64,000 bases of DNA, from contig JABTTZ010000001.1 in NCBI GenBank assembly GCA_015075625.1, positions 558,001 to 622,000 of the forward strand, given 5' to 3'. Origin of the DNA: Anaerolineales bacterium. GTDB taxonomy: Bacteria > Chloroflexota > Anaerolineae > Aggregatilineales > UBA2796. The position numbers and the translations under genes were made by a program. The notes beneath the pieces are model-generated. The model made no database searches. It was not told where the DNA came from and saw only the letters and a list, made by a program, of their open reading frames with translations. Positions 1 through 64,000 of the stretch are shown piece by piece; positions within the stretch are counted from its first letter, which is position 1, and each line of letters starts with the position of its first letter.

Positions 1-793
1 CTTCTTGGCGGACATGCCCTAAACTGGGAAAGGGGAGGTGATAGGCGAGGGTGAGGACGCCTTCCGCCGCGATCCGCTCTAAAATTGCCCGCCGTGTCTG
101 TGCCGAAAGCGTTGGGTCTGTGTCAAATTTGGGCGATACATGAGGAAATTTCATCTGCACGACAAGATGAATGGCATCCACAATATCGATCAGACGCTCC
201 CCGTTTGATTCGATCATCAAGCCGCAGTGACCGGGTGTATGCCCGGGCAGCGCCAGCACAGTGACTCCCTCCGCCAGCACATCCCCATCAGAGACATAAT
301 GCAGCCGCTCCCCGTAGGGTGACAAAGCTGCCTTGACCAATGCGGTGCGTTCCGCCGGTACGCTGCCGCTCTCTACCCACCACGCCCATTCCTCACGACA
401 GATATAAACCTCCGCTTGGGGAAACATGGGCGTTCCTTCCGCTGTGAGAAGTCCTCCAATATGATCGCGGTGGCAGTGGGTAATCATGATTTTTGTGATC
501 GACTCCAGGGCAATCCCTTCCTCGCGCAGACGATCCATCAAATGCCCAGAGCGCGGCTTACTCCCTTCCCCTTCCCCCGCATCGACAAGGATGCGCTCTG
601 TCCCTGTTTCAAGGTAAACGGCGCTCAGGCTGAATAGATAGGGCTGTACGCCCTCTCGAAACGCCTGTAAAACATCCTCAGAAAGGGGATTCAGCATTGT
701 TCCTAAGTGTTTTTCCCCCATCACATCGCCACCATCGGCAATGACCATGAGCCGTATCTCGCCAATAGAAAATCGATAAGTTGTCGTTGTCAT
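1..793 (-). CDS. MBL-fold metallo-hydrolase (3' end outside window)
   Basis: Metallo-beta-lactamase-fold hydrolase. About 264 residues are visible; the C-terminus lies beyond base 1. The zinc-binding motif appears as THCHRDHIGG (HxHxDH) about 100 residues in, followed by the second ligand region ALPGHTPGHCG and a later LVDAG-like strand near the N-terminus. This layout fits the large family that includes quorum-quenching lactonases and glyoxalase II-like enzymes; the substrate cannot be read from sequence. The ATG at 793 is preceded by AAGGA with 8 bases of spacing, so the start is well supported. A TACAAT -10-like hexamer lies on the minus strand at 845-850. The gene is divergent from the ABC exporter genes to its right. 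Confidence 0.85.
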   Translation of the reverse strand, partial: MTTTTYRFSIGEIRLMVIADGGDVMGEKHLGTMLNPLSEDVLQAFREGVQPYLFSLSAVYLETGTERILVDAGEGEGSKPRSGHLMDRLREEGIALESITKIMITHCHRDHIGGLLTAEGTPMFPQAEVYICREEWAWWVESGSVPAERTALVKAALSPYGERLHYVSDGDVLAEGVTVLALPGHTPGHCGLMIESNGERLIDIVDAIHLVVQMKFPHVSPKFDTDPTLSAQTRRAILERIAAEGVLTLAYHLPFPSLGHVRQE

Positions 794-844
794 ACGGTGT
801 ATCCTTACGTCACGTCAAGCCCTACGGGAGTGATTCATCTCCAA

Positions 845-850
845 ATTGTA
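845..850 (-). promoter_or_regulatory. -10-like hexamer (TACAAT) for the MBL-fold gene
   Basis: On the minus strand this reads TACAAT, about 50 bases upstream of the ATG at 793. The same hexamer in a GC-rich surround recurs before several other genes in this window. No convincing -35 box was identified. Confidence 0.3.
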
Positions 851-991
851 GCGTTTTGCAAAAGGAAATGGCTTTTCCCGCGACCTTGCCGCTGCGGTGG
901 GGTGCGATACCCCCTTTCTTAATTCTGAAGTTGCCATTCAACCCTTCCTTGCGCTACTGTTTAAGGGGTGAACGAACACACAGCGGAGCGC

Positions 992-1735
992 ATGGATACA
1001 CTACCACCAGCCTTGATTGAGGCACGCGATCTGACGAAAATCTACCAGATGGGAACAACCGAAGTCCGCGCCTTGCGGGGCGTCAGCTTCGATATTTATG
1101 CTGGCGAGATGGTTGGCATTGTGGGGCAGTCGGGGTCGGGCAAAAGCACCCTTCTTGCCATTCTTGGTGCGTTGGATGTCCCCTCCAGCGGCAGCTATCA
1201 ACTCGATGGCAAAGAGGTTGCCACCCTCAGCGATGATGCGCTGGCCGCCATTCGCAACGAGAAAATCGGCTTTGTGTTCCAGAAGTTCAACCTTCTTGCC
1301 CGCAACACCGCCCAATTCAACGTTGAGCTCCCCCTGACCTATGCCGGTGTTCCGGCGCGGGCAGCACGAAAACGGGCAGCAGAGGTGCTTTCCCTCGTTG
1401 GCTTAGGGGATCGCCTTGATCACAAGCCGAACGAACTTTCGGGCGGGCAGCAGCAGCGCGTCGCCATTGCGCGGGCGCTGGTGAACACCCCTTCCATCAT
1501 CCTTGCTGACGAGCCAACAGGCAATCTGGACAGCCAAACGGGGGAAGAAATCCTCGAACTCTTTCACAAACTCCACGAGGAACAAAAGATCACCTTGATC
1601 GTCGTCACCCACGATCCGAAGATCGCCGCCCAATGCGGGCGGGTGATCAAGCTGCGTGATGGCGTGATCATCCCCGAAGATGAGACTCGCCCCTTCCCCA
1701 AACGCCCCAGTGGGGCAGCCGCGTTGGGAGCGTAG
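992..1735 (+). CDS. ABC transporter ATP-binding protein, MacB/LolD type
   Basis: Cytoplasmic ATPase subunit of an ABC exporter of the MacB/LolD class, which powers transport of peptides, drugs or lipoproteins. All nucleotide-binding motifs are present: Walker [10 protein letters not shown] near residue 45, Q-loop FVFQKFNLL, signature LSGGQQQR near 150, Walker [13 protein letters not shown] and H-loop VVTHD. The PTGNLD sequence is typical of this subfamily. The ATG at 992 is preferred because conserved sequence starts soon after it; a GTG at 968 in the same frame is an alternative but has purines directly abutting it rather than spaced. The permease gene follows after 6 bases, so the two form one unit. 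The substrate is unknown. Confidence 0.92.
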
Positions 1736-1741
1736 CCGACG

Positions 1742-2992
1742 ATGCGCCCACTTCAAAATATTCGCATTGCTCTTGATGCCCTCCGCGCCAACAAGCTCCG
1801 CTCTGCCCTGACGATGTTGGGGATCATCATCGGCGTTGGCTCAGTCGTCTCCCTGCTTGCTGTTGGGAACGGAGCGCAGGCGAGCATCCTCAACCAGATC
1901 AACGGGATCGGCACGAACCTCGTCACCATTGTGCCGGGGATTTTGAACCTGAGCGCCGGAGGTCCCCCCCAACAAGCCGGCGCGGTGAACGGTCAGCCGC
2001 TCACCGATAGCGACGCCAGAGCGCTTGCCGAACGCCTTATTGAGGTCGTTGGCGTCGCCCCTGAATTCACCGCCAATGGGACAACGGTCAGTTACAAACG
2101 GACGAGCATTTCCGTCGCGGTGCGTTCTGTCACGCCCGATTACCTCGTCGTCCGCAACCAGACGATTGCCGAAGGGCGCTGGATCGATTCGGGGGAGGTG
2201 ACTGCCGCCTCGCGGGTTGTTGTCTTGGGCGCAGATGCGGCGAAAAACCTCTTTGGGGAACTCAACGCGATTGGCGAAAAGATCAAGATCAACAACGTCC
2301 CCTTCACCGTCATTGGGACAACCGTCAAAGTGGGGGGCGGGTTTGCTGGCAACCCCGATGCCAGTGTCTACATCCCGCTGACGACGGGTTATCGCAGCTT
2401 ATTCGGCTCACGGACAGCCTATCGGGGCATGAACCGCGTCAGCGTGATCTACATTTCCGCTGCCGAGAGCGCCAACCTCGCCACAGTTGCCGACGAAGCA
2501 ACGGCAATTGTGCGGGCGATGCATAAGATCAAGACTGACGAAGCGAACGATTTCACCGTCCTCACCCAAGATCAATTCTTGAGCATTGCCGGCGCCATCA
2601 CGGGTATTTTGACTCTCTTTTTGGGGGCAATTGCCGGAATTAGCTTGCTTGTGGGCGGAATCGGGATCATGAACATCTCTCTCGTCTCCGTCACAGAGCG
2701 AACAAAAGAGATCGGCTTGCGGAAGGCGGTGGGGGCAAAGAAGCGCACCATCCTCACCCAATTTTTGGTCGAAACCGTCACCCTCAGCGTGATCGGCGGG
2801 ATCATTGGTATTTTGATCGGGATCGGCATCGCCACCCTCATCAGCGCGACGGGCGTTCTTCAGGCGACGGTCACTGCCTCATCCGTCCTGCTTGCCTTTG
2901 GTTTTTCCTTTTTTGTGGGACTCTTTTTCGGGATTTACCCCGCCAGCCGTGCTGCGAGCTTGCAGCCGATTGAGGCACTTCGTTACGAGTAA
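1742..2992 (+). CDS. ABC transporter permease, MacB/FtsX family
   Basis: Membrane subunit partnering the ATPase immediately upstream. The N-terminal helix (about residues 15-40, sequence containing LRSALTMLGIIIGVGSVV) is followed by a large extracytoplasmic MacB-type periplasmic core domain (about 45-260) and then three C-terminal transmembrane helices with the FtsX signature, including GGIGIMNISLVSVTERTKEI. This four-helix topology and the length of 416 residues fit the MacB family. No HlyD-like adaptor protein is encoded beside it, as expected if the organism lacks a conventional outer membrane or uses this pair for extracytoplasmic substrates. The physiological substrate cannot be inferred. 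Confidence 0.92.
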   Translation: MRPLQNIRIALDALRANKLRSALTMLGIIIGVGSVVSLLAVGNGAQASILNQINGIGTNLVTIVPGILNLSAGGPPQQAGAVNGQPLTDSDARALAERLIEVVGVAPEFTANGTTVSYKRTSISVAVRSVTPDYLVVRNQTIAEGRWIDSGEVTAASRVVVLGADAAKNLFGELNAIGEKIKINNVPFTVIGTTVKVGGGFAGNPDASVYIPLTTGYRSLFGSRTAYRGMNRVSVIYISAAESANLATVADEATAIVRAMHKIKTDEANDFTVLTQDQFLSIAGAITGILTLFLGAIAGISLLVGGIGIMNISLVSVTERTKEIGLRKAVGAKKRTILTQFLVETVTLSVIGGIIGILIGIGIATLISATGVLQATVTASSVLLAFGFSFFVGLFFGIYPASRAASLQPIEALRYE

Positions 2993-3055
2993 CCCGCAAG
3001 GGCAACGTCATAGATGCTCCCTTTAAACCCACTACCTAGCGTATAGGATACTTTC

Positions 3056-5380
3056 ATGCCCAACTGCCTTGCTCGCCTATTCACAGGGTTTCTGATTCTT
3101 GCCTTGATTGGTATTGGCGTTATTCCCGCCGCCGCCCAAACGACAAAGCGGCTACGGATTGCCCTGCTCACCAGCAGCAGCAGCGAAGACGCCGACTCTG
3201 CCCGCCATGCCAAGCAAGGGGCGCGGCTTGCCATTGAGGTGATCAACGCGGGGAGCGGTATCCTCGATCCCGACAGCCCCCAAACAAACCCGATCTACTT
3301 CACCTTTGAACTCAGCGAGCGCAGCGCACCCACCGCCGCCGAGATGCGCACTGCCCTACAAGCCGCTATTGAGGATTCACCGCTTGCCATTGTCGGTCCG
3401 TTTCTGACGACGCAAGCAAACGGGAATCTCGATTTGGCAAACCGCAGCGCCATCCCGCACTTCCTCGCCACCTCTGCCGATCCAAGCGGGACAGGTGGTA
3501 GGTACACCTACCGTATTCGGACGCGAGCGACGGCGCTTGCCCGCGATCTGGCAACCTATCTCATCCGCACCCGCTACTACCGCGAAATCGCCACTGCTGC
3601 CGATGATTCTACGGAGGCGACAGAAGCCCTAAACGCCTTCAAAACAGGGGCGGAGGGAACGGCTGCTCCCACCCTTAACCCAGCAGTCACCTACAGTCGG
3701 GATGCTGCCGATCTAAGCGCCCCCGCCCAGACCCTTTACGAGGCAAATCCTCCGGTGGTCGCCATTTTCGGGACGGGGCGCACGGCGGCGCTCATGGTCA
3801 GCACCCTGCGGGCGAAAGGCTACACAGGGGCAATCGTTGTTTATGCCCCCCCCGCAGAGTTTCTGGCGCGTGCCGAGGGGAAAGCAGACGATGTTATCCT
3901 TCCCGCGCTGTGGTGGGAAACCGCCGAGGATGTTGGCTCAGCGCGGTTTGCTGCTGCCTACCGCACCCGCTATGGGGAAGCGCCCACCGCCGATGCCGCC
4001 ACCGCCTTTGATGGCGTAGCGCTCATCGCTGGCGCAGTGAAAGTCGCTGGCGGTACACCTGATGATATTTTAGAGGCGATTGATGCTGGTGGTGTCTTTG
4101 GCGGGGTCATCGGTGTTTATGATCCCGCCCCTTTCACCGCCGGGCGCTTGATCGAAACAACCACCTTGTTTCGGCTCAAGGATGGCAACCTGCTCGAAGA
4201 ATCTCGTTTTAGTGCGGGGAACTGCGTGCGGAACTGCGGAGACACCCGCCCCCGCGATATTAACGCCCTCAGCGGGGTGCGCGATCAAATTGTGCGGATT
4301 GGCTTTGTCGCCCCCCAAACCGGCTTGGATGGAGAGGTTGGGCGGCGGGCGCTGGCGGGGGCGCAGCTTGCCGTGAACGAGATCAACACGGCGGGTGGCA
4401 TCTTGGGGATGAACAACACCCGCTACAAACTTGATCTGCGCAATGTCAGCGCGGCAACCTCCGAGGATCTCCGTTTTGCTCTGCAAGGGTTGGTTAGCGC
4501 GTCCGCTGCCGCCATTTTAGGACCAACCCTCGCCACGCCGCTGCTCCCTAATATAACCCTTGCCCCCTCAGCGCGTGTCCCGCAGTTGATCAGCGCCTCG
4601 TCCTCGGCGTTCATCGCCACTGATGCCCAACCGTTCATCTTTCAACTGCGCCCCGCCGATTCCATCGCAGCGGCAACATTGGCACGCTATCTCACCGATA
4701 TACGCGGGTTTACGCGGCTTGCCACCGCTGGGGCAACGACGAACTATGCCCAAGATTCCATCGGCGCGTTCAACACGATTGTCCAAACGGTGCGCGGTGC
4801 AGAGCTTGTCGCGGCGGTCAGTCACCCCGTGACAGAGACGGACTTTAGCGCCAACGCCCGCTTGCTGATCGCCGCCAAACCACAGGTAATCACCCTCTAC
4901 ACTACGCCAGATGCCGCCCTCAGCTTGATTCGGGCGCTGCGGGGAGGCGGCTACACAGGGTTAATCACCTACGGCGCGATCACAAACCCCGATTTTCTGT
5001 CCGCGCTCACCAGTGAGGATACTGTAAACCTGATCGGAACGGGGACATGGGCAGCCACAGCGTTGGATACCGCTAGTGCCAACTTCACCAAACGCTTTAC
5101 GGAAACCTTCCGCGAAGCGCCGGACAGCCATGCGGCTGCCTACTATGATGGTGTATATATGCTGGCGCGGGTGATTGCCGAGGGCGGCACTGTTCCAGCG
5201 ACGATTCAAGCCAATCTCGCTCGTTTAGGCTTGTTTGCTGGTGTGCAGGGGGAATACCGTCCGGGGGCGTTTGGGCGCGGGCAGCTAAGCACAACCATCT
5301 ACCTCTTTGCCCTGGCGGATGGGGCGCTCAGCGAGATTAGCCGTTGGCAGAACGGGAACTGCATCAATTCATGCTATTGA
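3056..5380 (+). CDS. Double periplasmic ligand-binding protein (branched-chain amino acid type)
   Basis: Secreted solute-binding protein of the Peripla_BP_6 (LivJ/receptor ligand-binding) family, but with two complete ligand-binding modules in one 774-residue chain. A signal peptide (about residues 1-28, ending AAAQT) leads into module 1 (about 30-385) and module 2 (about 405-770). Each module starts with a similar strand (RLRIALLTSS and IVRIGFVAPQTG) and ends with the same kind of cysteine tail: SAGNCVRNCG and QNGNCINSC. The internal duplication is therefore visible directly. No transporter permease or ATPase of the Liv type is adjacent; the upstream ABC pair is an exporter. It may be a ligand sensor rather than a transport component; that is inference. 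Confidence 0.85.
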   Translation: MPNCLARLFTGFLILALIGIGVIPAAAQTTKRLRIALLTSSSSEDADSARHAKQGARLAIEVINAGSGILDPDSPQTNPIYFTFELSERSAPTAAEMRTALQAAIEDSPLAIVGPFLTTQANGNLDLANRSAIPHFLATSADPSGTGGRYTYRIRTRATALARDLATYLIRTRYYREIATAADDSTEATEALNAFKTGAEGTAAPTLNPAVTYSRDAADLSAPAQTLYEANPPVVAIFGTGRTAALMVSTLRAKGYTGAIVVYAPPAEFLARAEGKADDVILPALWWETAEDVGSARFAAAYRTRYGEAPTADAATAFDGVALIAGAVKVAGGTPDDILEAIDAGGVFGGVIGVYDPAPFTAGRLIETTTLFRLKDGNLLEESRFSAGNCVRNCGDTRPRDINALSGVRDQIVRIGFVAPQTGLDGEVGRRALAGAQLAVNEINTAGGILGMNNTRYKLDLRNVSAATSEDLRFALQGLVSASAAAILGPTLATPLLPNITLAPSARVPQLISASSSAFIATDAQPFIFQLRPADSIAAATLARYLTDIRGFTRLATAGATTNYAQDSIGAFNTIVQTVRGAELVAAVSHPVTETDFSANARLLIAAKPQVITLYTTPDAALSLIRALRGGGYTGLITYGAITNPDFLSALTSEDTVNLIGTGTWAATALDTASANFTKRFTETFREAPDSHAAAYYDGVYMLARVIAEGGTVPATIQANLARLGLFAGVQGEYRPGAFGRGQLSTTIYLFALADGALSEISRWQNGNCINSCY

Positions 5381-5465
5381 GTCCACCCTAACGTATCAAG
5401 ATAGGACGGATGGAGTTGAATGTGTTTACCATGTAAAGGGGTAAGGGGTGGGGGTTAGGGTTTCC

Positions 5466-5512
5466 AAGCCCCGAAGAGGTGGCTACTTTCAGCCCGCTGC
5501 TTTCGCGGTGGG
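5466..5512 (+). repeat. REP-like two-hairpin repeat, copy 1
   Basis: Begins AAGCCCCGAAGAGGTGGCTA and ends with a GCCCGCTGCTTTCGCGG-type hairpin. It lies in the 334-base gap between the binding-protein gene and the peptidase gene. The rest of that gap shows no gene; open frames through the repeat are chance. Confidence 0.75.
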
Positions 5513-5714
5513 ATCACTTGTCAGCCGAAGTTGGCTGGTAAAACCGCCCGCACCAACGTCCAACCCCGTGTTGAAGGCAACCCGCCCTGAGCCAGATCAA
5601 GCCCGCTATAGGTTCGGATACATACGGGGGATTGGGATGATTCATGATTCGACAAACGGGGAGTTTATGCGTAAAATCGCATAAGTTTGATAAACGATCT
5701 TAGGAGAAACTTCG

Positions 5715-7454
5715 ATGCTGTTTGATTCCCTCCCCACCAATGCCCAAGCGATTATGACTTGGACGCCAGAGCATTTAAAACCGTTTATGGACGATCTGTT
5801 AGGGCGCGACCTAAGCGCAGCGACGGTGGAGCAGTTCCTTGCCGATTGGACAAAAGTGAATGACCTCTTGGGCGAGGCATTTAGCCGCCTGAATGTAGCG
5901 ACCACCCAAAACACCGCCGATGAGGACGCCAAGAAACGTTTTATTACCTTCCTTGAAGTCATGGCGCCGTACTTCCAACCGATTGAAAACGAACTGAAAA
6001 AGAAACTGCTGAAAAGCGGCTTAGAGCCGAAAGGGTTTGAGATTCCCCTACGGAATATGCGCGTGGAGGCGGAAATCTTCCGCGAAGCGAATGTGCCGCT
6101 TTTTATTGAGGAGCGCAAACTAGGCGTCGCCTTTGATGAAATCCTCGGCGGGATGAAGGTGACATGGGAAGGCAAGGAGATACCGCTGACGGAACTCCAA
6201 CCAGAGGGGCAAAACCCCAACCGCGCCGTGCGGGAAAAAGCCTGGCGGGCTGCGCATCAGGTCTTCCTCAACAGCCGCGAACGGATCAACGACCTGTGGG
6301 GAAAATTCCTTGATCTGCGTGTTCAGCAGGCGAAAAACGTTGGTTTCGATAACTACATCGATTTTCGTTGGAAGCAGATGGGGCGCTTTGATTACACGCC
6401 CGCTGATAACGCCAAATTCCACGCCGCCATTGAACAAGTGGTCGTCCCTGCTACACAGCGCATGTTTGAGCGCAAGCGTAAAGAGATGGGCTTGGCGGCG
6501 CTTCGCCCCTGGGATTTGAATGTTGACCCCACCCACAATCAGGCGATTGTTTTTGACAGCACAGGCAAGCCCGCCCTCCACCCCTACAAAAATGTGGAGG
6601 AGATGGAATCCAAAGCAGAGTCGATCTTCAGCCATGTTGATCCCGCACTAGGGGCTTACTGGGGAACGATGCGCAAAGAGAGTCTGCTTGATCTCGGTTC
6701 GCGGATGAACAAGGCAATGACCGGCTATTGTACCACCTATCCGGTGATCAAGCGCCCTTTCATCTTCATGAACGCCGTCGGGATTCACGATGATGTGCAG
6801 ACGATGCTTCATGAGGCAGGTCACGCCTTCCACGCCTTTGAGTGTGCTAACCTGCCCTACACCCAAATGCGTGAGTACCCCATTGAGTTTGCCGAAGTTG
6901 CCTCGATGAGCATGGAACTGCTCGCCGCGCCATACCTGAGCCAAGCCTATGGCGGCTTCTATAGCGATGCCGACGCTGCCCGCGCCCGCATCAGCCACTT
7001 TGAGGGGATGCTGACCTTCTGGCCCTACATGGCGACGGTGGATGCCTTCCAACTGTGGGTCTACAGCAATATTGCCGACGCCAAAGACCCGGCGAAGTGT
7101 GACGCAAAGTGGGCGGAACTGTGGGGGCGTTACATCAAGGGTATTGATTGGAGCGGGCTGGACGAGGAAATGAAGACGGGCTGGCATCGCAAACTGCACA
7201 TTCACCAGATTCCCTTTTACTATGTAGAGTATGGGTTGGCGCAGCTTGGGGCGGCGCAAGTCTGGCGGAATTCGCTGCGCGATCAGGCGGGTGCGGTTGC
7301 CAGCTATCGAAAGGGCTTGGCGCTTGGCGGGGCAGCCTCCCTTCCGGCACTCTTTCAGGCGGCGGGGGCAACCTTTGCCTTTGACGCGGGGATGATTGGG
7401 GAGTTGGTGAGCTTGATCGAAAAGACAATCACCGAACTGAGCGCGGTGAATTAG
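5715..7454 (+). CDS. M3 family oligoendopeptidase (PepF-like)
   Basis: Zinc metallopeptidase of family M3, subfamily close to oligoendopeptidase F, which cleaves short oligopeptides in the cytoplasm. The catalytic motif HEAGH is at residues 366-370, and the third zinc ligand is probably Glu394 in the downstream EFAEVASMSMEL stretch, at the spacing normal for M3 enzymes. The length of 579 residues is typical. There is no signal peptide. The ATG at 5715 has AGGAG ten bases upstream. It stands alone between two intergenic repeats. Confidence 0.93.
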   Translation: MLFDSLPTNAQAIMTWTPEHLKPFMDDLLGRDLSAATVEQFLADWTKVNDLLGEAFSRLNVATTQNTADEDAKKRFITFLEVMAPYFQPIENELKKKLLKSGLEPKGFEIPLRNMRVEAEIFREANVPLFIEERKLGVAFDEILGGMKVTWEGKEIPLTELQPEGQNPNRAVREKAWRAAHQVFLNSRERINDLWGKFLDLRVQQAKNVGFDNYIDFRWKQMGRFDYTPADNAKFHAAIEQVVVPATQRMFERKRKEMGLAALRPWDLNVDPTHNQAIVFDSTGKPALHPYKNVEEMESKAESIFSHVDPALGAYWGTMRKESLLDLGSRMNKAMTGYCTTYPVIKRPFIFMNAVGIHDDVQTMLHEAGHAFHAFECANLPYTQMREYPIEFAEVASMSMELLAAPYLSQAYGGFYSDADAARARISHFEGMLTFWPYMATVDAFQLWVYSNIADAKDPAKCDAKWAELWGRYIKGIDWSGLDEEMKTGWHRKLHIHQIPFYYVEYGLAQLGAAQVWRNSLRDQAGAVASYRKGLALGGAASLPALFQAAGATFAFDAGMIGELVSLIEKTITELSAVN

Positions 7455-7520
7455 GCATTCAGCAAAACGCTAGGAGTAACCACCCCGTTGAGGCTTAAAG
7501 GCAAACGACGGGCGTATTTC

Positions 7521-7568
7521 AAGCCCCGCAGGGGTGGTCAGCTTTAGCCCGCTGCTTTCGCGGCGGGC
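7521..7568 (+). repeat. REP-like two-hairpin repeat, copy 2
   Basis: AAGCCCCGCAGGGGTGGTCA followed by the GCCCGCTGCTTTCGCGGCGGGC hairpin. It lies between the convergent peptidase gene and the small minus-strand gene. Confidence 0.8.
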
Positions 7569-7582
7569 ACACATCATGCACC

Positions 7583-7891
7583 CTACTTCACCAGCGGAAA
7601 ATAGGGCGACATGCGCACGATCCGCTCTTGGATGTTCGTCACATAGTCGCTGAGCCGTCCTTTCAGGGCGTCCCAATCTTTGCTGGTCAGCGCTTTTTGC
7701 AAGGTCGCCGCATCTTCGGCAATCCCCCCTAATAAGATTTGAGGATCGCTACCAAATTGGGTGTACCAATTCTCGTTTGGTTGAATCCCCAACCGCGCCA
7801 AGCCGGGCGCTAATTCCCGCACAAGGAATTCAAAGTAGTCCTGATCCCGTCCGGGAAGAATGTCATAGAGCAGGAGTAAGCGAATTTGCAT
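7583..7891 (-). CDS. Small conserved hypothetical protein (102 aa)
   Basis: A 102-residue soluble protein that starts with a hydrophobic strand (IRLLLLYDILPG) and has an acidic, helix-rich middle. The pattern would suit a dimeric alpha/beta-barrel (NIPSNAP or monooxygenase-like) fold, but no diagnostic motif was recognised. It is 11 bases downstream of the UlaG-like hydrolase gene on the same strand, so the two are probably cotranscribed. Function unknown. Confidence 0.75.
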   Translation of the reverse strand: MQIRLLLLYDILPGRDQDYFEFLVRELAPGLARLGIQPNENWYTQFGSDPQILLGGIAEDAATLQKALTSKDWDALKGRLSDYVTNIQERIVRMSPYFPLVK

Positions 7892-7902
7892 AGCAGCGTT
7901 CC

Positions 7903-8541
7903 TTAACTAGCAATCTCCAAGACGACGATCTGAGTCTGTTCGGGCAGCCCTGATGCCGTAATCTTGAAGGTCTGCTCTTGATGAATGCGGCTCATTCCCA
8001 TCTCTTTCAAAAAGCGTTCCAGTGGGTCAAGGTGCGCCAAACCGTGTTCCGTTGCCTTGAAGTGCATCGGAATCACGATATTCGGCTCAATCAGATTGAT
8101 CAATTCGACGGCTTGGGTGGCGTTCAAGCCGCGCCCACCGCCCACCGGAACAAGGGCAACATGTACCGTCCCAAGCATCTCCATAAGGGATTGGGGAGGG
8201 ATATGATCGAGATCGCCAAGATGGGCGACGCTTAGCCCGTCAAAATCGAAGATGTAGGCAATGTTGCGTTTGGGCGGATCCACCTCTAGATTATGAAGGG
8301 CAACACCAGCGATGAACACCCCACCGATCTCATATTCACCGGGGCGATCCACGATGCGGCGTGTGCCTTTCACCGTTTCGTAACTGCTATGCCCCGGCGC
8401 GTCATGACTCGCCGTGACGACATCCGCCTTCAGTTTAGGGAGTGCATACCCAATGGCGTCATTAAAGGGGTCAGTGACAATGGTCGCCTTCCCGCGCTCA
8501 GAAAGCTTGAAACAGCTATGCCCGTACCACGCAATTTCCAT
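7903..8541 (-). CDS. UlaG-like MBL-fold metal-dependent hydrolase
   Basis: Metallo-beta-lactamase-fold protein of the UlaG / UPF0173 group (212 residues). It shows the N-terminal WYGHSCFKL strand, a metal-site region TASHDAPGHS, HLGDLDH further on and a C-terminal IPMHFK, all typical of this group. The ATG at 8541 has AGGAA seven bases upstream. The related enzyme L-ascorbate-6-phosphate lactonase gives the group its name, but most members have no assigned substrate, and no ascorbate genes are nearby. Confidence 0.88.
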   Translation of the reverse strand: MEIAWYGHSCFKLSERGKATIVTDPFNDAIGYALPKLKADVVTASHDAPGHSSYETVKGTRRIVDRPGEYEIGGVFIAGVALHNLEVDPPKRNIAYIFDFDGLSVAHLGDLDHIPPQSLMEMLGTVHVALVPVGGGRGLNATQAVELINLIEPNIVIPMHFKATEHGLAHLDPLERFLKEMGMSRIHQEQTFKITASGLPEQTQIVVLEIAS

Positions 8542-8569
8542 GTGAAATTCCTATCGTTAGAACATTTGA

Positions 8570-8575
8570 ATTGTA
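8570..8575 (-). promoter_or_regulatory. -10-like hexamer for the UlaG-like operon
   Basis: TACAAT on the minus strand, 29-34 bases upstream of the ATG at 8541. It is divergent from a plus-strand TACAAT at 8607-8612. Confidence 0.4.
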
Positions 8576-8606
8576 GCCGTTTCTCCCTTCTGTGTCCACT
8601 GTTGGG

Positions 8607-8612
8607 TACAAT
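8607..8612 (+). promoter_or_regulatory. -10-like hexamer for the prenyltransferase/mevalonate kinase operon
   Basis: TACAAT on the plus strand upstream of the UbiA-type gene; part of a compact divergent promoter region with 8570-8575. Confidence 0.35.
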
Positions 8613-8650
8613 CCCCACCGAGTGTCTCAAACGAATGCCGAGGTTTTGTT

Positions 8651-9595
8651 TTGAAGCTATCCTCCTTATTCGCCCTCTGGCGGGTTATACCTCCCTCGTG
8701 GCGCGGCTTGATCCGAACGATGCGCCTGACCCAATGGACGAAAAATGGCTTTGTATTCATCCCCATTTTATTTGATCGACAGATCACCCGCCCCGAATCG
8801 TTCGTTCGGGTGCTTCTGGCGTTTTTCCTGTTTTGCCTGATCTCCAGCGCGGTGTATGTTCTGAACGACCTTGTGGACGTGGAAAAAGATCGCCTTCACC
8901 CCAAGAAGAAACTGCGTGCCATTCCCTCTGGGCAGCTTCCCATCCGGCTGGCACAAGCAGCCGCCGCACTTTTGCCGCTGGTGGCGCTTGGCGGGGCAGT
9001 TCTTTTTAGCCCGGCGCTTGCCCTTGTAATCGGTATCTATTACCTGAAAAACATCGCCTACTCGTTCGCCCTGAAAAACATCGTCCTCATCGATGTATTG
9101 GTTGTGGCGGCGGGGTTCATTCTGCGCGTCATTGGGGGGACGGTGGTCATCACGATCACCTCGTTTTCGCCCTGGCTCTATCTTGTAGCGGGCATGTTGG
9201 CGCTCTTTCTAGCAGTGGGCAAACGCCGCCAAGAATTGATCCTTTTAGCAGAGGGAGCAAAAGAGGTGCGCACTACCTATAAAGAATACACCCTCCCCCT
9301 TTTGGATGACATGCTGCGGATGGTGACTACTGGCAGCATCATGGCATACACACTCTACACCATTGAAGCGCCCACCAACCTCGGCGGGCGGTGGATGATG
9401 CTCACCATCCCGATTGCCATTTACGGCATTTTCCGCTACCTCTACTTGATCCACGTCAGGGGCGAGGGTGGCGCCCCCGATGAACTGCTTTTCAAAGATC
9501 GCCCCCTGCTGATTGCCGTGATGGTGTTTGTCCTCATGGTGGGGCTGGTGATTTATGTTTTTCCGCGCCTATTTCCCATAGCGGGGGCAGTATGA
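8651..9595 (+). CDS. UbiA-family prenyltransferase, decaprenyl-phosphate phosphoribosyltransferase-like
   Basis: Polytopic membrane prenyltransferase. The acidic motif NDLVDVEKDRLHPKK, followed by KLRAIPSG, matches the UbiA subgroup that transfers 5-phosphoribosyl diphosphate to polyprenyl phosphate (the first step in arabinofuranosyl donor synthesis in actinobacteria). About eight hydrophobic segments fill the rest. The start is uncertain: TTG at 8651 gives 314 residues; an in-frame ATG at 8720 gives a chain starting MRLTQWTKN, closer to the usual beginning of this family. It overlaps the mevalonate kinase gene by ATGA, so the pair is cotranscribed and may share polyprenyl metabolism. The exact acceptor is inferred. 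Confidence 0.85.
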   Translation: MKLSSLFALWRVIPPSWRGLIRTMRLTQWTKNGFVFIPILFDRQITRPESFVRVLLAFFLFCLISSAVYVLNDLVDVEKDRLHPKKKLRAIPSGQLPIRLAQAAAALLPLVALGGAVLFSPALALVIGIYYLKNIAYSFALKNIVLIDVLVVAAGFILRVIGGTVVITITSFSPWLYLVAGMLALFLAVGKRRQELILLAEGAKEVRTTYKEYTLPLLDDMLRMVTTGSIMAYTLYTIEAPTNLGGRWMMLTIPIAIYGIFRYLYLIHVRGEGGAPDELLFKDRPLLIAVMVFVLMVGLVIYVFPRLFPIAGAV

Positions 9596-10548
9596 CAGCG
9601 ATGATCGCGGCTGCCGCAATGGGAAAAGTGATCCTTTTTGGCGAACACGCCGTTGTTTATGGGCAGCCTGCTGTCGCTCTCCCTTTTCCGGCAGTACGGG
9701 CGACGGCACGGGCGGCGTTTGCCCCGGTGGGAACGGGCTTTACCATCCTTGCCCGTGATGTTCGGCGCGTGTTACCCGTCCACCTTGACGATGAATCGCC
9801 GGATAACGCCCTGACCCTTGCCGCCCAACTCCTGCTGCGGCATCTGAAACTGCCGAAACCCGATTTGACCCTTGAAGTGACCTCCACCATCCCAATTGGG
9901 GGGGGCTTTGGCAGCGGGGCGGCGGTCAGCACGGCGATCATGCGGGTGCTGTTGAAGGCGTTCCGCCGAACGCTAGATAACGAGACGTTGAACAGCCTTG
10001 TCTACGAGGTGGAAAAACATCATCACGGCACGCCAAGCGGCATCGACAACACGGTCATTGTCTATGAGCGCCCCGTTTATTTTGTGCGCGGCGCGGCGTT
10101 AGAACCCTTCAGTGTTGGGCTACCACTGACTTTCGTCGTCGCCTATTCGGGGGTGGCTGCCTCCACGCGGGAGACGGTCAGCGCGGTGCGCACCCTCGTT
10201 GAATCAGAGCCAGCAACCTACCAACCTCTCCTTGAGAACATTGGGACGTTGGTCAGGGCGGCGCGGATAAGCCTAGAGGCAGGGGATGCCCCCACCATTG
10301 GGACACTCTTAAATGAGAATCACAGCACCTTGCAGCGCCTTACAGTGTCCTCACCGCTGCTGGATCGGCTTTGCGAGGCGGCACGTGAAAGCGGGGCGCT
10401 AGGGGCGAAACTTTCTGGTGGGGGGCGCGGCGGAAACATCATCGCCCTTGCCCCCGACGAGGGTGCGGCAGTGGGCATCGTCGCCGCCCTGCGGGGGGCG
10501 GGGGCTGCCCGCACATGGATCATGCCCGTGCTGCCGCCAGCGCCATAA
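9592..10548 (+). CDS. mvk: Mevalonate kinase
   Basis: GHMP-superfamily kinase that phosphorylates mevalonate with ATP in the mevalonate route to isopentenyl diphosphate. Diagnostic parts are the N-terminal GEHAVVYGQPAVALP, the glycine-rich ATP loop PIGGGFGSGAAVS near residues 101-113 and the C-terminal KLSGGGRGGN loop. The length of 318 residues fits. The ATG overlaps the stop of the prenyltransferase gene (ATGA). No other mevalonate-pathway gene is in the window. The pathway is uncommon in bacteria but known in some Chloroflexota, lactic acid bacteria and others. Confidence 0.93.
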   Translation: MTAMIAAAAMGKVILFGEHAVVYGQPAVALPFPAVRATARAAFAPVGTGFTILARDVRRVLPVHLDDESPDNALTLAAQLLLRHLKLPKPDLTLEVTSTIPIGGGFGSGAAVSTAIMRVLLKAFRRTLDNETLNSLVYEVEKHHHGTPSGIDNTVIVYERPVYFVRGAALEPFSVGLPLTFVVAYSGVAASTRETVSAVRTLVESEPATYQPLLENIGTLVRAARISLEAGDAPTIGTLLNENHSTLQRLTVSSPLLDRLCEAARESGALGAKLSGGGRGGNIIALAPDEGAAVGIVAALRGAGAARTWIMPVLPPAP

Positions 10549-10634
10549 CCGAGGGGGAACACAAAGGTATCGAAGAAAGTCGCCTGCATCCCCTAACCCT
10601 TGCCAGACCGAGATCAAGGGGTGAGCATATCATG

Positions 10635-11804
10635 TCAATTGCTGCACGCCGCGTTGTGTTCGGCAAATGTCCGGCTAAAGCGATGCCGCCCCCCTTCGCC
10701 ACCGCACGCCCGAAAGTAGATGTAATCCGTCGTCTGTGGGTAGATCGCGGCGCGGATGGACGCCAGCCCGGGATTGGCAATCGGCGTTGGCGGAAGTCCT
10801 GGATTCAAATACGTGTTGAACGGCGAATTCACCCCCCGATAGTCAGCGAGAGTCAGTGCCGCCCACCATGTGTTGGGGTCTCGCGTGTTTCCCAATGCAT
10901 ACTGGATCGTCGGATCGGCGTCCAGCGTGCGCGGGGTGGCGGCATCGGGCGTCCCCGCCCGCGAGTTCTTCAGGCGGTTTAAATAGACGCCAGCAATGAC
11001 CGCCCGTTCTTCATCCAAAACTGCCTCGCGCTGGATGATCGAGGCGAGGGTCACTGCCTCATAGAGTGTCAAGCCCCCCTTGACCGAATCATCGCGCAGC
11101 TGCTGCGGGATACGCACATCAAAGTTTTGCAGCATCCGCACCACCAGATCGGCTGCCGTCCCGCACGCCGGAAGTTGATAGGTATCGGGAAACAGAAACC
11201 CTTCTAACGAGTGCCCAGGTGGAATGCCCGCCCGCGCTGCGAATTCGGGAAGGTAGCCGCCCACCCCGCCAAAGCCCGCCCCCACAAGCGTCAGAAATTC
11301 TGCCCCCCGAAAGGTGAGATCGGGCGTTTGGTCAATCGTCGCCGCAATTTCTTCCAGACGCCAGCCCTCAATCACCCGAAAGGTGACTGAATCTGCGCCA
11401 GCATTCGTCAATTTCGTGGCAATCTGCGGGATCGTCATCGTCTTTTTGAGGACAAACGATCCCGCTTGCAATTTTGAATCAATGGCAAAAAAGCGCACAT
11501 AGGCACGAAACACTTCGGGGTTGATCTCAAACCCCTGGGCTACCAAACGGTTGGCGATTGTCGCCGCCGTGTCGCCCTCTATGACGGTGAAACAGGCGAC
11601 TGTCCCATCAATGCCAGCGGGGGTGTCCAGATCAGCGCTGCGCAGCGCCAGCGAGAGCCGCAAGGCAAAAGCATCGAGGGGATTCAGGTGCGGCGCAGAT
11701 CGCCCGATCAGAAAAACCAAGCCAACCAGTAAGCCAAGCATCAGCAGCCCCGCCAAGATGAGCGGAATCAGAAGGTTTCGGAACACGATCAAAGTCGTTC
11801 GCAT
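10635..11804 (-). CDS. mltG: Endolytic murein transglycosylase MltG (YceG-like)
   Basis: Membrane-anchored lytic transglycosylase that cuts nascent peptidoglycan strands. A single N-terminal transmembrane segment (about residues 8-32) precedes a LysM-like region (FTVIEGDTAATIANRLVAQG) and the YceG catalytic domain. The expected active-site glutamate is in ASIIQREAVLDEER, followed by the family motif AGVYLNRL. The C-terminal substrate-cleft sequence NTYLNPGLPPTPIANPG is highly characteristic. The length of 389 residues is normal. It is convergent with mevalonate kinase; usual partners such as ruvX or alaS are not adjacent. Confidence 0.95.
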   Translation of the reverse strand: MRTTLIVFRNLLIPLILAGLLMLGLLVGLVFLIGRSAPHLNPLDAFALRLSLALRSADLDTPAGIDGTVACFTVIEGDTAATIANRLVAQGFEINPEVFRAYVRFFAIDSKLQAGSFVLKKTMTIPQIATKLTNAGADSVTFRVIEGWRLEEIAATIDQTPDLTFRGAEFLTLVGAGFGGVGGYLPEFAARAGIPPGHSLEGFLFPDTYQLPACGTAADLVVRMLQNFDVRIPQQLRDDSVKGGLTLYEAVTLASIIQREAVLDEERAVIAGVYLNRLKNSRAGTPDAATPRTLDADPTIQYALGNTRDPNTWWAALTLADYRGVNSPFNTYLNPGLPPTPIANPGLASIRAAIYPQTTDYIYFRACGGEGGRHRFSRTFAEHNAACSN

Positions 11805-11882
11805 CGTGATGGTTCGTCTCTTTCTTTTGCCAATCCCGTCTAAGGCGATTTTTTCGTAACTGTCCGTTATCTCCGCGCCCTT

Positions 11883-11957
11883 GCCCGCCGCTAAAGCCGT
11901 AGATGTAGTTGACTACCCCAACGGGGTGATCATTCCTAGCGCAAGGGCTTTAGCCCC
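11883..11957 (-). repeat. REP-like repeat, degenerate copy 3
   Basis: GCCCGCCGCTAAAGCC half-hairpin followed by a CTACCCCAACGGGGTGATCA segment and a second AGCGCAAGGGCTTTAGCC arm. It is a rearranged copy of the two-hairpin element, between mltG and the glycosyltransferase gene. Confidence 0.55.
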
Positions 11958-11971
11958 ACGCACTCTTAATC

Positions 11972-13252
11972 TTAACCGCCTTTTCGCCGCGCCAGCCTGA
12001 CGATCTCCCCACGCCAGCCCACCCCGATCAGCAGCGCGTAGGGGACGCTTAGGGGAAGGTAATAGCGCTGCCATGCCAGTGGGTTTGTCGCTAACAAGAG
12101 GATGGCTGTCCCCGCTGCTATCCACAGCAGCGCCAATGCCCCCGCAAAGCGCACCCGGATTACGCCGAAGACGCCCACCCCAAGCAAGATCATCCCACCC
12201 CCTAGCCCCATCCCTAGCCCACCGAGAAGGACTCCCTCGTAGCGCTGAATAGGCTCTGCCAGCCAATCCCGCCACCCTTCTGCGATCTCAAAATACTGCG
12301 CCCCCCCAAAGGGCTGACCGACCAACGCCGTGAGGCGCTCAAGTCCATCCTGAAAACCCCCGAACGCCGCCACTTGCCCGCGCATCAACTCATCGCGGCG
12401 GGTGAGGACGGTTTGCGCGGCGCGGATCGGATCATCCCACCATGTGGGGTTGAGGGCAAAAAAGATCACCACCGTGATTCCCGCCGCCGCGCCCACCTGA
12501 ACGAGTGTGCGCCAGATCGTGCGTCGTCCGCCCCAGACGAGGAGTGGGTACACGGTCATCAGAAGCAAGGCTGCTGTGTGTTTCGTGGCTAGGGCGAATC
12601 CCCCCGCCATACCGAGGTAAAGCCATGCCCGCCACAGGCGGCGACCCTCCCCCTGACGGGCAAGGACGATCAATGTGGCGAGGATCACAAGGCTGATCCC
12701 CAATAGGAATGACCCTTCGTGCATGGCACGCCGCCCGTTGAGCAGCACGGCGGGCATCAGCGTATAGACGAGTGCGGCGCCCACACCTGCCCATTCCCCA
12801 CCACACCGCTGCCCACAGGCATAAACAATCAGGATACTCAGGGCAAGGCACAGCGCCGAGGTCAGGCGGGCGAGAATCAACAACCGTTCGGAGGGGATAT
12901 GCCCGTTCGCACGGTTGAAGTCCCAATCCGCCCCCCACAACCATTGTTTGTTCAGGTCAGCCGGCACGCCGACGAACGACCATGCCCCGCCGATCAGGTA
13001 TTTGGCAATGACCCCATTCAGCAGTCGCAAATCTTGTGCGGCGGCATACTCGGCATCCGGCGGGGGGAGACGCAGGCGCAGCGAGTCAGGGTCGTCGCGG
13101 AAACGGTAGTAATCCCCGCCCATGCTGATGATCGTTGCCTCATCGCCATGAAAGGGAGCGGTAAAAACCCCCATTAACGCATAGGTGAGCAGTGCGGTGA
13201 GGATCAAGGGGATGCTATCTCGAAAGCGAAGTCTCCGCAGGATCATAGACAT
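11972..13252 (-). CDS. Membrane glycosyltransferase, GT39/ArnT-like
   Basis: Polytopic glycosyltransferase of the dolichyl-phosphate-mannose mannosyltransferase / ArnT type (426 residues, roughly ten hydrophobic segments). The first extracytoplasmic loop carries the expected acidic motif FHGDEATI, used by GT-C enzymes for metal/lipid-sugar binding. The donor is likely a polyprenyl-phosphate sugar; the acceptor is unknown. No Shine-Dalgarno sequence precedes the ATG at 13252; instead TACAAT lies 8 bases upstream, so the mRNA may be leaderless. The same leader and about 45 N-terminal codons reappear, diverged, at 15412-15571. Confidence 0.85.
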   Translation of the reverse strand: MSMILRRLRFRDSIPLILTALLTYALMGVFTAPFHGDEATIISMGGDYYRFRDDPDSLRLRLPPPDAEYAAAQDLRLLNGVIAKYLIGGAWSFVGVPADLNKQWLWGADWDFNRANGHIPSERLLILARLTSALCLALSILIVYACGQRCGGEWAGVGAALVYTLMPAVLLNGRRAMHEGSFLLGISLVILATLIVLARQGEGRRLWRAWLYLGMAGGFALATKHTAALLLMTVYPLLVWGGRRTIWRTLVQVGAAAGITVVIFFALNPTWWDDPIRAAQTVLTRRDELMRGQVAAFGGFQDGLERLTALVGQPFGGAQYFEIAEGWRDWLAEPIQRYEGVLLGGLGMGLGGGMILLGVGVFGVIRVRFAGALALLWIAAGTAILLLATNPLAWQRYYLPLSVPYALLIGVGWRGEIVRLARRKGG

Positions 13253-13260
13253 AGGGCAGA

Positions 13261-13266
13261 ATTGTA
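13261..13266 (-). promoter_or_regulatory. -10-like hexamer at the glycosyltransferase start (possible leaderless mRNA)
   Basis: TACAAT on the minus strand ends 8 bases before the ATG at 13252. A 25-base block including this hexamer and the start codon region is identical in the truncated copy near 15.56 kb, which suggests it is functional promoter sequence. Confidence 0.4.
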
Positions 13267-13618
13267 GCGTAACAGGTAGGAGTTGACTCTTGGGATCATG
13301 AGTGTGCTACTTTAAAGACATCTCCATCTTCAACCGCCCTAGTGTTTAAGTGTTTAACACAGTAGACGGCATCTCCACAGTACGTGTTCCAGATTCATGT
13401 CCATCTTCGGTGTGGCAATTTTTATCCGACGCCCCACAAGTTGAGGGGTTGCCCAGCTCAATGTTCAGATAATGTTCTAGCCCTTCAGCTTGCCGATAGC
13501 TAGCCGGCATCCAACAAATCGATCTATTATCATGCTGACGCAGAGCCGGGTTAACCTTGAGGCAGCGATCAACCGTTAGCCGCCGGTGTAGCTGCACAGT
13601 TCCAGCATGCCCCCAAAC
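13267..13618. other. Intergenic region with no recognised gene
   Basis: About 350 bases between the glycosyltransferase start and the tryptophanase stop. A minus-strand 83-codon open frame at 13346-13597 is present but has no recognisable motif, an atypical Cys/Asn/His-rich composition and no ribosome binding site. It probably represents debris from the rearrangement that brought in the tryptophanase gene. Confidence 0.5.
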
Positions 13619-15010
13619 TCAGATCGGCTCGAAACGGGCCGTGAAGTGCCGTAGGAAGGACGGCTGCCAGACAATCCGATAGCCGGGCACATTCTCCCGC
13701 GCTGCGCCGACGCTTAATATTACCTCGGCCAGATAGTCCACATGACTCTGCATGTACACTCGGCGCGGGAAAGCAAGCCGCACCAAATCCATCGCAGCAG
13801 GCTGCTCAGAGCCATCCGGTTTACGTCCAAACATGACCGATCCTATTTCTACGCTGCGAATGCCACCGGCCAGATACAGCGCATTGCTAAGTGCCCAACC
13901 CGGATATTGCGCATCCGAAAGATGGCTCAATGTGGCGCGTGCATCGATGAACACGGCATGACCGCCGGGCGGCTGTACGGTTGGTACCCCGCCCGCACTC
14001 AGTTTTTCCGCTAGGTATTCGATGGAGCGAATTCGGTAGCGCAGGTAGTTCAAGTCCAACGCCTCGTACAGACCGACCGCGACAGCCTCCATATCATAGC
14101 CCGCCATGCCGCCGTAAGTCGGGAAGCCTTCGGTCAAGATCAGCAAGTTGCGTGCTTTCTCAGCCCAGACACTATCATTTAGGGCGAGGAAGCCCCCGAT
14201 ATTGGCCATACCATCTTTTTTTGCGCTCATGGTACAGCCATCGGCTAGGGCGAACATTTCCCGTGCGATATCGATGGGCGTCTTATCGTGGTAGCCGGTC
14301 TCACGTTCGTGAATAAAGTAGCTGTTTTCAGCAAAACGACAGGCATCAATAAGAAAGGGGATGCTGTGTTCGCGCGCCACGTCGCTCACCGCCCGCACAT
14401 TTTCTAGGCTGACTGGCTGACCGCCGCCGGAATTGTTGGTGATAGTGATCATGATGAAGGGGATGCGCTCACGACCCACTTCGCGGATTGTGTCGCGCAG
14501 GGCATGGATATCCATATTGCCCTTAAAGGGATGGACAAGCGCCGGTTGGCGGCCTTCAGCGATGACCAAATCGCGTGCATTCGCACCAACGTATTCGATA
14601 TTGGCACGGGTTGTATCGAAGTGCGAATTATTCGGAATTACGTCACCCGGTTTCACCGCCACCTGACATAGCAGACGTTCAGCGGCACGACCTTGGTGTG
14701 TCGGGATAAAGTGCTTGAAACCGAAAATATCTTGTACGGCACTTTGTAATTTGAAGAACGAACGCGCCCCTGCATACGATTCATCGCTGGCGATCATTGC
14801 GGCCCACTGCTGTGCAGATAGTGCGCCAGTTCCGCTGTCGGTCAGCAGGTCGATCAGCACCTGATCACCCCGCAGCAAGAACGGGTTGTAAAAAGCCTTC
14901 TGCAGCGCGGCTTCACGTTCGTCTGGGCTGATCATGGCGATTGGCTCGACCGAACGGGTACGAAATGGTTCGATGATGGTCTTTGGGTTGGGGTAGTTCA
15001 TTTTGGGCAT
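13619..15010 (-). CDS. tnaA: Tryptophanase (L-tryptophan indole-lyase)
   Basis: PLP enzyme that splits L-tryptophan to indole, pyruvate and ammonia. The sequence aligns throughout with tryptophanase/tyrosine phenol-lyase (463 residues). The PLP lysine is K265 in TMSAKKDGMANIGGF. Three positions favour tryptophanase over tyrosine phenol-lyase: Asp132 in HFDTTR (Thr in the lyase), Ile in SVEIGS where the lyase has the substrate-binding Arg, and His455 in LRHFTARF (Phe in the lyase). AAGGA lies 8 bases before the ATG at 15010. No tnaC leader or tnaB permease is beside it. It lies between a decayed IS630 transposase and a truncated glycosyltransferase copy, so horizontal acquisition is likely. 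Confidence 0.93.
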   Translation of the reverse strand: MPKMNYPNPKTIIEPFRTRSVEPIAMISPDEREAALQKAFYNPFLLRGDQVLIDLLTDSGTGALSAQQWAAMIASDESYAGARSFFKLQSAVQDIFGFKHFIPTHQGRAAERLLCQVAVKPGDVIPNNSHFDTTRANIEYVGANARDLVIAEGRQPALVHPFKGNMDIHALRDTIREVGRERIPFIMITITNNSGGGQPVSLENVRAVSDVAREHSIPFLIDACRFAENSYFIHERETGYHDKTPIDIAREMFALADGCTMSAKKDGMANIGGFLALNDSVWAEKARNLLILTEGFPTYGGMAGYDMEAVAVGLYEALDLNYLRYRIRSIEYLAEKLSAGGVPTVQPPGGHAVFIDARATLSHLSDAQYPGWALSNALYLAGGIRSVEIGSVMFGRKPDGSEQPAAMDLVRLAFPRRVYMQSHVDYLAEVILSVGAARENVPGYRIVWQPSFLRHFTARFEPI

Positions 15011-15109
15011 GGGTAGATTCCTTGGAAAAGCATATTCGAGGTGACTTTACCGCGTCTGCTTGTTTGCTGACAAACTCACAGCAGATTTGATCGGGTCGAT
15101 TTTTCACCC

Positions 15110-15412
15110 TAAATACATCCAAAATGAAACTTACGGATGCGACCCAATATTGAGCATTGCATCCGGCAAAGAAATCCTGTGCTGCTGACAGTAAGGCTTT
15201 GACGGTTTCAAACAATTCACGATGGGTCACTTCCCGACGGAACTGCCGCCACAGATGCTCAATCGGATTGAGTCAGGGGCTATACGTGGGTAGATACAAT
15301 ACGACCAATCGCCTGGCTGCCGCTTGCACCACTGTCTCAACATCCACCTGGATCCCGGTCTCTTCTGCCAGATAGTCTGCCAGACGCTGCAAGGGTCAGA
15401 AAGACAAGCGAG
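15110..15412 (-). pseudogene. IS630-family transposase remnant
   Basis: Decayed transposase. Read on the minus strand, one frame gives an HTH-like part (PLQRLADYLAEETGIQV) then, after only about a dozen residues, the C-terminal signature LPTYSP-stop-LNPIEHLWRQF and REVTHRELFETVKALL. The central DDE catalytic region is missing, so there is an internal deletion. Two in-frame TGA codons occur, the second exactly where the family has a conserved Trp (YSPWLNPIE). No terminal inverted repeats were identified. It sits directly upstream of tnaA and its left end abuts the truncated glycosyltransferase copy. Confidence 0.75.
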
Positions 15413-15557
15413 AGTAATCCCCACCTAAGGTGATGATCGTTGCCTCATCGCCATGAAAGGGGACGGCAAACACCCCCACCAGCGTGTAGGCAAGCAGCGC
15501 CGCAAGGATCACGGGAAGTCCGTATCGGGATCGCATCCGAAACAACATTGTAGACAT
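15412..15557 (-). pseudogene. Truncated copy of the GT39-like glycosyltransferase 5' end
   Basis: The minus strand from ATG 15557 encodes about 48 residues starting MSTMLFRMRSR and containing VPFHGDEATIITLGGDYSR, colinear with the start of the intact glycosyltransferase at 13252 (APFHGDEATIISMGGDYYR). The reading then runs straight into IS630 remnant sequence. The upstream 25 bases, including TACAAT, are identical in both copies. This is either the stump of a second paralogue whose body was replaced, or a duplicated promoter/5' segment. Confidence 0.8.
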
Positions 15558-15565
15558 AGGGCAGA

Positions 15566-15571
15566 ATTGTA
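15566..15571 (-). promoter_or_regulatory. -10-like hexamer in the truncated glycosyltransferase copy
   Basis: TACAAT 8 bases before the ATG at 15557, identical in placement to the intact gene. Any transcript from here would run through the IS remnant toward tnaA. Confidence 0.35.
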
Positions 15572-15668
15572 GCGTGGCTTTTCTGGCTATTGAGGCAGCA
15601 TTTCTTGTGAGGATGAATTACCCATGCGGGTCGGGTTGTTTCCCCTATAGTGGGTGGCAAAGGGGTAG

Positions 15669-15691
15669 TTTGAGGGGGCTTCCCCCTCAAA
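15669..15691 (+). terminator. G/C hairpin, copy A (terminator-like)
   Basis: TTTGAGGGGG, loop CTT, CCCCCTCAAA: a perfect 10-bp stem. The identical hairpin occurs at 58946-58968, each time followed by short A-rich sequence, so it is also a small dispersed repeat. Confidence 0.45.
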
Positions 15692-15743
15692 AACTCGCTG
15701 CCCTCTCTCCCCTTGCGGGGGTGAGGACGTAACATCTATAAAT

Positions 15744-16232
15744 GTGTTCTATAATAAGAGAATGGATGAGCAAACGTTTGTTCAACGCTTTAATGCAATA
15801 AAAAAACAAGGGTGGATTCCTTCACGGCGTCAAGGACCCACCGGAATCGGTTTTACACTCGAAACCGCGCTTGGTTTAACGGAGACGAATGTTGCTATCC
15901 CCGATTTGGGAGCGATTGAACTAAAAGCCCATCGGGTGGGGACACAATCTTTGATCACTCTTTTCACTTTCAATCGAGCCGTCTGGAAAATGCATCCCCT
16001 AACCGCCATTCGCCGCTATGTGGTTGGCAATCGGAAGGTGAAGGGCGTCCTGCTGCCCACCGATCTCGCCATTCGTCATTTCTTTGAGGCGCAGGGCTTC
16101 ACCCACATCGCCACCCACTATCGGCACATTCCCAATAAACGAATGCCCGCTAAAAACAGCCCCTCCAACGTAGCGGGCAGCACCGAGGTGACCATGACGC
16201 AGGAAACGGTTGTGGTGATGAAACGCACCTAA
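15744..16232 (+). pseudogene. Chimeric restriction-modification relic (MvaI/BcnI endonuclease N-part fused to DNA methyltransferase C-part)
   Basis: A 162-codon intact frame made of two unrelated halves. Residues 7 to about 92 match the start of MvaI/BcnI-type type II endonucleases: QGWIPSRRQGPTGIGFTLET, the nuclease core PDLGAIELKAHR (D54, E59, K61) and SLITLFTFNRAVWKM. From about 93 the sequence is instead the end of a DNA methyltransferase: VGNRKVKGVLLPTD, then HYRHIPNKRMPAKNSPSN and TMTQETVVVMKR. It looks like an in-frame deletion across adjacent R and M genes. Neither enzyme would be complete; both the rest of the nuclease and the SAM-binding/catalytic part of the methyltransferase are missing. 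A start at ATG 15762 is equally possible, with TATAAT at 15750-15755. Confidence 0.75.
15750..15755 (+). promoter_or_regulatory. -10-like hexamer (TATAAT) at the R-M relic
   Basis: Perfect TATAAT six bases before the ATG at 15762. If used, translation from 15762 would be nearly leaderless. Confidence 0.4.
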
Positions 16233-16246
16233 GCATGTTTTGCTAA

Positions 16247-16271
16247 GGGGAGTCACCGTTCAAAACTCCCC
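16247..16271 (+). terminator. Hairpin downstream of the R-M relic
   Basis: GGGGAGT ... ACTCCCC with an 11-base loop, 15 bases after the relic's stop codon. It is followed by CCCTCAAAA rather than a T run, so termination on the plus strand is uncertain. Confidence 0.35.
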
Positions 16272-16309
16272 CCTCAAAATTCCAAGCGACGATCCACCCC
16301 CTGTTGTGC

Positions 16310-16315
16310 TACAAT
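16310..16315 (+). promoter_or_regulatory. Extended -10-like element for the DUF4345-like operon
   Basis: TGCTACAAT at 16307-16315; the expected transcript would start near 16322, leaving a short leader with AAGGTGG before the ATG at 16346. Confidence 0.4.
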
Positions 16316-16345
16316 CCTCATGACTACGGGAAAGGTGGGCATTTT

Positions 16346-16699
16346 ATGGGTGTGGCAGACGTTCTGAAACTCATTGTGGCGCTTATTACCATTGGCTTTG
16401 GCGCATACGCAGCGGTGTTTCCAAAAATGGCGGCAAAATTCGTCGGGTTGAGCGCCTCGAACGACAACATGCGTGGTGTTGCCGAAGTGCGCTCGATCCT
16501 CGGCGGGGCATTTATTGGCGTGGGTGTGGCGGCGATTCTTTTTCCCCTTCAAGGTTACCGTGTGTTGGGCATTTCGTACCTTGCTATCGCCCTCACGCGG
16601 ACGCTCTCCATTGCCCAGTTCGAGAAAGATAAATCCCCCTCGAACGTGATCAGCGTCGTTTCCGAATACCTCTTTGCGGCAATCCTCATTCTGCTCTAA
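16346..16699 (+). CDS. Small integral membrane protein, DUF4345-like
   Basis: A 117-residue protein with about four hydrophobic helices. The pattern (MGVADVLKLIVALITIGFGA at the start, a central GVAEVRSILGGAFIGVG and SYLAIALTRTLSI) resembles DUF4345 membrane proteins, whose function is unknown. The start at ATG 16346 is chosen because AAGGTGG lies about 8 bases upstream and the TACAAT promoter element sits just before; a start at 16304 would lie upstream of that element. The DUF2085 gene follows after one base. Confidence 0.75.
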   Translation: MGVADVLKLIVALITIGFGAYAAVFPKMAAKFVGLSASNDNMRGVAEVRSILGGAFIGVGVAAILFPLQGYRVLGISYLAIALTRTLSIAQFEKDKSPSNVISVVSEYLFAAILILL

Positions 16700-16700
16700 G

Positions 16701-17468
16701 ATGACACACCAAATAACGAAACCACCCCCTGCTGATAGATCGCTTGCCGTGCGGCTTAACCGCTGGATGATGGTGCTTTCACGGCGCTATCTCACCTTCC
16801 TTTTGACGGTGATCTTCATTTTCGCCGCGCTGCCCGTTGCCGCGCCGATCCTGATGCGCGTCGGGTTGACCGCCCCCGCCTCGCTGATCTACAGCGCCTA
16901 CAGCCCAATGTGCCACCAATTCGCCTACCGCTCGCTGTTCCTCTTTGGCGAACAGCCCGTCTACCCACGCGCTACGGTGAGCTTGCCGGGGATTCTCTCG
17001 TGGGAGGCATACCTGCCGACGGTGATGCAATCTCTCGGAGATCGTCTTGATCAGTCCAATTTGGCGATGGAGACGAACGCCCGCAACTTTCGAGGGACGG
17101 AGACGATGGGCTATAAGGTTGCCGTCTGCCAGCGCGATATAGGCATTTATTGGGCGCTCTTTTTCACCGGTCTGGTTTACAGTATTCCCCGCATCCGGCG
17201 CGTCGTGCGCCCCTGTCCCATTTGGCTTTACCTTTTGCTTGGCTTAGCCCCCATTGGGATGGATGGCTTTAGCCAGTTGTTCAGCTATCTGCCGGGCTTT
17301 TGGGTCGTCCGTGAGACAACGCCCGCCTTCCGCTTTATCACCGGAGTCCTGTTAGGCGTCATGACGGGGTGGCTGGCGTTCCCCTATCTAGAGGCAGCGG
17401 CACGGGAAACCTATCAGGAAATTGCCGTGAAGTTTGCCCGCCGAAGCCTGCGAAAGGCTGCCCAATGA
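16701..17468 (+). CDS. DUF2085 family membrane protein
   Basis: Integral membrane protein of about 255 residues. Conserved family features are MCHQFAYRSLFLFGEQP in the first half and KVAVCQRDIGIYWALFF in the middle, with a Cys in each that may form a metal or redox site, plus four to five hydrophobic segments. DUF2085 proteins are common in Chloroflexota and some archaea; no function is established. The ATG at 16701 directly follows the upstream stop codon, and the last bases overlap the next gene as ATGA, so translation is probably coupled. Confidence 0.85.
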   Translation: MTHQITKPPPADRSLAVRLNRWMMVLSRRYLTFLLTVIFIFAALPVAAPILMRVGLTAPASLIYSAYSPMCHQFAYRSLFLFGEQPVYPRATVSLPGILSWEAYLPTVMQSLGDRLDQSNLAMETNARNFRGTETMGYKVAVCQRDIGIYWALFFTGLVYSIPRIRRVVRPCPIWLYLLLGLAPIGMDGFSQLFSYLPGFWVVRETTPAFRFITGVLLGVMTGWLAFPYLEAAARETYQEIAVKFARRSLRKAAQ

Positions 17469-18253
17469 CAGGCACAGACACTATCTCCGCCGCCTTTTAT
17501 GATCGGATCGCCCGTTACTACGACGCCGAAAACGAATTCATGACGGACGATCTGCCCTTCTATGCCGCGCTTGCCGAGGAAAACGGCGATCCGATCCTTG
17601 ATGTTGGCTGCGGCACGGGGCGCGTCATGCTTCATCTGGCGGGGTTGGGCTACACCGCACACGGCGTCGATGTCTCGGTGGAGATGCTCCGGCGGGGGGA
17701 ACGCCGCGCCATCGCCCGCGCCGATCTCCGTGACAAGTGTCGTTTTTTTACGGGTGACGCCGCCGCCCATCCCTACCCAACGCGCTACCCGCTGATCCTT
17801 GTCCCCTACAACGGGTTCATGCATTTTCGCACGCTTGATGGGCAGATTCAGGCGTTGAAACACTGGCGCGATCACCTCACTGAGGACGGCGTAATCGCCT
17901 TCGATCTGCCCAACGCGGGAGAGGTTTTTGCCGGCGGCGATGATGATACGCTCACCTTTGAGCGCTCTTTTACCGAGCCGGAGTCGGGCGGCATGGTGAT
18001 GCAGTTTTCGCTCAGCCGCATAGACCGCACAGCGCAAATTCAGCATATTTCGTGGGTCTATGATGAGACGGCGGCGGATGGCGTTTTGCGGCGGACGGTT
18101 GCCCCGCTCACGTTGCGCTATGTGTTCCCTGCTGAGTTCGATCTGCTGCTGAACGCCTCTGGGTTGGCAATTCAGGCACGCTATGGCGATTACGAGGGCG
18201 GCGCGTTTGAGGATGGCAGCCAACGGATGATCGTCCTCGCCGGACGGCGCTGA
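17465..18253 (+). CDS. SAM-dependent methyltransferase, class I
   Basis: Soluble Rossmann-fold methyltransferase of 262 residues. Motif I is ILDVGCGTGRVMLHLA (about residues 41-56), followed by the acidic GVDVS strand end and the post-motif LVPYNGFMHF. The C-terminal half has the beta-rich pattern of small-molecule methyltransferases (Methyltransf_25 type). The start is set at ATG 17465, which overlaps the upstream stop (ATGA). The substrate is unknown; cotranscription with a DUF2085 membrane protein offers no clear clue. Confidence 0.88.
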   Translation: MTGTDTISAAFYDRIARYYDAENEFMTDDLPFYAALAEENGDPILDVGCGTGRVMLHLAGLGYTAHGVDVSVEMLRRGERRAIARADLRDKCRFFTGDAAAHPYPTRYPLILVPYNGFMHFRTLDGQIQALKHWRDHLTEDGVIAFDLPNAGEVFAGGDDDTLTFERSFTEPESGGMVMQFSLSRIDRTAQIQHISWVYDETAADGVLRRTVAPLTLRYVFPAEFDLLLNASGLAIQARYGDYEGGAFEDGSQRMIVLAGRR

Positions 18254-18265
18254 GCAACCCACTTC

Positions 18266-19219
18266 ATGTCTTACATCCGCCTGAACGCCTCCCCCCACCG
18301 ACGCATCTTCCCGGCGAGCATGGCGGGCGGGCTTTCGCTCTTTCTCTTGGGGCTGTTCATCGCCGCTTGCGAGGTTGAGCCACTCCCCCCCGACCCCACG
18401 ATCACGCCAACGATCTACCTCCTCCCCGCCAGCCCAACGGTGAACCCCGCGCCAGTCACCCCCGCCTCGTCAGAGGGGGATGGCGGCGGCGATAGCGGCG
18501 ATGTGGCGCTTTTGGGGACACACGTCCTTGAATTCACCCCCGCCGCCCCAGAGGTGATCGGCGGGGCGACGATCACCCCGCCGCCCGCCGCCACCGAACA
18601 AAGCATCCCGATGAATTTTGTCATGGACGACGGGGTGAGCCTTGCCGGACGCTTTTACGGGGCGCCCGTCCGCCCGGCGCCCGCCTTGCTGCTCGTTCAC
18701 GGGGCGGGAGAAGACCGCCGCGTGTGGATGGAGGTTGTCCCCCTTTTGCAGCAAGGCGGGCTGAACGTCTTGATCATTGACCTGCGTGGGGCGGGCGATT
18801 CCGGCGGGCGGCTGGCGTGGGACGCCGTGCCAAGCGATTTGCGAGCGATCTTCAGCCGATTGCTGACACTGCCCGGCGTGCGCGGCGCGGCGATGGGCGG
18901 GGTGGGCATGGGTGGGACGGCGGCAATCCTTGCCTGTGCGGAGGTTGATGGCTGTCGAGGGGCGTTTGCCGTCAGCCCGCAGACGGGCGTTTTTGACCCC
19001 ACGCTGAACGAGGCGTTGACCATCTACGGGGTGCGTCCGCTGCTGCTGGCATATGGGAGCGAAGATGCCGAGAGCGCGGCGGTGGTCAGCCGCATGGCGG
19101 CGGCGGAGCGGGGGGCAATTCGCCAGTTGACCTATTCCGGCGCGGGGCAAGGGGTGGCGCTGATCACGGCTGAGTCTGCCCTTCAAGAGGCGCTGATCGC
19201 CTGGGTGCGGGGGGGGTGA
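18266..19219 (+). CDS. Alpha/beta-hydrolase-fold lipoprotein with degenerate active site
   Basis: Exported lipoprotein: hydrophobic N-terminus ending in the lipobox LFIAAC, then a Thr/Pro/Gly-rich spacer (to about residue 115) and an alpha/beta-hydrolase domain (LLLVHGAGEDRRVW, LIIDLRGAGDSGG). The nucleophile elbow, normally GxSxGG, reads GVGMGG, so Ser is replaced by Gly. The position usually GHG near the C-terminus reads GQG, so the His also seems absent. It is probably a non-catalytic relative, perhaps a binding or scaffold protein (inference). It starts 12 bases after the methyltransferase gene. Its 3' end overlaps the convergent flippase-like gene by 56 bases. Confidence 0.8.
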   Translation: MSYIRLNASPHRRIFPASMAGGLSLFLLGLFIAACEVEPLPPDPTITPTIYLLPASPTVNPAPVTPASSEGDGGGDSGDVALLGTHVLEFTPAAPEVIGGATITPPPAATEQSIPMNFVMDDGVSLAGRFYGAPVRPAPALLLVHGAGEDRRVWMEVVPLLQQGGLNVLIIDLRGAGDSGGRLAWDAVPSDLRAIFSRLLTLPGVRGAAMGGVGMGGTAAILACAEVDGCRGAFAVSPQTGVFDPTLNEALTIYGVRPLLLAYGSEDAESAAVVSRMAAAERGAIRQLTYSGAGQGVALITAESALQEALIAWVRGG

Positions 19220-20231
19220 TCGCGCCCTGTTCCTGCCCCGTCGCCTTCGCCGTGAACAACCGTCCCCGCGCCAGATAGGTGACTGCCGCCCCAACGAACA
19301 CCCCAAACCACAACTGGACAACGCGAATCACCAGCGTGGCAAAGCCCGCCTGCGCCACCCCCAACCCGATCAAGCGCTGAAGCGATCCGGTAATCGTCAA
19401 GTCAGATGCGCCAATTGCGCCGGGCATCCCAGAGAGCGATCCGGCAACGACAGAGAGGCTGATCACCAACAGCGCCTGAAAAAAAGTCGTCGCGGTGGGC
19501 GGTTGACCGATCCCCACCAGGATCAGGTAAACGCCAACGCCATCCAAGAGATTTGCCAGCGTCCCCAAGCCAACGGCAACAACCAAACTCCGCAGCCGGA
19601 CTATCTGGTAGCTGCTCTCGTAAAAGACCTCGAAACTATGGGCAAAGCGCCCGATCAGGGGGGCGGCTGTCAAGCGGTGTAGAATCCACCGACAGAGTGG
19701 GCGGATTTGGAGGATGCTGATCCCTATCACCATGAGCGCCAGCGGGATGAACACGACGCTCCAATAGGCGCTGTCGGCAAGGCTGAGCAAGCTCCAGGCG
19801 ATCAGGATCAAAACCGCCATCCCATCGGAGAGTCGTTCCGCCGCCACAACGGGGAGCGTTTGGGCAATGGGCGTCCCCGTCAGACTGTGCAAGACGAAAC
19901 TTTTCAGGACTTCCGCCGCCTTGCCCGGACTGATCGCCAGCGGAAAGCCCATGAGGAAGACTGCCGCGCTATCGCCCACCCGAATGTTTGGCACGCCGAC
20001 CAACCCGAGATAGAAATGCCATTTCAGGAAGCGCAGCGCCCAATTCCCCACCCGCAGCGCCAAAACCGGAATCATAATCAGCCAGGGGAAGGCGGTGGCA
20101 TAGCGCACCAATTGGGACACATCGCTCAGCAGCAGCACGGCGACGAAGGCAGCCGCCCCCAACCCCACACCGATCAACAAGGGGCGGCGGTACTTCCCCC
20201 ACAACATACCCATCGTACCCGTTGTACCCAT
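19164..20231 (-). CDS. Lysylphosphatidylglycerol synthase TM-region / flippase-like membrane protein
   Basis: Polytopic membrane protein of 355 residues from the LPG_synthase_TM (YbhN/AglD) family. About eight helices are visible, with conserved family segments FLMGFPLAISPGKAAEVLKS, VVAAERLSDGMAVL and GMPGAIGASDLTITG. These domains occur alone as lipid flippase-like proteins and fused in MprF; no catalytic GNAT domain is attached here. Its ATG shares a base with the stop of the upstream mechanosensitive channel gene (TGATG), so it ends a four-gene operon with the FHA proteins. Confidence 0.85.
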   Translation of the reverse strand: MGTTGTMGMLWGKYRRPLLIGVGLGAAAFVAVLLLSDVSQLVRYATAFPWLIMIPVLALRVGNWALRFLKWHFYLGLVGVPNIRVGDSAAVFLMGFPLAISPGKAAEVLKSFVLHSLTGTPIAQTLPVVAAERLSDGMAVLILIAWSLLSLADSAYWSVVFIPLALMVIGISILQIRPLCRWILHRLTAAPLIGRFAHSFEVFYESSYQIVRLRSLVVAVGLGTLANLLDGVGVYLILVGIGQPPTATTFFQALLVISLSVVAGSLSGMPGAIGASDLTITGSLQRLIGLGVAQAGFATLVIRVVQLWFGVFVGAAVTYLARGRLFTAKATGQEQGAITPPAPRRSAPLEGQTQP

Positions 20232-21268
20232 CAGACGACAATCCCCGCCAAAATGTCCATGATGCGGCGGTTGATCTGGTCTTGCTCACGGAGAAATTCC
20301 ATGTTTTCGCGGATGAAGAAATACGCCACGATATGGAGCTTGACACTGGCACTTGCCACATCGGAGAGTAGGACGGTAACGGAGGTCGGCTCAATTTTGG
20401 GGCGGCTGAGGAACATATCGCGCAGGGTGCGGGTGATTTTTGTGATCTGGTCGCTGGTGACGCCTGCCTTCAAAGTGATTGTCATTTCGATCTGGCGTTT
20501 GTTCAGCCGCGACCAATTCGTGATGGTGGATTTAGCAAGGACGCCGTTGGGGATGATCACCCGCGATTGATCGCTTTTGCGCAAGATCGAGGAGCGCAGC
20601 CCGACATGTTCTATGACGCCCTCATCGCCGCCGACCTCAATCGTATCGCCCACGACAAAGGGGCGGTCTGTGACGATGCTGGCGAAGCCAAAGAGGTTGC
20701 CGATGGTGTCTTGGGCGGCAAGGGAAACACCGATTGAGCCGATGCCCAACCCCGCCACCAGCGTATCGACATTGTAGCCCCACGCCTGCAAGACAATCGT
20801 CGTCGTCAGGATGATGATCACAAAGCGGAGCGCCACCCGCACGAAGGGGACAAGGCGTTCCTCAATGGAGACGCCGATCAAATCATTGAGGCGCTGCCCA
20901 GAGAGCGAGACGATGGTGACGGCGCGGTAACAGGCAATGGCAATGGCAATGATCACGACACTGTTCAAGATCGGGTTGATCACCCTATCGCGCTCGCGAT
21001 CCACGCCGAGGAGCGTCACCGCCAGAAGAATCCCCGCGGCAAGGATGAACCACTGAACCGGCGCGGTGAAGATGTTCAAAATTTGATCGTCCAGCGTAGA
21101 GGCAGTCCGTTCCGCCCGCCGCCGAAAGGGGCGGATGATCAGCGCCGTCAGCAAGCGCCGCAGGGCAAAGGTGATCAACAGCGCCAAAAGCGCCAGCAGC
21201 AAGCGGACGACGAATTCGCGCAGTTCGGGGGGCAACCCCTGTAAAAATGGAATGTTGTCGAGGAGCAT
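20231..21268 (-). CDS. MscS-family mechanosensitive ion channel
   Basis: Small-conductance mechanosensitive channel homologue (345 residues). Three to four N-terminal helices lead to the pore-lining TM3, GLGIGSIGVSLAAQDTIGN, and then the cytoplasmic beta domain with DRPFVVGDTIEVGG and the RSSILRKSDQSRVIIPNG strand typical of MscS. The C-terminal alpha/beta domain is complete. It relieves turgor on hypo-osmotic shock in known relatives. It is encoded between an FHA-domain gene (16-base gap) and the flippase-like gene (1-base overlap). Confidence 0.93.
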   Translation of the reverse strand: MLLDNIPFLQGLPPELREFVVRLLLALLALLITFALRRLLTALIIRPFRRRAERTASTLDDQILNIFTAPVQWFILAAGILLAVTLLGVDRERDRVINPILNSVVIIAIAIACYRAVTIVSLSGQRLNDLIGVSIEERLVPFVRVALRFVIIILTTTIVLQAWGYNVDTLVAGLGIGSIGVSLAAQDTIGNLFGFASIVTDRPFVVGDTIEVGGDEGVIEHVGLRSSILRKSDQSRVIIPNGVLAKSTITNWSRLNKRQIEMTITLKAGVTSDQITKITRTLRDMFLSRPKIEPTSVTVLLSDVASASVKLHIVAYFFIRENMEFLREQDQINRRIMDILAGIVV

Positions 21269-21284
21269 GCGTGTCTCATCCAGT

Positions 21285-21722
21285 TCATTCTAGTTCAAGG
21301 CGCAAAGTTACCAAGCCAACGCCGATCACATCTCCCGTTGTGACGACGACGGGTTCTAGCACCGGATGCCCGTTCAGCAGAGTCCCGTTGCGGCTTTTGC
21401 GGTCTTCCAACCACCACTGTCCCCCCCGTAGGGTAAGGATAGCATGTTCGCTGCTTGTGCCGGAATCGCTCAGCCGGATGGTGTTTGTGGGGGCGCGTCC
21501 CAAGCGGGTGAGCGGCAGCAGGGGAAAAATTACGCCAGGGGGCATAGTGGCATCTTCTGAGGTGAGGATCACCAAGCGCCCGCGCTTCTGGGTGCGGCTT
21601 TCCACCTCGCGGGCGGTCAGGCGCATATCCCGCCACAGAAGGGCGAACAGCGCTGATAAAAAAGCGATCAGCGCCAGCGCCCCGGCAATGCGCAAGACGA
21701 TCAGGATAATCTCAACCGTCAT
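21285..21722 (-). CDS. Membrane-anchored FHA-domain protein
   Basis: A 145-residue protein with one N-terminal transmembrane helix (about 5-27), a basic juxtamembrane stretch and a C-terminal forkhead-associated domain (about 48-140). FHA hallmarks seen are TRLGRAPTNTIRLSD, TSSEHAIL and the SRNGTLLNG loop, which together recognise phosphothreonine peptides. It resembles FhaB-type proteins found with Ser/Thr kinases, but no kinase gene is in the window. Its ATG overlaps the stop of the upstream FhaA-like gene (ATGA). Confidence 0.9.
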   Translation of the reverse strand: MTVEIILIVLRIAGALALIAFLSALFALLWRDMRLTAREVESRTQKRGRLVILTSEDATMPPGVIFPLLPLTRLGRAPTNTIRLSDSGTSSEHAILTLRGGQWWLEDRKSRNGTLLNGHPVLEPVVVTTGDVIGVGLVTLRLELE

Positions 21723-22531
21723 GAGCCTTCGGGAATGTCCTTTTTGGGGGGAAGGGTCATGGGGCGCACTTGCGTATCGGAAAAGGCGCCGTCGGCTTGG
21801 GAGGGGGCGTCATCTTCAATATAGACCAACTGCACCGCCCCCAGGCTGATCACATCGCCCGGCTTCAAGACGCACTCGGTGATTCGGTAGCCGTTGACAT
21901 ACGTCCCGCTCGTGCTTCCGGCATCAAAGAGGCTGTAGCTGCCAAAGCGTTCCCGAATTTGCGCATGGCTGCGGGAGATTCGTGGGTCATCAAGGACAAG
22001 GTGGTTATCCCGCCGCCGTCCGATGGTGGTCACGGGGCGGTTCAGGGGGTGATGAACGCCCTGATAGATTACAAAGGCAGTTTTTATTTTCTGAGGTGGG
22101 GGATTGTTGAAGGCAGCACCGGGGAGGACGATTTGTTGTGTGGAATGGGTGGGTTCTTCATGGCAGACCGCCGCCCGAAACGAACGGCGGGGGAGGGTTA
22201 GGTCGGTCAGTAGTTGGACGGCAGGGGGCTTGCGCAGGTGCAGCCCGGCGCGGCGGGCGAGTTCGGTGATACTTTTCGCCAAAAGCGATGGTAAGTCAGG
22301 CTCAGTGGCGGTGAGGGCGTTCCAATCATCGGGATGAAGGTAAACGGTGTAGCTGTGGGGGGCAATGATCGCCCCATCCGCCGTGCGTTCGGCGCTCTCA
22401 TCCATCTGGTGGGCAAGCTGTGCCGCCACCTCTGCCGGATGAAGGCAGGCGCTAAAAAGACGGGCAAAACCACCCTCAATCAACGTCTGAAGGCGTTGTT
22501 CCAGATGGGAGAGATGACTCATAGACGGCAC
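21719..22531 (-). CDS. FhaA-like protein (DUF3662 plus FHA domain)
   Basis: A 270-residue cytoplasmic protein. The N-terminal DUF3662 domain (about residues 7-130) contains FARLFSACLHPAEVAAQLAH and SYTVYLHPDDW, as in actinobacterial FhaA. A C-terminal FHA domain (about 165-245) carries TTIGRRRDNHLVL, SRSHAQI and GSTSGTYVNG. In actinobacteria FhaA works with the kinase PknB in cell-wall control. Here it heads an operon with a second FHA protein, a mechanosensitive channel and a flippase-like protein. The start could be ATG 22531 or 22522. A TATAAT hexamer lies upstream at 22560-22565. Confidence 0.9.
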   Translation of the reverse strand: MPSMSHLSHLEQRLQTLIEGGFARLFSACLHPAEVAAQLAHQMDESAERTADGAIIAPHSYTVYLHPDDWNALTATEPDLPSLLAKSITELARRAGLHLRKPPAVQLLTDLTLPRRSFRAAVCHEEPTHSTQQIVLPGAAFNNPPPQKIKTAFVIYQGVHHPLNRPVTTIGRRRDNHLVLDDPRISRSHAQIRERFGSYSLFDAGSTSGTYVNGYRITECVLKPGDVISLGAVQLVYIEDDAPSQADGAFSDTQVRPMTLPPKKDIPEGS

Positions 22532-22559
22532 GGCTCATAGGGATCAATGATGCATGATC

Positions 22560-22565
22560 ATTATA
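22560..22565 (-). promoter_or_regulatory. -10-like hexamer (TATAAT) for the FHA/MscS operon
   Basis: TATAAT on the minus strand about 30 bases upstream of ATG 22531. Confidence 0.45.
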
Positions 22566-22641
22566 CTCGGTGATGTCTCTATGACATTCAGGAAATGCTC
22601 AGAAAAGTGAAGCCCCGCACCTCTCTCCTTGGCGCGTTTAC

Positions 22642-22691
22642 GCCCGCCGCTAAAGCAGCGGGCTAAGATTAACCACCCCTACAGGGCTTGG
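22642..22691 (-). repeat. REP-like two-hairpin repeat, copy 4
   Basis: GCCCGCCGCTAAAGCAGCGG, then TTAACCACCCCTACAGGGCTTGG: the reverse orientation of the element. It is paired with a second, diverged copy 30 bases downstream in opposite orientation. Confidence 0.75.
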
Positions 22692-22720
22692 AAGGCAAAG
22701 ACGCGTTCTGTATCTGTTTT

Positions 22721-22770
22721 AAGCCCCAACGGGGTGATCAGCCATAGCGCGAGTGTTTTAACCTCGCGCC
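22721..22770 (+). repeat. REP-like repeat, variant copy 5
   Basis: AAGCCCCAACGGGGTGATCA keeps the first hairpin; the second hairpin is a variant, GCGCGAGTGTTTTAACCTCGCGCC. With copy 4 it forms a head-to-head pair. Confidence 0.55.
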
Positions 22771-22809
22771 ATGGGGCATCCGGTTACGCCCGACGTTTTA
22801 GCCCCGCGC

Positions 22810-23283
22810 CTAGTGATTGCTTTCCGCCGTCGGTTCGGCGGTTTCTGAGAGAGGGACACGCCCTTTGCACTCTAAGAAAACATCTCCCCCATTGGCAAAA
22901 ACTGATCGCAAGCCCCCAGTGATATAGGGGCGGCAACCTTCTGCCGTGATCATTATCATAAACACATCATCCCCATAGGCTCCTAGCGACCCATCAAAGA
23001 CCCCATCAGCATCCGTCCTTAAAATGAGTGGTTTAGCGTTGGTCGCCCCCTCCCACATAAATTTGGTTTGCCCACTTACCATGGTGATTTGGGCGTCTGG
23101 GATAGGGATGTCTTTGACAGGTAGGGGATACCGTTGACGCCACACGACCCGCCCTTTTACCGGACTATATCCGTACTCACAATCACAACGTCCAAGCGGG
23201 GCGATCTGACAACCGACAAGAAGGAGGGCGATAATCATGATTCCGATGGGTGCAAAACGCTGCTGATTTGTGGTAGTTCTCAT
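22810..23283 (-). CDS. Hypothetical lipoprotein (157 aa)
   Basis: Exported lipoprotein with a signal ending at lipobox LLLVGC (Cys about residue 25). The mature part begins with further cysteines (GRCDCEYG) and has a beta-rich pattern: VKGRVVWRQ, DAQITMVSG and LRTDADGVFDG look like a carboxypeptidase-regulatory/transthyretin-like module, which often binds other proteins or sugars. No closer family was recognised. It is divergent from selD with a 262-base gap that shows a TACAAT element but no other gene. Confidence 0.75.
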   Translation of the reverse strand: MRTTTNQQRFAPIGIMIIALLLVGCQIAPLGRCDCEYGYSPVKGRVVWRQRYPLPVKDIPIPDAQITMVSGQTKFMWEGATNAKPLILRTDADGVFDGSLGAYGDDVFMIMITAEGCRPYITGGLRSVFANGGDVFLECKGRVPLSETAEPTAESNH

Positions 23284-23484
23284 CAGTCTATTTCCTAATG
23301 TTGTGGAGCGCTTGCGCCCTCACCAACCCATGCGCCGTGTTCAACGGATAGCACTCCCTAAGCAGCGGGGGAATCTACCCGACGGTGATGATCTGCTCCA
23401 TAACGCTTCCCCAACGTATTGGGGATGGTGTGGTATCGGGCAGACGCCCACAGAGGATATCCCTCCCCCCTTTCGCAGACGAGG

Positions 23485-23490
23485 TACAAT
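23485..23490 (+). promoter_or_regulatory. -10-like hexamer (TACAAT) for selD
   Basis: TACAAT about 55 bases before the selD ATG at 23546. Confidence 0.35.
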
Positions 23491-23545
23491 CGCACCCCGA
23501 ATCCAAATGTACAGATAGGCATTTAATGGTAGAGGATAGTGTTCC

Positions 23546-24598
23546 ATGACGGTATTACCCGAAGTCAGACTGACCGCCTTAGCCACCTGTGCCGGCTGCG
23601 CGGCGAAACTCTCGCCGGGCGATCTCGCCCATGTGCTGCATCCGCTGGCGGCGTCTTTTAACGCGGTGGATCATCCGGCGCTGTTGGTTGGTCTAAGCGC
23701 CCCCGACGATGCTGCCGTGTACCAACTTTCTGAGGATCAGGCGATCATCTCAACGGTGGATTTCTTCCCCCCTGTCGTAGATGATCCCTACAGTTTCGGG
23801 GCGATTGCCGCTGCCAACGCCCTCAGCGATATCTATGCGATGGGCGGCGAAGTCCTCTTTGCGATCAATCTTGTCGCCTTTCCCGAAACGCTTGATCTTG
23901 CCATCCTCAGTGAGATTCTGCGCGGCGGCGCGGATCGCGTGCGGGCAGCAGGGGCGGCAATCGCTGGCGGGCATACGATCAAGGACGACGAGCCGAAATA
24001 TGGCTTAGCGGTGACGGGGCTGCTACACCCCGCACAGATCATCACGAAAGGCGGGGCAAAGCCCGGCGATGTCCTCATCCTGACGAAACGGTTAGGGACG
24101 GGCGTGATCACAACGGCGCTCAAGCGCGATCTTGCCGATCCGCGTCACGTTGATTCCGCTGTGGCGGGGATGATGACGCTTAACCGAGCAGCGGCGCGGG
24201 CGGCGCGGGCAGTAGGCGTTCACGCTATGACCGATATCACGGGCTACAGCCTGATGGGGCATGGGCGGGAGATGGCGGCGCTGAGTGGGGTGGATTTGCT
24301 GATCGATTTTGCTGCGCTGCCCTTCCTTCCGGGTGCGGAGGCATATGCCGAGGCGGGCTTGTTCCCCGGCGGGGCAATGAACAATGTAAACTTTTACACC
24401 CAGTGGGTGACGGTGGAGGCAGCGCTCCGCGACGATCAACGGATGCTGCTGTTCGATCCGCAAACCTCCGGCGGACTGCTCATCGCCCTTCCGCCAGAGC
24501 GCCTTCCGGCGTTCGTGGGCGAATTTACTAAAGAGGGTGGCGAGTATTGGCAAATTGGCACGGTGCAGGCGGGGTCTGGACGGATCATCGTTCGCTAG
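23546..24598 (+). CDS. selD: Selenide, water dikinase
   Basis: Makes selenophosphate from selenide and ATP, the donor for selenocysteine and for selenouridine in tRNA. The N-terminal active-site loop reads TCAGCAAKLSPGDL: the essential Cys and Lys of the family are present, while the second Cys/Sec position is Ala, so this is a Cys-type (not selenoprotein) enzyme. The nucleotide-binding segments AIISTVDFFPPVVDDP, NALSDIYAMGG and AGGHTIKDDEPKYGL are intact, and the length of 350 is normal. AGAGGA lies 9 bases upstream of the ATG. No selA, selB, selC or selU gene is in the window. Confidence 0.95.
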   Translation: MTVLPEVRLTALATCAGCAAKLSPGDLAHVLHPLAASFNAVDHPALLVGLSAPDDAAVYQLSEDQAIISTVDFFPPVVDDPYSFGAIAAANALSDIYAMGGEVLFAINLVAFPETLDLAILSEILRGGADRVRAAGAAIAGGHTIKDDEPKYGLAVTGLLHPAQIITKGGAKPGDVLILTKRLGTGVITTALKRDLADPRHVDSAVAGMMTLNRAAARAARAVGVHAMTDITGYSLMGHGREMAALSGVDLLIDFAALPFLPGAEAYAEAGLFPGGAMNNVNFYTQWVTVEAALRDDQRMLLFDPQTSGGLLIALPPERLPAFVGEFTKEGGEYWQIGTVQAGSGRIIVR

Positions 24599-24616
24599 GC
24601 GCGTGGATTGCCTTCT

Positions 24617-24664
24617 AAGCCCCGAAGGAGTGGTCAGCCTTAGCCCGCTGCTTTAGCGGCGGGC
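24617..24664 (+). repeat. REP-like two-hairpin repeat, copy 6
   Basis: AAGCCCCGAAGGAGTGGTCA plus GCCCGCTGCTTTAGCGGCGGGC, between the convergent selD and ruvB genes. Confidence 0.8.
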
Positions 24665-24684
24665 GACCTCACAAGGGGTCGCCC
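24661..24684. terminator. Hairpin between convergent selD and ruvB
   Basis: GGGCGACC ... GGTCGCCC, an 8-bp perfect stem overlapping the end of the REP-like copy. It is likely to act as a bidirectional terminator, although no long T run follows. Confidence 0.4.
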
Positions 24685-24735
24685 TTCGGATACGTTCTTT
24701 ACTCTTTAGGACAAGGCGGGCTGCGCCCCACCAGT

Positions 24736-25761
24736 CTAAAACAACGGGGGCTGTCCTGTGTCGTCGTCTGCGCCGTCGTAAGGAAGCCCCAGATGGGCGT
24801 AGGCACGTTTCGTAACCATCCGCCCACGTGGGGTGCGATCTAGAAACCCTAATTGAATCAGATACGGTTCGCAGACATCCATGATCGTATCGGACTCCTC
24901 GCTGATTGAGGCGGCGACAGTCTCCAAACCGACGGGACCGCCGCCTTTATCAATGATCGCCAACAGGACACGGCGATCAATGTCATCCAGCCCTAGTTTG
25001 TCCACGTTGAGCAGGGCGAGAGCATCATCTGCCATAGTCTGGGTGACCACCCCCTTACCGCGCACCTGAGCGTAATCGCGGACGCGCTTGAGCAGCCGCA
25101 GCGCAATACGCGGCGTTCCCCGCGCACGGTTGGCAATCTCCACCGCGCCGGCCTCCTCAATGGGAATCTTCAGCGTTTCGGCAGCGCGGGTGACAATCAG
25201 GCGCATTGCTTCCGCCCCGTAAAAATCGAGGCGGTAGATTGCCCCAAAGCGCGAACGCAGCGCCGAGGTGAGCAGCGCCAAGCGCGTCGTCGCCCCGATC
25301 ACGGTGAATTTGGGAAGGTTTAGCCGGACGTTTTTCGCGGCGGGACCCTTCCCCACAACAAGATCGAGGACGAAATCTTCCATCGCCGGATAGAGAATCT
25401 CGGCAACCGCCTTGCCCAAGCGATGAATTTCATCGATGAACAGAATGTCCCCTTCGCGCAGGTGGGTAAGAATGGCGGCGAGGTCACCCGCCCGTTCCAC
25501 CGCCGGACCCGCCGTCGGGCGGACGTTCACACCCATCTCTTTGCCCATCACATTGGAAAGCGTCGTCTTGCCAATGCCGGGCGGTCCGTAAAAAAGGATG
25601 TGATCGAGCGTTTCCTTCCGCGTTTGTGCCGCCCCAACAAGAATTTTCAGATTTTCCACTACCCGTTCTTGCCCAATCACTTGGGCAAGCGTCTGGGGAC
25701 GAAGGTTCTGATCCTGATCGTCGGGGCGGCGTTTGGGGCTGAGGAGGCGATTATCGGTCAT
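24736..25761 (-). CDS. ruvB: Holliday junction DNA helicase RuvB
   Basis: AAA+ motor of the RuvAB branch-migration complex in recombination repair. The chain of 341 residues has Walker [13 protein letters not shown], Walker [11 protein letters not shown], sensor 1 [20 protein letters not shown] and the C-terminal winged helix ending [13 protein letters not shown]. The N-terminal [15 protein letters not shown] is typical. ruvA and ruvC are not adjacent. The nitroreductase gene lies about 60 bases upstream on the same strand. Confidence 0.97.
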
Positions 25762-25821
25762 GGTCAGGTGTTCTAATTGCCATGAGCAAAGTATAGACGA
25801 ATACAGATGAGTCCACCACTT

Positions 25822-26511
25822 TCACCCCTCGGCGGGCGCTCCAAAGCAGATCATGACATCCTTCAACCCCTTCTTCTGGATCACCGGTACATGGGCATCG
25901 GCGGCGGGGTAGCCCACCGGAAGGACAACATAGGCACGTTCGTTGGCTGGACGCTGCAAGAGGGCGCTCAAGAACGCCATCGGGTTTGGGGTGTGGGTCA
26001 GCGTCGCCAGCCCTGCGAGGTGCAAACTGCACAGAAGCATCCCGACGGCAATACCCACCGATTCTTCGGTGTAGTAGTGTTTTACTTTGTTTCCCTCGGC
26101 GTCCATGCTGTAGGCTTGCCGAAAAACGACGATCAGGTAGGGGGCATCTTCAAGGTGCGGCTTGTGCCAATCTGTCCCCAATGGGGCGAGCGCGTCCAGC
26201 CATTCTTGGCTCATACGCCGCTCATAGCTTTCTTTTTCTTCTTCTTCAGCGGCGATCCGTATCTGCCGTTTGAGGTCGGGATCACCCACGACGACGAATG
26301 TCCAGGGCTGCTGGTTTGCCCCCGAAGGGGCGGTGTTCGCCGTCGCAATGGCGTTTTCGATGAGGACAAAGGGGACAGGCTCACTGGAAAACAAGCGCAC
26401 CGTGCGGCGGGCGCTCATCCGCGCCAAAAAGTCGTTGGAGTGCTGGTGTTGGTCGGCTAAGGGCAGGCGGTCAAAAACGAGCGGGTGAAATTGGGCAGGT
26501 GTAGCGGGCAT
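25822..26511 (-). CDS. Nitroreductase family protein
   Basis: FMN-dependent NAD(P)H oxidoreductase of the nitroreductase/iodotyrosine deiodinase-like group (229 residues). FMN-binding parts are ARRTVRLFSSEPVP near the N-terminus, NTAPSGANQQPWTFVVV and the C-terminal VVLPVGYPAADAHVP. The sequence QQPWTFVVV and the pattern HLAGLATLTHTPNPM resemble the BluB/IYD branch more than NfsA. The start at 26511 is chosen because GGAG lies 9 bases before it; longer in-frame starts up to 26601 lack one. The physiological substrate is unknown. Confidence 0.87.
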   Translation of the reverse strand: MPATPAQFHPLVFDRLPLADQHQHSNDFLARMSARRTVRLFSSEPVPFVLIENAIATANTAPSGANQQPWTFVVVGDPDLKRQIRIAAEEEEKESYERRMSQEWLDALAPLGTDWHKPHLEDAPYLIVVFRQAYSMDAEGNKVKHYYTEESVGIAVGMLLCSLHLAGLATLTHTPNPMAFLSALLQRPANERAYVVLPVGYPAADAHVPVIQKKGLKDVMICFGAPAEG

Positions 26512-26776
26512 GAGGATAGTTCTCCGTAAAGGTAGTTCTCGCACAGGTAAGATTATCATGGTAAGGTGATGTGGGAGATAGTATAACGAGGAAATCAACA
26601 CAACGGCGGGCGTAGACGAACGCCGCAGGGGGCGTCCCTACCGGGGTGCGGGGCGCAGAGGGAGAATCCCGCCCCTTTCCGAACTGACTCTTGGCAGAGC
26701 GAATTCAAACGGCATAGAATCATCCTGTATAGAAATGGGAAGGGGAACACTCCCCCACAATAGGAGAGGAATGACG

Positions 26777-27385
26777 ATGCCGAAATTTGAACTTGCGCCG
26801 CTGCCTTACGATGCCGCGTCGCTTGAGCCGCACATCGACGCCCAGACGATGACCATTCATCATGGCAAGCACCACGCCGCCTATGTGAACAACCTGAACG
26901 GCGCTGCTGAAAAACACCCCGAACTCTTTGAAAAAAGCGCCGAAGCTCTGATCAAAGACCTGAACGCCGTCCCCGAAGATGTGCGGACTGTGGTTCGCAA
27001 CAACGCCGGTGGGCATGTGAACCACACCTTTTTTTGGGCGCTCATGTCGGGGACGCCCGGGGCGATTAGCACCGAACTGAGCGCCGCCATTGACAGCACC
27101 TTTGGCTCGATGGATGCCTTCAAAGAGGCGTTCCAGAAGGCGGCAATCGGGCGCTTTGGGTCGGGTTGGGCGTGGCTGGTTGTCGATGGCGGGGCGCTGA
27201 AGATCGTCAGCACGCCGAATCAAGACAACCCACTGATGGATGGGCAAAAGCCGATCCTCGGTGTGGACGTGTGGGAACACGCCTACTACTTGAAATATCA
27301 GAACCGCCGCGCCGATTACCTTACCGCGTGGTGGAACGTTGTCGATTGGGCAACCGTAAGCAAATTCTACGCCGCCGTTAAGTAA
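26777..27385 (+). CDS. sodA: Superoxide dismutase, Fe/Mn type
   Basis: Converts superoxide to oxygen and hydrogen peroxide. All four metal ligands are visible: His in [12 protein letters not shown], His in [10 protein letters not shown], and Asp and His in [22 protein letters not shown] is a further signature. The length of about 202 residues is standard and no export signal is present. GGAG/GAGG lies upstream; ATG 26777 has better spacing than ATG 26771, which would add two residues. It indicates exposure to oxygen. Confidence 0.96.
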
Positions 27386-27392
27386 GCGCCCA

Positions 27393-27455
27393 CCGTTTGG
27401 CATGTCCCCTCTAGGGCGGGTCGCTGACCCATCCTGAGGGGGTGATGTGCCAAAC
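27393..27455 (+). terminator. Inverted repeat between sodA and fumC
   Basis: GTTTGGCA and TGCCAAAC form an outer 8-bp stem enclosing imperfect GC-rich inner pairing (GTCCCCTC / GAGGGGGT). It is probably a transcription end for sodA. Confidence 0.4.
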
Positions 27456-27520
27456 CCTACCGAGATGAACCCTACTTTAGAAACCAGATAAACCAAACCC
27501 CCTTAGGAGATTCCCTAAAC

Positions 27521-28942
27521 ATGTCAGCGACGCGCATTGAAAAAGATTCCCTCGGTGAACTGCATGTGCCAGCCGATGCCTATTACGGCGTTCAAACGCA
27601 GCGTGCCGTGAATAATTTTCCCATCAGCGGGTTGAAGCCTTACCGTGCCTTTATTTGGTCGATGGCGGCAATCAAGCGGGCGGCAGCACAGGTCAACAGC
27701 GATCTGGGCTTGCTCGATAAGAAACTTGCCGAGGCGATCATGCAGGCGGCGGCGGAAGTGATGGAAGGCAAACTGAACGATCAATTCGTTGTCGATCCCT
27801 TCCAAGCCGGCGCAGGCACCAGCCACAACATGAACACGAACGAGGTGATCGCCGCCCGCGCCAACGAAATCCTCGGCTATTCGCTCTCGCAAGATGCGAA
27901 AGAAAAGCCCGTCCGCTCCAACGACCATGTGAACATGGCGCAAAGCACGAACGACACGATCCCGACGGCGATTCGGGTGGGCAGCCTGTGGCGCTTGCCA
28001 GACCTGATCGCCTCGCTAAAGGGGCTGCAAGACGCGCTTCAGGCGAAGGCGGTGGAATTTGATGGCATTGTCAAAAGCGGGCGCACGCACCTTCAGGATG
28101 CCGTTCCCGTTCGTCTAGGGCAGGAATTCGCCGCCTACGCTAAAGCCGTTGAACGGAACATTGAGAAGGTGAAGGCGGCGGCAGAAGGGCTGAAACGATT
28201 GGGCATTGGCGGCACGGCGACAGGGACGGGGCTGAACGCCCATCCTGAATATCATGCCCGCATGACGGCGAAACTGAGCGAGTTTGTGGGAATGCCTCTC
28301 CAAACTAGCGACGACCTCTTTGAATCGATGCAGAGCATGGGCGACGCCGTGTTTTTCTCTGCCGCCTTGCGCAACGTGGCGCAAGACCTCACCCGCATCG
28401 CCAACGATTTTCGGCTGCTCTCGTCGGGTCCCTCTACAGGCTTGGATGAGATTCGCCTCGCGCCCGTCCAACCGGGATCATCGATCATGCCGGGGAAGGT
28501 GAACCCCGTCCTTGCCGAGATGCTGAACATGGCAATGTTCTACATCATGGGCAACGATCTCACCGTCATGTTGGCGGGGCAGGCTGGACAGCTTGAACTC
28601 AACGTGATGATGCCGATCATCGCCCACTGCTTGTTTCAATCGATGGATGTCATGATCGGCGCGGTGAACGCTTTTAGCGCGAAGTGCGTGGCAAAGGTGG
28701 AGGCGAATCCGGCAAAGGCGACGGGTTGGCTGGCGAAAAATGCCATTCTCGCCACAGCGCTCAACCCGATCATCGGCTACGAGAAGGGCGCCGAGGTCGT
28801 CAAGATTGCCATGAAGGAAAACAAGGGCATTGTTGAGGTCGTCGTGGAAAAGGGTTACATGACCCGCGAAGATGCGGAGAAGGCGCTTGACCCAACGGCG
28901 CTGACGCATGGCGGGCTGACGGATACCCCCGCTGCGGGCTAA
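27521..28942 (+). CDS. fumC: Fumarate hydratase, class II
   Basis: Cofactor-free fumarase of the TCA cycle, interconverting fumarate and malate. The lyase signature GSSIMPGKVNPV is present, with the N-terminal DSLGELHVPADAYYGVQTQR, the substrate loop SGRTHLQDAVPVRLGQE and AGAGTSHNMNTNEV typical of class II fumarase and aspartase. The fumarase assignment rests on overall pattern and length (473 residues); aspartase is a less likely alternative. TAGGAG lies upstream of the ATG. Confidence 0.95.
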   Translation: MSATRIEKDSLGELHVPADAYYGVQTQRAVNNFPISGLKPYRAFIWSMAAIKRAAAQVNSDLGLLDKKLAEAIMQAAAEVMEGKLNDQFVVDPFQAGAGTSHNMNTNEVIAARANEILGYSLSQDAKEKPVRSNDHVNMAQSTNDTIPTAIRVGSLWRLPDLIASLKGLQDALQAKAVEFDGIVKSGRTHLQDAVPVRLGQEFAAYAKAVERNIEKVKAAAEGLKRLGIGGTATGTGLNAHPEYHARMTAKLSEFVGMPLQTSDDLFESMQSMGDAVFFSAALRNVAQDLTRIANDFRLLSSGPSTGLDEIRLAPVQPGSSIMPGKVNPVLAEMLNMAMFYIMGNDLTVMLAGQAGQLELNVMMPIIAHCLFQSMDVMIGAVNAFSAKCVAKVEANPAKATGWLAKNAILATALNPIIGYEKGAEVVKIAMKENKGIVEVVVEKGYMTREDAEKALDPTALTHGGLTDTPAAG

Positions 28943-28950
28943 ACATAGTG

Positions 28951-28986
28951 CGTGTTCCCCCGATATATCCTGTGCGGGGGAACACG
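28951..28986. terminator. Perfect 12-bp hairpin between fumC and the STAS-like gene
   Basis: CGTGTTCCCCCG ... CGGGGGAACACG with a 12-base loop, located between the two convergent stop codons; a likely bidirectional terminator. Confidence 0.6.
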
Positions 28987-29000
28987 TACCCCTGTGCCAT

Positions 29001-29450
29001 TCAGCGCGGTGGGGTGGCAAGTGGTGCTTTTTCCAACGTCTCCAACCACGCAAGGGCATCCTCAACGCTGGTGAATAGGCGGCGCTGACGCTTCCCCGAT
29101 GGGAGCATTCGGAGGAAAAGCCCTACCGCATCCGAAAGCAGCGAATGCCGCAGGACAATCGCCACCCCGCCGGGAAAAGCGGCGGCATACTTCGCCACTG
29201 TTTTTGCTGACTCGCGGATGTAGCTGCTCATCCCCGTCAGGCTGATCTCTTCGGCACGGAGGATGTAGGAAAAGGGGCGTCCTTCGTCCCAATGACGGAG
29301 CGTTTCCTCCATAAAGGCAATCCATGCCGCATTGTTTTGACGGGTGATCGTTTGGAAGGTGATTAGCAAAAGAGACCCATCCTGCACCCATTTAGAGGTG
29401 AGTCCGGGAGCGATCTCTGTTTCAATGAGGCTGCGTTGACTATCGCTCAT
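29001..29450 (-). CDS. Hypothetical protein, SpoIIAA/STAS-like
   Basis: A 149-residue soluble protein. The alternating strand/helix pattern and the ending RRLFTSVEDALAWLETL are typical of SpoIIAA-like (STAS-fold) proteins found in Chloroflexota and other environmental bacteria. Molecular function is unknown; such domains often bind partner proteins or lipids. It is convergent with fumC and divergent from the C39-like gene. Confidence 0.7.
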   Translation of the reverse strand: MSDSQRSLIETEIAPGLTSKWVQDGSLLLITFQTITRQNNAAWIAFMEETLRHWDEGRPFSYILRAEEISLTGMSSYIRESAKTVAKYAAAFPGGVAIVLRHSLLSDAVGLFLRMLPSGKRQRRLFTSVEDALAWLETLEKAPLATPPR

Positions 29451-29624
29451 GGCAAAAACCCTTATGTAAGAGTCAATCTGTAGACGAACACATAGTACGC
29501 CTATTGCCGCTTTAAGGCAACCCCTTCATCAGGCAGCACCGCCCACCCTCGGATCAGCCTAAAGGGGTTGGAAACGCGGTACACTGAACCCATCAGCAGC
29601 AATCACACATGAGGGCTACATACG

Positions 29625-31346
29625 GTGCAGAATCGGTGGCGAATCATCCTTTTAGGTATTGGTAGTCTGTTTCTCGTGGCAGTATTAGGGACGGTGGTTG
29701 TCTTTCCAATCCTCTTTCGAGGGCTTTCCGAAAGCGATCAGCATCGCATTGTGCGGCGGCTGCCCTTTTTGGAATTTCTTCTGCCGCCCACGCTTGATGT
29801 TGAAGGGATTCTGCCCACCGTCAATGCCCCAACGATTGATCCAGCCGCCCTGCTGAGGACCCTCGCCGTCCCCTCCCCCACCTTCACACTGGCTGCCTCG
29901 GCAACCTTGCCCGCTTCCGCCACGCCAACGCCAACGACCCCGCCCACCCATACGCCTTCGCCAACGCCAAGCGCCATCCCGCCGACCCTCCCCGCGGCAA
30001 CGACTCCCGCTTCGGCAGCGACAACCCCACCGATAACACCGGTAGCGACAGTGGCGGTTTTGCCCACCGAAACGCCGACGGATCGCCCCACCGAGCCGCC
30101 TAGCATGACGCCACCCCCTACCGAGACACCAACTCTGACCTACACGCCAAGCGTGACGCCCACCTTAGGGATGTTGGTCGTTTTGGCGACGTATACACCC
30201 GCCGAATCGGGGATGCTCCCTACGGCGACGCCCACCCCGCCGGGAATCATCACGGCGACGCCTTTTCCCACCTTTCCGGCGACGAACACGCCAGCAGCAA
30301 GCGCCACCCCCACGCTGACTCCGCTGTCGCCCACCCTGCTGCCGACGAACACGCCCTTTCCTGTCCCCGCCAGCCACCGCCTGGCGGGGCGCTTGAGCCA
30401 CGAGCCGCAGCTATGGAACAACTGCGGTCCGGCGAATCTGGTTCAGGCAATGCGCTATTACGGCTGGCGGGAAGGGCAGTACGAAGTTGCCTCCTTCCTC
30501 AAGCCGAACACAAACGATAAAAATGTCAGCCTGTGGGAGATGGAACGCTATGTGAACAGCCGGACGAACCTACGGGCAAAGCATCGCGCAGCGGGCAATC
30601 TCGATCTACTGCGCGAGTTTGTCGCCCGCGACCTTGCGGTGATCGTGGAAACGGGTTTTTACGACCCCGATGAACCGGAAAAAGGTTGGATCGGGCATTA
30701 CCTGACGATCTCCGGCTACGACAACCGGATCAACCTGATTTGGACGATGGACACGCTGCGGCAGGAAACCAGCGAGAACTTTGCCCGCATGGACGAATTG
30801 TGGAGTCACTTCAACCGCCAATACCTCGTCATCTACCCACTGGAGCGTGAGGCAGAGGTGGCTGATATTCTCGGTCCCGACGCCGATCCTGCTTACAACG
30901 CGCAAAACGCCTTGAATATCGCCAGTGCCGCCGCCGAACAAAACCCATCGAGTCCCTTTGCATGGTTCAATATCGGGACGAGTTTGACCGTCTTGGGGCG
31001 TTATGCCGAGGCAGCACAGGCATACGATGTGGCATACACCGTGCAGGGCATGGAGGGCATCCCTTACCGGATGATGTGGTATCAGTTTGAACCATTCATT
31101 GCCTATTACAACGCCCGCCGCTTCGATTTCGCCCTCGCCCTGATCAATGCGACGATCACGACCTCCAAAGACAATGTGGAGGAGATGTTTTACTATCGGG
31201 GCTTGATCAATGCCTCGCTAGGGGATACGGCGAACGCGCTTGCCGATCTGCAAACGGCAGCGGCGCTGAACCCGAACTTTTCTCCGGCACTCGCCGCCTT
31301 TAACCAGATTCAAAGCGGGACGTTCCAGCCGCCAGCAGGGGGATAG
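29625..31346 (+). CDS. Membrane-anchored C39-like cysteine peptidase with TPR domain
   Basis: A 573-residue extracytoplasmic protein. One N-terminal transmembrane helix (about 6-29) is followed by a very long Thr/Pro-rich linker (about 75-245). Next is a C39-like papain-fold domain (Peptidase_C39_2, about 252-400): active-site Cys in QLWNNCGPANLVQAM and His in GHYLTISGYD. The C-terminal part has TPR-like repeats (SSPFAWFNIGTSLTVLGRYA and MFYYRGLINASLGDTANALA). It starts at GTG 29625 with GAGG upstream. The linker probably projects the protease domain away from the membrane. The target is unknown; no peptide or ABC exporter gene is adjacent. Confidence 0.85.
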   Translation: MQNRWRIILLGIGSLFLVAVLGTVVVFPILFRGLSESDQHRIVRRLPFLEFLLPPTLDVEGILPTVNAPTIDPAALLRTLAVPSPTFTLAASATLPASATPTPTTPPTHTPSPTPSAIPPTLPAATTPASAATTPPITPVATVAVLPTETPTDRPTEPPSMTPPPTETPTLTYTPSVTPTLGMLVVLATYTPAESGMLPTATPTPPGIITATPFPTFPATNTPAASATPTLTPLSPTLLPTNTPFPVPASHRLAGRLSHEPQLWNNCGPANLVQAMRYYGWREGQYEVASFLKPNTNDKNVSLWEMERYVNSRTNLRAKHRAAGNLDLLREFVARDLAVIVETGFYDPDEPEKGWIGHYLTISGYDNRINLIWTMDTLRQETSENFARMDELWSHFNRQYLVIYPLEREAEVADILGPDADPAYNAQNALNIASAAAEQNPSSPFAWFNIGTSLTVLGRYAEAAQAYDVAYTVQGMEGIPYRMMWYQFEPFIAYYNARRFDFALALINATITTSKDNVEEMFYYRGLINASLGDTANALADLQTAAALNPNFSPALAAFNQIQSGTFQPPAGG

Positions 31347-31421
31347 TCCGGCGGGGACGACTCGGGGGGCGTCCCTATGCGGGCATTACCCCCACATTGC
31401 CTTCGCCATGTTCAGAATAGC

Positions 31422-31448
31422 AAACGCGGGGCGTCGCGCCCCGCGTTT
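31422..31448. terminator. Perfect 12-bp hairpin between the C39-like gene and rpmF
   Basis: AAACGCGGGGCG, loop TCG, CGCCCCGCGTTT. The stem ends in T residues on either strand, so it should terminate both convergent transcripts. Confidence 0.75.
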
Positions 31449-31491
31449 AGTGTGGCAATGATGAATAGGGAATAGGCAGACGAGGCGGAGG

Positions 31492-31683
31492 TTACTTCGA
31501 CTCCGACTTCATCTCCACAACCTGATCGCCCTTGTAGTACCCACAGTGTTTGCAAACACGGTGCGCCAATGTATATTCCCCGCAGTTCGGGCAGACGACC
31601 AAATGCGGCAGGTCGAGCCGATCATGCGTCCGGCGCTTGCGTTTGCTGGTCTTGGAAAGTTTGCGCTTCGGCAGCGGACCCAC
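31492..31683 (-). CDS. rpmF: 50S ribosomal protein L32
   Basis: Small ribosomal protein with the conserved basic start [16 protein letters not shown] and a zinc ribbon [18 protein letters not shown] (four Cys), so it is the zinc-binding form. The start is GTG at 31683, preceded by AAGGAG at 8 bases. A TATAAT hexamer and a terminator-like hairpin lie upstream, suggesting its own transcript in addition to any read-through from the metallopeptidase gene. The usual neighbours DUF177 (yceD) and plsX are absent. Confidence 0.97.
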
Positions 31684-31707
31684 AGCTAAATCTCCTTGAA
31701 CGGTTGC

Positions 31708-31735
31708 AAAACAATGCCCGGTGCAAACGCCGGGC
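31708..31735 (-). terminator. Terminator-like hairpin between the metallopeptidase gene and rpmF
   Basis: Minus strand: GCCCGGCGTTTGCACCGGGC, then ATTGTTTTG. A 6-8 bp GC stem followed by a T-rich tail, just after the metallopeptidase stop. It lies between the rpmF promoter element and rpmF, so attenuation of rpmF is also possible. Confidence 0.5.
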
Positions 31736-31746
31736 GTGGTAGGGGC

Positions 31747-31752
31747 ATTATA
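31747..31752 (-). promoter_or_regulatory. -10-like hexamer (TATAAT) upstream of rpmF
   Basis: TATAAT on the minus strand about 65 bases before the GTG start of rpmF. Confidence 0.4.
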
Positions 31753-31770
31753 ACAGCACAGCGCGGGGTG

Positions 31771-33093
31771 TCAAGGTTGCCCAGTGGGATGTGCCTGATC
31801 CTGCGCCCGCAGCAGCCCCCCCCGCGAGGTGATCCCGCGCATGACCTCCATCCACGCCCGAAGGGAAGGTAATGCCCTCCGAAGTGCCGCCACCGCCGGA
31901 CCAATGGGGTCTTCCCCCGCCGTCCCTCCCCCGCTTGGCGATTGATAGCCCCCATAAAACGCGAAAAAGGCTTGGTTGATCTTCCGGTAGCGGTAGCCAT
32001 TGGCAACGAACCGCTGCCGTTGGGCTTCCATGTATGCCTCTGCCGCGTCGATGTTACCCGCCGCTAAAAGACGATCCACCTCAACCCGCGTCTCGTTCAT
32101 CACCGCCGCCGCATCAAACATGGGCGTTGGTGTCGCTGGTGCTGGTGTGCGTGGCAGCCGCGCTGAGTCCGGCGGGGGCAGCAGGCGCAGCACCTCAGGA
32201 TAATCGGCATAGAAACGTTCAATCGTCTTTCGCCCAATCTCCACGCCAAAGAGCGATGCTGTTGTCTCGTTGATGATCCACGTCTCGCCACCGCTGTTGA
32301 GGTATTCCAAGCCCAACGGAAAAAAGTACAGGTAATGGTGCGCCCATTCGTGCGCCACAATTTCATAGAGCGTGGGGAGGTGTCCGGTTTGCAAGATCAT
32401 GCTTGGGTAGAGCGCCAAGCCGCCCAAGGGGACAATGATCGAAGACACGCCAAGATCGTGATCGATCTGAGTCTCTAGGTCTAGGATGGCATCGGGGGCT
32501 AGGTTCACCGTATTGATTGCCAAATCGCGGCGGATCACCTCGCGAGGGGAGATTACCAAAAGCATGGGGAGCGTGGTGATCTTTGCCGAGACGGGGGGAA
32601 AGACGCCCCCCAACAGAGTAAACCCTTCGTCGTGCAGCACGGCGGCGATCTGTCCCTCGATGATCGCCTCGGCAAGTGGTTCAAGGCGGGCGATGATCGT
32701 TTGTTGGGCGTTCCGTTGGGCAATCAGCGGCGCGGCGTTTGGCAAGGTGGGGTCCGATAGGCTTGCGTCAATCTGGCGGTTTAGCTCCCCCACTTTGGCG
32801 ATGGCTTGCGCATAGTCCAAAACAAGGGCGACACGGGTAGATTCATCCATAAAGGGGACGGGGCTGCCGTGCGCTTGGCGAATCTTGGCAAAGACTGCCT
32901 CAACTTCCCATGCAGCGTAGTTGTAGAGGACATCTCGCGCCTTGCCTAAAACCTTTTCCTCTAGGCGATCCCCTTGCGGCGTACTGGTGGGAACAAGGGC
33001 GAGGAAGCCCACTGCCCACAGCATCAAGATGAATCGTGTTCGCAGCCCCCGCCAGGGAATCGCTCGCCAAAAGGCGATCAGGCGTTCGGTCAC
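31771..33093 (-). CDS. Putative extracytoplasmic zinc metallopeptidase (HExxH)
   Basis: A 440-residue protein with an N-terminal transmembrane helix (about 19-36) and a long helical region. The motif HEWAHH occurs in LPTLYEIVAHEWAHHYLYFF, with a possible third ligand Glu about 30 residues later in WIINETTASLFG, an arrangement like gluzincin peptidases. A Pro/Ala/Thr spacer (PRTPAPATPTPM) and a helical tail follow. I do not recognise a named family. It overlaps the GNAT gene upstream by four bases (ATGA), so the two are cotranscribed, and rpmF lies downstream. The substrate is unknown. Confidence 0.75.
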   Translation of the reverse strand: MTERLIAFWRAIPWRGLRTRFILMLWAVGFLALVPTSTPQGDRLEEKVLGKARDVLYNYAAWEVEAVFAKIRQAHGSPVPFMDESTRVALVLDYAQAIAKVGELNRQIDASLSDPTLPNAAPLIAQRNAQQTIIARLEPLAEAIIEGQIAAVLHDEGFTLLGGVFPPVSAKITTLPMLLVISPREVIRRDLAINTVNLAPDAILDLETQIDHDLGVSSIIVPLGGLALYPSMILQTGHLPTLYEIVAHEWAHHYLYFFPLGLEYLNSGGETWIINETTASLFGVEIGRKTIERFYADYPEVLRLLPPPDSARLPRTPAPATPTPMFDAAAVMNETRVEVDRLLAAGNIDAAEAYMEAQRQRFVANGYRYRKINQAFFAFYGGYQSPSGGGTAGEDPIGPAVAALRRALPSLRAWMEVMRGITSRGGLLRAQDQAHPTGQP

Positions 33094-33593
33094 TCGGCAG
33101 ACTCAGCGGACTCGTCTCGCGTCTCCAGATCAAGCCGCCACGCCACTTCTGTTGGCAGCCAGCCTAAACGCCGAAAGAGGTGAACTTGGGGGGCGTCGGG
33201 GAGCGCTTCGACAACCTCATCCACCCCCACCCGCCGAAAGCCGCGTCGCTGCCAATAATCTTGGGCATCGGTGCTAAAGGTATAGATCACCGGAATATTG
33301 ATCTCGGCACAGGCGCTAATGACGATGAAGGTCAGCCGTTCGCCAATGCCTTGGCGCTGGTAGGCAGGGCGAATTCCAGCGCTGCGCAAGAGCGCGGCGT
33401 TAGGAGTATATTCCATACCAATGACGCCGATCATCTCCCCAGAGGGTAACTCTGCGATCCAATAGCGTGACTTGCCCTCCATGACATGTTCGGGGCGTAG
33501 TTCAAGCTCGGTGAGGATATTCAAAATGGTGGGTAGGTCGTGGGCAGACGCCTCGCGGTAGCGAACGGTAGGCATGGTAGATGATGTGGGCAT
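33090..33593 (-). CDS. GNAT family N-acetyltransferase
   Basis: Acetyl-CoA-dependent acyltransferase of 167 residues. The acetyl-CoA-binding motif A reads AGIRPAYQRQGIGERLT, preceded by the strand IGVIGMEYTPNAALL and followed by YTFSTDAQDYWQRRGFRRVG, as in ArsN2/phosphinothricin acetyltransferase-like and argA-type GNATs. The substrate cannot be assigned. The start is ATG 33593 or 33575. It is the first gene of the metallopeptidase pair, with TACAAT upstream at 33627-33632. Confidence 0.88.
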   Translation of the reverse strand: MPTSSTMPTVRYREASAHDLPTILNILTELELRPEHVMEGKSRYWIAELPSGEMIGVIGMEYTPNAALLRSAGIRPAYQRQGIGERLTFIVISACAEINIPVIYTFSTDAQDYWQRRGFRRVGVDEVVEALPDAPQVHLFRRLGWLPTEVAWRLDLETRDESAESAE

Positions 33594-33626
33594 AGTCGTC
33601 TGATCGGGTTCTCCTTAATAGCCCTT

Positions 33627-33632
33627 ATTGTA
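33627..33632 (-). promoter_or_regulatory. -10-like hexamer (TACAAT) for the GNAT/metallopeptidase pair
   Basis: TACAAT on the minus strand; AAGGAGAA follows it about 15 bases downstream on the transcript, before the ATG at 33593. Confidence 0.4.
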
Positions 33633-33825
33633 CTACCGATCAGGCTTCCGAGGGGAGTGTGTCCCCCTGCCATCCTATTCGAGGCGTGTTGTACACAGGG
33701 GCTATACGGCATGTCCGCAACTAGGTCAGCCTAAGAGAGTCGCCAAAGCACCGAAGGGTCTAGGCTCTGTTAGCAGTGTAATTCTCCTAGGGCGCCATGC
33801 TTTGCGCCCCTCGCCGCCCGTGAGC

Positions 33826-33876
33826 GCCCGCCGCTAAAGCAGCGGGCTAGGAAGTAACCACCCCTTCGGGGCTTGG
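33826..33876 (-). repeat. REP-like two-hairpin repeat, copy 7 (part of the long module)
   Basis: GCCCGCCGCTAAAGCAGCGG ... CCACCCCTTCGGGGCTTGG, reverse orientation. It forms one end of the ~200-base module at 33826-34027. Confidence 0.8.
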
Positions 33877-34027
33877 AAACCCCCACTCTGTAAACAGAGA
33901 GGGACTCTCTCGCCCTTTCCCCATAGACAGGGAAAGGCGACTGCTGCGCAGTAACCGGGGACACAGCCAAGTGGGTCACGTTTGCGTTTACCCCTTCTTG
34001 GCAGATGTTCGTTTTTCTAGTTACGGA
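33826..34027 (-). repeat. Long dispersed repeat module, copy B
   Basis: The reverse complement of this segment matches 46326-46556 over nearly its whole length: TCTGCCAAGAAGGGGTAAAC, GTGACCCACTTGGCTGTGT, CCGGTTACTGCGCAGCAG, a CCTTTCCCT...GGGAAAG-type hairpin and the terminal REP-like element. Copy A has about 34 extra bases after TTGGCTGTGT. No open frame in it looks like a gene. It occupies most of the 537-base gap between the GNAT and response-regulator genes. Confidence 0.8.
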
Positions 34028-34089
34028 TATGCCTTATAGGGAAAGGGAAATTAGGGGGTGGGGGATAATTCCCACTGCCCTGTAGAGAT

Positions 34090-34118
34090 GTGCGGACGCC
34101 CCCAGGGAGCGTCCGCAC
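34090..34118 (-). terminator. Hairpin after the response-regulator gene
   Basis: GTGCGGACGC ... GCGTCCGCAC, a perfect 10-bp stem with a 9-base loop, 12 bases beyond the stop at 34131. It probably ends the transglycosylase/rRNA methyltransferase/propeller/regulator operon. Confidence 0.55.
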
Positions 34119-34130
34119 AGGATGCGGGGG

Positions 34131-34808
34131 TTATTCTTCGCGCAGCACGTAGCCCACCCCGCGCACGGTGTGCAGCAGGCGGCTGTCGCCATCGGCTTCC
34201 GTCTTTTGGCGCAGATAGCGGACGTAAACCTCAATGATATTGCTCTCCCCGCCAAAGTCGTAATTCCACACACGGTCAAAGATCATCTCGCGGGTGAGGA
34301 CTTGGCGCGGGTGGCGCATGAACAATTCCAGCAGTTCGTATTCCTTTGCCGTCAGGTCAATCGCCCGCTCCCCCCGTGTGGCGCGGTGTGTTCCCGTATC
34401 AAGGGTCAGGTCGGCAAAGCGCAGTATTTCTGGCTTGCTGCTCACCGTTGAGCGGCGAAAGAGCGCCTTCAGCCGCGCCAAGAGTTCATCAAAGGAAAAG
34501 GGCTTCACCAAGTAATCATCGGCGCCCGTCTCCAAACCGGTGACCCGATCTTGAATTTCATCTTTTGCGCTGAGCATCAGGACGGGGACGTTCGTCGCCG
34601 CCCGCAGCCGCTTGATCACATCCAAGCCATCCAAGCCGGGGAGCATCCAATCGAGGATCACCAAATCCGGCGGGTTGTCACGGGCGATTGCCAAGCCAGT
34701 CCGCCCGTCATGTGCGACATCGACGCGGTAGCCTTCAAAAAGTAGCCCCCGCTCCAGAAATTGGGCGATCCGATGTTCATCCTCGATCACGAGAATTTTC
34801 TCTGCCAT
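34131..34808 (-). CDS. OmpR/PhoB-family response regulator
   Basis: Two-domain transcription regulator of 225 residues. The receiver domain has the acidic pair EDE near the N-terminus, the phosphoacceptor Asp in [13 protein letters not shown] (about residue 51) and the Lys in [10 protein letters not shown]. The C-terminal winged helix includes [20 protein letters not shown] and [13 protein letters not shown]-like recognition features. No histidine kinase is adjacent; the nearest is the large kinase at 46743, on the other strand. It is the last gene of an operon with the beta-propeller protein (9-base gap). Confidence 0.95.
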
Positions 34809-34817
34809 GTGTATCCT

Positions 34818-36866
34818 CTAACGTATCCAGATAGGGTCGGAGACATCCGCCGCATCGCGGATCATCAACCGCCGCCCATTCTGCACATCAACGACGATTA
34901 ATTTGTTCATTTTACCATCGTTTGCCAAGCCAACTCCCGCCGCAAAGCGCCCCGTTGGGGAAAGAATCGCGTTGGGCATCACCACAGGCACACCCTGAAA
35001 GGCTGCTGCTGCCGCCTCGCCCACCGTCCCCCGCGCCCGAATCACCGTGCTGCCATATGCCCAGCCGATGTTTTCAAGATAAACCGCCGCCCCCCCGCCG
35101 ATGCCCGGCAAGCCGCCCGGAAGCGGGCGCACATCGAGAATCGGCGCGGCAGAGAGCGCCAAGACCGCCCGTTCCCGCCCGTCACTGGCAAGCAGCGCCC
35201 ACCCCGCCCCTTCCCTTGCCCCGTAAAACAGCGCATTTAAGCCCCACGCGGCGGCGGCTGCCTCCACCGGAGCGCCCCAAGAAGTTAATGGAATACTCAC
35301 CCACAGCGAGAGGCTGCCCCCCCCAATAGGGACTTGTTCAACAATCAGAGTCCGCCGATCTGGGCTATAGGCGGGGCGGGTAAGGTAGCTATCGGAGGGG
35401 GCGGCGTAGACAAGGCGCGGCGTGGGGAGGACGCCCGCTATCAGCGGCAAACTGACCGTGTAGAGCGCATTCCCCTGCACGTAAGCGATCTCGCCGCCAT
35501 CCGAACGCCATGTGGGGAACGCTCCCGCCGCCGTATCCAGTGTTGCTAAGAGGCGCGATCCGGCAATGCCCGGCACATCGTCGGGGATGGGCGTCTCGCG
35601 GAAACCGGCTGGTGTGGGGGTGGGCGCTTCGTTCACCCTGTGTAAGGGGAGGAGGATCAACCGCTGCCCCATCGCCACAACCACCGAACGCCGATCCGCG
35701 CTGACGCCGAACGCTGCCACATTTTCGGGGAGGGTTGTCATTTGTTGAATGGGCTGTACGCCGCTGCCCGGGAGTTGGAACACCTGCCGAACCCCATTTT
35801 CGGCGCGGGCAAGGAAGAACAGATCGCCATCCATTGCCAATGTTCCGGCAATGTTCATCGGCGGCGCCCCCCACGCCAGGCGTGTCACCCGCTGGATCGG
35901 CGCGTAATCTTCCGACGCTGTTGCTGGTTCAATGAAGATGGGCGTCCCGCTGGTGATGTACACAAGGTGCGTCCCCTCGGCAATCCATTCGGCGCGGGCG
36001 TCGATCTCCGTCCCGCCCACCGCGCTGACCTCCCCGCTCCCCAGAATGGCAATGGGCGTCCCTTGCCCTTCATTCAGTTCGTGGTAAAAGGCTCGGATCG
36101 TCCCATCAAGGGTGTGGGTCAGCTTCGTGAAATGTCCGTCTGGTTTCTCCCACGCCACCATCAGGCGGGTTTCCCCCTCGCTTATGGTATTAATCACATT
36201 CAGGCGCAGCAGCCCACCCATCGCCGGAGCGAGGATAAGGCTATTATCATCCAGCCACGCCGCCTCAGCGGGGCGATCCACAACGGCGGTGCGGGTGACG
36301 CTCTGCGGGCTACCGTTCGTTTTGGTCACGGTGAACACCGTCCAGGTGTCGTTCACATCTTGAACGGCAAGCCGTCCGCCATTGGGGGCAATCGTCAGGT
36401 TGGTGTAGAGCCGATCTGTGAAATCAGTGTAGATCGGCGCACCGTCGGCGCCGGGAAAGGCAACGCGGACGCCCCCCGCCACAATGTAGCTGATCGTGAT
36501 TCCATCAGGCGACCAAACCAGTGTCCGATCTGTCGGGGCAAGGGCGGCTGGGGGGAGCGCGTCAGCGTCGAGTTGGGCGCGGCGGGCATCCTGAAGCGAG
36601 CCGATCCACACCTGCCCATCTTCGGTGCGGTAGACCGCCCACAGCCCATCGGGAGCAAGGTCAAAATCCAGCACACGGAGATCGGGATCGCTCAGCGGTG
36701 TTGGTTGGGCGGTTTGCGCGTCGTAGCAGATCAGCCGCCCGCCAGCGAGGGCGCACAGCGGCGCGGGCAGACGGGGACGGCGCTCGCGATCATCTTGGGC
36801 GCGGGCGGGGTAGGCGGTAAGCGTCGTAAGCATGGTTACGATGAGTAAGACGATCCCTTTACGCAT
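34818..36866 (-). CDS. Exported WD40/TolB-like beta-propeller protein
   Basis: A 682-residue secreted protein with a signal peptide ending YPARAQDD (about residue 23). Many repeats of the TolB/WD40-like PD40 kind are visible: DLAPDGLWAVYRTEDGQVWI, VWSPDGITISYI, APNGGRLAVQD, TWRSDGGEIAYVQGNALYTV, YSPDRRTLIVEQ. Such propellers usually bind proteins or ligands and report state; no catalytic motif was seen. Its first codons overlap the end of the rRNA methyltransferase gene by 8 bases, and a response regulator follows, so it could be a sensor arm for that regulator (inference). Confidence 0.82.
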   Translation of the reverse strand: MRKGIVLLIVTMLTTLTAYPARAQDDRERRPRLPAPLCALAGGRLICYDAQTAQPTPLSDPDLRVLDFDLAPDGLWAVYRTEDGQVWIGSLQDARRAQLDADALPPAALAPTDRTLVWSPDGITISYIVAGGVRVAFPGADGAPIYTDFTDRLYTNLTIAPNGGRLAVQDVNDTWTVFTVTKTNGSPQSVTRTAVVDRPAEAAWLDDNSLILAPAMGGLLRLNVINTISEGETRLMVAWEKPDGHFTKLTHTLDGTIRAFYHELNEGQGTPIAILGSGEVSAVGGTEIDARAEWIAEGTHLVYITSGTPIFIEPATASEDYAPIQRVTRLAWGAPPMNIAGTLAMDGDLFFLARAENGVRQVFQLPGSGVQPIQQMTTLPENVAAFGVSADRRSVVVAMGQRLILLPLHRVNEAPTPTPAGFRETPIPDDVPGIAGSRLLATLDTAAGAFPTWRSDGGEIAYVQGNALYTVSLPLIAGVLPTPRLVYAAPSDSYLTRPAYSPDRRTLIVEQVPIGGGSLSLWVSIPLTSWGAPVEAAAAAWGLNALFYGAREGAGWALLASDGRERAVLALSAAPILDVRPLPGGLPGIGGGAAVYLENIGWAYGSTVIRARGTVGEAAAAAFQGVPVVMPNAILSPTGRFAAGVGLANDGKMNKLIVVDVQNGRRLMIRDAADVSDPIWIR

Positions 36867-37671
36867 GGTCTGTTCTCACCACAAAGGCGATCTCCGTAGA
36901 AAAGCGTAGCGGCGTGACCTTCCATCCCCGTCCGGCAATCAGCGCGTTGAAGTGCGTCTCATAGCTTGCCGCCATGCCCTTCCCCCGCCCGCCAAGGCTC
37001 TGCGCCGGATACGACACGACGATCCACCGCGCCCGCAGCCGATCCAGCAGGATGCGTCCGGCATCTTTGGCAAGCTGCTCCAAACAGGGAATCGCCTTGA
37101 GGACGAAGGCGAGATCGGCAGCAGGGAGCGGATCGCGCAGGGCATCGGCAAGGTGCGCCTCCCCGTTGATGCCCAAGACGCGAAAGGCGCCGTTTAAAAA
37201 GGTGATCATATCCTCATAAACATCAAACGCTTGATAGTGTATTTCCGGCGGGAGCGGCATGAAGGGAATCATGAGTGGGTTCAACCCACAGGCAACGTCG
37301 ATCACTTGCCGAACGGGATCGGTGATTGCGCCGAAGATTGCCGTGTAAAAGTCAGTCATAATCGGCAGGCGTTCCCGCGTGCTGGCGTGCAGCCGGAGAA
37401 TCGCCTGAATGGTTTCCTTGCCGGAGTCGCGATCTGTGGCTTGGGCAAGGGTCATTTGCCACAGGGTGTAGGGGATTTCCGCGCCGAAATAAGCAGCCCC
37501 CACCTGATGCAGTTTGTTCTTCGTCGCCTTGATCGCCTCTTTCAGCGAGGGACGTTTCGCCAGTTCCGCCGCGCCAACCGCCCGTATTAGCCCCTTATGG
37601 ACGGCGTGATACTTGGCGCTCTCTCGCACGGCGAGGACGATCCGTTCCAGTGGGTCGTTCGGATCGCTCAT
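36859..37671 (-). CDS. 16S rRNA methyltransferase of the FmrO/ArmA/Rmt family
   Basis: Homologue of the SAM-dependent methyltransferases that modify N7 of G1405 in 16S rRNA and give high-level resistance to 4,6-disubstituted aminoglycosides. A 270-residue chain shows the helical N-terminal domain (KNKLHQVGAAYF, then LRLHASTRERLPIMTDFYTA), motif I VIDVACGLNPLMIPF, the LLK-like segment VLKAIPCLEQLA and the hallmark VVSYPAQSLGGRGKGM. These blocks line up in order with ArmA and RmtB. The ATG overlaps the stop of the TGT-like gene (ATGA). No aminoglycoside biosynthesis or mobile genes are adjacent, so this looks like a resident gene. Activity is inferred, not shown. Confidence 0.88.
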   Translation of the reverse strand: MSDPNDPLERIVLAVRESAKYHAVHKGLIRAVGAAELAKRPSLKEAIKATKNKLHQVGAAYFGAEIPYTLWQMTLAQATDRDSGKETIQAILRLHASTRERLPIMTDFYTAIFGAITDPVRQVIDVACGLNPLMIPFMPLPPEIHYQAFDVYEDMITFLNGAFRVLGINGEAHLADALRDPLPAADLAFVLKAIPCLEQLAKDAGRILLDRLRARWIVVSYPAQSLGGRGKGMAASYETHFNALIAGRGWKVTPLRFSTEIAFVVRTDHA

Positions 37672-38774
37672 ACACCCTCCCGTAAGATAGCGATCAGGCG
37701 CGTCATTGTCCGCAGGTTATGCATCGTGGCAAAGCGTTGGAAGGTTGAATCCCCGATCTTGAACAGGTGATGGATATAGCCAAGCGGGTAACGCTGGCAA
37801 ACGGGGCAGTCACAGGCGCTATCAATGGGCTGCCCATCTTTCAGGTGTTTTTTGTCGTCGGCATAGATGTAGCGCAGCCAATCGCCGCCGCGACGGGGAT
37901 CGCCGTCGATCACGTACAGCCGCCCATGACGGGCATCGCGGGTGGGCATGGCGCTGTCGAAGATGGGGTAGCCGAGGGCATGGCACGTCCAGACGTTTTT
38001 GGGGTGTCCCACGCCCAGCGCGTGCATGGGGTAGCCGCGGGGGATCAGGTCGCGGGTATAGCCCAGAATCTCGGTGAGCAGATTCCCCTCCCCATCCAGC
38101 GGAAAGCCGCCATACCCATAGCCATCGAAGCCAATCGCCAACAGCGCCTCAGCGCACTCCCGCCGCAGATCGCGGGATGCGCCGCCTTGCACAACGGCAA
38201 AGAGCAGCGGGCGAGGGGCATCGCCTTTCCGCCCGCTGAGGATGCGCTCAAATTCCCCTTTGCAGCGCCGCGCCCAACGAATCGTCCGGCGGACGGACTC
38301 ACGCTGGTCGGCGTCGGGGGCGTCGGGGTGGGTGCAGTCGTCCAAGCAGATCACAACATCGGAGCGGTAGCTCAGTTGCAGTTGGATGCTTTTTTCGGGG
38401 GTCAGGTTGATCTTTTTGCCCTCAATGGCAAAGGTTGCCCCCTTGTCGCGGAGCGTCCCCGCGTTGGGGTTCTCGCGGATGAGCGAGTAAATCTGAAAGC
38501 CGCCGGAATCGGTGATGATCGGACGCCGCCAGCCCGTCATCGTCCCTAAGCCGCCGAGGGCGCTCACTGTGGTAGAGCCGGGACGCTGCATGAGGTGGTA
38601 GGCGCTCATGACCAAGCCTTCGACGCCGCACGCCTCCAGATCGGCGCTATCCACCCCCCGCACAACGGCGCGGGTGGCATCTGGCAGGAAGATGGGGAGG
38701 GGCAGTGCGCCAGAGGGCGTCAGCAGGGCGGGCGAGGGGTGGGGTGTCATGCGTTCTATACCATCAGCAGTCAT
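37668..38774 (-). CDS. tRNA-guanine transglycosylase-like protein
   Basis: TIM-barrel base-exchange enzyme related to bacterial Tgt, which inserts preQ1 at tRNA position 34 (368 residues). The first catalytic Asp is in ITDSGGFQIYSL, the nucleophile region reads FDSAMPTRDARHG and the zinc site is CDCPVC followed by a His about 25 residues later. FAVVQGG is also conserved. The base-recognition loop is unusual: GYGYGGFPLDGEGN, where canonical Tgt has GGLAVGE. This may be an alternative-specificity paralogue. No queuosine biosynthesis genes are in the window. The start is ATG 38774 or 38750. It heads the operon with the rRNA methyltransferase. Confidence 0.85.
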   Translation of the reverse strand: MTADGIERMTPHPSPALLTPSGALPLPIFLPDATRAVVRGVDSADLEACGVEGLVMSAYHLMQRPGSTTVSALGGLGTMTGWRRPIITDSGGFQIYSLIRENPNAGTLRDKGATFAIEGKKINLTPEKSIQLQLSYRSDVVICLDDCTHPDAPDADQRESVRRTIRWARRCKGEFERILSGRKGDAPRPLLFAVVQGGASRDLRRECAEALLAIGFDGYGYGGFPLDGEGNLLTEILGYTRDLIPRGYPMHALGVGHPKNVWTCHALGYPIFDSAMPTRDARHGRLYVIDGDPRRGGDWLRYIYADDKKHLKDGQPIDSACDCPVCQRYPLGYIHHLFKIGDSTFQRFATMHNLRTMTRLIAILREGV

Positions 38775-38842
38775 TGGAAATAGGCTACGGTGTGTTCGGC
38801 AGGTGTGTGCCGGGCGGAGAAATCCCGCGAAATTGTGAAACG

Positions 38843-38848
38843 ACTATA
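38843..38848 (-). promoter_or_regulatory. -10-like hexamer (TATAGT) for the TGT-like operon
   Basis: TATAGT on the minus strand about 70 bases before ATG 38774; weaker than the other -10-like sites listed. Confidence 0.25.
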
Positions 38849-38875
38849 CCAGCAGGGGAACATAATCAGCAAGGG

Positions 38876-38905
38876 GTGGGGGCGACCACGCGGGGTCGCC
38901 CCCAC
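38876..38905 (-). terminator. Hairpin after the RlmM-like gene
   Basis: GTGGGGGCGACC ... GGTCGCCCCCAC, a perfect 12-bp stem with a 6-base loop, 33 bases beyond the stop of the RlmM-like gene. It likely ends the B12 operon transcript. Confidence 0.6.
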
Positions 38906-38938
38906 GGAGAGGGGATGAGGTTGCGCAGGTGCGGGATC

Positions 38939-39997
38939 CTAGCGCCGCCCCAACCACACGGTGATCTCGCTGCGGTTGTGAAAAAGCTGCCGCGCTCCTC
39001 GGATCACATAGACCTGTTCCAAGTGTTTGAAGGCGGCGCTGATCAGGTCTTCGATGCGGTCATCTTCGGGAAGTTTGAGCGTCATCAACGCCACCCCTTC
39101 ATGCCGGAGTTGGGGAGCAAGGGCGACCATCAGGTTTGCCGAGTCCATAGCATCCATCCGCATATCGTTGACGATCCAATCGTAGGTGTCTCCCTCGCGC
39201 TGAAGGTATGCCTGAGTCGTCATCCGCAGGTGGCGCGTATCCCGATCTGTCTTGAAGGAAGGGTGCATATCCGCCGGATCAACCGCCGTAACGTACATTC
39301 CCGCCGTGCGCAAAATGCGCGTCCAGCCACCCGGTGCTGCCCCAAGATCAAGGGCAAGTCCCCGTGCTTGAGGGGCAATCCCAAAGATTTTGCAGGCTTC
39401 CAAGAGCTTGAATTCGGCGCGGCTGATCTGTCCGGCTTCGCGGGAGAAACGCCGCATCCCCCCCGCCCAATCGGAAAGGTTCTCCGTCGCACGGGATAGA
39501 CCCACCCACGCGCTGAATTGTCCGGGTACACCGGCAACGGCGACGGAAAGAATTTGATCGGGGTTGCGCACGTCAATGGCCGCCCCGCGTTCCGCCCGAA
39601 TTATATCGGCAAGGGCATTGTTGATATCAAAGGGGGCGTAAGGCAACCCCTCACCAAAGACCCGCGTTTGGACGGAGACAGGCGTTTCAACCATGATGTG
39701 AGGGATGAGGGATGTAATTCCGCCGCGAATCGTCGCTATATCTGCCATCCGCCCATTGACGGAAAATTGGAGATCAACAGGGACGATGTGGCGCGGGAAG
39801 ATGGGCGGGGTGACGCTCCATGTTTTGGTAAGGGTGGCAAAAGAGACCGCTCCCATATCGACAACGATCACACCGGGGGCGAGATCGGCACGTCCAGTTT
39901 CGGGGTGGGCGTTGGGGGCGATGCGCCGGAGCTCGTGGAGGGCATAGCGCAGCGATTCTGGTTGGGCGGTCAGAAGAATGCGGTTGGCATTGGGCAT
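38939..39997 (-). CDS. RlmM-like THUMP/FtsJ rRNA methyltransferase
   Basis: A 352-residue protein with an N-terminal THUMP-like RNA-binding region and a C-terminal FtsJ/RrmJ ribose methyltransferase domain. The Lys-Asp-Lys-Glu tetrad is visible: K in SRAEFKLLEA, D in VNDMRMD, K in LMTLKLPE and E in HNRSEITVWLG. Motif I is LALDLGAAPGGWTRIL. This arrangement matches RlmM, which makes Cm2498 in 23S rRNA. Its first 28 bases overlap the end of the BtuD-like gene, so it belongs to the riboswitch-controlled operon, an unusual place for an rRNA enzyme. The exact target is inferred. Confidence 0.85.
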   Translation of the reverse strand: MPNANRILLTAQPESLRYALHELRRIAPNAHPETGRADLAPGVIVVDMGAVSFATLTKTWSVTPPIFPRHIVPVDLQFSVNGRMADIATIRGGITSLIPHIMVETPVSVQTRVFGEGLPYAPFDINNALADIIRAERGAAIDVRNPDQILSVAVAGVPGQFSAWVGLSRATENLSDWAGGMRRFSREAGQISRAEFKLLEACKIFGIAPQARGLALDLGAAPGGWTRILRTAGMYVTAVDPADMHPSFKTDRDTRHLRMTTQAYLQREGDTYDWIVNDMRMDAMDSANLMVALAPQLRHEGVALMTLKLPEDDRIEDLISAAFKHLEQVYVIRGARQLFHNRSEITVWLGRR

Positions 39998-41073
39998 GAG
40001 GCGTCAATTCTCTCGACTGATGGGTAGGCTGTACGCTCCCCGATTGAATCTGTTACATCAACGGTGCGGAGAGTCTGAATCAGATCATACACGGATTCAA
40101 CAAGGTGTCTATGATTTCCCTGAGCGATTTCCCACCGATCTTGGTGAATAGTAATTCGTGGCAGCCCCTCGGTAGGGGGGCATAAGGCATAGCCCGCCCG
40201 CGCCAACGCCCGTTTTGTCCAAAGCAAAATGGGCGAATCATCCTCACCAACAAGCGCCAGCGCTCCAATGGGTGTTCGGCTGAGGGCAAACCCCCCTGCC
40301 GCAATATTAAAGCGGATACCCTCACTGCGAAAGGCACGTCCCAACTGCCCATTTAATACAAGATCTTCCGGGGCGCCAGCCTGAAAGCGCCCGCCCTCCT
40401 CCAAAAGCCAGAGCCGATCCGCCGTTTGCAGGGCGAGATCGAGATCGTGGGAGGAGAGCAAAACCGCCCGCCCCGTCTGCCGTGCCAAACGCCCCAGCAG
40501 CGCCATAATCTCCGCCCGACGGGGCAGATCGAGGAACGCCGTTGGCTCATCAAGGATCAGCACATCGCCCTCTTGCGCCAAAGCACGGGCAATCAACACT
40601 TTTTGCCGTTCGCCGTCGCTTAATTCGCTGAGGGGGCGGTGCGCCAAACCCTCAGCGCCCACCGCCGCAAGCGACTCACGGATCACCGCATGATCCCGCG
40701 CCGTGAGCGACCCGCGCCAATCATTATGGGGATGACGCCCCAACGCCACGACGCCATAAGCGGAGAGCAGCCCGGTATCGACCCGCTCGGTGAGGACAAT
40801 GGCGATGCCCCGCGCCCGTTCGGTGGGCGTCAGGCGGTGCAGATCGCGTCCATTGAGGCTCACCCGCCCACCTAAAGGCGCTTGCAAGCCCGCCAATGTC
40901 CGCAGGAGAGTGGATTTTCCCGCGCCGTTCGTCCCGATCAGGCAGACGAGTTCCCCCGCCTGAAGATCGAGGCTGATTCCTTCGGCAAGGCGAGAGGCGC
41001 TTCCCCGAGGGCGAGGGTAGCCAATGGCGAGATCGGCGGCGGCAAGAAGGGCTGTGTTTGGATTGGTGGTCAT
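39970..41073 (-). CDS. btuD: Vitamin B12/iron-siderophore ABC transporter ATP-binding protein (BtuD-like)
   Basis: ATPase of a type II ABC importer. Walker A GTNGAGKSTLLRTLAG, signature LSDGERQKVLIARAL, Walker B VLILDEPTAFLD and H-loop LLSSHDLD are all present in the first 255 residues. A C-terminal extension of about 110 residues (from about FNIAAGGFALSR) is not part of the core ATPase fold and has no recognised motif. ATG 41073 is chosen because AAGGAAG lies about 10 bases before it. The open frame continues far upstream of this without start or homology, overlapping the permease gene, and is not coding. B12 as substrate follows from the upstream riboswitch. Confidence 0.9.
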   Translation of the reverse strand: MTTNPNTALLAAADLAIGYPRPRGSASRLAEGISLDLQAGELVCLIGTNGAGKSTLLRTLAGLQAPLGGRVSLNGRDLHRLTPTERARGIAIVLTERVDTGLLSAYGVVALGRHPHNDWRGSLTARDHAVIRESLAAVGAEGLAHRPLSELSDGERQKVLIARALAQEGDVLILDEPTAFLDLPRRAEIMALLGRLARQTGRAVLLSSHDLDLALQTADRLWLLEEGGRFQAGAPEDLVLNGQLGRAFRSEGIRFNIAAGGFALSRTPIGALALVGEDDSPILLWTKRALARAGYALCPPTEGLPRITIHQDRWEIAQGNHRHLVESVYDLIQTLRTVDVTDSIGERTAYPSVERIDASCPMPTAFF

Positions 41074-41123
41074 CACGATCTGGCTTCCTTTGTATTCCGA
41101 CATACATCCCCGCACCCCTGTAG

Positions 41124-41143
41124 GGACGCCCCATGGGGCGTCC
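41124..41143. other. Perfect palindrome between btuC and btuD
   Basis: GGACGCCCCATGGGGCGTCC, 20 bases, in the 89-base gap between the permease stop and the ATPase start. It could form an intercistronic hairpin that adjusts the level of the distal genes. Confidence 0.5.
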
Positions 41144-41162
41144 GGTTGCGCCCGTCCGCCGT

Positions 41163-42218
41163 TCACATCTCTAGGCGGTGGCGTTCCCACCCGCGCCAGA
41201 TGATGGCGATCACAATGGGAGCGCCGATGACCGCCGTCACCGCGTTCAGCGGCAGGACGACTTCCCCGCCGGGCATCTGGGCGATCAGATCGGCAAGGAT
41301 CGCCACCATCGCCCCGATCAGCGCACAGGTGGGCAGCAAATGGCGATGATCGGAGGTGCGAAAAAGCATCCGGCAGAGGTGCGGCACGGCGATCCCCAAA
41401 AAGCCAATCGGTCCGCAAAAGGCAGTGACCGCCCCCGCCAAGATTGCCGCGCTGAGGATAACCGCCAACCGCGCCCGCTTTAGATTCAGCCCCATGCTCT
41501 GGGCGTAGGTTTCCCCCAACAAGAGGGCGTTCAGCGGCTTGACAAGGGCTTGGGCAAGGGCAATGCCAACCAGGGTAACTGGCGCGAAGATCGCCATCTG
41601 CCGCCACGCCACACCCCCAAAGCTGCCAAACGACCAGCGAATGAACGCTTGCACGCGCTCCGCCGCGCTGAAATACATGAGAAGGCTGACGATAGCGCCA
41701 ACGAAGGCGCTGAACATCAGCCCCAAAACGAGCAGCGCGGCGACGCTCCGCAAGCGCCCCGACGCTGCCACAACAATCAGCAGCGCCCCGCCCGCACCGA
41801 GGCTGGCTGCCGCCGCCAAACCGAGATCGCCTAACCACCCCAGACCCGCAATGAGCGCCGCCCCGCCAATGCCGCCCGCAGCCAAGACGACGAGCGCCAC
41901 CCCCAAACTTGCCCCCGAACTGATTCCCAACACGTAGGGATCGGCAAGGGGGTTGCGAAAGAGGGTTTGCATCTGGATGCCCGCACACGCCAACCCCGCC
42001 CCCGCCAAAAGTGCGGTCAGGACGCGGGGAAGGCGAAACTGGACGATGATCGTCGCGTAGACGGGCTTTGAGGGGGCGCCGCCCGTCAGCGCGACAATCA
42101 CATCGCTGAGCGGGACATTCACCGACCCCACCGCCAGCGCCACGCCCACCATCCCGATCAGAACGGCGAGCAAGAACAGCAGTGTGAAGGAAAAGCGTGA
42201 ACGTCCCATCGTATCCAT
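41163..42218 (-). CDS. btuC: FecCD/BtuC-family ABC transporter permease
   Basis: Membrane subunit of the same importer, with about ten predicted helices over 351 residues. Family hallmarks include LPRVLTALLAGAGLACAG, QMQTLFRNPLADPYVLGISSG and the coupling segment GPIGFLGIAVPHLCRML. ATG 42218 is chosen because it lies 17 bases after the upstream stop; a longer frame to 42305 would overlap the binding-protein gene. No good ribosome binding site is visible, so translation may be coupled to btuF. Confidence 0.92.
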   Translation of the reverse strand: MDTMGRSRFSFTLLFLLAVLIGMVGVALAVGSVNVPLSDVIVALTGGAPSKPVYATIIVQFRLPRVLTALLAGAGLACAGIQMQTLFRNPLADPYVLGISSGASLGVALVVLAAGGIGGAALIAGLGWLGDLGLAAAASLGAGGALLIVVAASGRLRSVAALLVLGLMFSAFVGAIVSLLMYFSAAERVQAFIRWSFGSFGGVAWRQMAIFAPVTLVGIALAQALVKPLNALLLGETYAQSMGLNLKRARLAVILSAAILAGAVTAFCGPIGFLGIAVPHLCRMLFRTSDHRHLLPTCALIGAMVAILADLIAQMPGGEVVLPLNAVTAVIGAPIVIAIIWRGWERHRLEM

Positions 42219-42235
42219 CGAAAGGTGTGAGCGTG

Positions 42236-43432
42236 CTACTTCAACTGGACGTAGTAGTACAGGGTGTGATCGGGCAGCAGGTCGGGATGAAGAATGCTGA
42301 TCCAATCCGCCAAGATCAAGTCTGGACGGGTAACGCCGCTCTCGAAGAAATCAATTGCGCCGTTTTCGCCCGTGCGTCCCGTGTAGTTATAGGCCTTCCC
42401 ACTGGCAAAGGGGGCGAATTCCGCCAAGCGGGAATCCACCGCCGTAATGTCTTGAAGGGAGAACACAAAGCCCGGATTCAGCCACACATCGGCGTTTGCT
42501 GCTTTCTCAAAGACAACCTCAAGGCTCAGAAACAATGTCCCTGTGGTGGCGTCATCTGCCCAGGGAGAGCGCCCACCGGCATCCTCCAAGAGGGTGTTTG
42601 TGAAGCTTGCCCCACCGGGGATGTACCATGTCCCCTCATAGGGCGTGTTAAAGAGGACAAGCGGCTTTTCCGCCGCACCCTCGGCAAGCACCTTCAGGCG
42701 GTTGTACTCTGTTGCCACGTCATCAAAGTAGGCTGCTGCTGCGCCTTCTTGGTTATAGAATAGGGCGATGAATTTGATCCATTCGGCACGCCCTAAAGGG
42801 GTTGGTTCGATGAAATCGCCGTTGAGGACGGTGGGAAAGCCCGCCTGAATCAGCTTAGGATGCGAATCATAGTCCGCCGAGCCGCTGCCAAAAGTCATGA
42901 TCACATCGGGATCGAGAACGGCAATTTTTTCCAGATCAAGGGTCGGTCCGCTGCCGACTTCGGTGATCGTTCCCGCCTTGCCAGCGGCAATCACCTCTGG
43001 GGCGTAAGCAAAGGCGAGGCTGTCCACGCCAACGAGGGTCTCCACGACGCCCAAATCGACAAGCGGTGGGAGGTACGTGCTGGACATACTGATAAGGCGC
43101 TTTATCGGAACTTCGATGATGGTCGTCCCCTCTGGCAGATCGGTGGGGGCGGGCGCACCACACTGGAGAAGGGCATAGCGGAAGGCGCTCTCTGCGCCTT
43201 GCCAGGGCTTGCTCACGGTGACGAGTTTGTAGCTGTTGGCGTATTCAACGCTGAAGCCCGTCGCATACTCAACGGTAGCTTTTTCGGGGAAGTAATCTAC
43301 CGCCGCATCGTAGCTGGTGAGGCACTCGGTGGGGTTTTCCCCCTGTGCGCGGCTGGTATGGAGGGCGGGAATGATGGGGCTGAGGGTGAGCGCAGCCAAA
43401 ATGAGGAAAAGAAGGACACGTCGTTTAGCCAT
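42236..43432 (-). CDS. btuF: ABC transporter substrate-binding protein, BtuF/FepB type
   Basis: Exported helical-backbone binding protein (398 residues) that delivers a corrinoid or siderophore-like ligand to BtuCD. Signal peptide about residues 1-28 (ending HTSRAQG). The Peripla_BP_2 pattern is clear: RLISMSSTYLPPLVDLGVV, LVGVDSL, LEKIAVLDPDVIMTFGSG and the C-terminal RPDLILADWISILHPDLLP. ATG 43432 is chosen because AGGAG lies 12 bases before it and a signal peptide follows directly; a longer frame to 43717 runs through the riboswitch and is not real. The cobalamin riboswitch upstream makes B12 the probable ligand. Confidence 0.9.
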   Translation of the reverse strand: MAKRRVLLFLILAALTLSPIIPALHTSRAQGENPTECLTSYDAAVDYFPEKATVEYATGFSVEYANSYKLVTVSKPWQGAESAFRYALLQCGAPAPTDLPEGTTIIEVPIKRLISMSSTYLPPLVDLGVVETLVGVDSLAFAYAPEVIAAGKAGTITEVGSGPTLDLEKIAVLDPDVIMTFGSGSADYDSHPKLIQAGFPTVLNGDFIEPTPLGRAEWIKFIALFYNQEGAAAAYFDDVATEYNRLKVLAEGAAEKPLVLFNTPYEGTWYIPGGASFTNTLLEDAGGRSPWADDATTGTLFLSLEVVFEKAANADVWLNPGFVFSLQDITAVDSRLAEFAPFASGKAYNYTGRTGENGAIDFFESGVTRPDLILADWISILHPDLLPDHTLYYYVQLK

Positions 43433-43503
43433 TGCCGTAAGTGACTCCTGACGGATGGTGAAAAGGGACACGAAAGCAGGCGAACTCGCGGCAGCGGCGC
43501 GGG

Positions 43504-43531
43504 AAACAAAAAACCGCCGAGTGGCGGGTTT
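43504..43531 (-). terminator. Rho-independent terminator (riboswitch expression platform)
   Basis: Minus strand: AACCCGCCACTCGGCGGTT directly followed by TTTTGTTT. It lies between the cobalamin aptamer and the btuF start, so ligand binding would promote termination before btuF. Confidence 0.85.
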
Positions 43532-43565
43532 AGGATGGTGTAGAAATGCCGGGGAAAGAGGTATT

Positions 43566-43748
43566 CTTGTTCCGGTAGACATTCCGCTCGCTCCGTTTGA
43601 CCACGAAAAGATACGAACGACGGCGGTCAGCGGGTAGTCGGACTTCTGCGGTAGAGCGCAGTTACCGTTGCGGGTACAGTGCCGGACTTTCACCGGGCTT
43701 CCCCCAGAGGCGTTCACCTCTCACAACACGCATCCGGGCGTGGTGTGT
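43566..43748 (-). promoter_or_regulatory. Cobalamin riboswitch
   Basis: On the minus strand the conserved core reads GGGGGAAGCCCGGTGAAAGT, CCGGCACTGTACCCGCAACG, a variable arm, then GCAGAAGTCCGACTACCCGC, which are the hallmark aptamer blocks of cobalamin riboswitches (including the B12 box-like region). Boundaries are approximate. It sits about 130 bases upstream of btuF with a terminator hairpin in between, indicating repression of the B12 uptake operon by cobalamin. Confidence 0.93.
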
Positions 43749-43910
43749 TCTGGCAGCCGTTGGGCTATTTGGTTGTGACGTTCATCATATAGCGAATGGG
43801 GGAGGGAGTCAAGGGCTGATCACCCCACCCTTTAGGGCGGGGCTGAAAACAGGGAAAGGCAATTCCCTAACCCCCTCTCCGTGTGGAGCGAAGGGATCAA
43901 TCCGCTATTT

Positions 43911-43936
43911 TAAGCCCCAACGGGGGGCGTCCCTAC
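43911..43936 (+). repeat. REP-like repeat, partial copy 8
   Basis: TTAAGCCCCAACGGGGGGCGTCCC keeps only the first hairpin of the element, between the riboswitch and the beta-lactamase-like gene. Nearby 43852-43890 resembles the GGGAAAG-rich part of the long module. Confidence 0.4.
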
Positions 43937-43949
43937 AAAAGTGAACGGG

Positions 43950-45884
43950 CTAGTTCAGCTTAAAGCTGAGCAGCATTGTGTTCAGCGCCGAGGTATAGGT
44001 TGTGATTCCCGCTTGGCTGCCGGCGATGGCAATGTAATAAAGCGTCCCTTCTTTGGGCAGCGCCTCCACAACGAACAGCGCCCCATCTGCGCCTACATAG
44101 ACGAACTGCGTCCATGTCGTCCCGTTTATTGGAATGTCACGTTTATCAACAGGGTCGCTGCTGATCGCGCTGGCAAAGCGATCTTTCACTGCCTTCACCG
44201 CTACGCCCAGATCGTCCCCGGACATTTCAAGCGTGCCGAGGGTGAACGTCGCCGCGCTGTCGGGGGTGGTGATCAGAGCATGATCGTCTTTTTGTACCAC
44301 CGTCAAATCGGCCCGAACGGTGAAGCTGAAGCGCCCGTCAGGATCGCTGTAGGTGCTGTCGGCGGGCGCGTTTGACTGAAGGCGGCGGGCAACCTCTACC
44401 CCGCTCTGCATGATGCGCAAAACGCCATCCGCGCCAACGCTGAAGTTGAATGTTGTCCCCGGCGTTTCGTTGACGAGAAATTCATCTTTGGCAAAAGGGT
44501 ACAAACGCAGCGAGAGCGTCACGGGCTGAGTGATGTTTAGCATGAGCGCCTTACCCTCTAAGGTGATCGTGAATTTTCCGGTCACCCCATCGTAATCCCC
44601 CACATAAAATGCCAACTCGTCGGGGGCGGGGGTATAGGCACGGGCGGCAGCAATCTGTGCCGCCGCTGTCGCAAGGTCAAGCTGATAGCGCTTTTCGACT
44701 TGCGCGGCAAGGTCAGCCGTTGGCGTCAAACCAAGCAGCATCTCCAGCAGCGTGAGCCGTGTTGTTTCAAGAAACGCCGTCGTGCTGCTCATATTCGTCA
44801 GCAAGACAACCGCCACCCCTTCTGAAGGGACAAGCGACATGCTCGCCGTGTAGCCTTCTACCGACCCGCCATGCTGAACAATGTGGTAGTCTCGGTAGGT
44901 TTCCGTCAGCAGCGCGAAGCCATAGCCAATATCGGTAGAAAGGGAGACGGCGATCACCCCATCCCCTTCGGGGCGTCCGGCAAGCCCGATCACAGGGGTT
45001 TCCATCAGCAGCCGTGATTCCTCGCTGAGGATGGGCGTCCCCTTCCCCAAAAGGGCGCGAGCATAGGCAGCCATATCGGTAGCGCTGGCAGTAATTGATC
45101 CCGCTGGCCCCATCGGTTTCAATGCCTCGTAACCCTCCATTGTCAGCGGGATGGGGGCGAAATCGTTCATCACATCGGGATTGTAGGGTATGGCGTAATT
45201 CGGCGTGTGATCAATCGTGGTGATCCCGAACGACGCGGTATTCATACCAAGCGGGGCAAAGATCGCCTTGCGTGTGTAATCTTCCCACGCCATGCCGGTA
45301 ATCCTTTCGAGGATGAACCCCGCCGCAACATGATTCTGGTTGCAATATTGCCACACCTCACCCGGTTTTGCCGTTGGGGTGATTTCCTTCATGGCAGCGA
45401 CGGCGGCTTGGCGGGTGGCGGGGACGCTGTTGATCCACTGTTCATCGGCGCGGGGCAGCCCGCTGGTGTGGCTGATGAGGTGGCGCGTCGTCAGCAGTGG
45501 GGTGTACTCTGGGTTGGCAAGGGCGAAATTGGGCAAGTAGGTGGTCACTGGCGCATCGAGATCGAGTTTTCCCTGATCAACCAACTGCATGATCCCCATC
45601 GCCGTGAACGATTTGGAGACCGAACCGATTCCAAAGACTGTTTCCGCCGTCACCGGGGCTTTCGCGGCGGCATCACGATAGCCGTAGCCTTGTACGTAAA
45701 CGACCTCGCCATCCTTGAGCAGCGCCATACCCAACCCCGGCACGCGATAGCGCTCCATCAGGGCGTTAACCGCCTGATCGATGGCGACAGTGTTTGTTTC
45801 GGCACGGGCGGGTGTAGGCAGGGCGGTGAAGGCGAGGGCGCAGATAAGCGCCACGACAAACACGAGGTGGGCAATGCGTTTCAT
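43950..45884 (-). CDS. Class C beta-lactamase-like serine hydrolase
   Basis: Exported penicillin-binding-protein/class C beta-lactamase-fold protein of about 644 residues, with a signal peptide ending PARAETN. The catalytic Ser-x-x-Lys is in IGSVSKSFTAMG, the Tyr-x-Asn in WQYCNQNHVA and the third motif HGG in IVQHGGSVEGYT. The C-terminal third is beta-rich (about 390-644) and resembles extra lipocalin/DUF-like domains seen in esterase-type members. These are often peptidases or esterases rather than antibiotic-degrading enzymes. ATG 45884 is used because AAAGG lies 9 bases upstream; ATG 45893 is possible. Confidence 0.9.
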   Translation of the reverse strand: MKRIAHLVFVVALICALAFTALPTPARAETNTVAIDQAVNALMERYRVPGLGMALLKDGEVVYVQGYGYRDAAAKAPVTAETVFGIGSVSKSFTAMGIMQLVDQGKLDLDAPVTTYLPNFALANPEYTPLLTTRHLISHTSGLPRADEQWINSVPATRQAAVAAMKEITPTAKPGEVWQYCNQNHVAAGFILERITGMAWEDYTRKAIFAPLGMNTASFGITTIDHTPNYAIPYNPDVMNDFAPIPLTMEGYEALKPMGPAGSITASATDMAAYARALLGKGTPILSEESRLLMETPVIGLAGRPEGDGVIAVSLSTDIGYGFALLTETYRDYHIVQHGGSVEGYTASMSLVPSEGVAVVLLTNMSSTTAFLETTRLTLLEMLLGLTPTADLAAQVEKRYQLDLATAAAQIAAARAYTPAPDELAFYVGDYDGVTGKFTITLEGKALMLNITQPVTLSLRLYPFAKDEFLVNETPGTTFNFSVGADGVLRIMQSGVEVARRLQSNAPADSTYSDPDGRFSFTVRADLTVVQKDDHALITTPDSAATFTLGTLEMSGDDLGVAVKAVKDRFASAISSDPVDKRDIPINGTTWTQFVYVGADGALFVVEALPKEGTLYYIAIAGSQAGITTYTSALNTMLLSFKLN

Positions 45885-46062
45885 GGGCAACATCCTTTTG
45901 AGGATAAGTCTCTCCCTCCAAGTACGTGTTTCGATCCGTTATGTTTCGCGAAAGGGGAGGTGTCTCTACAGAGGTGGGGAAGGGAATTGTCCTTGTAAAC
46001 GGCGCTGCCCCTCCCAACCTCTTGGAATGAAGGTCTATTCTATACGGTGGGCTTTGTGGGGG

Positions 46063-46096
46063 AAAACAAAACGTCCACAAACCATGTTGTGGACGT
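46063..46096 (-). terminator. Rho-independent terminator of tRNA-Asp
   Basis: Minus strand: ACGTCCACAA, loop CATGGT, TTGTGGACGT, then TTTGTTTTCC. A 10-bp perfect stem and T tract about 30 bases after the tRNA 3' end. Confidence 0.8.
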
Positions 46097-46127
46097 TGAC
46101 CGACAGGCAATGCGTTATTGCTATAGT

Positions 46128-46200
46128 CGGGCTCGACGGGTCTCGAACCCGCGATCTTCGGCTTGACAGGCCGACGTGTTAACCACTACACCACGAGCCC
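46128..46200 (-). tRNA. tRNA-Asp (anticodon GTC)
   Basis: Minus strand, 73 bases including the G discriminator. The acceptor stem GGGCTCG/CGAGCCC is perfect, the D-arm contains GTAGTGGTTAAC, the anticodon stem TCGGC/GCCGA encloses loop CTGTCAA (anticodon GTC) and the T-arm is GCGGG-TTCGAGA-CCCGT. CCA is not encoded. Confidence 0.96.
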
Positions 46201-46325
46201 TTACATGGGCTGATGATACATCACGCCCCCACAGGATGCAAGGGTGAACTTTTCCGTGGGAGGTAGGGAAACAGTTGGGTTTCGGCGGTAAGGCGGTGGG
46301 GTAAAGCGCAGGGACAAAAGGCGTG

Positions 46326-46556
46326 TCCGCAGCTAGAAAAAGGAATATCTGCCAAGAAGGGGTAAACGCAAATGTGACCCACTTGGCTGTGTATGGTGAC
46401 GGGTTTGGTTCAGAACCCCTATCCCCCCCGGTTACTGCGCAGCAGTTGCCTTTCCCTCCTTGCAGGGAAAGAGGGCGAGAGTTCCTCTCTGTGTTAGGGG
46501 GTGGGGGCAAGCCCCGAAGGGGTGGTTACTCCTAGCCCGCTGCTTTCGCGGCGGGC
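46326..46556 (+). repeat. Long dispersed repeat module, copy A
   Basis: Matches the reverse complement of 33826-34027 as described there, with an extra block (about 46397-46430) absent from copy B. It ends in a complete REP-like element. It fills much of the 542-base gap between tRNA-Asp and the histidine kinase gene; open frames across it are not convincing genes. Confidence 0.8.
46509..46556 (+). repeat. REP-like two-hairpin repeat, copy 9
   Basis: AAGCCCCGAAGGGGTGGTTA and GCCCGCTGCTTTCGCGGCGGGC; the best match to the consensus in this window. Confidence 0.85.
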
Positions 46557-46670
46557 GACCACACAGGGTATGAGCAATTCCCCCGAATCTCTGTTGCCCG
46601 CCGTCACGCTCCGGCGTACACTTCACAATATTCATAAAACTACCAATCTTCACTCAATTTCATCTATTTT

Positions 46671-46725
46671 GTGACATATCACGTTAGAATAAGGTTTGAC
46701 TTGATTCAGGGGCGTGCAGTTTATT
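46671..46725 (+). promoter_or_regulatory. Possible promoter/operator of the histidine kinase gene
   Basis: In a locally AT-rich stretch, GTGACATATCAC (46671-46682) is a near-palindrome of the CRP/FNR half-site style. TTGACT at 46696-46701 and TTTATT at 46720-46725, 18 bases apart, could be a -35/-10 pair. This is speculative. Confidence 0.25.
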
Positions 46726-46742
46726 TCCAATAGTGTGATCCT

Positions 46743-49394
46743 ATGTCGGTACTGGCATCCAATTCATCCTCAGATACCGCCGCAATGAGCGCGGCAATTC
46801 TCGATCATCTGCGCGGGGCGCTCTCTCTTGAGGCAGCGGCTGACTGGTTGAATATCCCCGTCGAAACATTCAAGGCGCACCTCGATACCTTTTTGCAAGG
46901 CGGCGCACGCGCTCTTGGTGGGACGGGGATGGAAGACCACGAGACCACTGGCAAAATTATGGCGCTGAGCGCCGTCAACCAGATGCTTGGGACGATCCTC
47001 GTCTTGGATGACTTGCTACGCGAAGCGGTGGATGTCCTCAAAACGCTTTTCGGGTACTTTCCCTCCATCGGCTTGATCCAAGAGGACACAATCTTGATCA
47101 AGCATGGCTATTACGCCGACGAATCACGCTTGGAAAGCGGCTTGCGGCTCACCCTTGACAGCCGCCACCCGATGGCATGGTGCGCCCGCAACGGACGGCT
47201 GTTGAACATCCCCGATATGATCGAAGATTCCCGCTTTAACCCTGATAACCTCACCAATCAGGCACGTTCCTATCTCGTCTTTCCGCTCATCCTCAAGGGG
47301 ACAACCCTTGGCGTGCTGATGGTGAACCACCTTGAGCCGCGCCATTTTGATAGCCGCGATGTCGCCGTCTTGGAGACGGTCTCGTTTCATCTGGCGGTGG
47401 CGGTTGAAAACGCCCTCTTGTTTACGCAGATAGATCGCCGCGTGATGCAGTTGGAGATGTTCCGGGGTATTGCCTCCCATGCCATTGAAGCGCGGGATAT
47501 GGAAACGCTGATTCAGCACACGACGACAGCCGCCCGTGAGATGATGGGCTGCGATCTGTTGGGAATTGGTATTTTGGGCGAGCAGAATGAGTACCTGCTG
47601 CTTTCCAGCCAAGAATTTGGGCAGAGTCCTGTTCAACAGGTCATTGCCCTTGAAAGCGGCACATTGATTGCCGCTGTGGTCAACGGCATAAGCAGCCGCC
47701 ATTACCCCAACCGCGCCCTTGCCGAAAATGATCAGGTGCGCTTTCAGGGTGCGCGGATGCAATCTGGTGTGTGCGTTCCCCTTCGCCAGCGCGGAGAGAT
47801 GATCGGCGTCATTTTTGCCGAGAGCCGCCACCCCTATGCTTTTGATACGCACGATATTTCCACCCTCAAGTTATTGGCCGATCAACTCAGCGGGGCGTTG
47901 AATGGCGTCTCCCTTTTTGAGCAAACGCAGGCACAGTTGAACGAAATTCGGAAGTTTCGGCAGCTTGCCAATGAATCGAATGTGGGCATTGTCACCCGCG
48001 ATGGCGAGGGCGTCATTGAATATGCCAACAGCGCCGCCGCCGAACTGTTTGGGGCTACTTCACCAGAATCGCTGAGTGGGCGCTTATTCAATGAATTTGT
48101 TGCCGACCCTGAGGCATGGGCAAAGGCAAACGAGCAGTTTACGACATGGGCGATGCAGTTGGGTGGTTGGTCGGGCGAAGTACGCCTTAAACCGGTTAAT
48201 GACCAGGAGACGGTGGTTGAAATCTCCATCTTTCCTATCTTTGCCACCAATGGCGAGTTCATCAACTTTGGGATGATCCTCCAAGATGTCACCGAGCGCC
48301 GCGCCCTTAGCCAAGCGATGGAACAAGAAAAACTGCGCTTTGAGGCACTCTTTGAATCCACTGACAATGGCTTGATTGCATGGGATGAGCAGTGGCGAAT
48401 TGTCCTTGTCAATTCCACTGCCGCGATGTATCTCGGCGTGCCGGGCGAATACCTTGAATCGCTCAGCCGCAGCAGCATTCGGCTTTTGCCGCCCCTCGAA
48501 AAAATTATGACCGCCGATGAGGATGTTCGCTTCGAGCTTGAGGGCAAGGTGCGCCGTATGGTGCGCTGCCGGCATATCCCCTGGCAAACGACAACCAGCA
48601 GTGGAATGCTCACCGTCATTTACGACGAAACCAGCCAAGCCGAGCTGGAACGCCAACGCGATGATATGCTCCATATGCTGGTTCACGATTTGCGCAGCCC
48701 GCTGCAAAGCGTCTTAAACGGGGTGATCTTTGCCCAAGAAGCGCTTGATGAAAAACACAACGAAGTGAATCCGGCGCGGGCGCTCAACTATCTAGGGAAG
48801 GCGGGGCGTGGTCTGGCACAGATCATGAGCGTTGCCGATAACCTGTTGCAGATTACCAAGTTGGAAGCGGGGATGATGCCCATCCAACCCTCACTGTTGG
48901 ATGTTCGCGCCGTCTTGCAAGAGGTGGTCGATTCGCTCATTGGAAAAACCACCGCCGCCCGCCTGAACGCCGATGTGTGTGTGGATGCCAACGTGCCACC
49001 GCTCTCGGCAGATGGCGGCTTGCTGCGGCGGGCGCTGATCAATCTTTATGACAACGCGATCAAGTTCAGTCCACCCGGATCAACGATCACCCTCGCCGCC
49101 CACACCCTCCCCCCCGCCGATCCAAACGATCAGCGTGTGGGGGTTGTTCTCAGCATCACCGATGCCGGACCGGGCGTCCCCGAATCTTACCGCCAAGTCA
49201 TTTTTGAAAAGTATGGGCAAGCGCCGAATCAAGAATCAGGGCAAAAAGGGACGGGCTTGGGCTTAGCCCTTTGTCGTCTTGTTGCCGAGGCGCACGATGG
49301 GCGTGTTTGGGTGGATGTTGGCGAACAGGGTGGGAGTACCTTTCACCTGCTCATCCGCGATACCCGCCGTGAAGCCGTCGCCTTCTCGTCCTAG
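46743..49394 (+). CDS. GAF/PAS sensor histidine kinase
   Basis: Soluble multi-domain histidine kinase of 883 residues with no transmembrane helix. In order: an N-terminal helical segment with an HTH-like look (ILDHLRGALSLEAAADWLNI), GAF domain 1 (about 80-225), GAF domain 2 (about 250-390), PAS 1 (about 405-520, ending ILQDVTERRAL), PAS 2 (about 530-640), HisKA with the phosphoacceptor His in MLVHDLRSPLQSVLNG and HATPase with NLYDNAIKFSPPGS, DAGPGVPES and GTGLGLALCRL. No response regulator is adjacent; the orphan regulator at 34131 is one candidate partner. The signal is probably an intracellular small molecule, redox state or light (inference). Confidence 0.93.
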   Translation: MSVLASNSSSDTAAMSAAILDHLRGALSLEAAADWLNIPVETFKAHLDTFLQGGARALGGTGMEDHETTGKIMALSAVNQMLGTILVLDDLLREAVDVLKTLFGYFPSIGLIQEDTILIKHGYYADESRLESGLRLTLDSRHPMAWCARNGRLLNIPDMIEDSRFNPDNLTNQARSYLVFPLILKGTTLGVLMVNHLEPRHFDSRDVAVLETVSFHLAVAVENALLFTQIDRRVMQLEMFRGIASHAIEARDMETLIQHTTTAAREMMGCDLLGIGILGEQNEYLLLSSQEFGQSPVQQVIALESGTLIAAVVNGISSRHYPNRALAENDQVRFQGARMQSGVCVPLRQRGEMIGVIFAESRHPYAFDTHDISTLKLLADQLSGALNGVSLFEQTQAQLNEIRKFRQLANESNVGIVTRDGEGVIEYANSAAAELFGATSPESLSGRLFNEFVADPEAWAKANEQFTTWAMQLGGWSGEVRLKPVNDQETVVEISIFPIFATNGEFINFGMILQDVTERRALSQAMEQEKLRFEALFESTDNGLIAWDEQWRIVLVNSTAAMYLGVPGEYLESLSRSSIRLLPPLEKIMTADEDVRFELEGKVRRMVRCRHIPWQTTTSSGMLTVIYDETSQAELERQRDDMLHMLVHDLRSPLQSVLNGVIFAQEALDEKHNEVNPARALNYLGKAGRGLAQIMSVADNLLQITKLEAGMMPIQPSLLDVRAVLQEVVDSLIGKTTAARLNADVCVDANVPPLSADGGLLRRALINLYDNAIKFSPPGSTITLAAHTLPPADPNDQRVGVVLSITDAGPGVPESYRQVIFEKYGQAPNQESGQKGTGLGLALCRLVAEAHDGRVWVDVGEQGGSTFHLLIRDTRREAVAFSS

Positions 49395-49495
49395 CCTGCC
49401 CAACCATGTTGTGACACTGGGTTAGATCAAGATTGATATGGCAACTCCGGCTGGCTTTGGTACGATCTCTCACGGATAGGTAACCTAACCGAGTT

Positions 49496-50188
49496 ATGAT
49501 CAGCGAACCAACTGGCATTAGAATCCTCTATACGGCGTGCCTGCGCGGGCGAATCGACCTTCTGCCTAGCCTTCACACCTTCCTCACCACCCAACGCACC
49601 GAACGAACGATCCTTGTTGATCTAGGGCAATCCTGCGCGGTGGGAAGCTGGATTTGCGAGGTGACGGGCGGGCGTGGCATGTTGGTGGCAATGGATGCCC
49701 TCGGCTACGATGGCTTTCACATCGGACGCGCCGACGCCCTTTACCACTACCCAGAGATGGTCGTCAAAATGAAAGAGATCGTTATGACACCCTTCATCGC
49801 CGGCACATGGGCGGGGAGCGCCACGCGGGGGGGCGTCAAAATCGGGCTTTACAATGCGGCGGCGCTCGAACGGGTGGCAATCACCCTTGACCCGCATACC
49901 GATCTGCACCTCTTATTAAGTTTGGATCGCACTGCCGAAATGACCGCCAACCTCTTACAGGGGGAGCGTTTGGTCAGTTTGGCGTGCCTTCCCACAGCCC
50001 CCACAACAGCGCCGCTCATTGGGCAGCTTGACCTTGAACTGCTCCCTAATCCGCCGGGGATACGGGTCGTGAATCAGCGTCCCCTTGCTATCCCGCCGGA
50101 AACACCCCCTCACCCAACGATCTCCGGCGTGGTAGAATTCGTCCTCAGCGAAGCGCGACAGGCAGAACAGAAGCGAGGCGGGGCATGA
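49496..50188 (+). CDS. Hypothetical protein cotranscribed with nif3
   Basis: A 230-residue soluble protein. The start IRILYTACLRGRIDLLPSL and ERTILVDLGQSCAVG resemble the opening strands of calcineurin-like phosphoesterases/5'-nucleotidases, and GYDGFHIGRAD could correspond to a later core strand, but the metal-binding Asp/His motifs are not in place. I do not recognise a family. It overlaps the Nif3-like gene by ATGA, suggesting a linked function. Confidence 0.75.
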   Translation: MISEPTGIRILYTACLRGRIDLLPSLHTFLTTQRTERTILVDLGQSCAVGSWICEVTGGRGMLVAMDALGYDGFHIGRADALYHYPEMVVKMKEIVMTPFIAGTWAGSATRGGVKIGLYNAAALERVAITLDPHTDLHLLLSLDRTAEMTANLLQGERLVSLACLPTAPTTAPLIGQLDLELLPNPPGIRVVNQRPLAIPPETPPHPTISGVVEFVLSEARQAEQKRGGA

Positions 50189-51096
50189 TCGCCCTGAAAC
50201 CAATCACCGCAAAACTGGATACCTTTTTCAAGGTGGCGTCCTATCCCGAAAACTTTCGGGTGGCAACCACCCCGCCGGGCTATGATGCGCTCTTGGCACG
50301 CTTTGCCCTGCCAGAGTTTATCAATATCTCGTATAACGGGCTTTTCCTCAACAACACACCGGAAATTGACCGTGTGTACCTTGTTGTCTTTCCCAACCGC
50401 GATGTGATCGACCAGATTATTGCCCGTGAAGTGGAACGCGGCGCGCCGGGGGCGCTGATCTTCACTCATCACGCCGCCGATTATCCAGAAAGCCAGTACC
50501 CTTCTGCTGTTTACATCACCGAGCCGCAGTTGGAAGAACTGCGCGAACACCGCATCGCCTGTTATGTCTGCCACGCCCCGCTGGATTGCAACCCCGAACT
50601 CTCCACCAGTGGCGCCATTGCCGATGCTCTTAAACTCAAGGTATTAGGGCGTTTCGCCACCTATCATGGTGGGCAGTCTGGCGTGTATGGAAAATGGGGG
50701 GGCAGCGGCTTTGACGAACTGACGAAAAAGCTGATGGAAACGCATGACCTCCCCACCCTTCGCTATGGGAATATTCGCCACAATGGGCAGATTGTTCACA
50801 AGGTTGCCATTGTTGCTGGTTTTGGGGGGACGCCAGAATTCATCCAAGAAGCGGCGGCGCTTGGCTGCGATACGTTCATCACGGGCGAATGGTTTCCCTT
50901 TGGTCCCGGCGATTGGCGTGCCGAGTACCGCGAGAAAATGCGGGCGCTGCTGCCCACCATTCCCCTTAATCTGATCGCCACCTCCCATTACGCCAGCGAG
51001 ATGATCGTCCTGCGGGACGGGATGAAGGCGTGGTTTCGGGAACACGCCCCCGGTGTGGAGATCGTTCTGATGACCCAGAAAGACCCCTGGCGATGA
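50185..51096 (+). CDS. Nif3-like dinuclear metal-binding protein
   Basis: Member of the NIF3/YbgI/GTP cyclohydrolase I type 2 family (303 residues), whose members form toroidal hexamers with two metal ions per subunit. Ligand motifs seen are LIFTHHAADY, CYVCHAPLDCNPELST near the middle, FITGEWF and the C-terminal LIATSHYASEMIVL. The glycine-rich VAGFGGTPEFIQEAAALGCD is also typical. The biochemical role of the family is unsettled. It overlaps genes on both sides by ATGA, so it is in the middle of a tight operon. Confidence 0.92.
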   Translation: MIALKPITAKLDTFFKVASYPENFRVATTPPGYDALLARFALPEFINISYNGLFLNNTPEIDRVYLVVFPNRDVIDQIIAREVERGAPGALIFTHHAADYPESQYPSAVYITEPQLEELREHRIACYVCHAPLDCNPELSTSGAIADALKLKVLGRFATYHGGQSGVYGKWGGSGFDELTKKLMETHDLPTLRYGNIRHNGQIVHKVAIVAGFGGTPEFIQEAAALGCDTFITGEWFPFGPGDWRAEYREKMRALLPTIPLNLIATSHYASEMIVLRDGMKAWFREHAPGVEIVLMTQKDPWR

Positions 51097-51815
51097 GCCG
51101 TCGCATCATTCTTCCGGTTGCCCTGCTGCTGATCAGCCTACTCATAAACAATAGCCAGCGGGTAGGCGCACAAACCGAGGGGACAGCAGCGATCACCGCT
51201 CCCGCCAGCGGCGAGACCGTCCTCGGCGTGGTGACCATCAATGGCACGGCGGCAAGCCCCAACTTTCAGCGCTACACGCTTGATTTCGCCCTTATGCAGA
51301 GCGCCGACGAGCTGTGGTTTCCCATTGCCGAGATCAGCCAACAGGTGACGAACGGCGCGTTGGCACAGTGGAATACACGCAATGTCCCCGACGGCGCATA
51401 TCAGATTCGCCTCCGGGTCATCCTGCGCGATGGGAGCGTGGTGCAGACCTCCGTCCAGAATGTTCTGGTAGCAAATGCCAGCCAAACGCCGCTGCCCACG
51501 CCGCCCCAAGCGGCGACAACGCTGCCGGCAACGCCGCTGCCTACGGAGGGACCCTCGCCAACACCGCTGATCCAGCAGCCGCCGACGGGGACGCCCCGCC
51601 CAACGCTGGCGGTTTTTCCCACCGCCCCGCCGCCCCCCTCCGAAACCCCGCTGTCCTCGTTTGTCATTGCGGTGGATGCTATTCGGAATGCCTTTTGTAC
51701 GGGCGTTTATCTGGCGGTGATTGCCTTTGGCATTGGCTTTCTCTATCGCCTTGTCTATGGGCGTTTGCGTCCCCGTTGGCGGCAGTGGGTGGCGCGTTGG
51801 CGGGGCGAGGAATAA
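51093..51815 (+). CDS. Exported Ig-like protein with Thr/Pro linker and C-terminal TM helix
   Basis: A 240-residue protein: signal peptide (about 1-25, ending RVGAQT), an Ig-like/FlgD-type beta domain (ITAPASGETVLGVVTINGTA to about residue 130), a Pro/Thr linker of about 60 residues and one transmembrane helix (near 195-218), ending in a basic tail RLRPRWRQWVARWRG. It is probably displayed at the cell surface and anchored by its C-terminus. The start at ATG 51093 overlaps the nif3 stop. Function unknown. Confidence 0.78.
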   Translation: MSRRIILPVALLLISLLINNSQRVGAQTEGTAAITAPASGETVLGVVTINGTAASPNFQRYTLDFALMQSADELWFPIAEISQQVTNGALAQWNTRNVPDGAYQIRLRVILRDGSVVQTSVQNVLVANASQTPLPTPPQAATTLPATPLPTEGPSPTPLIQQPPTGTPRPTLAVFPTAPPPPSETPLSSFVIAVDAIRNAFCTGVYLAVIAFGIGFLYRLVYGRLRPRWRQWVARWRGEE

Positions 51816-51845
51816 AATGATCGCGATGAATAAGGATTTGCAGGC

Positions 51846-52499
51846 GTGACAGATTGCTACCTGATTGTTGGCTTGGGCAACCCCGGACGGGACTATGACA
51901 ACACCCGTCACAATATCGGCTTTCGGGCGGCAGATGCCCTCGCCGCCGCCTATGGCTTCACCTTTGCCAAAAAACAGGCAAAGGGCATTCTTGCCGATGG
52001 GCTAATTGCCGAACGGAAAGTTATCCTCGTCAAGCCGCAAACCTACATGAATCTCAGTGGCGAAACCGTCCGCCCGCTGATTGATTTTTACCAGATTCCG
52101 CTGGCAAATCTGCTAGTGATCTCGGATGATTTGGACATTCCGCTAGGGACGATCCGTATTCGCGAAAAGGGCGGCAGCGGCGGACAAAAGGGCATCAAAA
52201 GCATCATCGATCATGTAGGGACACAGGAGTTTCCTCGCCTTCGGATTGGCATTGGCAGACCGCCCGGGCGGATGGACCCCGCTGCTTATGTGTTACAGCC
52301 CTTTGCCGCCAATCAACAGCTAGAGGTCTCGCTCACCCTAGACCGCGTGGTGAAGGCGGTGGATACATGGCTGCGGTTCGGTTTGGCGCTCATGATGACC
52401 CGCCACAACGGGACGACGGATGAGGCAGCACGAAACGCCGAGGCACAGCCCCCCGCCCCGCCAAAGGTAGCCGAAAAACCCCCAGAGAGCGTCGGGTAA
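51846..52499 (+). CDS. pth: Peptidyl-tRNA hydrolase
   Basis: Recycles peptidyl-tRNA released from ribosomes. The family start LIVGLGNPGRDYDNTRHNIG includes the catalytic His in TRHNIGF; KPQTYMNLSGE and VISDDLDIPLG with the catalytic Asp, and GSGGQKGIKSI are also present. The chain of 217 residues has a short Pro/Ala-rich C-terminal extension beyond the usual ~190. The start is GTG 51846 with AAGGA nine bases upstream. Confidence 0.97.
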   Translation: MTDCYLIVGLGNPGRDYDNTRHNIGFRAADALAAAYGFTFAKKQAKGILADGLIAERKVILVKPQTYMNLSGETVRPLIDFYQIPLANLLVISDDLDIPLGTIRIREKGGSGGQKGIKSIIDHVGTQEFPRLRIGIGRPPGRMDPAAYVLQPFAANQQLEVSLTLDRVVKAVDTWLRFGLALMMTRHNGTTDEAARNAEAQPPAPPKVAEKPPESVG

Positions 52500-52509
52500 T
52501 TCGCTCGCG

Positions 52510-53052
52510 GTGTTCTTCCTCGGCGCCCGTTGGCTGCGGTTTTTGGTTGCGGCGATCTTGGTGATCGCTGCGGTGAGCCTTGTGCTTGTCAGGGGGCTGC
52601 CCTCCGTCAATAATTCTTATGCCGTGAATCCCTACCCCACCGACGAAATCGCTCTCCCTTTGAGGGTGGGGGATCGCCCCCCGCCCCTCCCGGGCGTCAC
52701 CTTTGCCCCTTACCCGACGATCATCACCTTCTGGGCGACGTGGTGCGCCCCCTGTGAGGTCGAAATGCCCATCCTCCAGCGCCAATTTGAGGATTTAGCC
52801 GTGCGCGTCATTGGGGTGAACACCGCCGAGACAGCGACACATACCGACCTTCAGGCGTGGCTTGCCGCACGGGGAATCACCTTCGAGATCATCACGGATC
52901 GGGATGGAGCGATTGCCCGTGCCTATGGTGCGGGAAGGGCGCTCCCCGTGACGGTGTTCCTTGACCGAGAAGGGGTGATTCAGTTTGCCTGGGCGGGCGC
53001 CTTGCCCGAATGGGAAATTCGCCGTTGGACGTGGTGGATCGCGGCGCGGTAG
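52510..53052 (+). CDS. TlpA/ResA-like membrane-anchored thioredoxin
   Basis: Thiol-disulfide oxidoreductase of 180 residues with one N-terminal transmembrane helix (about 8-27) and an extracytoplasmic thioredoxin fold. The active site is FWATWCAPCEVEMPIL (CAPC). The cis-proline region reads ALPVTVFLDREG and DLQAWLAARGI is typical of TlpA-like proteins. It probably maintains exported cysteines in reduced form. The start is GTG 52510, ten bases after pth, with no clear ribosome binding site; the true start could differ. Confidence 0.87.
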   Translation: MFFLGARWLRFLVAAILVIAAVSLVLVRGLPSVNNSYAVNPYPTDEIALPLRVGDRPPPLPGVTFAPYPTIITFWATWCAPCEVEMPILQRQFEDLAVRVIGVNTAETATHTDLQAWLAARGITFEIITDRDGAIARAYGAGRALPVTVFLDREGVIQFAWAGALPEWEIRRWTWWIAAR

Positions 53053-53135
53053 GGCTACCCCTTCACCCAATCACCTTCTCACCTTCATCACTTCTTCACG
53101 AGGATTCAGGATACTTCCCCACAGGAGATTGATTC

Positions 53136-55166
53136 ATGTCTTTAACCACCCATCCTGAGTCATACCACACTTACCTCTTTTTTCGCCCGTTGTGGCGCGT
53201 TGCGGCGCTGACGGTTATTCTGACTCTCGCCCTCTTTTTGCGCCTCGTCGCCATTGAGCGCGTGGGCGACGGGAACACCTATTACACCGCCGCCGTTGCC
53301 AGTATGCTGCAATCCTCCTCAAATTTCTTCTTCGCCGCTGCCGAACCGGGCGGATCGGTTTCTGTCGACAAACCACCGCTAGGGTTGTGGATTCAGGCGT
53401 TCTCGGCGCTGCTCTTTGGGGTGAGCGGTGTCAGTGTGACGCTGCCGCAGATCGTCGCTGGCGTCCTCTCGGTGCTGCTGCTCTACCACATTGTGGGGCG
53501 GCGCTTTGGGGTAAGGGCGGGGTTGATTGCCGCCCTTGCCCTCGCCGTAATGCCCGTGACGATTGCTGCGGATCGCAACAACACGATGGATTCCCTGCTT
53601 ATTTTGACTTTGATCCTTGCGGCGTGGGCATTTCTACGGGCGACAGAGACGGGAAAACTACGCCCCCTGCTTGTTGGGGCGCTTTTGGTGGGGATCGGCT
53701 TCAATATCAAGATGCTGCAAGCCTATTTGATCCTTCCCGCGCTCTATAGTTTATACCTGTGCGGGGCATCCGTTGGCGTGCGGCGGAAGGTGCTTTCGCT
53801 TGCCCTTGCCAGCGTCGTCTTGGTGGGCAGTTCGTTGGCGTGGATCATCGTTGTGGAGTTGACCCCCGCCGCACAGCGTCCCTATGTGGGCAGCAGCCAG
53901 ACGAACAGCGCCCTTGAATTAGCCATCGGCTACAACGGCTTGCAACGCCTTTTGGGAATGGATTTGGGGGGACGCGGTGGTACTATCCGGCAGTTTCCTC
54001 CCCCAAACGGCGGGAGCGGCGGGGCTGCTCCGGTACCTCCACTAGGGGGCGGCGGGCGGATGGGCGGCATGTTTGGCGGTGAGGTCGGTTCGCCCGGCGT
54101 GCTGCGCTTCTTTCAGCCCGAATTGGCGAACGAGATCAGTTGGCTGCTGCCGCTTGGGTTCGGGTTGGGGCTGCTATTGCTGATTGGGGAACGCCCCCGC
54201 CGCCCTCTGACAAACACGCACCGCGCCCTCATCCTATGGGGCGGTTGGCTGGTGACGGGCATCGTCTTTTTCAGTGTCTCAGAGTTCTTCCACGCCTACT
54301 ACTTGGCGACACTCTCGCCAGCGCTTGCCGCCCTGCTTGGGATTGGGCTGAGTCGCCTTTATGAACGCGCACAAACGCGGCAGTGGCTCACCGTGATGCT
54401 TATCGCCCTTTGTTTGGGAACACTGCTCTACCAAATCGCGGCAGCGATGAGCTATGGGCTGCCCCTGCCTGTGCTGCTGATCGGTCTTGTGGGGGTGATC
54501 GTTTTGTTCGTCCTAAGCGGGCTGTGGCTGGCATGGCGACCATCCTTCGGGGCGGGGCTTGCTGCCGCGCTCATGGCGGCGGTGTTTGCCATACCCACCG
54601 CATGGGGGGCGCTCACAGCGCTTGATCCCCAAGTGAACAACGTCTTGCCCAGCGCCTATGCGGGCGGGCGAGGCGGTGGCGGGAGCATGGTTGCCTTTGG
54701 TGGGGGAAACCCACCATCCTTGCCGGCGGGCGGGCTGCCCGCTGGCGGTGGTTTCTCAGACAGAATGGGCGAGGTAAACGCCGAAATGCTCGCCTACCTT
54801 GAGGAACATACTACTAAGACGAAATACCTCGTGGCGGTCAGCAGCGCCATGACGGGCGCACCGCTTGTCCTAGAGACACACCGCCCCGTGTTGTATTTGG
54901 GCGGCTTCACCGGCAGTGACCCGATTCACAGCGCAGAGAGCATCGCCGCATTGGTGAAGGCGGGTGACCTACGCTACGTCTTAGCGTCGGGGATGCCGAT
55001 GGGGGGTGCGGGAGGTGAAGGCGATCAGGGCGTCATGGCGTGGGTGGGGGCAAATTGCCAACGTGTCGAAGGGCTGACAACCACCCCAAACTTAATTGGG
55101 ATCGGGGCAACCCTGTTAGGTATGGGCGGGGGAATCACACCCGGCTTGTATGCCTGCGGGGGGTGA
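53136..55166 (+). CDS. YkcB-type membrane glycosyltransferase (GT39-like)
   Basis: Polytopic mannosyltransferase-like protein of 676 residues. The first extracytoplasmic loop has GNTYYTAAVASM and GGSVSVDKPPLGLWIQAF, diagnostic of the YkcA/YkcB group, and later TIAADRNNTMDSLL. A glycine-rich insert (about residues 285-315, with GGGGRMGGMFGG) and a second near 508-530 are typical of the group. A C-terminal soluble domain follows. It likely transfers sugar from a polyprenyl-phosphate donor to a cell-envelope acceptor. AGGAG lies before the ATG. It is a different subfamily from the gene at 11972. Confidence 0.9.
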   Translation: MSLTTHPESYHTYLFFRPLWRVAALTVILTLALFLRLVAIERVGDGNTYYTAAVASMLQSSSNFFFAAAEPGGSVSVDKPPLGLWIQAFSALLFGVSGVSVTLPQIVAGVLSVLLLYHIVGRRFGVRAGLIAALALAVMPVTIAADRNNTMDSLLILTLILAAWAFLRATETGKLRPLLVGALLVGIGFNIKMLQAYLILPALYSLYLCGASVGVRRKVLSLALASVVLVGSSLAWIIVVELTPAAQRPYVGSSQTNSALELAIGYNGLQRLLGMDLGGRGGTIRQFPPPNGGSGGAAPVPPLGGGGRMGGMFGGEVGSPGVLRFFQPELANEISWLLPLGFGLGLLLLIGERPRRPLTNTHRALILWGGWLVTGIVFFSVSEFFHAYYLATLSPALAALLGIGLSRLYERAQTRQWLTVMLIALCLGTLLYQIAAAMSYGLPLPVLLIGLVGVIVLFVLSGLWLAWRPSFGAGLAAALMAAVFAIPTAWGALTALDPQVNNVLPSAYAGGRGGGGSMVAFGGGNPPSLPAGGLPAGGGFSDRMGEVNAEMLAYLEEHTTKTKYLVAVSSAMTGAPLVLETHRPVLYLGGFTGSDPIHSAESIAALVKAGDLRYVLASGMPMGGAGGEGDQGVMAWVGANCQRVEGLTTTPNLIGIGATLLGMGGGITPGLYACGG

Positions 55167-55167
55167 G

Positions 55168-57081
55168 TCATACCCCAAATCCCCGCACCCATAGTTCCAG
55201 CGTTACTAACCGCCAAATAAGCTCCGTTTGGGAGGTGCGTCCGGCGAAATGCCCATCGATCAGCCGCCTGTAGACCACCCCATCAAGGTAGGGGCGTTGG
55301 CGGGCGGCGGGGTCATAGAGTACCTCGCGCAGCCGTTCGCGCAGCGCCCCTTCAAACCACGCCCGAATGGGCGTCCCAAAAGGTTTTTTCGCCCGATCCC
55401 GAATCGGCGCGGGCAGTGTTTCATCCATCGCCGCCCGCAGTAAAAATTTGTTCCCCTTCAGGCGGATGGCGGCGGGAATCGTCCCCACTAGTTCCATCAA
55501 AATGCGGTCAAAGAAGGGGACGCGCCCTTCCAGCGAGTGTGCCATAGAGACTTTATCGGCAGAGAGCAGCCCATTGCCCGGCAGCCAGAGGTACATCTTC
55601 AGCCAGTGGATCAGGTTCTCCGCCATTGTTTGTGGCGCACGGGCTAAGAGCGCCTGAAATACACTAAAGGCGCGCCCGCCTTCGGGCAGGCACAGCAGCG
55701 AACGCCGCAGCCCATCGGTGAACACCGTCCCATCAAACGCCATTGTCCGCCACAAGTGATGCACCTCGTCCGGCTCAAGGCGGTGATAGGCGGGCGGGAA
55801 AAGATTCGGCACTGCGCCCACAAACCGCCCCTGCCTCAGAAATGGGTAAAGTCCCTCAGCGGAGCGGATCGCTCCCCGTGCCGCGTTTCGCAAGAGCGCG
55901 GGAAGAAGACGGCGAATCGTCGCCGCTTGCCGTAGGGCGCGAGGGAGATCGCGGTAGAGCGCGTAGCCGGCAAAGAGTTCGTCGCTCCCGATCCCGTTCA
56001 GGACAACCTTCACATGCCGTCCGGTCAGTTCGGAGAGCGCCAAGAGCGACACCGCTGAAGGATTCGCGTTCGGCTCGTCGTGGGCGTAGACATAGCGCTC
56101 GACATGCCCCCACCAATCCGCCGCCGTCAGGGTCAGTTCATGGTGGGTGCCGCTGAAACAGGCGGCGCTGGCACGGGCAGCGCTCAGTTCATCGTCGGGG
56201 TGATCGCCGTCACTGTAGCCGACGCTGAACGTCTCAATCGTCCCTGACAGTTCCCCCGCCATGAGCGCCAACAGGGTTGCCGAATCGACCCCGCCGCTGA
56301 GGAACAACCCTAAAGGGACATCGCTTCGCAGGTGGATGGAGACGGCTTCGCGCAGCGTTGCCCGCACGCGCTCCACCGCCTCTGCCTCGCTCATGGGCTG
56401 TTCGGGATAGGTCATTGCCCAATGCTGAATCGTCCGCACGGCGCCCTTTTCAACAACAAGCGCTGTTCCGGGGTCAAGGCGCCGAATCCCCTCAAAAGGC
56501 GTCTCGTCGCCTACCATGAACCCATAGGTCAGGTACGTTTCGAGGGCGGGTAGATTCAGGATGCGGGGAACGTCGTCTCCATAGGCAAAGAGCGCCTTCA
56601 CCTCGCTGGCGAAGATCAGAACATTTCCCACCTGAGCAACATAAAGGGGTTTGATCCCGATGTGGTCAACCGCTAAGAGAAGGCGCTCCCGTCGGGAATC
56701 CCACAGGGCAAAGGCATACATCCCACGCAGGTGATCAAAGAGAGTCAGATCGTGATCTTCATAAAGATGGAGGATCGTTTCCGTGTCGGAGCGGGTGCGG
56801 AGGGCATGTCCCCGCCCCTGAAGGGTGGTTTGCAGTTCGCGGTAGTTGTAGATTTCGCCGTTGAAAACGATCTGAAGGGTGGTATCTTCATTGGCAATCG
56901 GCTGATCGCCGCCCGCCACATCAATGATGCTCAGGCGGCGCATCCCAATTCCTACCGCACCTGAAATGTAAAACCCCTCCCCATCCGGTCCGCGGTGGCG
57001 AATGGCGTCTGCCATCCGTTTGAGGCAGGCGGGGTCGATGGACTTGCCTTCTAAATCAATCGCGCCGACAATGCCACACAT
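55168..57081 (-). CDS. asnB: Asparagine synthase (glutamine-hydrolysing)
   Basis: Makes asparagine from aspartate, ATP and glutamine. The chain of 637 residues starts MCGIVGAID, so the catalytic Cys2 of the glutaminase domain is present, and DGEGFYI / GEIYNYRELQ follow. The synthetase domain has the ATP loop PLGLFLSGGVDSATLLALM and GIGSDELFAGYALY. The length and order are normal for AsnB; asnB-like enzymes also amidate cell-wall or secondary metabolites. It is tail-to-tail with the YkcB-like gene, separated by one base. Confidence 0.93.
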   Translation of the reverse strand: MCGIVGAIDLEGKSIDPACLKRMADAIRHRGPDGEGFYISGAVGIGMRRLSIIDVAGGDQPIANEDTTLQIVFNGEIYNYRELQTTLQGRGHALRTRSDTETILHLYEDHDLTLFDHLRGMYAFALWDSRRERLLLAVDHIGIKPLYVAQVGNVLIFASEVKALFAYGDDVPRILNLPALETYLTYGFMVGDETPFEGIRRLDPGTALVVEKGAVRTIQHWAMTYPEQPMSEAEAVERVRATLREAVSIHLRSDVPLGLFLSGGVDSATLLALMAGELSGTIETFSVGYSDGDHPDDELSAARASAACFSGTHHELTLTAADWWGHVERYVYAHDEPNANPSAVSLLALSELTGRHVKVVLNGIGSDELFAGYALYRDLPRALRQAATIRRLLPALLRNAARGAIRSAEGLYPFLRQGRFVGAVPNLFPPAYHRLEPDEVHHLWRTMAFDGTVFTDGLRRSLLCLPEGGRAFSVFQALLARAPQTMAENLIHWLKMYLWLPGNGLLSADKVSMAHSLEGRVPFFDRILMELVGTIPAAIRLKGNKFLLRAAMDETLPAPIRDRAKKPFGTPIRAWFEGALRERLREVLYDPAARQRPYLDGVVYRRLIDGHFAGRTSQTELIWRLVTLELWVRGFGV

Positions 57082-57173
57082 ACCGTTTTGAGGAACTCCC
57101 TCTGCCTATCATTGCTCTGCCATCGTTGCAAGGGAGGAAGTGTACCACAGGCGGATAAGGCATCCCGATATAC

Positions 57174-57179
57174 TATAAT
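57174..57179 (+). promoter_or_regulatory. -10-like hexamer (TATAAT) for kynB
   Basis: TATAAT 33 bases before ATG 57213, followed by GAAGGA as ribosome binding site. Confidence 0.5.
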
Positions 57180-57212
57180 TCAATCGCATTACCTGCGAAG
57201 GATGAAGTCACT

Positions 57213-57836
57213 ATGCGTCTTTACGACATTACCCGCACCATCTCCCCCACGTTGGCGGTTTTTCCCGGCGATACGCCCTTTTCCGCCCAACGGATGCTCT
57301 CACTGGCAAACGGGGACTCGGTGAATCTGTTCGCCCTGACGATGACCGCCCACTGTGGGACGCACGCCGATGCTGTCTACCACTACAGCGATGCGGGGAT
57401 TCACCCCGATCAGCTTCCCCTAGAGCGTTATCTCGGCGCGGCACAGGTCGTCCATATTTCGCGCACGCACGGCGGGATCACCCCTGACGACCTGAGCGGC
57501 ATTGATCTTCGTCTTGCCCCGCGCCTGCTCTTTCGGACACGAGCAAGCGTCCTCACGGATGATCAGTGGGATGGTGATTTTGTTCACCCAACGCCCGAAC
57601 TTGTTGATTACGCCGCCGATCAGGGGGTGTTTTTGGTGGGGGTTGATACGCCCTCTGTGGATCACCCTAGCAGCAAGACACTGCCCACCCACCGCCGCAT
57701 GTACGAGCGCGATATTGTGATCCTCGAAAACATCATGCTGCGCGATGTCCCGATGGGGGTCTATGAACTGATCGCCCTGCCACTGAAGATCGCAGGGGTG
57801 TGCGGGACGCCCATCCGCGCCGTCTTGCGCGGGTGA
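57213..57836 (+). CDS. kynB: Kynurenine formamidase
   Basis: Cyclase/arylformamidase-family metal enzyme that hydrolyses N-formylkynurenine in tryptophan degradation (207 residues). The metal motif HCGTHADAVYHYSD and the C-terminal FLVGVDTPSVDHPSSKTLPTH are characteristic of KynB. No tryptophan 2,3-dioxygenase or kynureninase gene is adjacent, so the assignment rests on the sequence only; a general cyclase-family hydrolase is the alternative. It is a single-gene unit with its own promoter-like element. Confidence 0.88.
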   Translation: MRLYDITRTISPTLAVFPGDTPFSAQRMLSLANGDSVNLFALTMTAHCGTHADAVYHYSDAGIHPDQLPLERYLGAAQVVHISRTHGGITPDDLSGIDLRLAPRLLFRTRASVLTDDQWDGDFVHPTPELVDYAADQGVFLVGVDTPSVDHPSSKTLPTHRRMYERDIVILENIMLRDVPMGVYELIALPLKIAGVCGTPIRAVLRG

Positions 57837-57921
57837 GGAATACAAAAGAGGGCGCACAGAGACGAGGCATAATCCCCCCATTGGGGGTTAAGACCGAGTG
57901 CGGAAAGTCGCCCTTTGCCTT

Positions 57922-57970
57922 CAAGTCCCGTCGTGGCGGCTGATCTCAACCCGCCGATTTCGCGCCGAGG
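57922..57970 (+). repeat. REP-like repeat, degraded copy 10
   Basis: CAAGTCCCGTCGTGGCGGCTGATCT followed by CAACCCGCCGATTTCGCGCCGAGG. It resembles the two-hairpin element but with substitutions breaking the first stem; it lies between kynB and the B3/B4-domain gene. Confidence 0.4.
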
Positions 57971-57974
57971 CTGC

Positions 57975-58676
57975 TCAGACCTCTTGTCCGGCGGCATCTA
58001 AGATCGCCGCCTGCACGCGCCCGCCCGCATAGCGTTCGATCAGGGCAGCCATATCCGCCACCGCCGCTGCACAATCGCGTCGCCCTTCGGCGTGGTGTGC
58101 CTCTACTGCGATCACAAGGTGCGTCGTTTCGGGGCGGGCGGCGCTTTCCTCGCCTTGCCGCCAGCACCACCGCCGCGCAAGGACGCATTCCGTCTCATCA
58201 GTGAAAATTACCTCACCCACCTCCGGGTGTTCAAGGCTTGCCTCGCCAAGCGGGGTATAACGCTCTGTACCAACAGCGTGCTTCACGGTGATCGGCAGGG
58301 TGACACGCTCCGTCGCCATGACCGCCACCGGAAGGGCGTAACGGATGCTGATCAGGTTGCCTATATCGACCAAGAGGGAGAGAGATGGTATATCGCCCTG
58401 CTTTGTCAGGCGGCGCAGCAGCGATTCGGCGGCGCAGCGGTAGCGGGTGGGGTCTGCGCCAAAACGCCGAAAGGCTGCCCGCCACGCGGCAAGGGTGGGT
58501 AACTCGCTGAGCGGCGTTGTGCCAATCCGCGTCCGTACTGTTGCTTGCTCAGCCGCGTAATACGTGTTGAATTCGGGTGGCGTCTGCTGGTTGTTCGCCC
58601 CCTTAACGATGATCAGACCACCGACAAGCGTTGGATTCTGTGCCACAATGGATGAATGATAGCGAAAGTAGGTCAT
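57975..58676 (-). CDS. B3/B4 tRNA-binding-domain protein
   Basis: A stand-alone B3/B4 domain (the fold that forms the editing site of the phenylalanyl-tRNA synthetase beta chain), 233 residues. The recognisable part is LPTLAAWRAAFRRFGADPTRYRCAAESLLRR and SLLVDIGNLISIRYALPVAV (quoted in pieces), then GEVIFTDETECVLARRWCWRQ. Free-standing members may edit mis-acylated tRNA or act on free amino acids; none of this is shown here. It is convergent with kynB. Confidence 0.85.
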   Translation of the reverse strand: MTYFRYHSSIVAQNPTLVGGLIIVKGANNQQTPPEFNTYYAAEQATVRTRIGTTPLSELPTLAAWRAAFRRFGADPTRYRCAAESLLRRLTKQGDIPSLSLLVDIGNLISIRYALPVAVMATERVTLPITVKHAVGTERYTPLGEASLEHPEVGEVIFTDETECVLARRWCWRQGEESAARPETTHLVIAVEAHHAEGRRDCAAAVADMAALIERYAGGRVQAAILDAAGQEV

Positions 58677-58696
58677 GGGTTAGGCGTAATCTCCTG

Positions 58697-58843
58697 ATGA
58701 TCACGAAACGGCGGCGGGCGGGGTGCTTTTATCTGGGGTGTTTCGCGCCGTTTGCGTATACCGTCTTGATCCTCTGGAACATTATCGATTGGCTCGCCCG
58801 CGCCGTAAAGGGGAAACGCCAGGGCGGGGGGCTTCCCCGCTGA
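58697..58843 (+). CDS. Possible small membrane protein (48 aa)
   Basis: Starts MITKRRRAGCFYLGCFAPFA, with one hydrophobic helix and a basic tail. The in-frame longer start at 58631 overlaps the divergent gene. No ribosome binding site is obvious. It could be a real small inner-membrane protein or chance. Confidence 0.35.
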   Translation: MITKRRRAGCFYLGCFAPFAYTVLILWNIIDWLARAVKGKRQGGGLPR

Positions 58844-58945
58844 TGAATTGGCAGTGTCTAGCACGCAGGTGTATCTTCTAAGATGGGTTAAAGGGTATAA
58901 CTCACCCTACACAGTTTTTTACCCTCTCTTTTAGCTAAAGGGCAG

Positions 58946-58968
58946 TTTGAGGGGGCTTCCCCCTCAAA
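58946..58968 (+). terminator. G/C hairpin, copy B (terminator-like)
   Basis: TTTGAGGGGG, CTT, CCCCCTCAAA, identical to 15669-15691. The flanking bases (GGCAG before in this copy, GGGTAG before in the other) are also similar. Confidence 0.45.
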
Positions 58969-59057
58969 AGTTGGATTCCCCCTACATGGGGAGAGGGGGC
59001 TAGGGGGTGCGGGCAAGTGTGTAAGGTCAGTTAAGGTAAGCATGAAAGAGAACGACG

Positions 59058-60038
59058 ATGCAATACGTCCGTTTAGGAAATACCGGTCTCAAAGTGAGCC
59101 GGCTGTGCTTGGGCATGATGACCTATGGCAGCAAACAGTGGCGCGAGTGGATGCTTGATGAAGGCGAATCCCGCCCGCTGATCAAAGCTGCATTGGAGGC
59201 AGGGATTAATTTTTTCGATACGGCGGATGTTTACTCTATCGGCGTCAGTGAGGAAATTACCGGACGGGCGCTGCGTGATTTCGCCCGTCGCGAGGAGATC
59301 ATTATCGCCACAAAAGTAAACGGGGCGATGGGCAGCCAGCCCAACAACCGAGGGCTTTCCCGCAAGCATATTATGCAGAGCATCGATGATTCCTTGCGGC
59401 GGCTTGGCACAGAGTACATTGATCTCTACCAAATCCACCGCTTTGATCCAGAGACGCCCATTGAGGAGACGCTGCAGGCGCTTCACGATATTGTGCGGGC
59501 GGGCAAGGCACTCTATATCGGCGCGTCCAGCATGTATGCCTGGCAGTTCATCACCATGCAACACACCGCCGAACGACACGGGTGGACGCGCTTCGTCGCC
59601 ATGCAAAATCACTACAACCTTGTCTACCGCGAGGAAGAACGGGAGATGATTCCCTACTGCCAAGCGACAGGCGTCGGCTTGATTCCTTGGTCGCCGCTGG
59701 CGCGGGGATTTTTGGCGGGAAATCGCCCGAAGGGGAAACAAGATGGCGAGACACTCCGTTCGCGGACGGATAATTTTGCCCACCAACTCTACTATCAAGA
59801 GGCGGATTTTGCCGTTGCCAATCAGGTTGGCGTGGTTGCCCAAAAGTACGGGGTGAAACCCGCCCAGATTGCCCTTGCCTGGATGCTCCAAAAGGGTCAC
59901 ATCAGCGCCCCCATCATCGGCGTCAGCAAGCCCTACCAACTGAGCGAGGCGGTCAGCGCCTTGACAATCACCCTAGAGGCGGAGGACATCGCCGCTCTGG
60001 AATCGCCCTATGCGCCGCACCCCGTCTTGGGGCATTAA
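59058..60038 (+). CDS. Aldo/keto reductase
   Basis: NADPH-dependent oxidoreductase with a TIM barrel, 326 residues. The catalytic set is present: Asp in FFDTADVYS (Tyr in the same segment), Lys in IIIATKVNG and His in LYQIHRFDPETP. The C-terminal cofactor region IIGVSKPYQLSEAV is intact. The overall pattern matches the YajO/AKR11-like group; the carbonyl substrate is unknown. It is followed after 19 bases by the YyaL-type gene, so they may be cotranscribed. Confidence 0.93.
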   Translation: MQYVRLGNTGLKVSRLCLGMMTYGSKQWREWMLDEGESRPLIKAALEAGINFFDTADVYSIGVSEEITGRALRDFARREEIIIATKVNGAMGSQPNNRGLSRKHIMQSIDDSLRRLGTEYIDLYQIHRFDPETPIEETLQALHDIVRAGKALYIGASSMYAWQFITMQHTAERHGWTRFVAMQNHYNLVYREEEREMIPYCQATGVGLIPWSPLARGFLAGNRPKGKQDGETLRSRTDNFAHQLYYQEADFAVANQVGVVAQKYGVKPAQIALAWMLQKGHISAPIIGVSKPYQLSEAVSALTITLEAEDIAALESPYAPHPVLGH

Positions 60039-60057
60039 GGCAAAGCTAGGATAGATT

Positions 60058-62103
60058 ATGAACCGCTTGAAAGATTCGACCTCGCCCTACTTGTTGCAGC
60101 ACGCCGAAAATCCGGTGGACTGGTATCCCTGGGGCGAGGAAGCGTTTGCTGCCGCTCGCCGAGACGACAAGCCAATGTTGCTCAGCATCGGCTACAGCGC
60201 CTGTCATTGGTGTCATGTCATGGCGCACGAGAGCTTTGAAGACCCCGACACGGCAGCAATCATGAATCGGGATTTCCTCTGCGTGAAGGTGGATCGAGAG
60301 GAGCGCCCCGACATAGACGACATTTACATGCAAGCGACACTTATCTTCACCCAGGGGCATGGTGGCTGGCCCATGACGGTCTTTCTCTTGCCCGATGGTC
60401 GCCCTTTCCATGCCGGAACGTATTACCCTAGCGAAGATCGCTATGGGATGCCTTCGTTTCGGCGCATCCTTGCTGGTGTGATCGATGCCTACCGCAACCG
60501 CCGCGCCCAAGCGGAGGCAATTGCCGCGGAAGTTGCCGAAGGCTTGCAGCGCGAGGGGTTAGGAATCGGCGCGGAAGGGCGGGGCGAGACGATCACCGCG
60601 AAACGCCTAGACGCCGCTGCCCGAAAGCTGCTCAGCGGGTTCGATGGCATTCACGGGGGGCTGTCGAAAGGGCGCCCGAAGTTCCCCAACCCCATGAATT
60701 TGGAATACCTTCTGCGCCATTTTGCCCGCACGGGCGAGACAGCGGCGGTGGATGCCGTGCGCTTTACCCTTCAGAAAATGGCGCGGGGCGGCATGTATGA
60801 TCAGATTGGCGGGGGCTTTCACCGCTACAGCGTTGATGAACGTTGGCTTGTCCCCCACTTTGAGAAGATGTTCTACGATAACGCGCAGCTGAGCCGCGTG
60901 TACCTCCATGCGTGGGCGCTGACCGGCGATCCCTTCTTCAAGGGCATTGCCACCGAGATATACGATTACATCCTGCGCGAGATGACCGCCCCTGAGGGGG
61001 GCTTTTACAGCACCACCGATGCTGACAGTGAGGGAGAAGAAGGGAAGTTTTTCGTCTGGTCGGCGGCGGAACTGCGCGAGGTGCTGCCCGCCGAGGAAGC
61101 CCGTGCCGCCATTGCCTATTGGGGCGTCACCGCGTCGGGAAATTTTGAGGGGCAGACGATCCTGAATGTACCCTTTGAACCGGCGCAGGTGGCAGCAAAC
61201 CTCGATCTCTCCCTAGAAGCGCTCATGGCGCTGATCGCCAGCGCCAAAGATCGGCTCTATGCCCACCGGACGCACCGCATCCCGCCCGGGCGCGATGAGA
61301 AAATTCTGACAGCGTGGAATGGGCTGATGTTGGCAAGCCTTGCCGAAGCTGCTCGTCGGTTGGGACGTGAGGATTATCAGGCGGCGGCGGTGCGCAATGC
61401 GGAATTTCTGTTGCGGACGATGCGCACACCCGAAGGACGCCTTCTGCGCAGCCACAAGGATGGAAAAACCCAGTTCAACGGCTATCTTGAAGACTACGCC
61501 GCCTTGATCGATGGCTTGCTCGAACTTTACCAAACGACCTTTGCCCCCCGCTACTTTGCCGAGGCGGAACAGTTGGCGGGCATTGTCCTCAGCCATTTCG
61601 CGGCGGCGGATGGCGGCTTTTTTGATACCAGTGACGATCACGAAAAACTGATCGCCCGTCCGCGCAACATGCAAGACAACGCAACCCCATCGGGCAGCAA
61701 TCTGATGGCGCATGTCTTGCTGAAACTGAGCGCCTACACGGGGGAGGGGCGCTATGAAAAAGCCGCTCTCGCCGTCTTGAATCCGGTGGCGAACGCGCTG
61801 AGCGAGTATCCGGCTGCCTTTGGTGAGGCGCTCAACGCTGCCGTCCTCCTCGTGCATGGCATTGATGAGGTCGCATTGATCGGGGAATCGCCCCCTTTGC
61901 GCGGGGTTGTCCTCAGCGGCTACCGCCCCTTCCTTGTGCTGGCCTATGCCCCGGCTGAGCCTGACGAAACGGCGATCCCGCCCTTGCTGCGGGGGCGGAC
62001 GCTCGTCAAGGGGCAGCCCGCCGCGTATGTTTGCCGGAGTTTTGTCTGCAAACGTCCCGCCACCGAAGCGGCGGCGTTGGAACGGGCGCTGACAGGCGGC
62101 TGA
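60058..62103 (+). CDS. YyaL/SPATA20-like thioredoxin-domain protein (DUF255)
   Basis: A 681-residue protein with an N-terminal thioredoxin-like DUF255 domain (about 1-165) and an alpha/alpha-barrel C-terminal part (about 180-600) like N-acylglucosamine 2-epimerases and cellulases. The N-terminal motifs [11 protein letters not shown] and [17 protein letters not shown] include a CxxC pair; [15 protein letters not shown] and [18 protein letters not shown] are also conserved. Homologues occur in all domains of life; their reaction is not established. It is preceded by the aldo/keto reductase gene. Confidence 0.92.
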
Positions 62104-62134
62104 TCTTGCCACTCCTTGAGCGGTGGGATGGCGC

Positions 62135-62153
62135 GGACGCCCTCTAGGGCGCC
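62135..62153. terminator. Hairpin between the YyaL-like gene and the first lipoprotein
   Basis: GGACGCCCTCTAGGGCGCCC: an imperfect inverted repeat followed by CTAC; located between convergent stops. The GGGCGCCCCTAC motif recurs in other intergenic regions. Confidence 0.3.
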
Positions 62154-62185
62154 CCTACAAGGTGTGGGGGAGGGGTGTTATACCC

Positions 62186-62599
62186 CTAGCTGCACACCTT
62201 CCACGCCCCATCTTCTTTGATCAGTTTAATCGGGGCTGCCCCAAGCGGGGTGATGCCTAAATCGACCTCGCGGCTTTGATCACCAACCGTTACCTTCAGC
62301 TTGCCACCTAGTTTTACCTCGGCAGCCTGAGCGCTTTCGCTGGTGAGGGTAAAGGTGATATTCCCAAAATCAAACGACGACTCCGCCGTCCCCCCGATGA
62401 TGGCGCTGACGCCAGACGCCATACCTTCTCCGGCGGGAAGAACGGATTTGCACAAATAATCGAGCGCTTTTTTATCTTTTCTCACCGCGTTTTCAAAGAA
62501 TCCTCGTGCCGCGTCTGTTGGTGAGCCACCACCGCAGGCGGTTAAGGTCAGACTGAGAAAAATGACCGTAAGAGCCATGATTCGGAATGATTTACGCAT
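62186..62599 (-). CDS. DUF4878-like lipoprotein, paralogue 1
   Basis: Exported lipoprotein of 137 residues: start MRKSFRIMALTVIFLSLTL, lipobox LTAC, then a small NTF2-like/DUF4878-type domain that ends KEDGAWKVCS. It is clearly homologous to the neighbour at 62804 (same start, same KVTVG core, same ending). The start at 62599 is chosen because it aligns with that neighbour; GAGGAG lies about 13 bases before it. The pair probably arose by tandem duplication. Function unknown. Confidence 0.85.
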   Translation of the reverse strand: MRKSFRIMALTVIFLSLTLTACGGGSPTDAARGFFENAVRKDKKALDYLCKSVLPAGEGMASGVSAIIGGTAESSFDFGNITFTLTSESAQAAEVKLGGKLKVTVGDQSREVDLGITPLGAAPIKLIKEDGAWKVCS

Positions 62600-62803
62600 A
62601 CCCGTTTTTGCACTCCTCACCGTTCCACTCCTCATCAGGAAAAGACGCTAGTGTGTTTCAGTGTAATCCAAAACACGCCCTCTCGCCAAAACTTCTGTGG
62701 AAGGAAACGAACGCGGGCGGTGGTCAACCCATCGCCCGCGCCGTTATCCTAAAGGAACCTCATCAACCATGAACGGTGGTGAGGCATCAGCCTGTGGGCA
62801 GGG

Positions 62804-63235
62804 TTAGCTGCACACCTTCCACTTGCCGTCTTCCTTGAGCATCGGAATGGGGGCAGCGCCAGCCGCGCCCATATCGACATCTTGGGAGACACCCCCTACA
62901 GTTACCTTCAACTTACCGGAGAACTTGACAGTGGCTTTATCGCCGCTCTCGTTCTCGACGGTGAAGCTCAAACCCGAGGAGTCAACGGTCACGCCGCTTG
63001 CCCCACCGCCAGCAATTGCTGCGAAGGAGGAAACCATCTGGTCAGCCTGAGCTTCCAACGCCTTACAAATGTAACCCTTAGCAGCAGCCGAATCGTTCTT
63101 GAAGACGGCTTCAAAGAAACCCTTTGCCCCATCAGCGGGGGTGCCGCCGCCGCCGCCGCCGCCGCCGCCGCACGCCGTGAGCGCCAAGCTGAGGAACAAC
63201 ACAGCGAGGGTCAAAACCCGAAATGACTTACGCAT
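62804..63235 (-). CDS. DUF4878-like lipoprotein, paralogue 2, with polyglycine tract
   Basis: A 143-residue exported lipoprotein: MRKSFRVLTLAVLFLSLALT, lipobox LTAC, then nine consecutive Gly residues directly after the lipidated Cys, and a domain ending MLKEDGKWKVCS. The Gly run is encoded by a pure GGC-type trinucleotide tract (see 63143-63169). AAGGAG lies 9 bases before ATG 63235, a strong site. The neighbour paralogue has only three Gly at this place. It is probably a surface-exposed protein on a flexible tether. Confidence 0.87.
   Translation of the reverse strand: MRKSFRVLTLAVLFLSLALTACGGGGGGGGGTPADGAKGFFEAVFKNDSAAAKGYICKALEAQADQMVSSFAAIAGGGASGVTVDSSGLSFTVENESGDKATVKFSGKLKVTVGGVSQDVDMGAAGAAPIPMLKEDGKWKVCS
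63143..63169 (+). repeat. Trinucleotide (GCC)9 tract in lipoprotein gene
   Basis: Nine perfect GCC units, read as Gly codons (GGC) on the minus strand. Slippage would change linker length in whole codons without a frameshift. Confidence 0.9.
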
Positions 63236-63319
63236 AGAGATGCACTCCTTGTTGCAAAATACACGCCGATCAGTGTAATCCAAAATCTATACAGTGCAAC
63301 TGCGCATTTTCTCCCGCGC

Positions 63320-63325
63320 TATAAT
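63320..63325 (+). promoter_or_regulatory. -10-like hexamer (TATAAT) for the esterase gene
   Basis: TATAAT about 43 bases before the start codon at 63368. Confidence 0.45.
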
Positions 63326-63367
63326 CCCCCCAATCGTGAGGTTATTTCATCGGATGACCCGCCCGTG

Positions 63368-64000
63368 ATGCATCGACTCCGCAATGCCTTTGCCGCTGGT
63401 TTTGCCCTAGTTTTGGTAGCCTTTCTCAACTTCATCCCTCACCAACCTCTGACCGCACAGGGTGAAGGGTGCGCTGAGCCTACTGGAATGCTGGTAGATC
63501 GCACCTACCGCAGCGCCATTCTTGGACAGACCATGACCTATGCGCTCTACCTCCCACCCTGTTACAATGCCGATTCGCAGCGCTACCCGACGGTTTACCT
63601 GATGCATGGCTCAGATGCGGTGGATACGCGCTATTGGGTAGGGTTAGGGGTGGTTGATGCCCTTGATCGGGGTATTAAAACAGGGATTCTCCCGCCGATG
63701 TTGGTCGTCTTGCCCTTTGGCGATTGGATCGCCAACAACAACCAGTTCAATCGCGTTTCGTGGAGCACCGTCTTTCTCAGCGAACTGATGCCCAATGTGG
63801 AGGGGAATTTTCGCGCCGATCCACGCCGTGAATCACGCGCCATTGGGGGGATTTCACGAGGTGGTTTTTGGGCGTTTAACATTGCCTTTCTGCACCCCGA
63901 TCTGTTCGTTTCCTTGGGCGGACACAGCCCGTTTTTCCATCCTAGCCACTGGCAAGGGGCGAATCCGCTTGTCTTGGTGAACACCCTCCCCAATCTGGAG
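63368..64000 (+). CDS. Exported esterase, D/enterochelin-esterase-like (3' end outside window)
   Basis: The first 211 codons of an alpha/beta-hydrolase of the Esterase D / Fes-like family. A signal peptide (about 1-30, ending PLTAQG) is followed by TYALYLPPCYNADSQRYPTV, the oxyanion strand VYLMHGSD and the nucleophile elbow IGGISRGGFWA (Ser in GISRGG). The His and acid residues would lie beyond the window end. A GTG at 63365 is immediately before the ATG. The substrate could be an ester, acylated sugar or mycolyl-like lipid; not decidable. Confidence 0.85.
   Translation, partial: MHRLRNAFAAGFALVLVAFLNFIPHQPLTAQGEGCAEPTGMLVDRTYRSAILGQTMTYALYLPPCYNADSQRYPTVYLMHGSDAVDTRYWVGLGVVDALDRGIKTGILPPMLVVLPFGDWIANNNQFNRVSWSTVFLSELMPNVEGNFRADPRRESRAIGGISRGGFWAFNIAFLHPDLFVSLGGHSPFFHPSHWQGANPLVLVNTLPNLE

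Follow-up and report, generated by a model that had tools for sequence, protein, structure and literature searches.

The open reading frame at positions 15744 to 16232 (+) of the window, i.e., the entire 64,000-nucleotide stretch of an Anaerolineales bacterium analysed here, is very probably a recent deletion relic of a type II restriction-modification (R-M) operon, best explained by one event. It joins the start of an MvaI/BcnI-type restriction endonuclease gene (R) to the end of a DNA methyltransferase gene (M) (Table 1). The frame comprises 162 codons from a GTG and has no internal stops, as the first-pass annotation had stated; since the part that resembles intact endonucleases starts only with the ATG at position 15762, this codon is taken as the real start, and the product is thereby shortened to 156 amino acids.

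Table 1. Features of the fused reading frame and of the debris next to it
Feature	Position	Strand	Basis
Transposase-like remnant with internal stop and truncated membrane-protein start	15010..15560	-	Three-frame reading
N-terminal 86 codons, MvaI/BcnI-type restriction endonuclease gene (~37% of 230-codon gene)	15762..16019	+	PF15515, 2oa9, identity to intact R
PD-x4-ExK catalytic motif (putative)	15903..15926	+	Sequence; D, E, and K kept in all aligned intact homologues
Deletion junction: TAT codon (Tyr) and the next G, found in the same register in the two parental genes	16017..16020	+	Codon comparison with intact operons
C-terminal 71 codons plus stop, type II DNA methyltransferase gene (~17% of 424-codon gene)	16017..16232	+	PDLC03322, identity in relatives

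The frame combines parts of two R-M genes

The N-terminal half, previously annotated as MvaI/BcnI-like with a PD-x4-ExK core, matches the Pfam family MvaI_BcnI (PF15515; E = 1.8e-17, profile positions 2 to 64 of 227) with 64.5 bits against a gathering cut-off of 25, and R.MvaI in the PDB (2oa9; E = 2.3e-8), which confirms that assignment. It is 58 to 64% identical to residues 1 to 86/91 of the intact endonucleases of genomes G005, G008, and G148. The motif residues are D48, E53, and K55 counted from the ATG (D54, E59, and K61 in the 162-codon frame); as they are conserved and fit what is generally known of PD-(D/E)XK enzymes, we presume them to be the catalytic residues. The C-terminal half matches the PADLOC type II methyltransferase profile PDLC03322 (N6/N4-type; E = 6.6e-22, positions 371 to 442 of 446), over which it keeps the segment YVVGNR..IPNKRMP..NSPSN, and it is 61 to 67% identical to the final 70 residues of the methyltransferases in three genomes of the same family (G009, G005, and G008), so that the annotated methyltransferase end is borne out as well. 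As judged by sequence comparison, the profile and structure matches of both halves are far above chance. An NCBIfam search with the chimera gave no match.

Both genes are truncated, and the pair of endonuclease and protecting methyltransferase that makes up an active type II R-M system is not encoded here. A complete nuclease domain with its recognition part, as in the intact endonuclease of G005 (PF15515 positions 4 to 227), is lacking, and the cofactor motif DPYCGTG and the catalytic motif TSPPYGDS of the relatives' intact methyltransferases are missing. Neither the methyltransferase body nor another copy was found elsewhere in the genome.

Intact operons in relatives and the deletion junction

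Intact R-M neighbours in related genomes, a check suggested in the first-pass annotation, turned up in five genomes that share the relic's family or order (G005, G008, G029, G148, and G075). The endonuclease gene is followed on the same strand by the methyltransferase gene, with an overlap of 4 bp (1 bp in G075); order and protein families are those of the relic, identity over the shared parts is 55 to 65%, and the operons are colinear with the relic and match it at both ends. Unlike them, the relic is devoid of R residues 87 to 230 and M residues 1 to ~353. The distance from R start to M end amounts to 1,901 to 1,970 bp in the five intact operons versus 471 bp in the relic; therefore, ~1.43 to 1.50 kb are missing. 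A tree built from both halves places the relic as sister to G005 and G008, which belong to its own family, on a branch of ordinary length. The GC content at third codon positions amounts to 0.43 for the N-terminal and 0.74 for the C-terminal half, the corresponding values in G005 and G008 being 0.48 and 0.50 for R and 0.67 and 0.71 for M; each half keeps the codon composition of its source gene.

None of the genomes compared showed this particular locus in intact form, which counts against a deletion. The genus is represented in the comparison by one further genome, G001, which contains neither half; the downstream gene pair is conserved there, and the upstream surroundings are different, so that G001 is uninformative on the ancestral locus. 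Regarding gene order across lineages (loci L022 to L051), R precedes M in five genomes of the order and in an Acidilobaceae archaeon, and M comes first in the remaining bacteria seen, among them G123 of this order. The latter arrangement, found in most bacteria outside the order, cannot yield the relic's fusion by one deletion, whereas the former can.

The junction, which the first-pass annotation had placed near residue 92 of the frame, lies exactly at this residue, a Tyr encoded by positions 16017 to 16019. Compared with G005, G148, and others, similarity to R extends as far as the Tyr of ..AIRRY, and similarity to M sets in with this same Tyr, that of YVVGNR... At the DNA level, R of G005 reads CGC TAT GG, M of G005 reads TGT TAT GTG, and the relic reads CGC TAT GTG. 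TATG is a 4-bp match; at least 4 bp would be shared at a random junction in ~2% of cases. We infer the TATG repeat and the exact deletion ends from the sequences of relatives that are only 55 to 65% identical.

The ancestor would have been a two-gene type II R-M operon with an MvaI/BcnI-family endonuclease first and a methyltransferase second, overlapping by ~4 bp. One deletion of ~1.43 to 1.50 kb, with its ends at the short repeat TATG, where both genes have a Tyr codon, and presumably arising by slippage or end-joining there, would have removed the endonuclease from residue 87 to its end together with the first ~350 methyltransferase residues. If the same Tyr codon stood in both ancestral genes, one deletion suffices, and the two Tyr codons would have kept register, leaving the surviving 156-codon frame open; the frame was kept by luck, at odds of ~1 in 3. 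The single in-frame deletion put forward in the first-pass annotation is thus supported both by the R-then-M operons in five genomes and by a breakpoint on a shared codon.

Another genome of the family, G010, carries a remnant (L050, 6500 to 7500) between the ABC-transporter genes that border the operon of G005 and G008. R has disappeared, and the M start (to DPYCGTGTSLVEG) runs out of frame into IPNKRMP... By its sequence, this is an independent second relic of the operon, with different breaks and a lost frame. Behind it lie two genes resembling a nucleotidyltransferase/HEPN pair, an identification presumed by eye. The comparable deletion in G010 speaks against the idea that the fused frame is an assembly artefact in which an intact operon was collapsed. 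That the species is represented by a single assembly would favor such an error; however, the contig measures 2.1 Mb in a five-contig genome and the mere 4 bp shared at the junction are too short to collapse an assembly, which leaves an artefact extremely unlikely.

Search for joined homologues

One intact frame would also be expected of a normal small protein family whose two halves belong together. Yet the halves match separate proteins of 230 and 400 to 450 amino acids, and none of 43 loci drawn from a wide range of phyla joins them in this order. Searches of 154 genomes of the order and of genome, plasmid, and viral-contig collections yielded neither a further copy of the fusion nor a joined homologue. 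All homologues found have the halves in separate longer genes or, once, in a natural fusion of opposite order. Within the collections searched, a normal family is refuted, and we give it next to no credence. Full-length joined homologues had been named beforehand as the finding that would overturn a deletion; none having turned up, the deletion reading stands.

Three plasmid matches seemed to cross the junction; the two inspected were ordinary full-length methyltransferase or endonuclease genes. A Dehalococcoidia locus (L040, 1635 to 3554) contains a 639-codon frame in which a methyltransferase is fused to an endonuclease, M first; this frame includes some N's and may reflect an assembly join.

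Surroundings and a second endonuclease locus

The relic sits amid debris, with a beta-eliminating lyase gene on one side and two genes for small membrane proteins on the other. The upstream debris listed in Table 1, whose transposase-like part we take, by eye only, to be of the IS630/DDE type, is consistent with a gene graveyard. An intergenic repeat of ~54 bp (CCCCTCAAAAACTCGCTGCCCTCTCTCCCC type) lies at positions 15659 to 15711; it is dispersed through the genome, which has at least 40 additional full or partial copies. The same genome also encodes a second, intact-looking MvaI/BcnI-family endonuclease of 267 amino acids (L077, 5459 to 7125; G000:C1:1291458-1293124), adjoining a gene for a 244-residue DNA methyltransferase-like protein.

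Age and functional state of the relic

At columns conserved in at least 90% of ~27 homologues, the relic shows 0 of 24 and 0 of 22 possible departures (46 columns). In a comparison within its own clade, its departures do not exceed those of intact members. Under neutrality since the deletion, this translates into fewer than ~0.03 substitutions per site (95% bound). Such a count points to a recent deletion, as the first-pass annotation had supposed. Note that a protein still under constraint would likewise show an open frame and all conserved residues, and that zero departures do not by themselves show a working protein; the data cannot separate recency from constraint, and recency needs no extra assumption.

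The relic keeps PD-x4-ExK but has lost ~60% of the nuclease, and the missing R residues 87 to 230 hold most strands in the predicted model of intact R. A fold prediction of the chimera, proposed earlier, was run with AlphaFold2 and came out poorly (pLDDT of 57, pTM of 0.40, confidence being lowest around the junction), whereas intact R was predicted well (82 and 0.77) from six sequences only, such thin alignments weakening the comparison. Because the remaining β-strands and the recognition part are gone, the endonuclease half is expected to be unable to fold or to cut; the methyltransferase half would have lost its function because the cofactor and catalytic motifs are missing. The relic is almost certainly inactive.

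The TATAAT hexamer pointed out in the first-pass annotation is present at positions 15750 to 15755, but a search for a promoter-like pair at this place found none, a matching -35 element being absent, and the hexamer ends just 6 bp before the ATG; it is therefore no evidence of expression. The suggestions that the frame is still expressed and that its product might retain DNA or protein binding found no support.

A deletion product may, in principle, have been put to use since the fusion was made, e.g., as a DNA-binding or dominant-negative protein. The open frame, the complete set of PD-x4-ExK residues, and the absence of departures at 46 conserved columns would agree with this; however, recency accounts for all of them, as neutral drift of up to ~3% per site is compatible with zero changes and frame retention has the one-in-three odds given above. 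Moreover, the fold core and the recognition part are missing, the fold prediction is poor, and neither an upstream promoter-like pair nor a copy elsewhere was found. We therefore regard such use as very unlikely, and as unlikelier still that the fusion protein is expressed and selected as a new small protein, e.g., one binding DNA or the products of the second MvaI/BcnI-type system.

Comparison with known systems and implications

MvaI cuts CC^WGG and BcnI cuts CC^SGG (PMC7337904). The relic shares the catalytic N-terminal segment with PD-x4-ExK of R.MvaI (2oa9/2oaa) and R.BcnI (2odh), but unlike them it breaks off ahead of the recognition part and the bulk of the nuclease sheet, and cutting of CC^WGG or CC^SGG by the relic is not expected. 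Truncated R-M genes are common, an example being the NgoAXIII remnant of Neisseria gonorrhoeae with its truncated methyltransferase (PMC6789123); both are leftover R-M gene fragments with longer versions in relatives, whereas in the present case one deletion appears to have linked two genes in frame. Hybrid genes from the fusion of R-M components have also been mentioned (PMC4176335). These hybrids and the Dehalococcoidia M-R fusion resemble the relic in placing R and M sequences within a single frame, but they join whole enzymes, and the relic consists of two fragments without methyltransferase motifs. In line with the literature on R-M remnants, the relic would represent a total loss of function.

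The recent deletion relic described here is a tidy, ordinary example of how an R-M system, itself an ordinary kind of bacterial DNA defence, is lost, and it does not reveal a new system. As restriction and protection would have been lost together, the cell would have faced no self-cutting by this system. The locus thus offers a clean, roughly datable case of an R-M system whose death spares the host, restriction and protection probably having gone in one deletion; in the relative G010, an operon of this kind was lost through other breaks.

Follow-up and report, generated by a model that had tools for sequence, protein, structure and literature searches.

A riboswitch-led btuFCD operon with a lineage-specific RlmM-like methyltransferase gene in an Anaerolineales bacterium

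The stretch of DNA analysed here (the window) is 64 kb long and spans positions 558001–622000 of contig C1 in a 4.68-Mb genome. Its minus strand carries, in transcriptional order, a promoter-like site, a cobalamin riboswitch, an intrinsic terminator, btuF, btuC, btuD and a gene for an RlmM-like methyltransferase. The features, in positions of the window, are:

43784–43812, minus strand: promoter-like site TTGACT-17-TATGAT upstream of the riboswitch (10 of 12 matches)
43612–43750, minus strand: cobalamin riboswitch aptamer (RF00174)
43508–43527, minus strand: intrinsic terminator in the aptamer–btuF interval (CCGCC-actc-GGCGG followed by TTTTTT; 5 G-C pairs)
42236–43432, minus strand: btuF-like periplasmic binding protein (PF01497, 67 bits)
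41163–42227, minus strand: btuC-like permease (PF01032, 257.5 bits)
41120–41143, no strand assigned: GTAG-tagged REP between btuC and btuD, a 20-bp perfect palindrome, GGACGCCCCATGGGGCGTCC, at 41124–41143 with its GTAG tag at 41120–41123 on the plus strand
39970–41073, minus strand: btuD-like ATPase with a lineage-specific C-terminal tail of ~22 residues (PF00005, 103.8 bits)
40084–40111, minus strand: candidate internal promoter TAGACA-16-TATGAT within btuD (10 of 12 matches), 87 nt upstream of the methyltransferase ATG
38939–39997, minus strand: RlmM-like 2'-O-ribose RNA methyltransferase (PF01728, FtsJ)
38876–38905, no strand assigned: second dispersed palindrome, in the methyltransferase–tgt interval (32 sites at up to two mismatches, 0 for a reversed-pattern control; no T-run after it)

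The preliminary description of this DNA had proposed an operon of btuFCD and a methyltransferase gene overlapping btuD by 28 bases, and every one of these elements is present as an open reading frame with a Pfam match, the overlap covering 39970–39997. The three Pfam components of a BtuFCD transporter occur in the expected order. BtuC and BtuD score below their NCBIfam equivalog cut-offs (189 against 334 bits and 120.7 against 281 bits, respectively), and an NCBIfam search with the btu proteins gave no match to a BtuF model; the name of B12 transporter therefore rests on the riboswitch and the gene order. The btuF product is 41–65% identical to the product of the btuC neighbour in relatives. 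Between btuF and the methyltransferase gene there are only weak terminator-like sites, all of them within coding sequence. The upstream neighbour on the same strand encodes a beta-lactamase-family serine hydrolase of 647 aa (PF00144; 43950–45893, minus strand).

A cobalamin aptamer and a terminator upstream of btuF had both been claimed, and a covariance-model search proposed. This search, over the 64-kb window, returned RF00174 at 43750–43612 with 35.0 bits, above the gathering threshold of 31.5 (E 3.3e-5). No other RF00174 match was reported in the genome, where scoring covered 150 of 296 first-look candidates. In an alignment of seven leaders, from the window and six same-family relatives, two-sided changes occur at 17 of 61 consensus pairs, some of the predicted pairs being doubtful (for example columns 3–7 with the T-run), and comparison with relatives thus supports the structure. 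The terminator claim is borne out by the same alignment, in which the hairpin and T-run at 43527–43508 are kept in all seven sequences. RNAfold gave no significant result for the window leader by itself (z -1.16); what supports the riboswitch is the covariance-model match together with the comparison of leaders. By eye, TTGAC-type sites also lie 5' of the aptamer in the leaders of six relatives.

The arrangement is widespread among relatives. RF00174 was matched in 52 of the 61 genomes searched, and btuF, btuC and btuD stand in order at 17 of the 20 btu loci fetched; L125, L129 and L132 have btuF–btuC without btuD, L125 and L129 on short contigs. An Rfam scan given for 16 of the 20 loci placed a riboswitch beside btuF above cut-off at 15 of them, 10 as RF00174 and 5 as AdoCbl-II; at the same-genus locus L119 the riboswitch scores 28.1 bits, under the cut-off. 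The five AdoCbl-II loci are those of genus g5, in the same family, and fit the related model RF01689 better than RF00174. These comparisons support a conserved riboswitch control of btuFCD, and a B12 import operon with a riboswitch is of an ordinary, known kind: a survey of cobalamin riboswitches counts B12 transporters among the principal targets, with a mean of 4.5 genes per riboswitch (PMC3766115). The window operon shares with such systems an aptamer above the gathering threshold, a terminator, and B12-type ABC transporter genes downstream, and differs from them in the methyltransferase gene appended to it. In operation, the leader RNA would bind cobalamin, the terminator would then form before btuF, and expression of btuFCD would be lowered; the aptamer and terminator are shown by sequence and conservation, while the ligand and the direction of switching are taken from the riboswitch family.

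The appended gene had been described as an FtsJ/THUMP methyltransferase resembling RlmM. The FtsJ domain and the likeness to RlmM hold, while a Pfam scan of the protein gave no THUMP match. An AlphaFold2 model (pLDDT 90.1) aligns with E. coli RlmM (4auk) at Z 29.2 over 328 residues, with rmsd 3.5 and 22% identity; the next fold reaches Z 20.3 over 161 residues. The alignment with RlmM covers nearly the whole length, indicating that an RlmM-like N-terminal half is present and that the predicted structure has the full-length RlmM fold. K197, D278, K308 and E344, which we take to be the FtsJ-type K-D-K-E catalytic tetrad, are invariant in 22 of 22 methyltransferase sequences. The protein thus has the full-length fold, FtsJ domain and K-D-K-E residues in common with RlmM, the 23S rRNA C2498 2'-O-methyltransferase, but differs from it in the low identity of the structural alignment and in its score against the RlmM equivalog NF008734, 85.3 bits under a cut-off of 176 (a cut-off exceeded in 1 of 14 control genomes). 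On the evidence of the model, it is a full-length RlmM-like enzyme, not a certified RlmM. A search of a defence library with the methyltransferase gave no match.

The methyltransferase is patchily distributed. Matches occur in 24 of 151 genomes, own included, of which four (G078, G085, G123 and G141) are weak FtsJ-domain matches that were excluded from the orthologue count; the close type is found in 14 genomes, again with the window's own. Most named relatives with the gene belong to the Anaerolineae, Caldilineaceae and other Chloroflexi, and some to the Firmicutes; 80 of 282 such relatives were included. A class-level search matched 237 of 396 genomes, mostly by weak, domain-only hits; some 60 places were strong, and neighbours were examined for 30 loci. 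The gene belongs to a family of full-length RlmM-like enzymes of Chloroflexi and Firmicutes, encoded behind varied upstream genes, a modest family to characterise.

The preliminary description had proposed a survey of whether the btuD–methyltransferase overlap is conserved, and the outcome was negative. In the 13 relatives with close orthologues (~46–52% identical), the flanks fetched contain neither btuC nor btuF. Across 123 methyltransferase loci (80 named contigs with flanks of up to 6 kb, 30 class loci with ~1.5 kb, and 13 longer stretches; some genomes are represented twice and several contigs end near the methyltransferase gene), BtuC matched only at the window's own locus and BtuF at none, so that only 1 of the 123 adjoins btuC. 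A conserved overlap was rejected, the arrangement being seen at the window's own locus only. In the same genus the upstream neighbour is truB, with a 4-base overlap; elsewhere it is an MFS transporter (g5, another genus of the family) or a Peptidase_MA-like protein (family f8). From its neighbourhoods, the methyltransferase gene tends to sit close behind some upstream gene, and no particular one.

Two other possible links were set aside. ABC ATPases near 24 other methyltransferase loci were considered as BtuD; they are 25–33% identical to it, lack an accompanying BtuC or BtuF, and are read as belonging to other ABC transporters. At the same-genus locus L106 a gene for cobalamin adenosyltransferase stands two genes away from the methyltransferase orthologue. 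This second loose association with B12 was met a single time and was rejected as a pattern, being absent at the other 122 loci (searched with that one protein). The linkage of the methyltransferase to a B12 operon, as far as gene order tells, is that of one lineage and not a conserved design. Separately, at eight Cohnella loci (L199, L202, L203, L205, L208, L209, L217 and L223) an ABC ATPase, 27–32% identical to BtuD, lies ~80–110 nt upstream of an RlmM-like gene, apparently as a conserved pair in that genus.

The overlap itself suggests how the junction arose. In an alignment of BtuD from 17 relatives, all 16 with an intact 3' end are shorter than the window protein by ~22 C-terminal residues, and the 28-base overlap falls inside this extra tail. 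At four same-family loci (L120, L122, L123 and L124) the next gene after btuD encodes a tRNA and is oppositely oriented; at L138, from another lineage, a different ORF overlaps the btuD end. A donor site for the methyltransferase was sought in the window's genome and none was found; truB (L142) lies elsewhere without the methyltransferase, as does L143, the own-genome homologue of the gene that follows truB/methyltransferase in G001. We infer from these comparisons that a rearrangement set the RlmM-like gene directly behind btuD in the window's lineage, and that btuD would have lost its ancestral stop and come to read ~22 codons further into the methyltransferase start, giving the 28-base overlap. 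Given the unique tail containing the overlap, btuD probably lost its stop after the rearrangement, which would have replaced the former end of the operon with the methyltransferase gene.

The 20-bp palindrome between btuC and btuD, also noticed earlier, is real and perfect, and had been thought perhaps to tune the level of the methyltransferase. It recurs at 38 genome sites at up to two mismatches, compared with 0 for a reversed-pattern control, and GTAG stands flush at one end in all 15 distinct copies read. A palindrome, a GTAG at one end and many dispersed copies are the features of GTAG-tagged REP repeats, which have been reported from Chloroflexi (PMC3733652). By a crude ORF call, 12 of 15 REP loci are intergenic; the window's own is one of the three that are not, the crude ORF there overrunning the btuD start. 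The 89 nt that separate btuC from btuD in the window hold the REP, whereas the two genes overlap or are at most 11 nt apart in 14 of 17 relatives (the remaining gaps are 385 nt at L134 and 594 nt at L135, and L128 has an unreliable start call), which argues that the REP was inserted in the window's lineage. That the palindrome tunes btuD and methyltransferase levels, by attenuation or through mRNA stability, could appeal to its position within the transcript, where it would form a strong hairpin, and to the discussion in that paper of REPs as possible terminators or mRNA stabilisers. We nevertheless consider it very unlikely: the palindrome is a GTAG-tagged element dispersed over 38 sites with nothing B12-specific about it, has no room at the btuC–btuD junction in those 14 relatives, and was rejected as a terminator for want of a T-run on the minus strand.

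Whether the methyltransferase is under B12 control, as the preliminary description had it, divides into what the anatomy allows and what the comparisons suggest. Placement under the riboswitch is plausible by anatomy, the gene lying on the same strand with a 28-base overlap and no good terminator between. On this footing the methyltransferase could be part of a true B12 regulon in which cobalamin lowers both B12 uptake and 2'-O-methylation of rRNA or tRNA, so that ribosome modification tracks B12, and the cobalamin adenosyltransferase gene near the orthologue at L106 would fit. Against this stand the occurrence of the linkage in one genome only, the position of the overlap inside the unique btuD tail, and the candidate promoter within btuD, and we regard such a regulon as unlikely. 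A related proposal, that recent lineage-specific rewiring captured the RlmM-like gene and placed rRNA 2'-O-methylation under a cobalamin riboswitch, with B12 scarcity raising ribosome modification, seems to us improbable to a similar degree from the comparisons made here. The methyltransferase orthologues are only ~50% identical, and a lineage-specific new role may exist. No paper joining a cobalamin riboswitch with an rRNA methyltransferase was found in the literature search, and among the matches listed for RlmM, C2498 and riboswitch there was no title on B12 control; if true, such control would tie the modification of ribosomes to the supply of a cofactor.

An independent promoter within btuD, driving the methyltransferase free of read-through from the riboswitch, had been named beforehand as the finding that would speak against B12 control. 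A candidate exists in TAGACA-16-TATGAT, 87 nt upstream of the ATG, and makes B12-dependent expression of the methyltransferase uncertain as far as sequence goes. When the 250 nt preceding the methyltransferase were shuffled with dinucleotides preserved, 31 of 2000 shuffles contained a site of this kind. The 64-kb window has nine sites of this strength, and in a mechanical ORF call five of them, including this one and the riboswitch's own, are followed within 90 nt by an ORF start on the same strand. The site is, however, a consensus match only, and its TATGAT consists of the Y-D codons of BtuD, in an SVYDL stretch common to some BtuD relatives, so that coding constraint may explain it. Transcription of the methyltransferase mainly from this promoter, independent of B12, is accordingly a tentative possibility to which we give less than even weight. 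Of the claim of B12 control, what survives is that read-through is permitted by the anatomy; the linkage is a singleton and has a candidate promoter competing with it.

The reading we consider likely, from comparison of the loci, is that a conserved Chloroflexi-type B12 operon acquired a lineage-specific methyltransferase gene by rearrangement and that the palindrome is an inserted REP. Some transcription of the methyltransferase gene would probably come by read-through from the B12 operon, perhaps supplemented from the promoter-like site within btuD, and the placement of the gene would carry no conserved B12 function. The case serves as a caution that a gene may overlap its operon neighbour through an accident confined to one lineage, betrayed here by the btuD tail and by the absence of the linkage elsewhere.

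Beyond the methyltransferase gene lie tgt, for queuine tRNA-ribosyltransferase, and a gene for an FmrO/Rmt-like 16S rRNA methyltransferase (together 36859–38774, minus strand), which overlap by 4 bases. The latter matches PF07091 with 179 bits and NF000466 with 198 bits, under the cut-off of 250. Only unrelated titles appeared among the matches listed in a literature search on G1405-type enzymes in Chloroflexi. The FmrO homologue is patchy (15 of 101 genomes, own included), and tgt lies directly before the closest homologue at nine loci in relatives (L256, L257, L259–L264 and L267); at L258, where the stretch ends, tgt was not seen before it. Judged by gene order, tgt and the FmrO homologue form a conserved pair that brings together a gene for RNA modification and one related to aminoglycoside-resistance enzymes. 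In L257, L258, L259, L261 and L264 the first FmrO-like gene is joined in tandem by a second paralogue (~33–39% identical), which in L256 lies on the other side of tgt and in the window's genome at a distance on the same contig (G000:C1:1151227-1151997).
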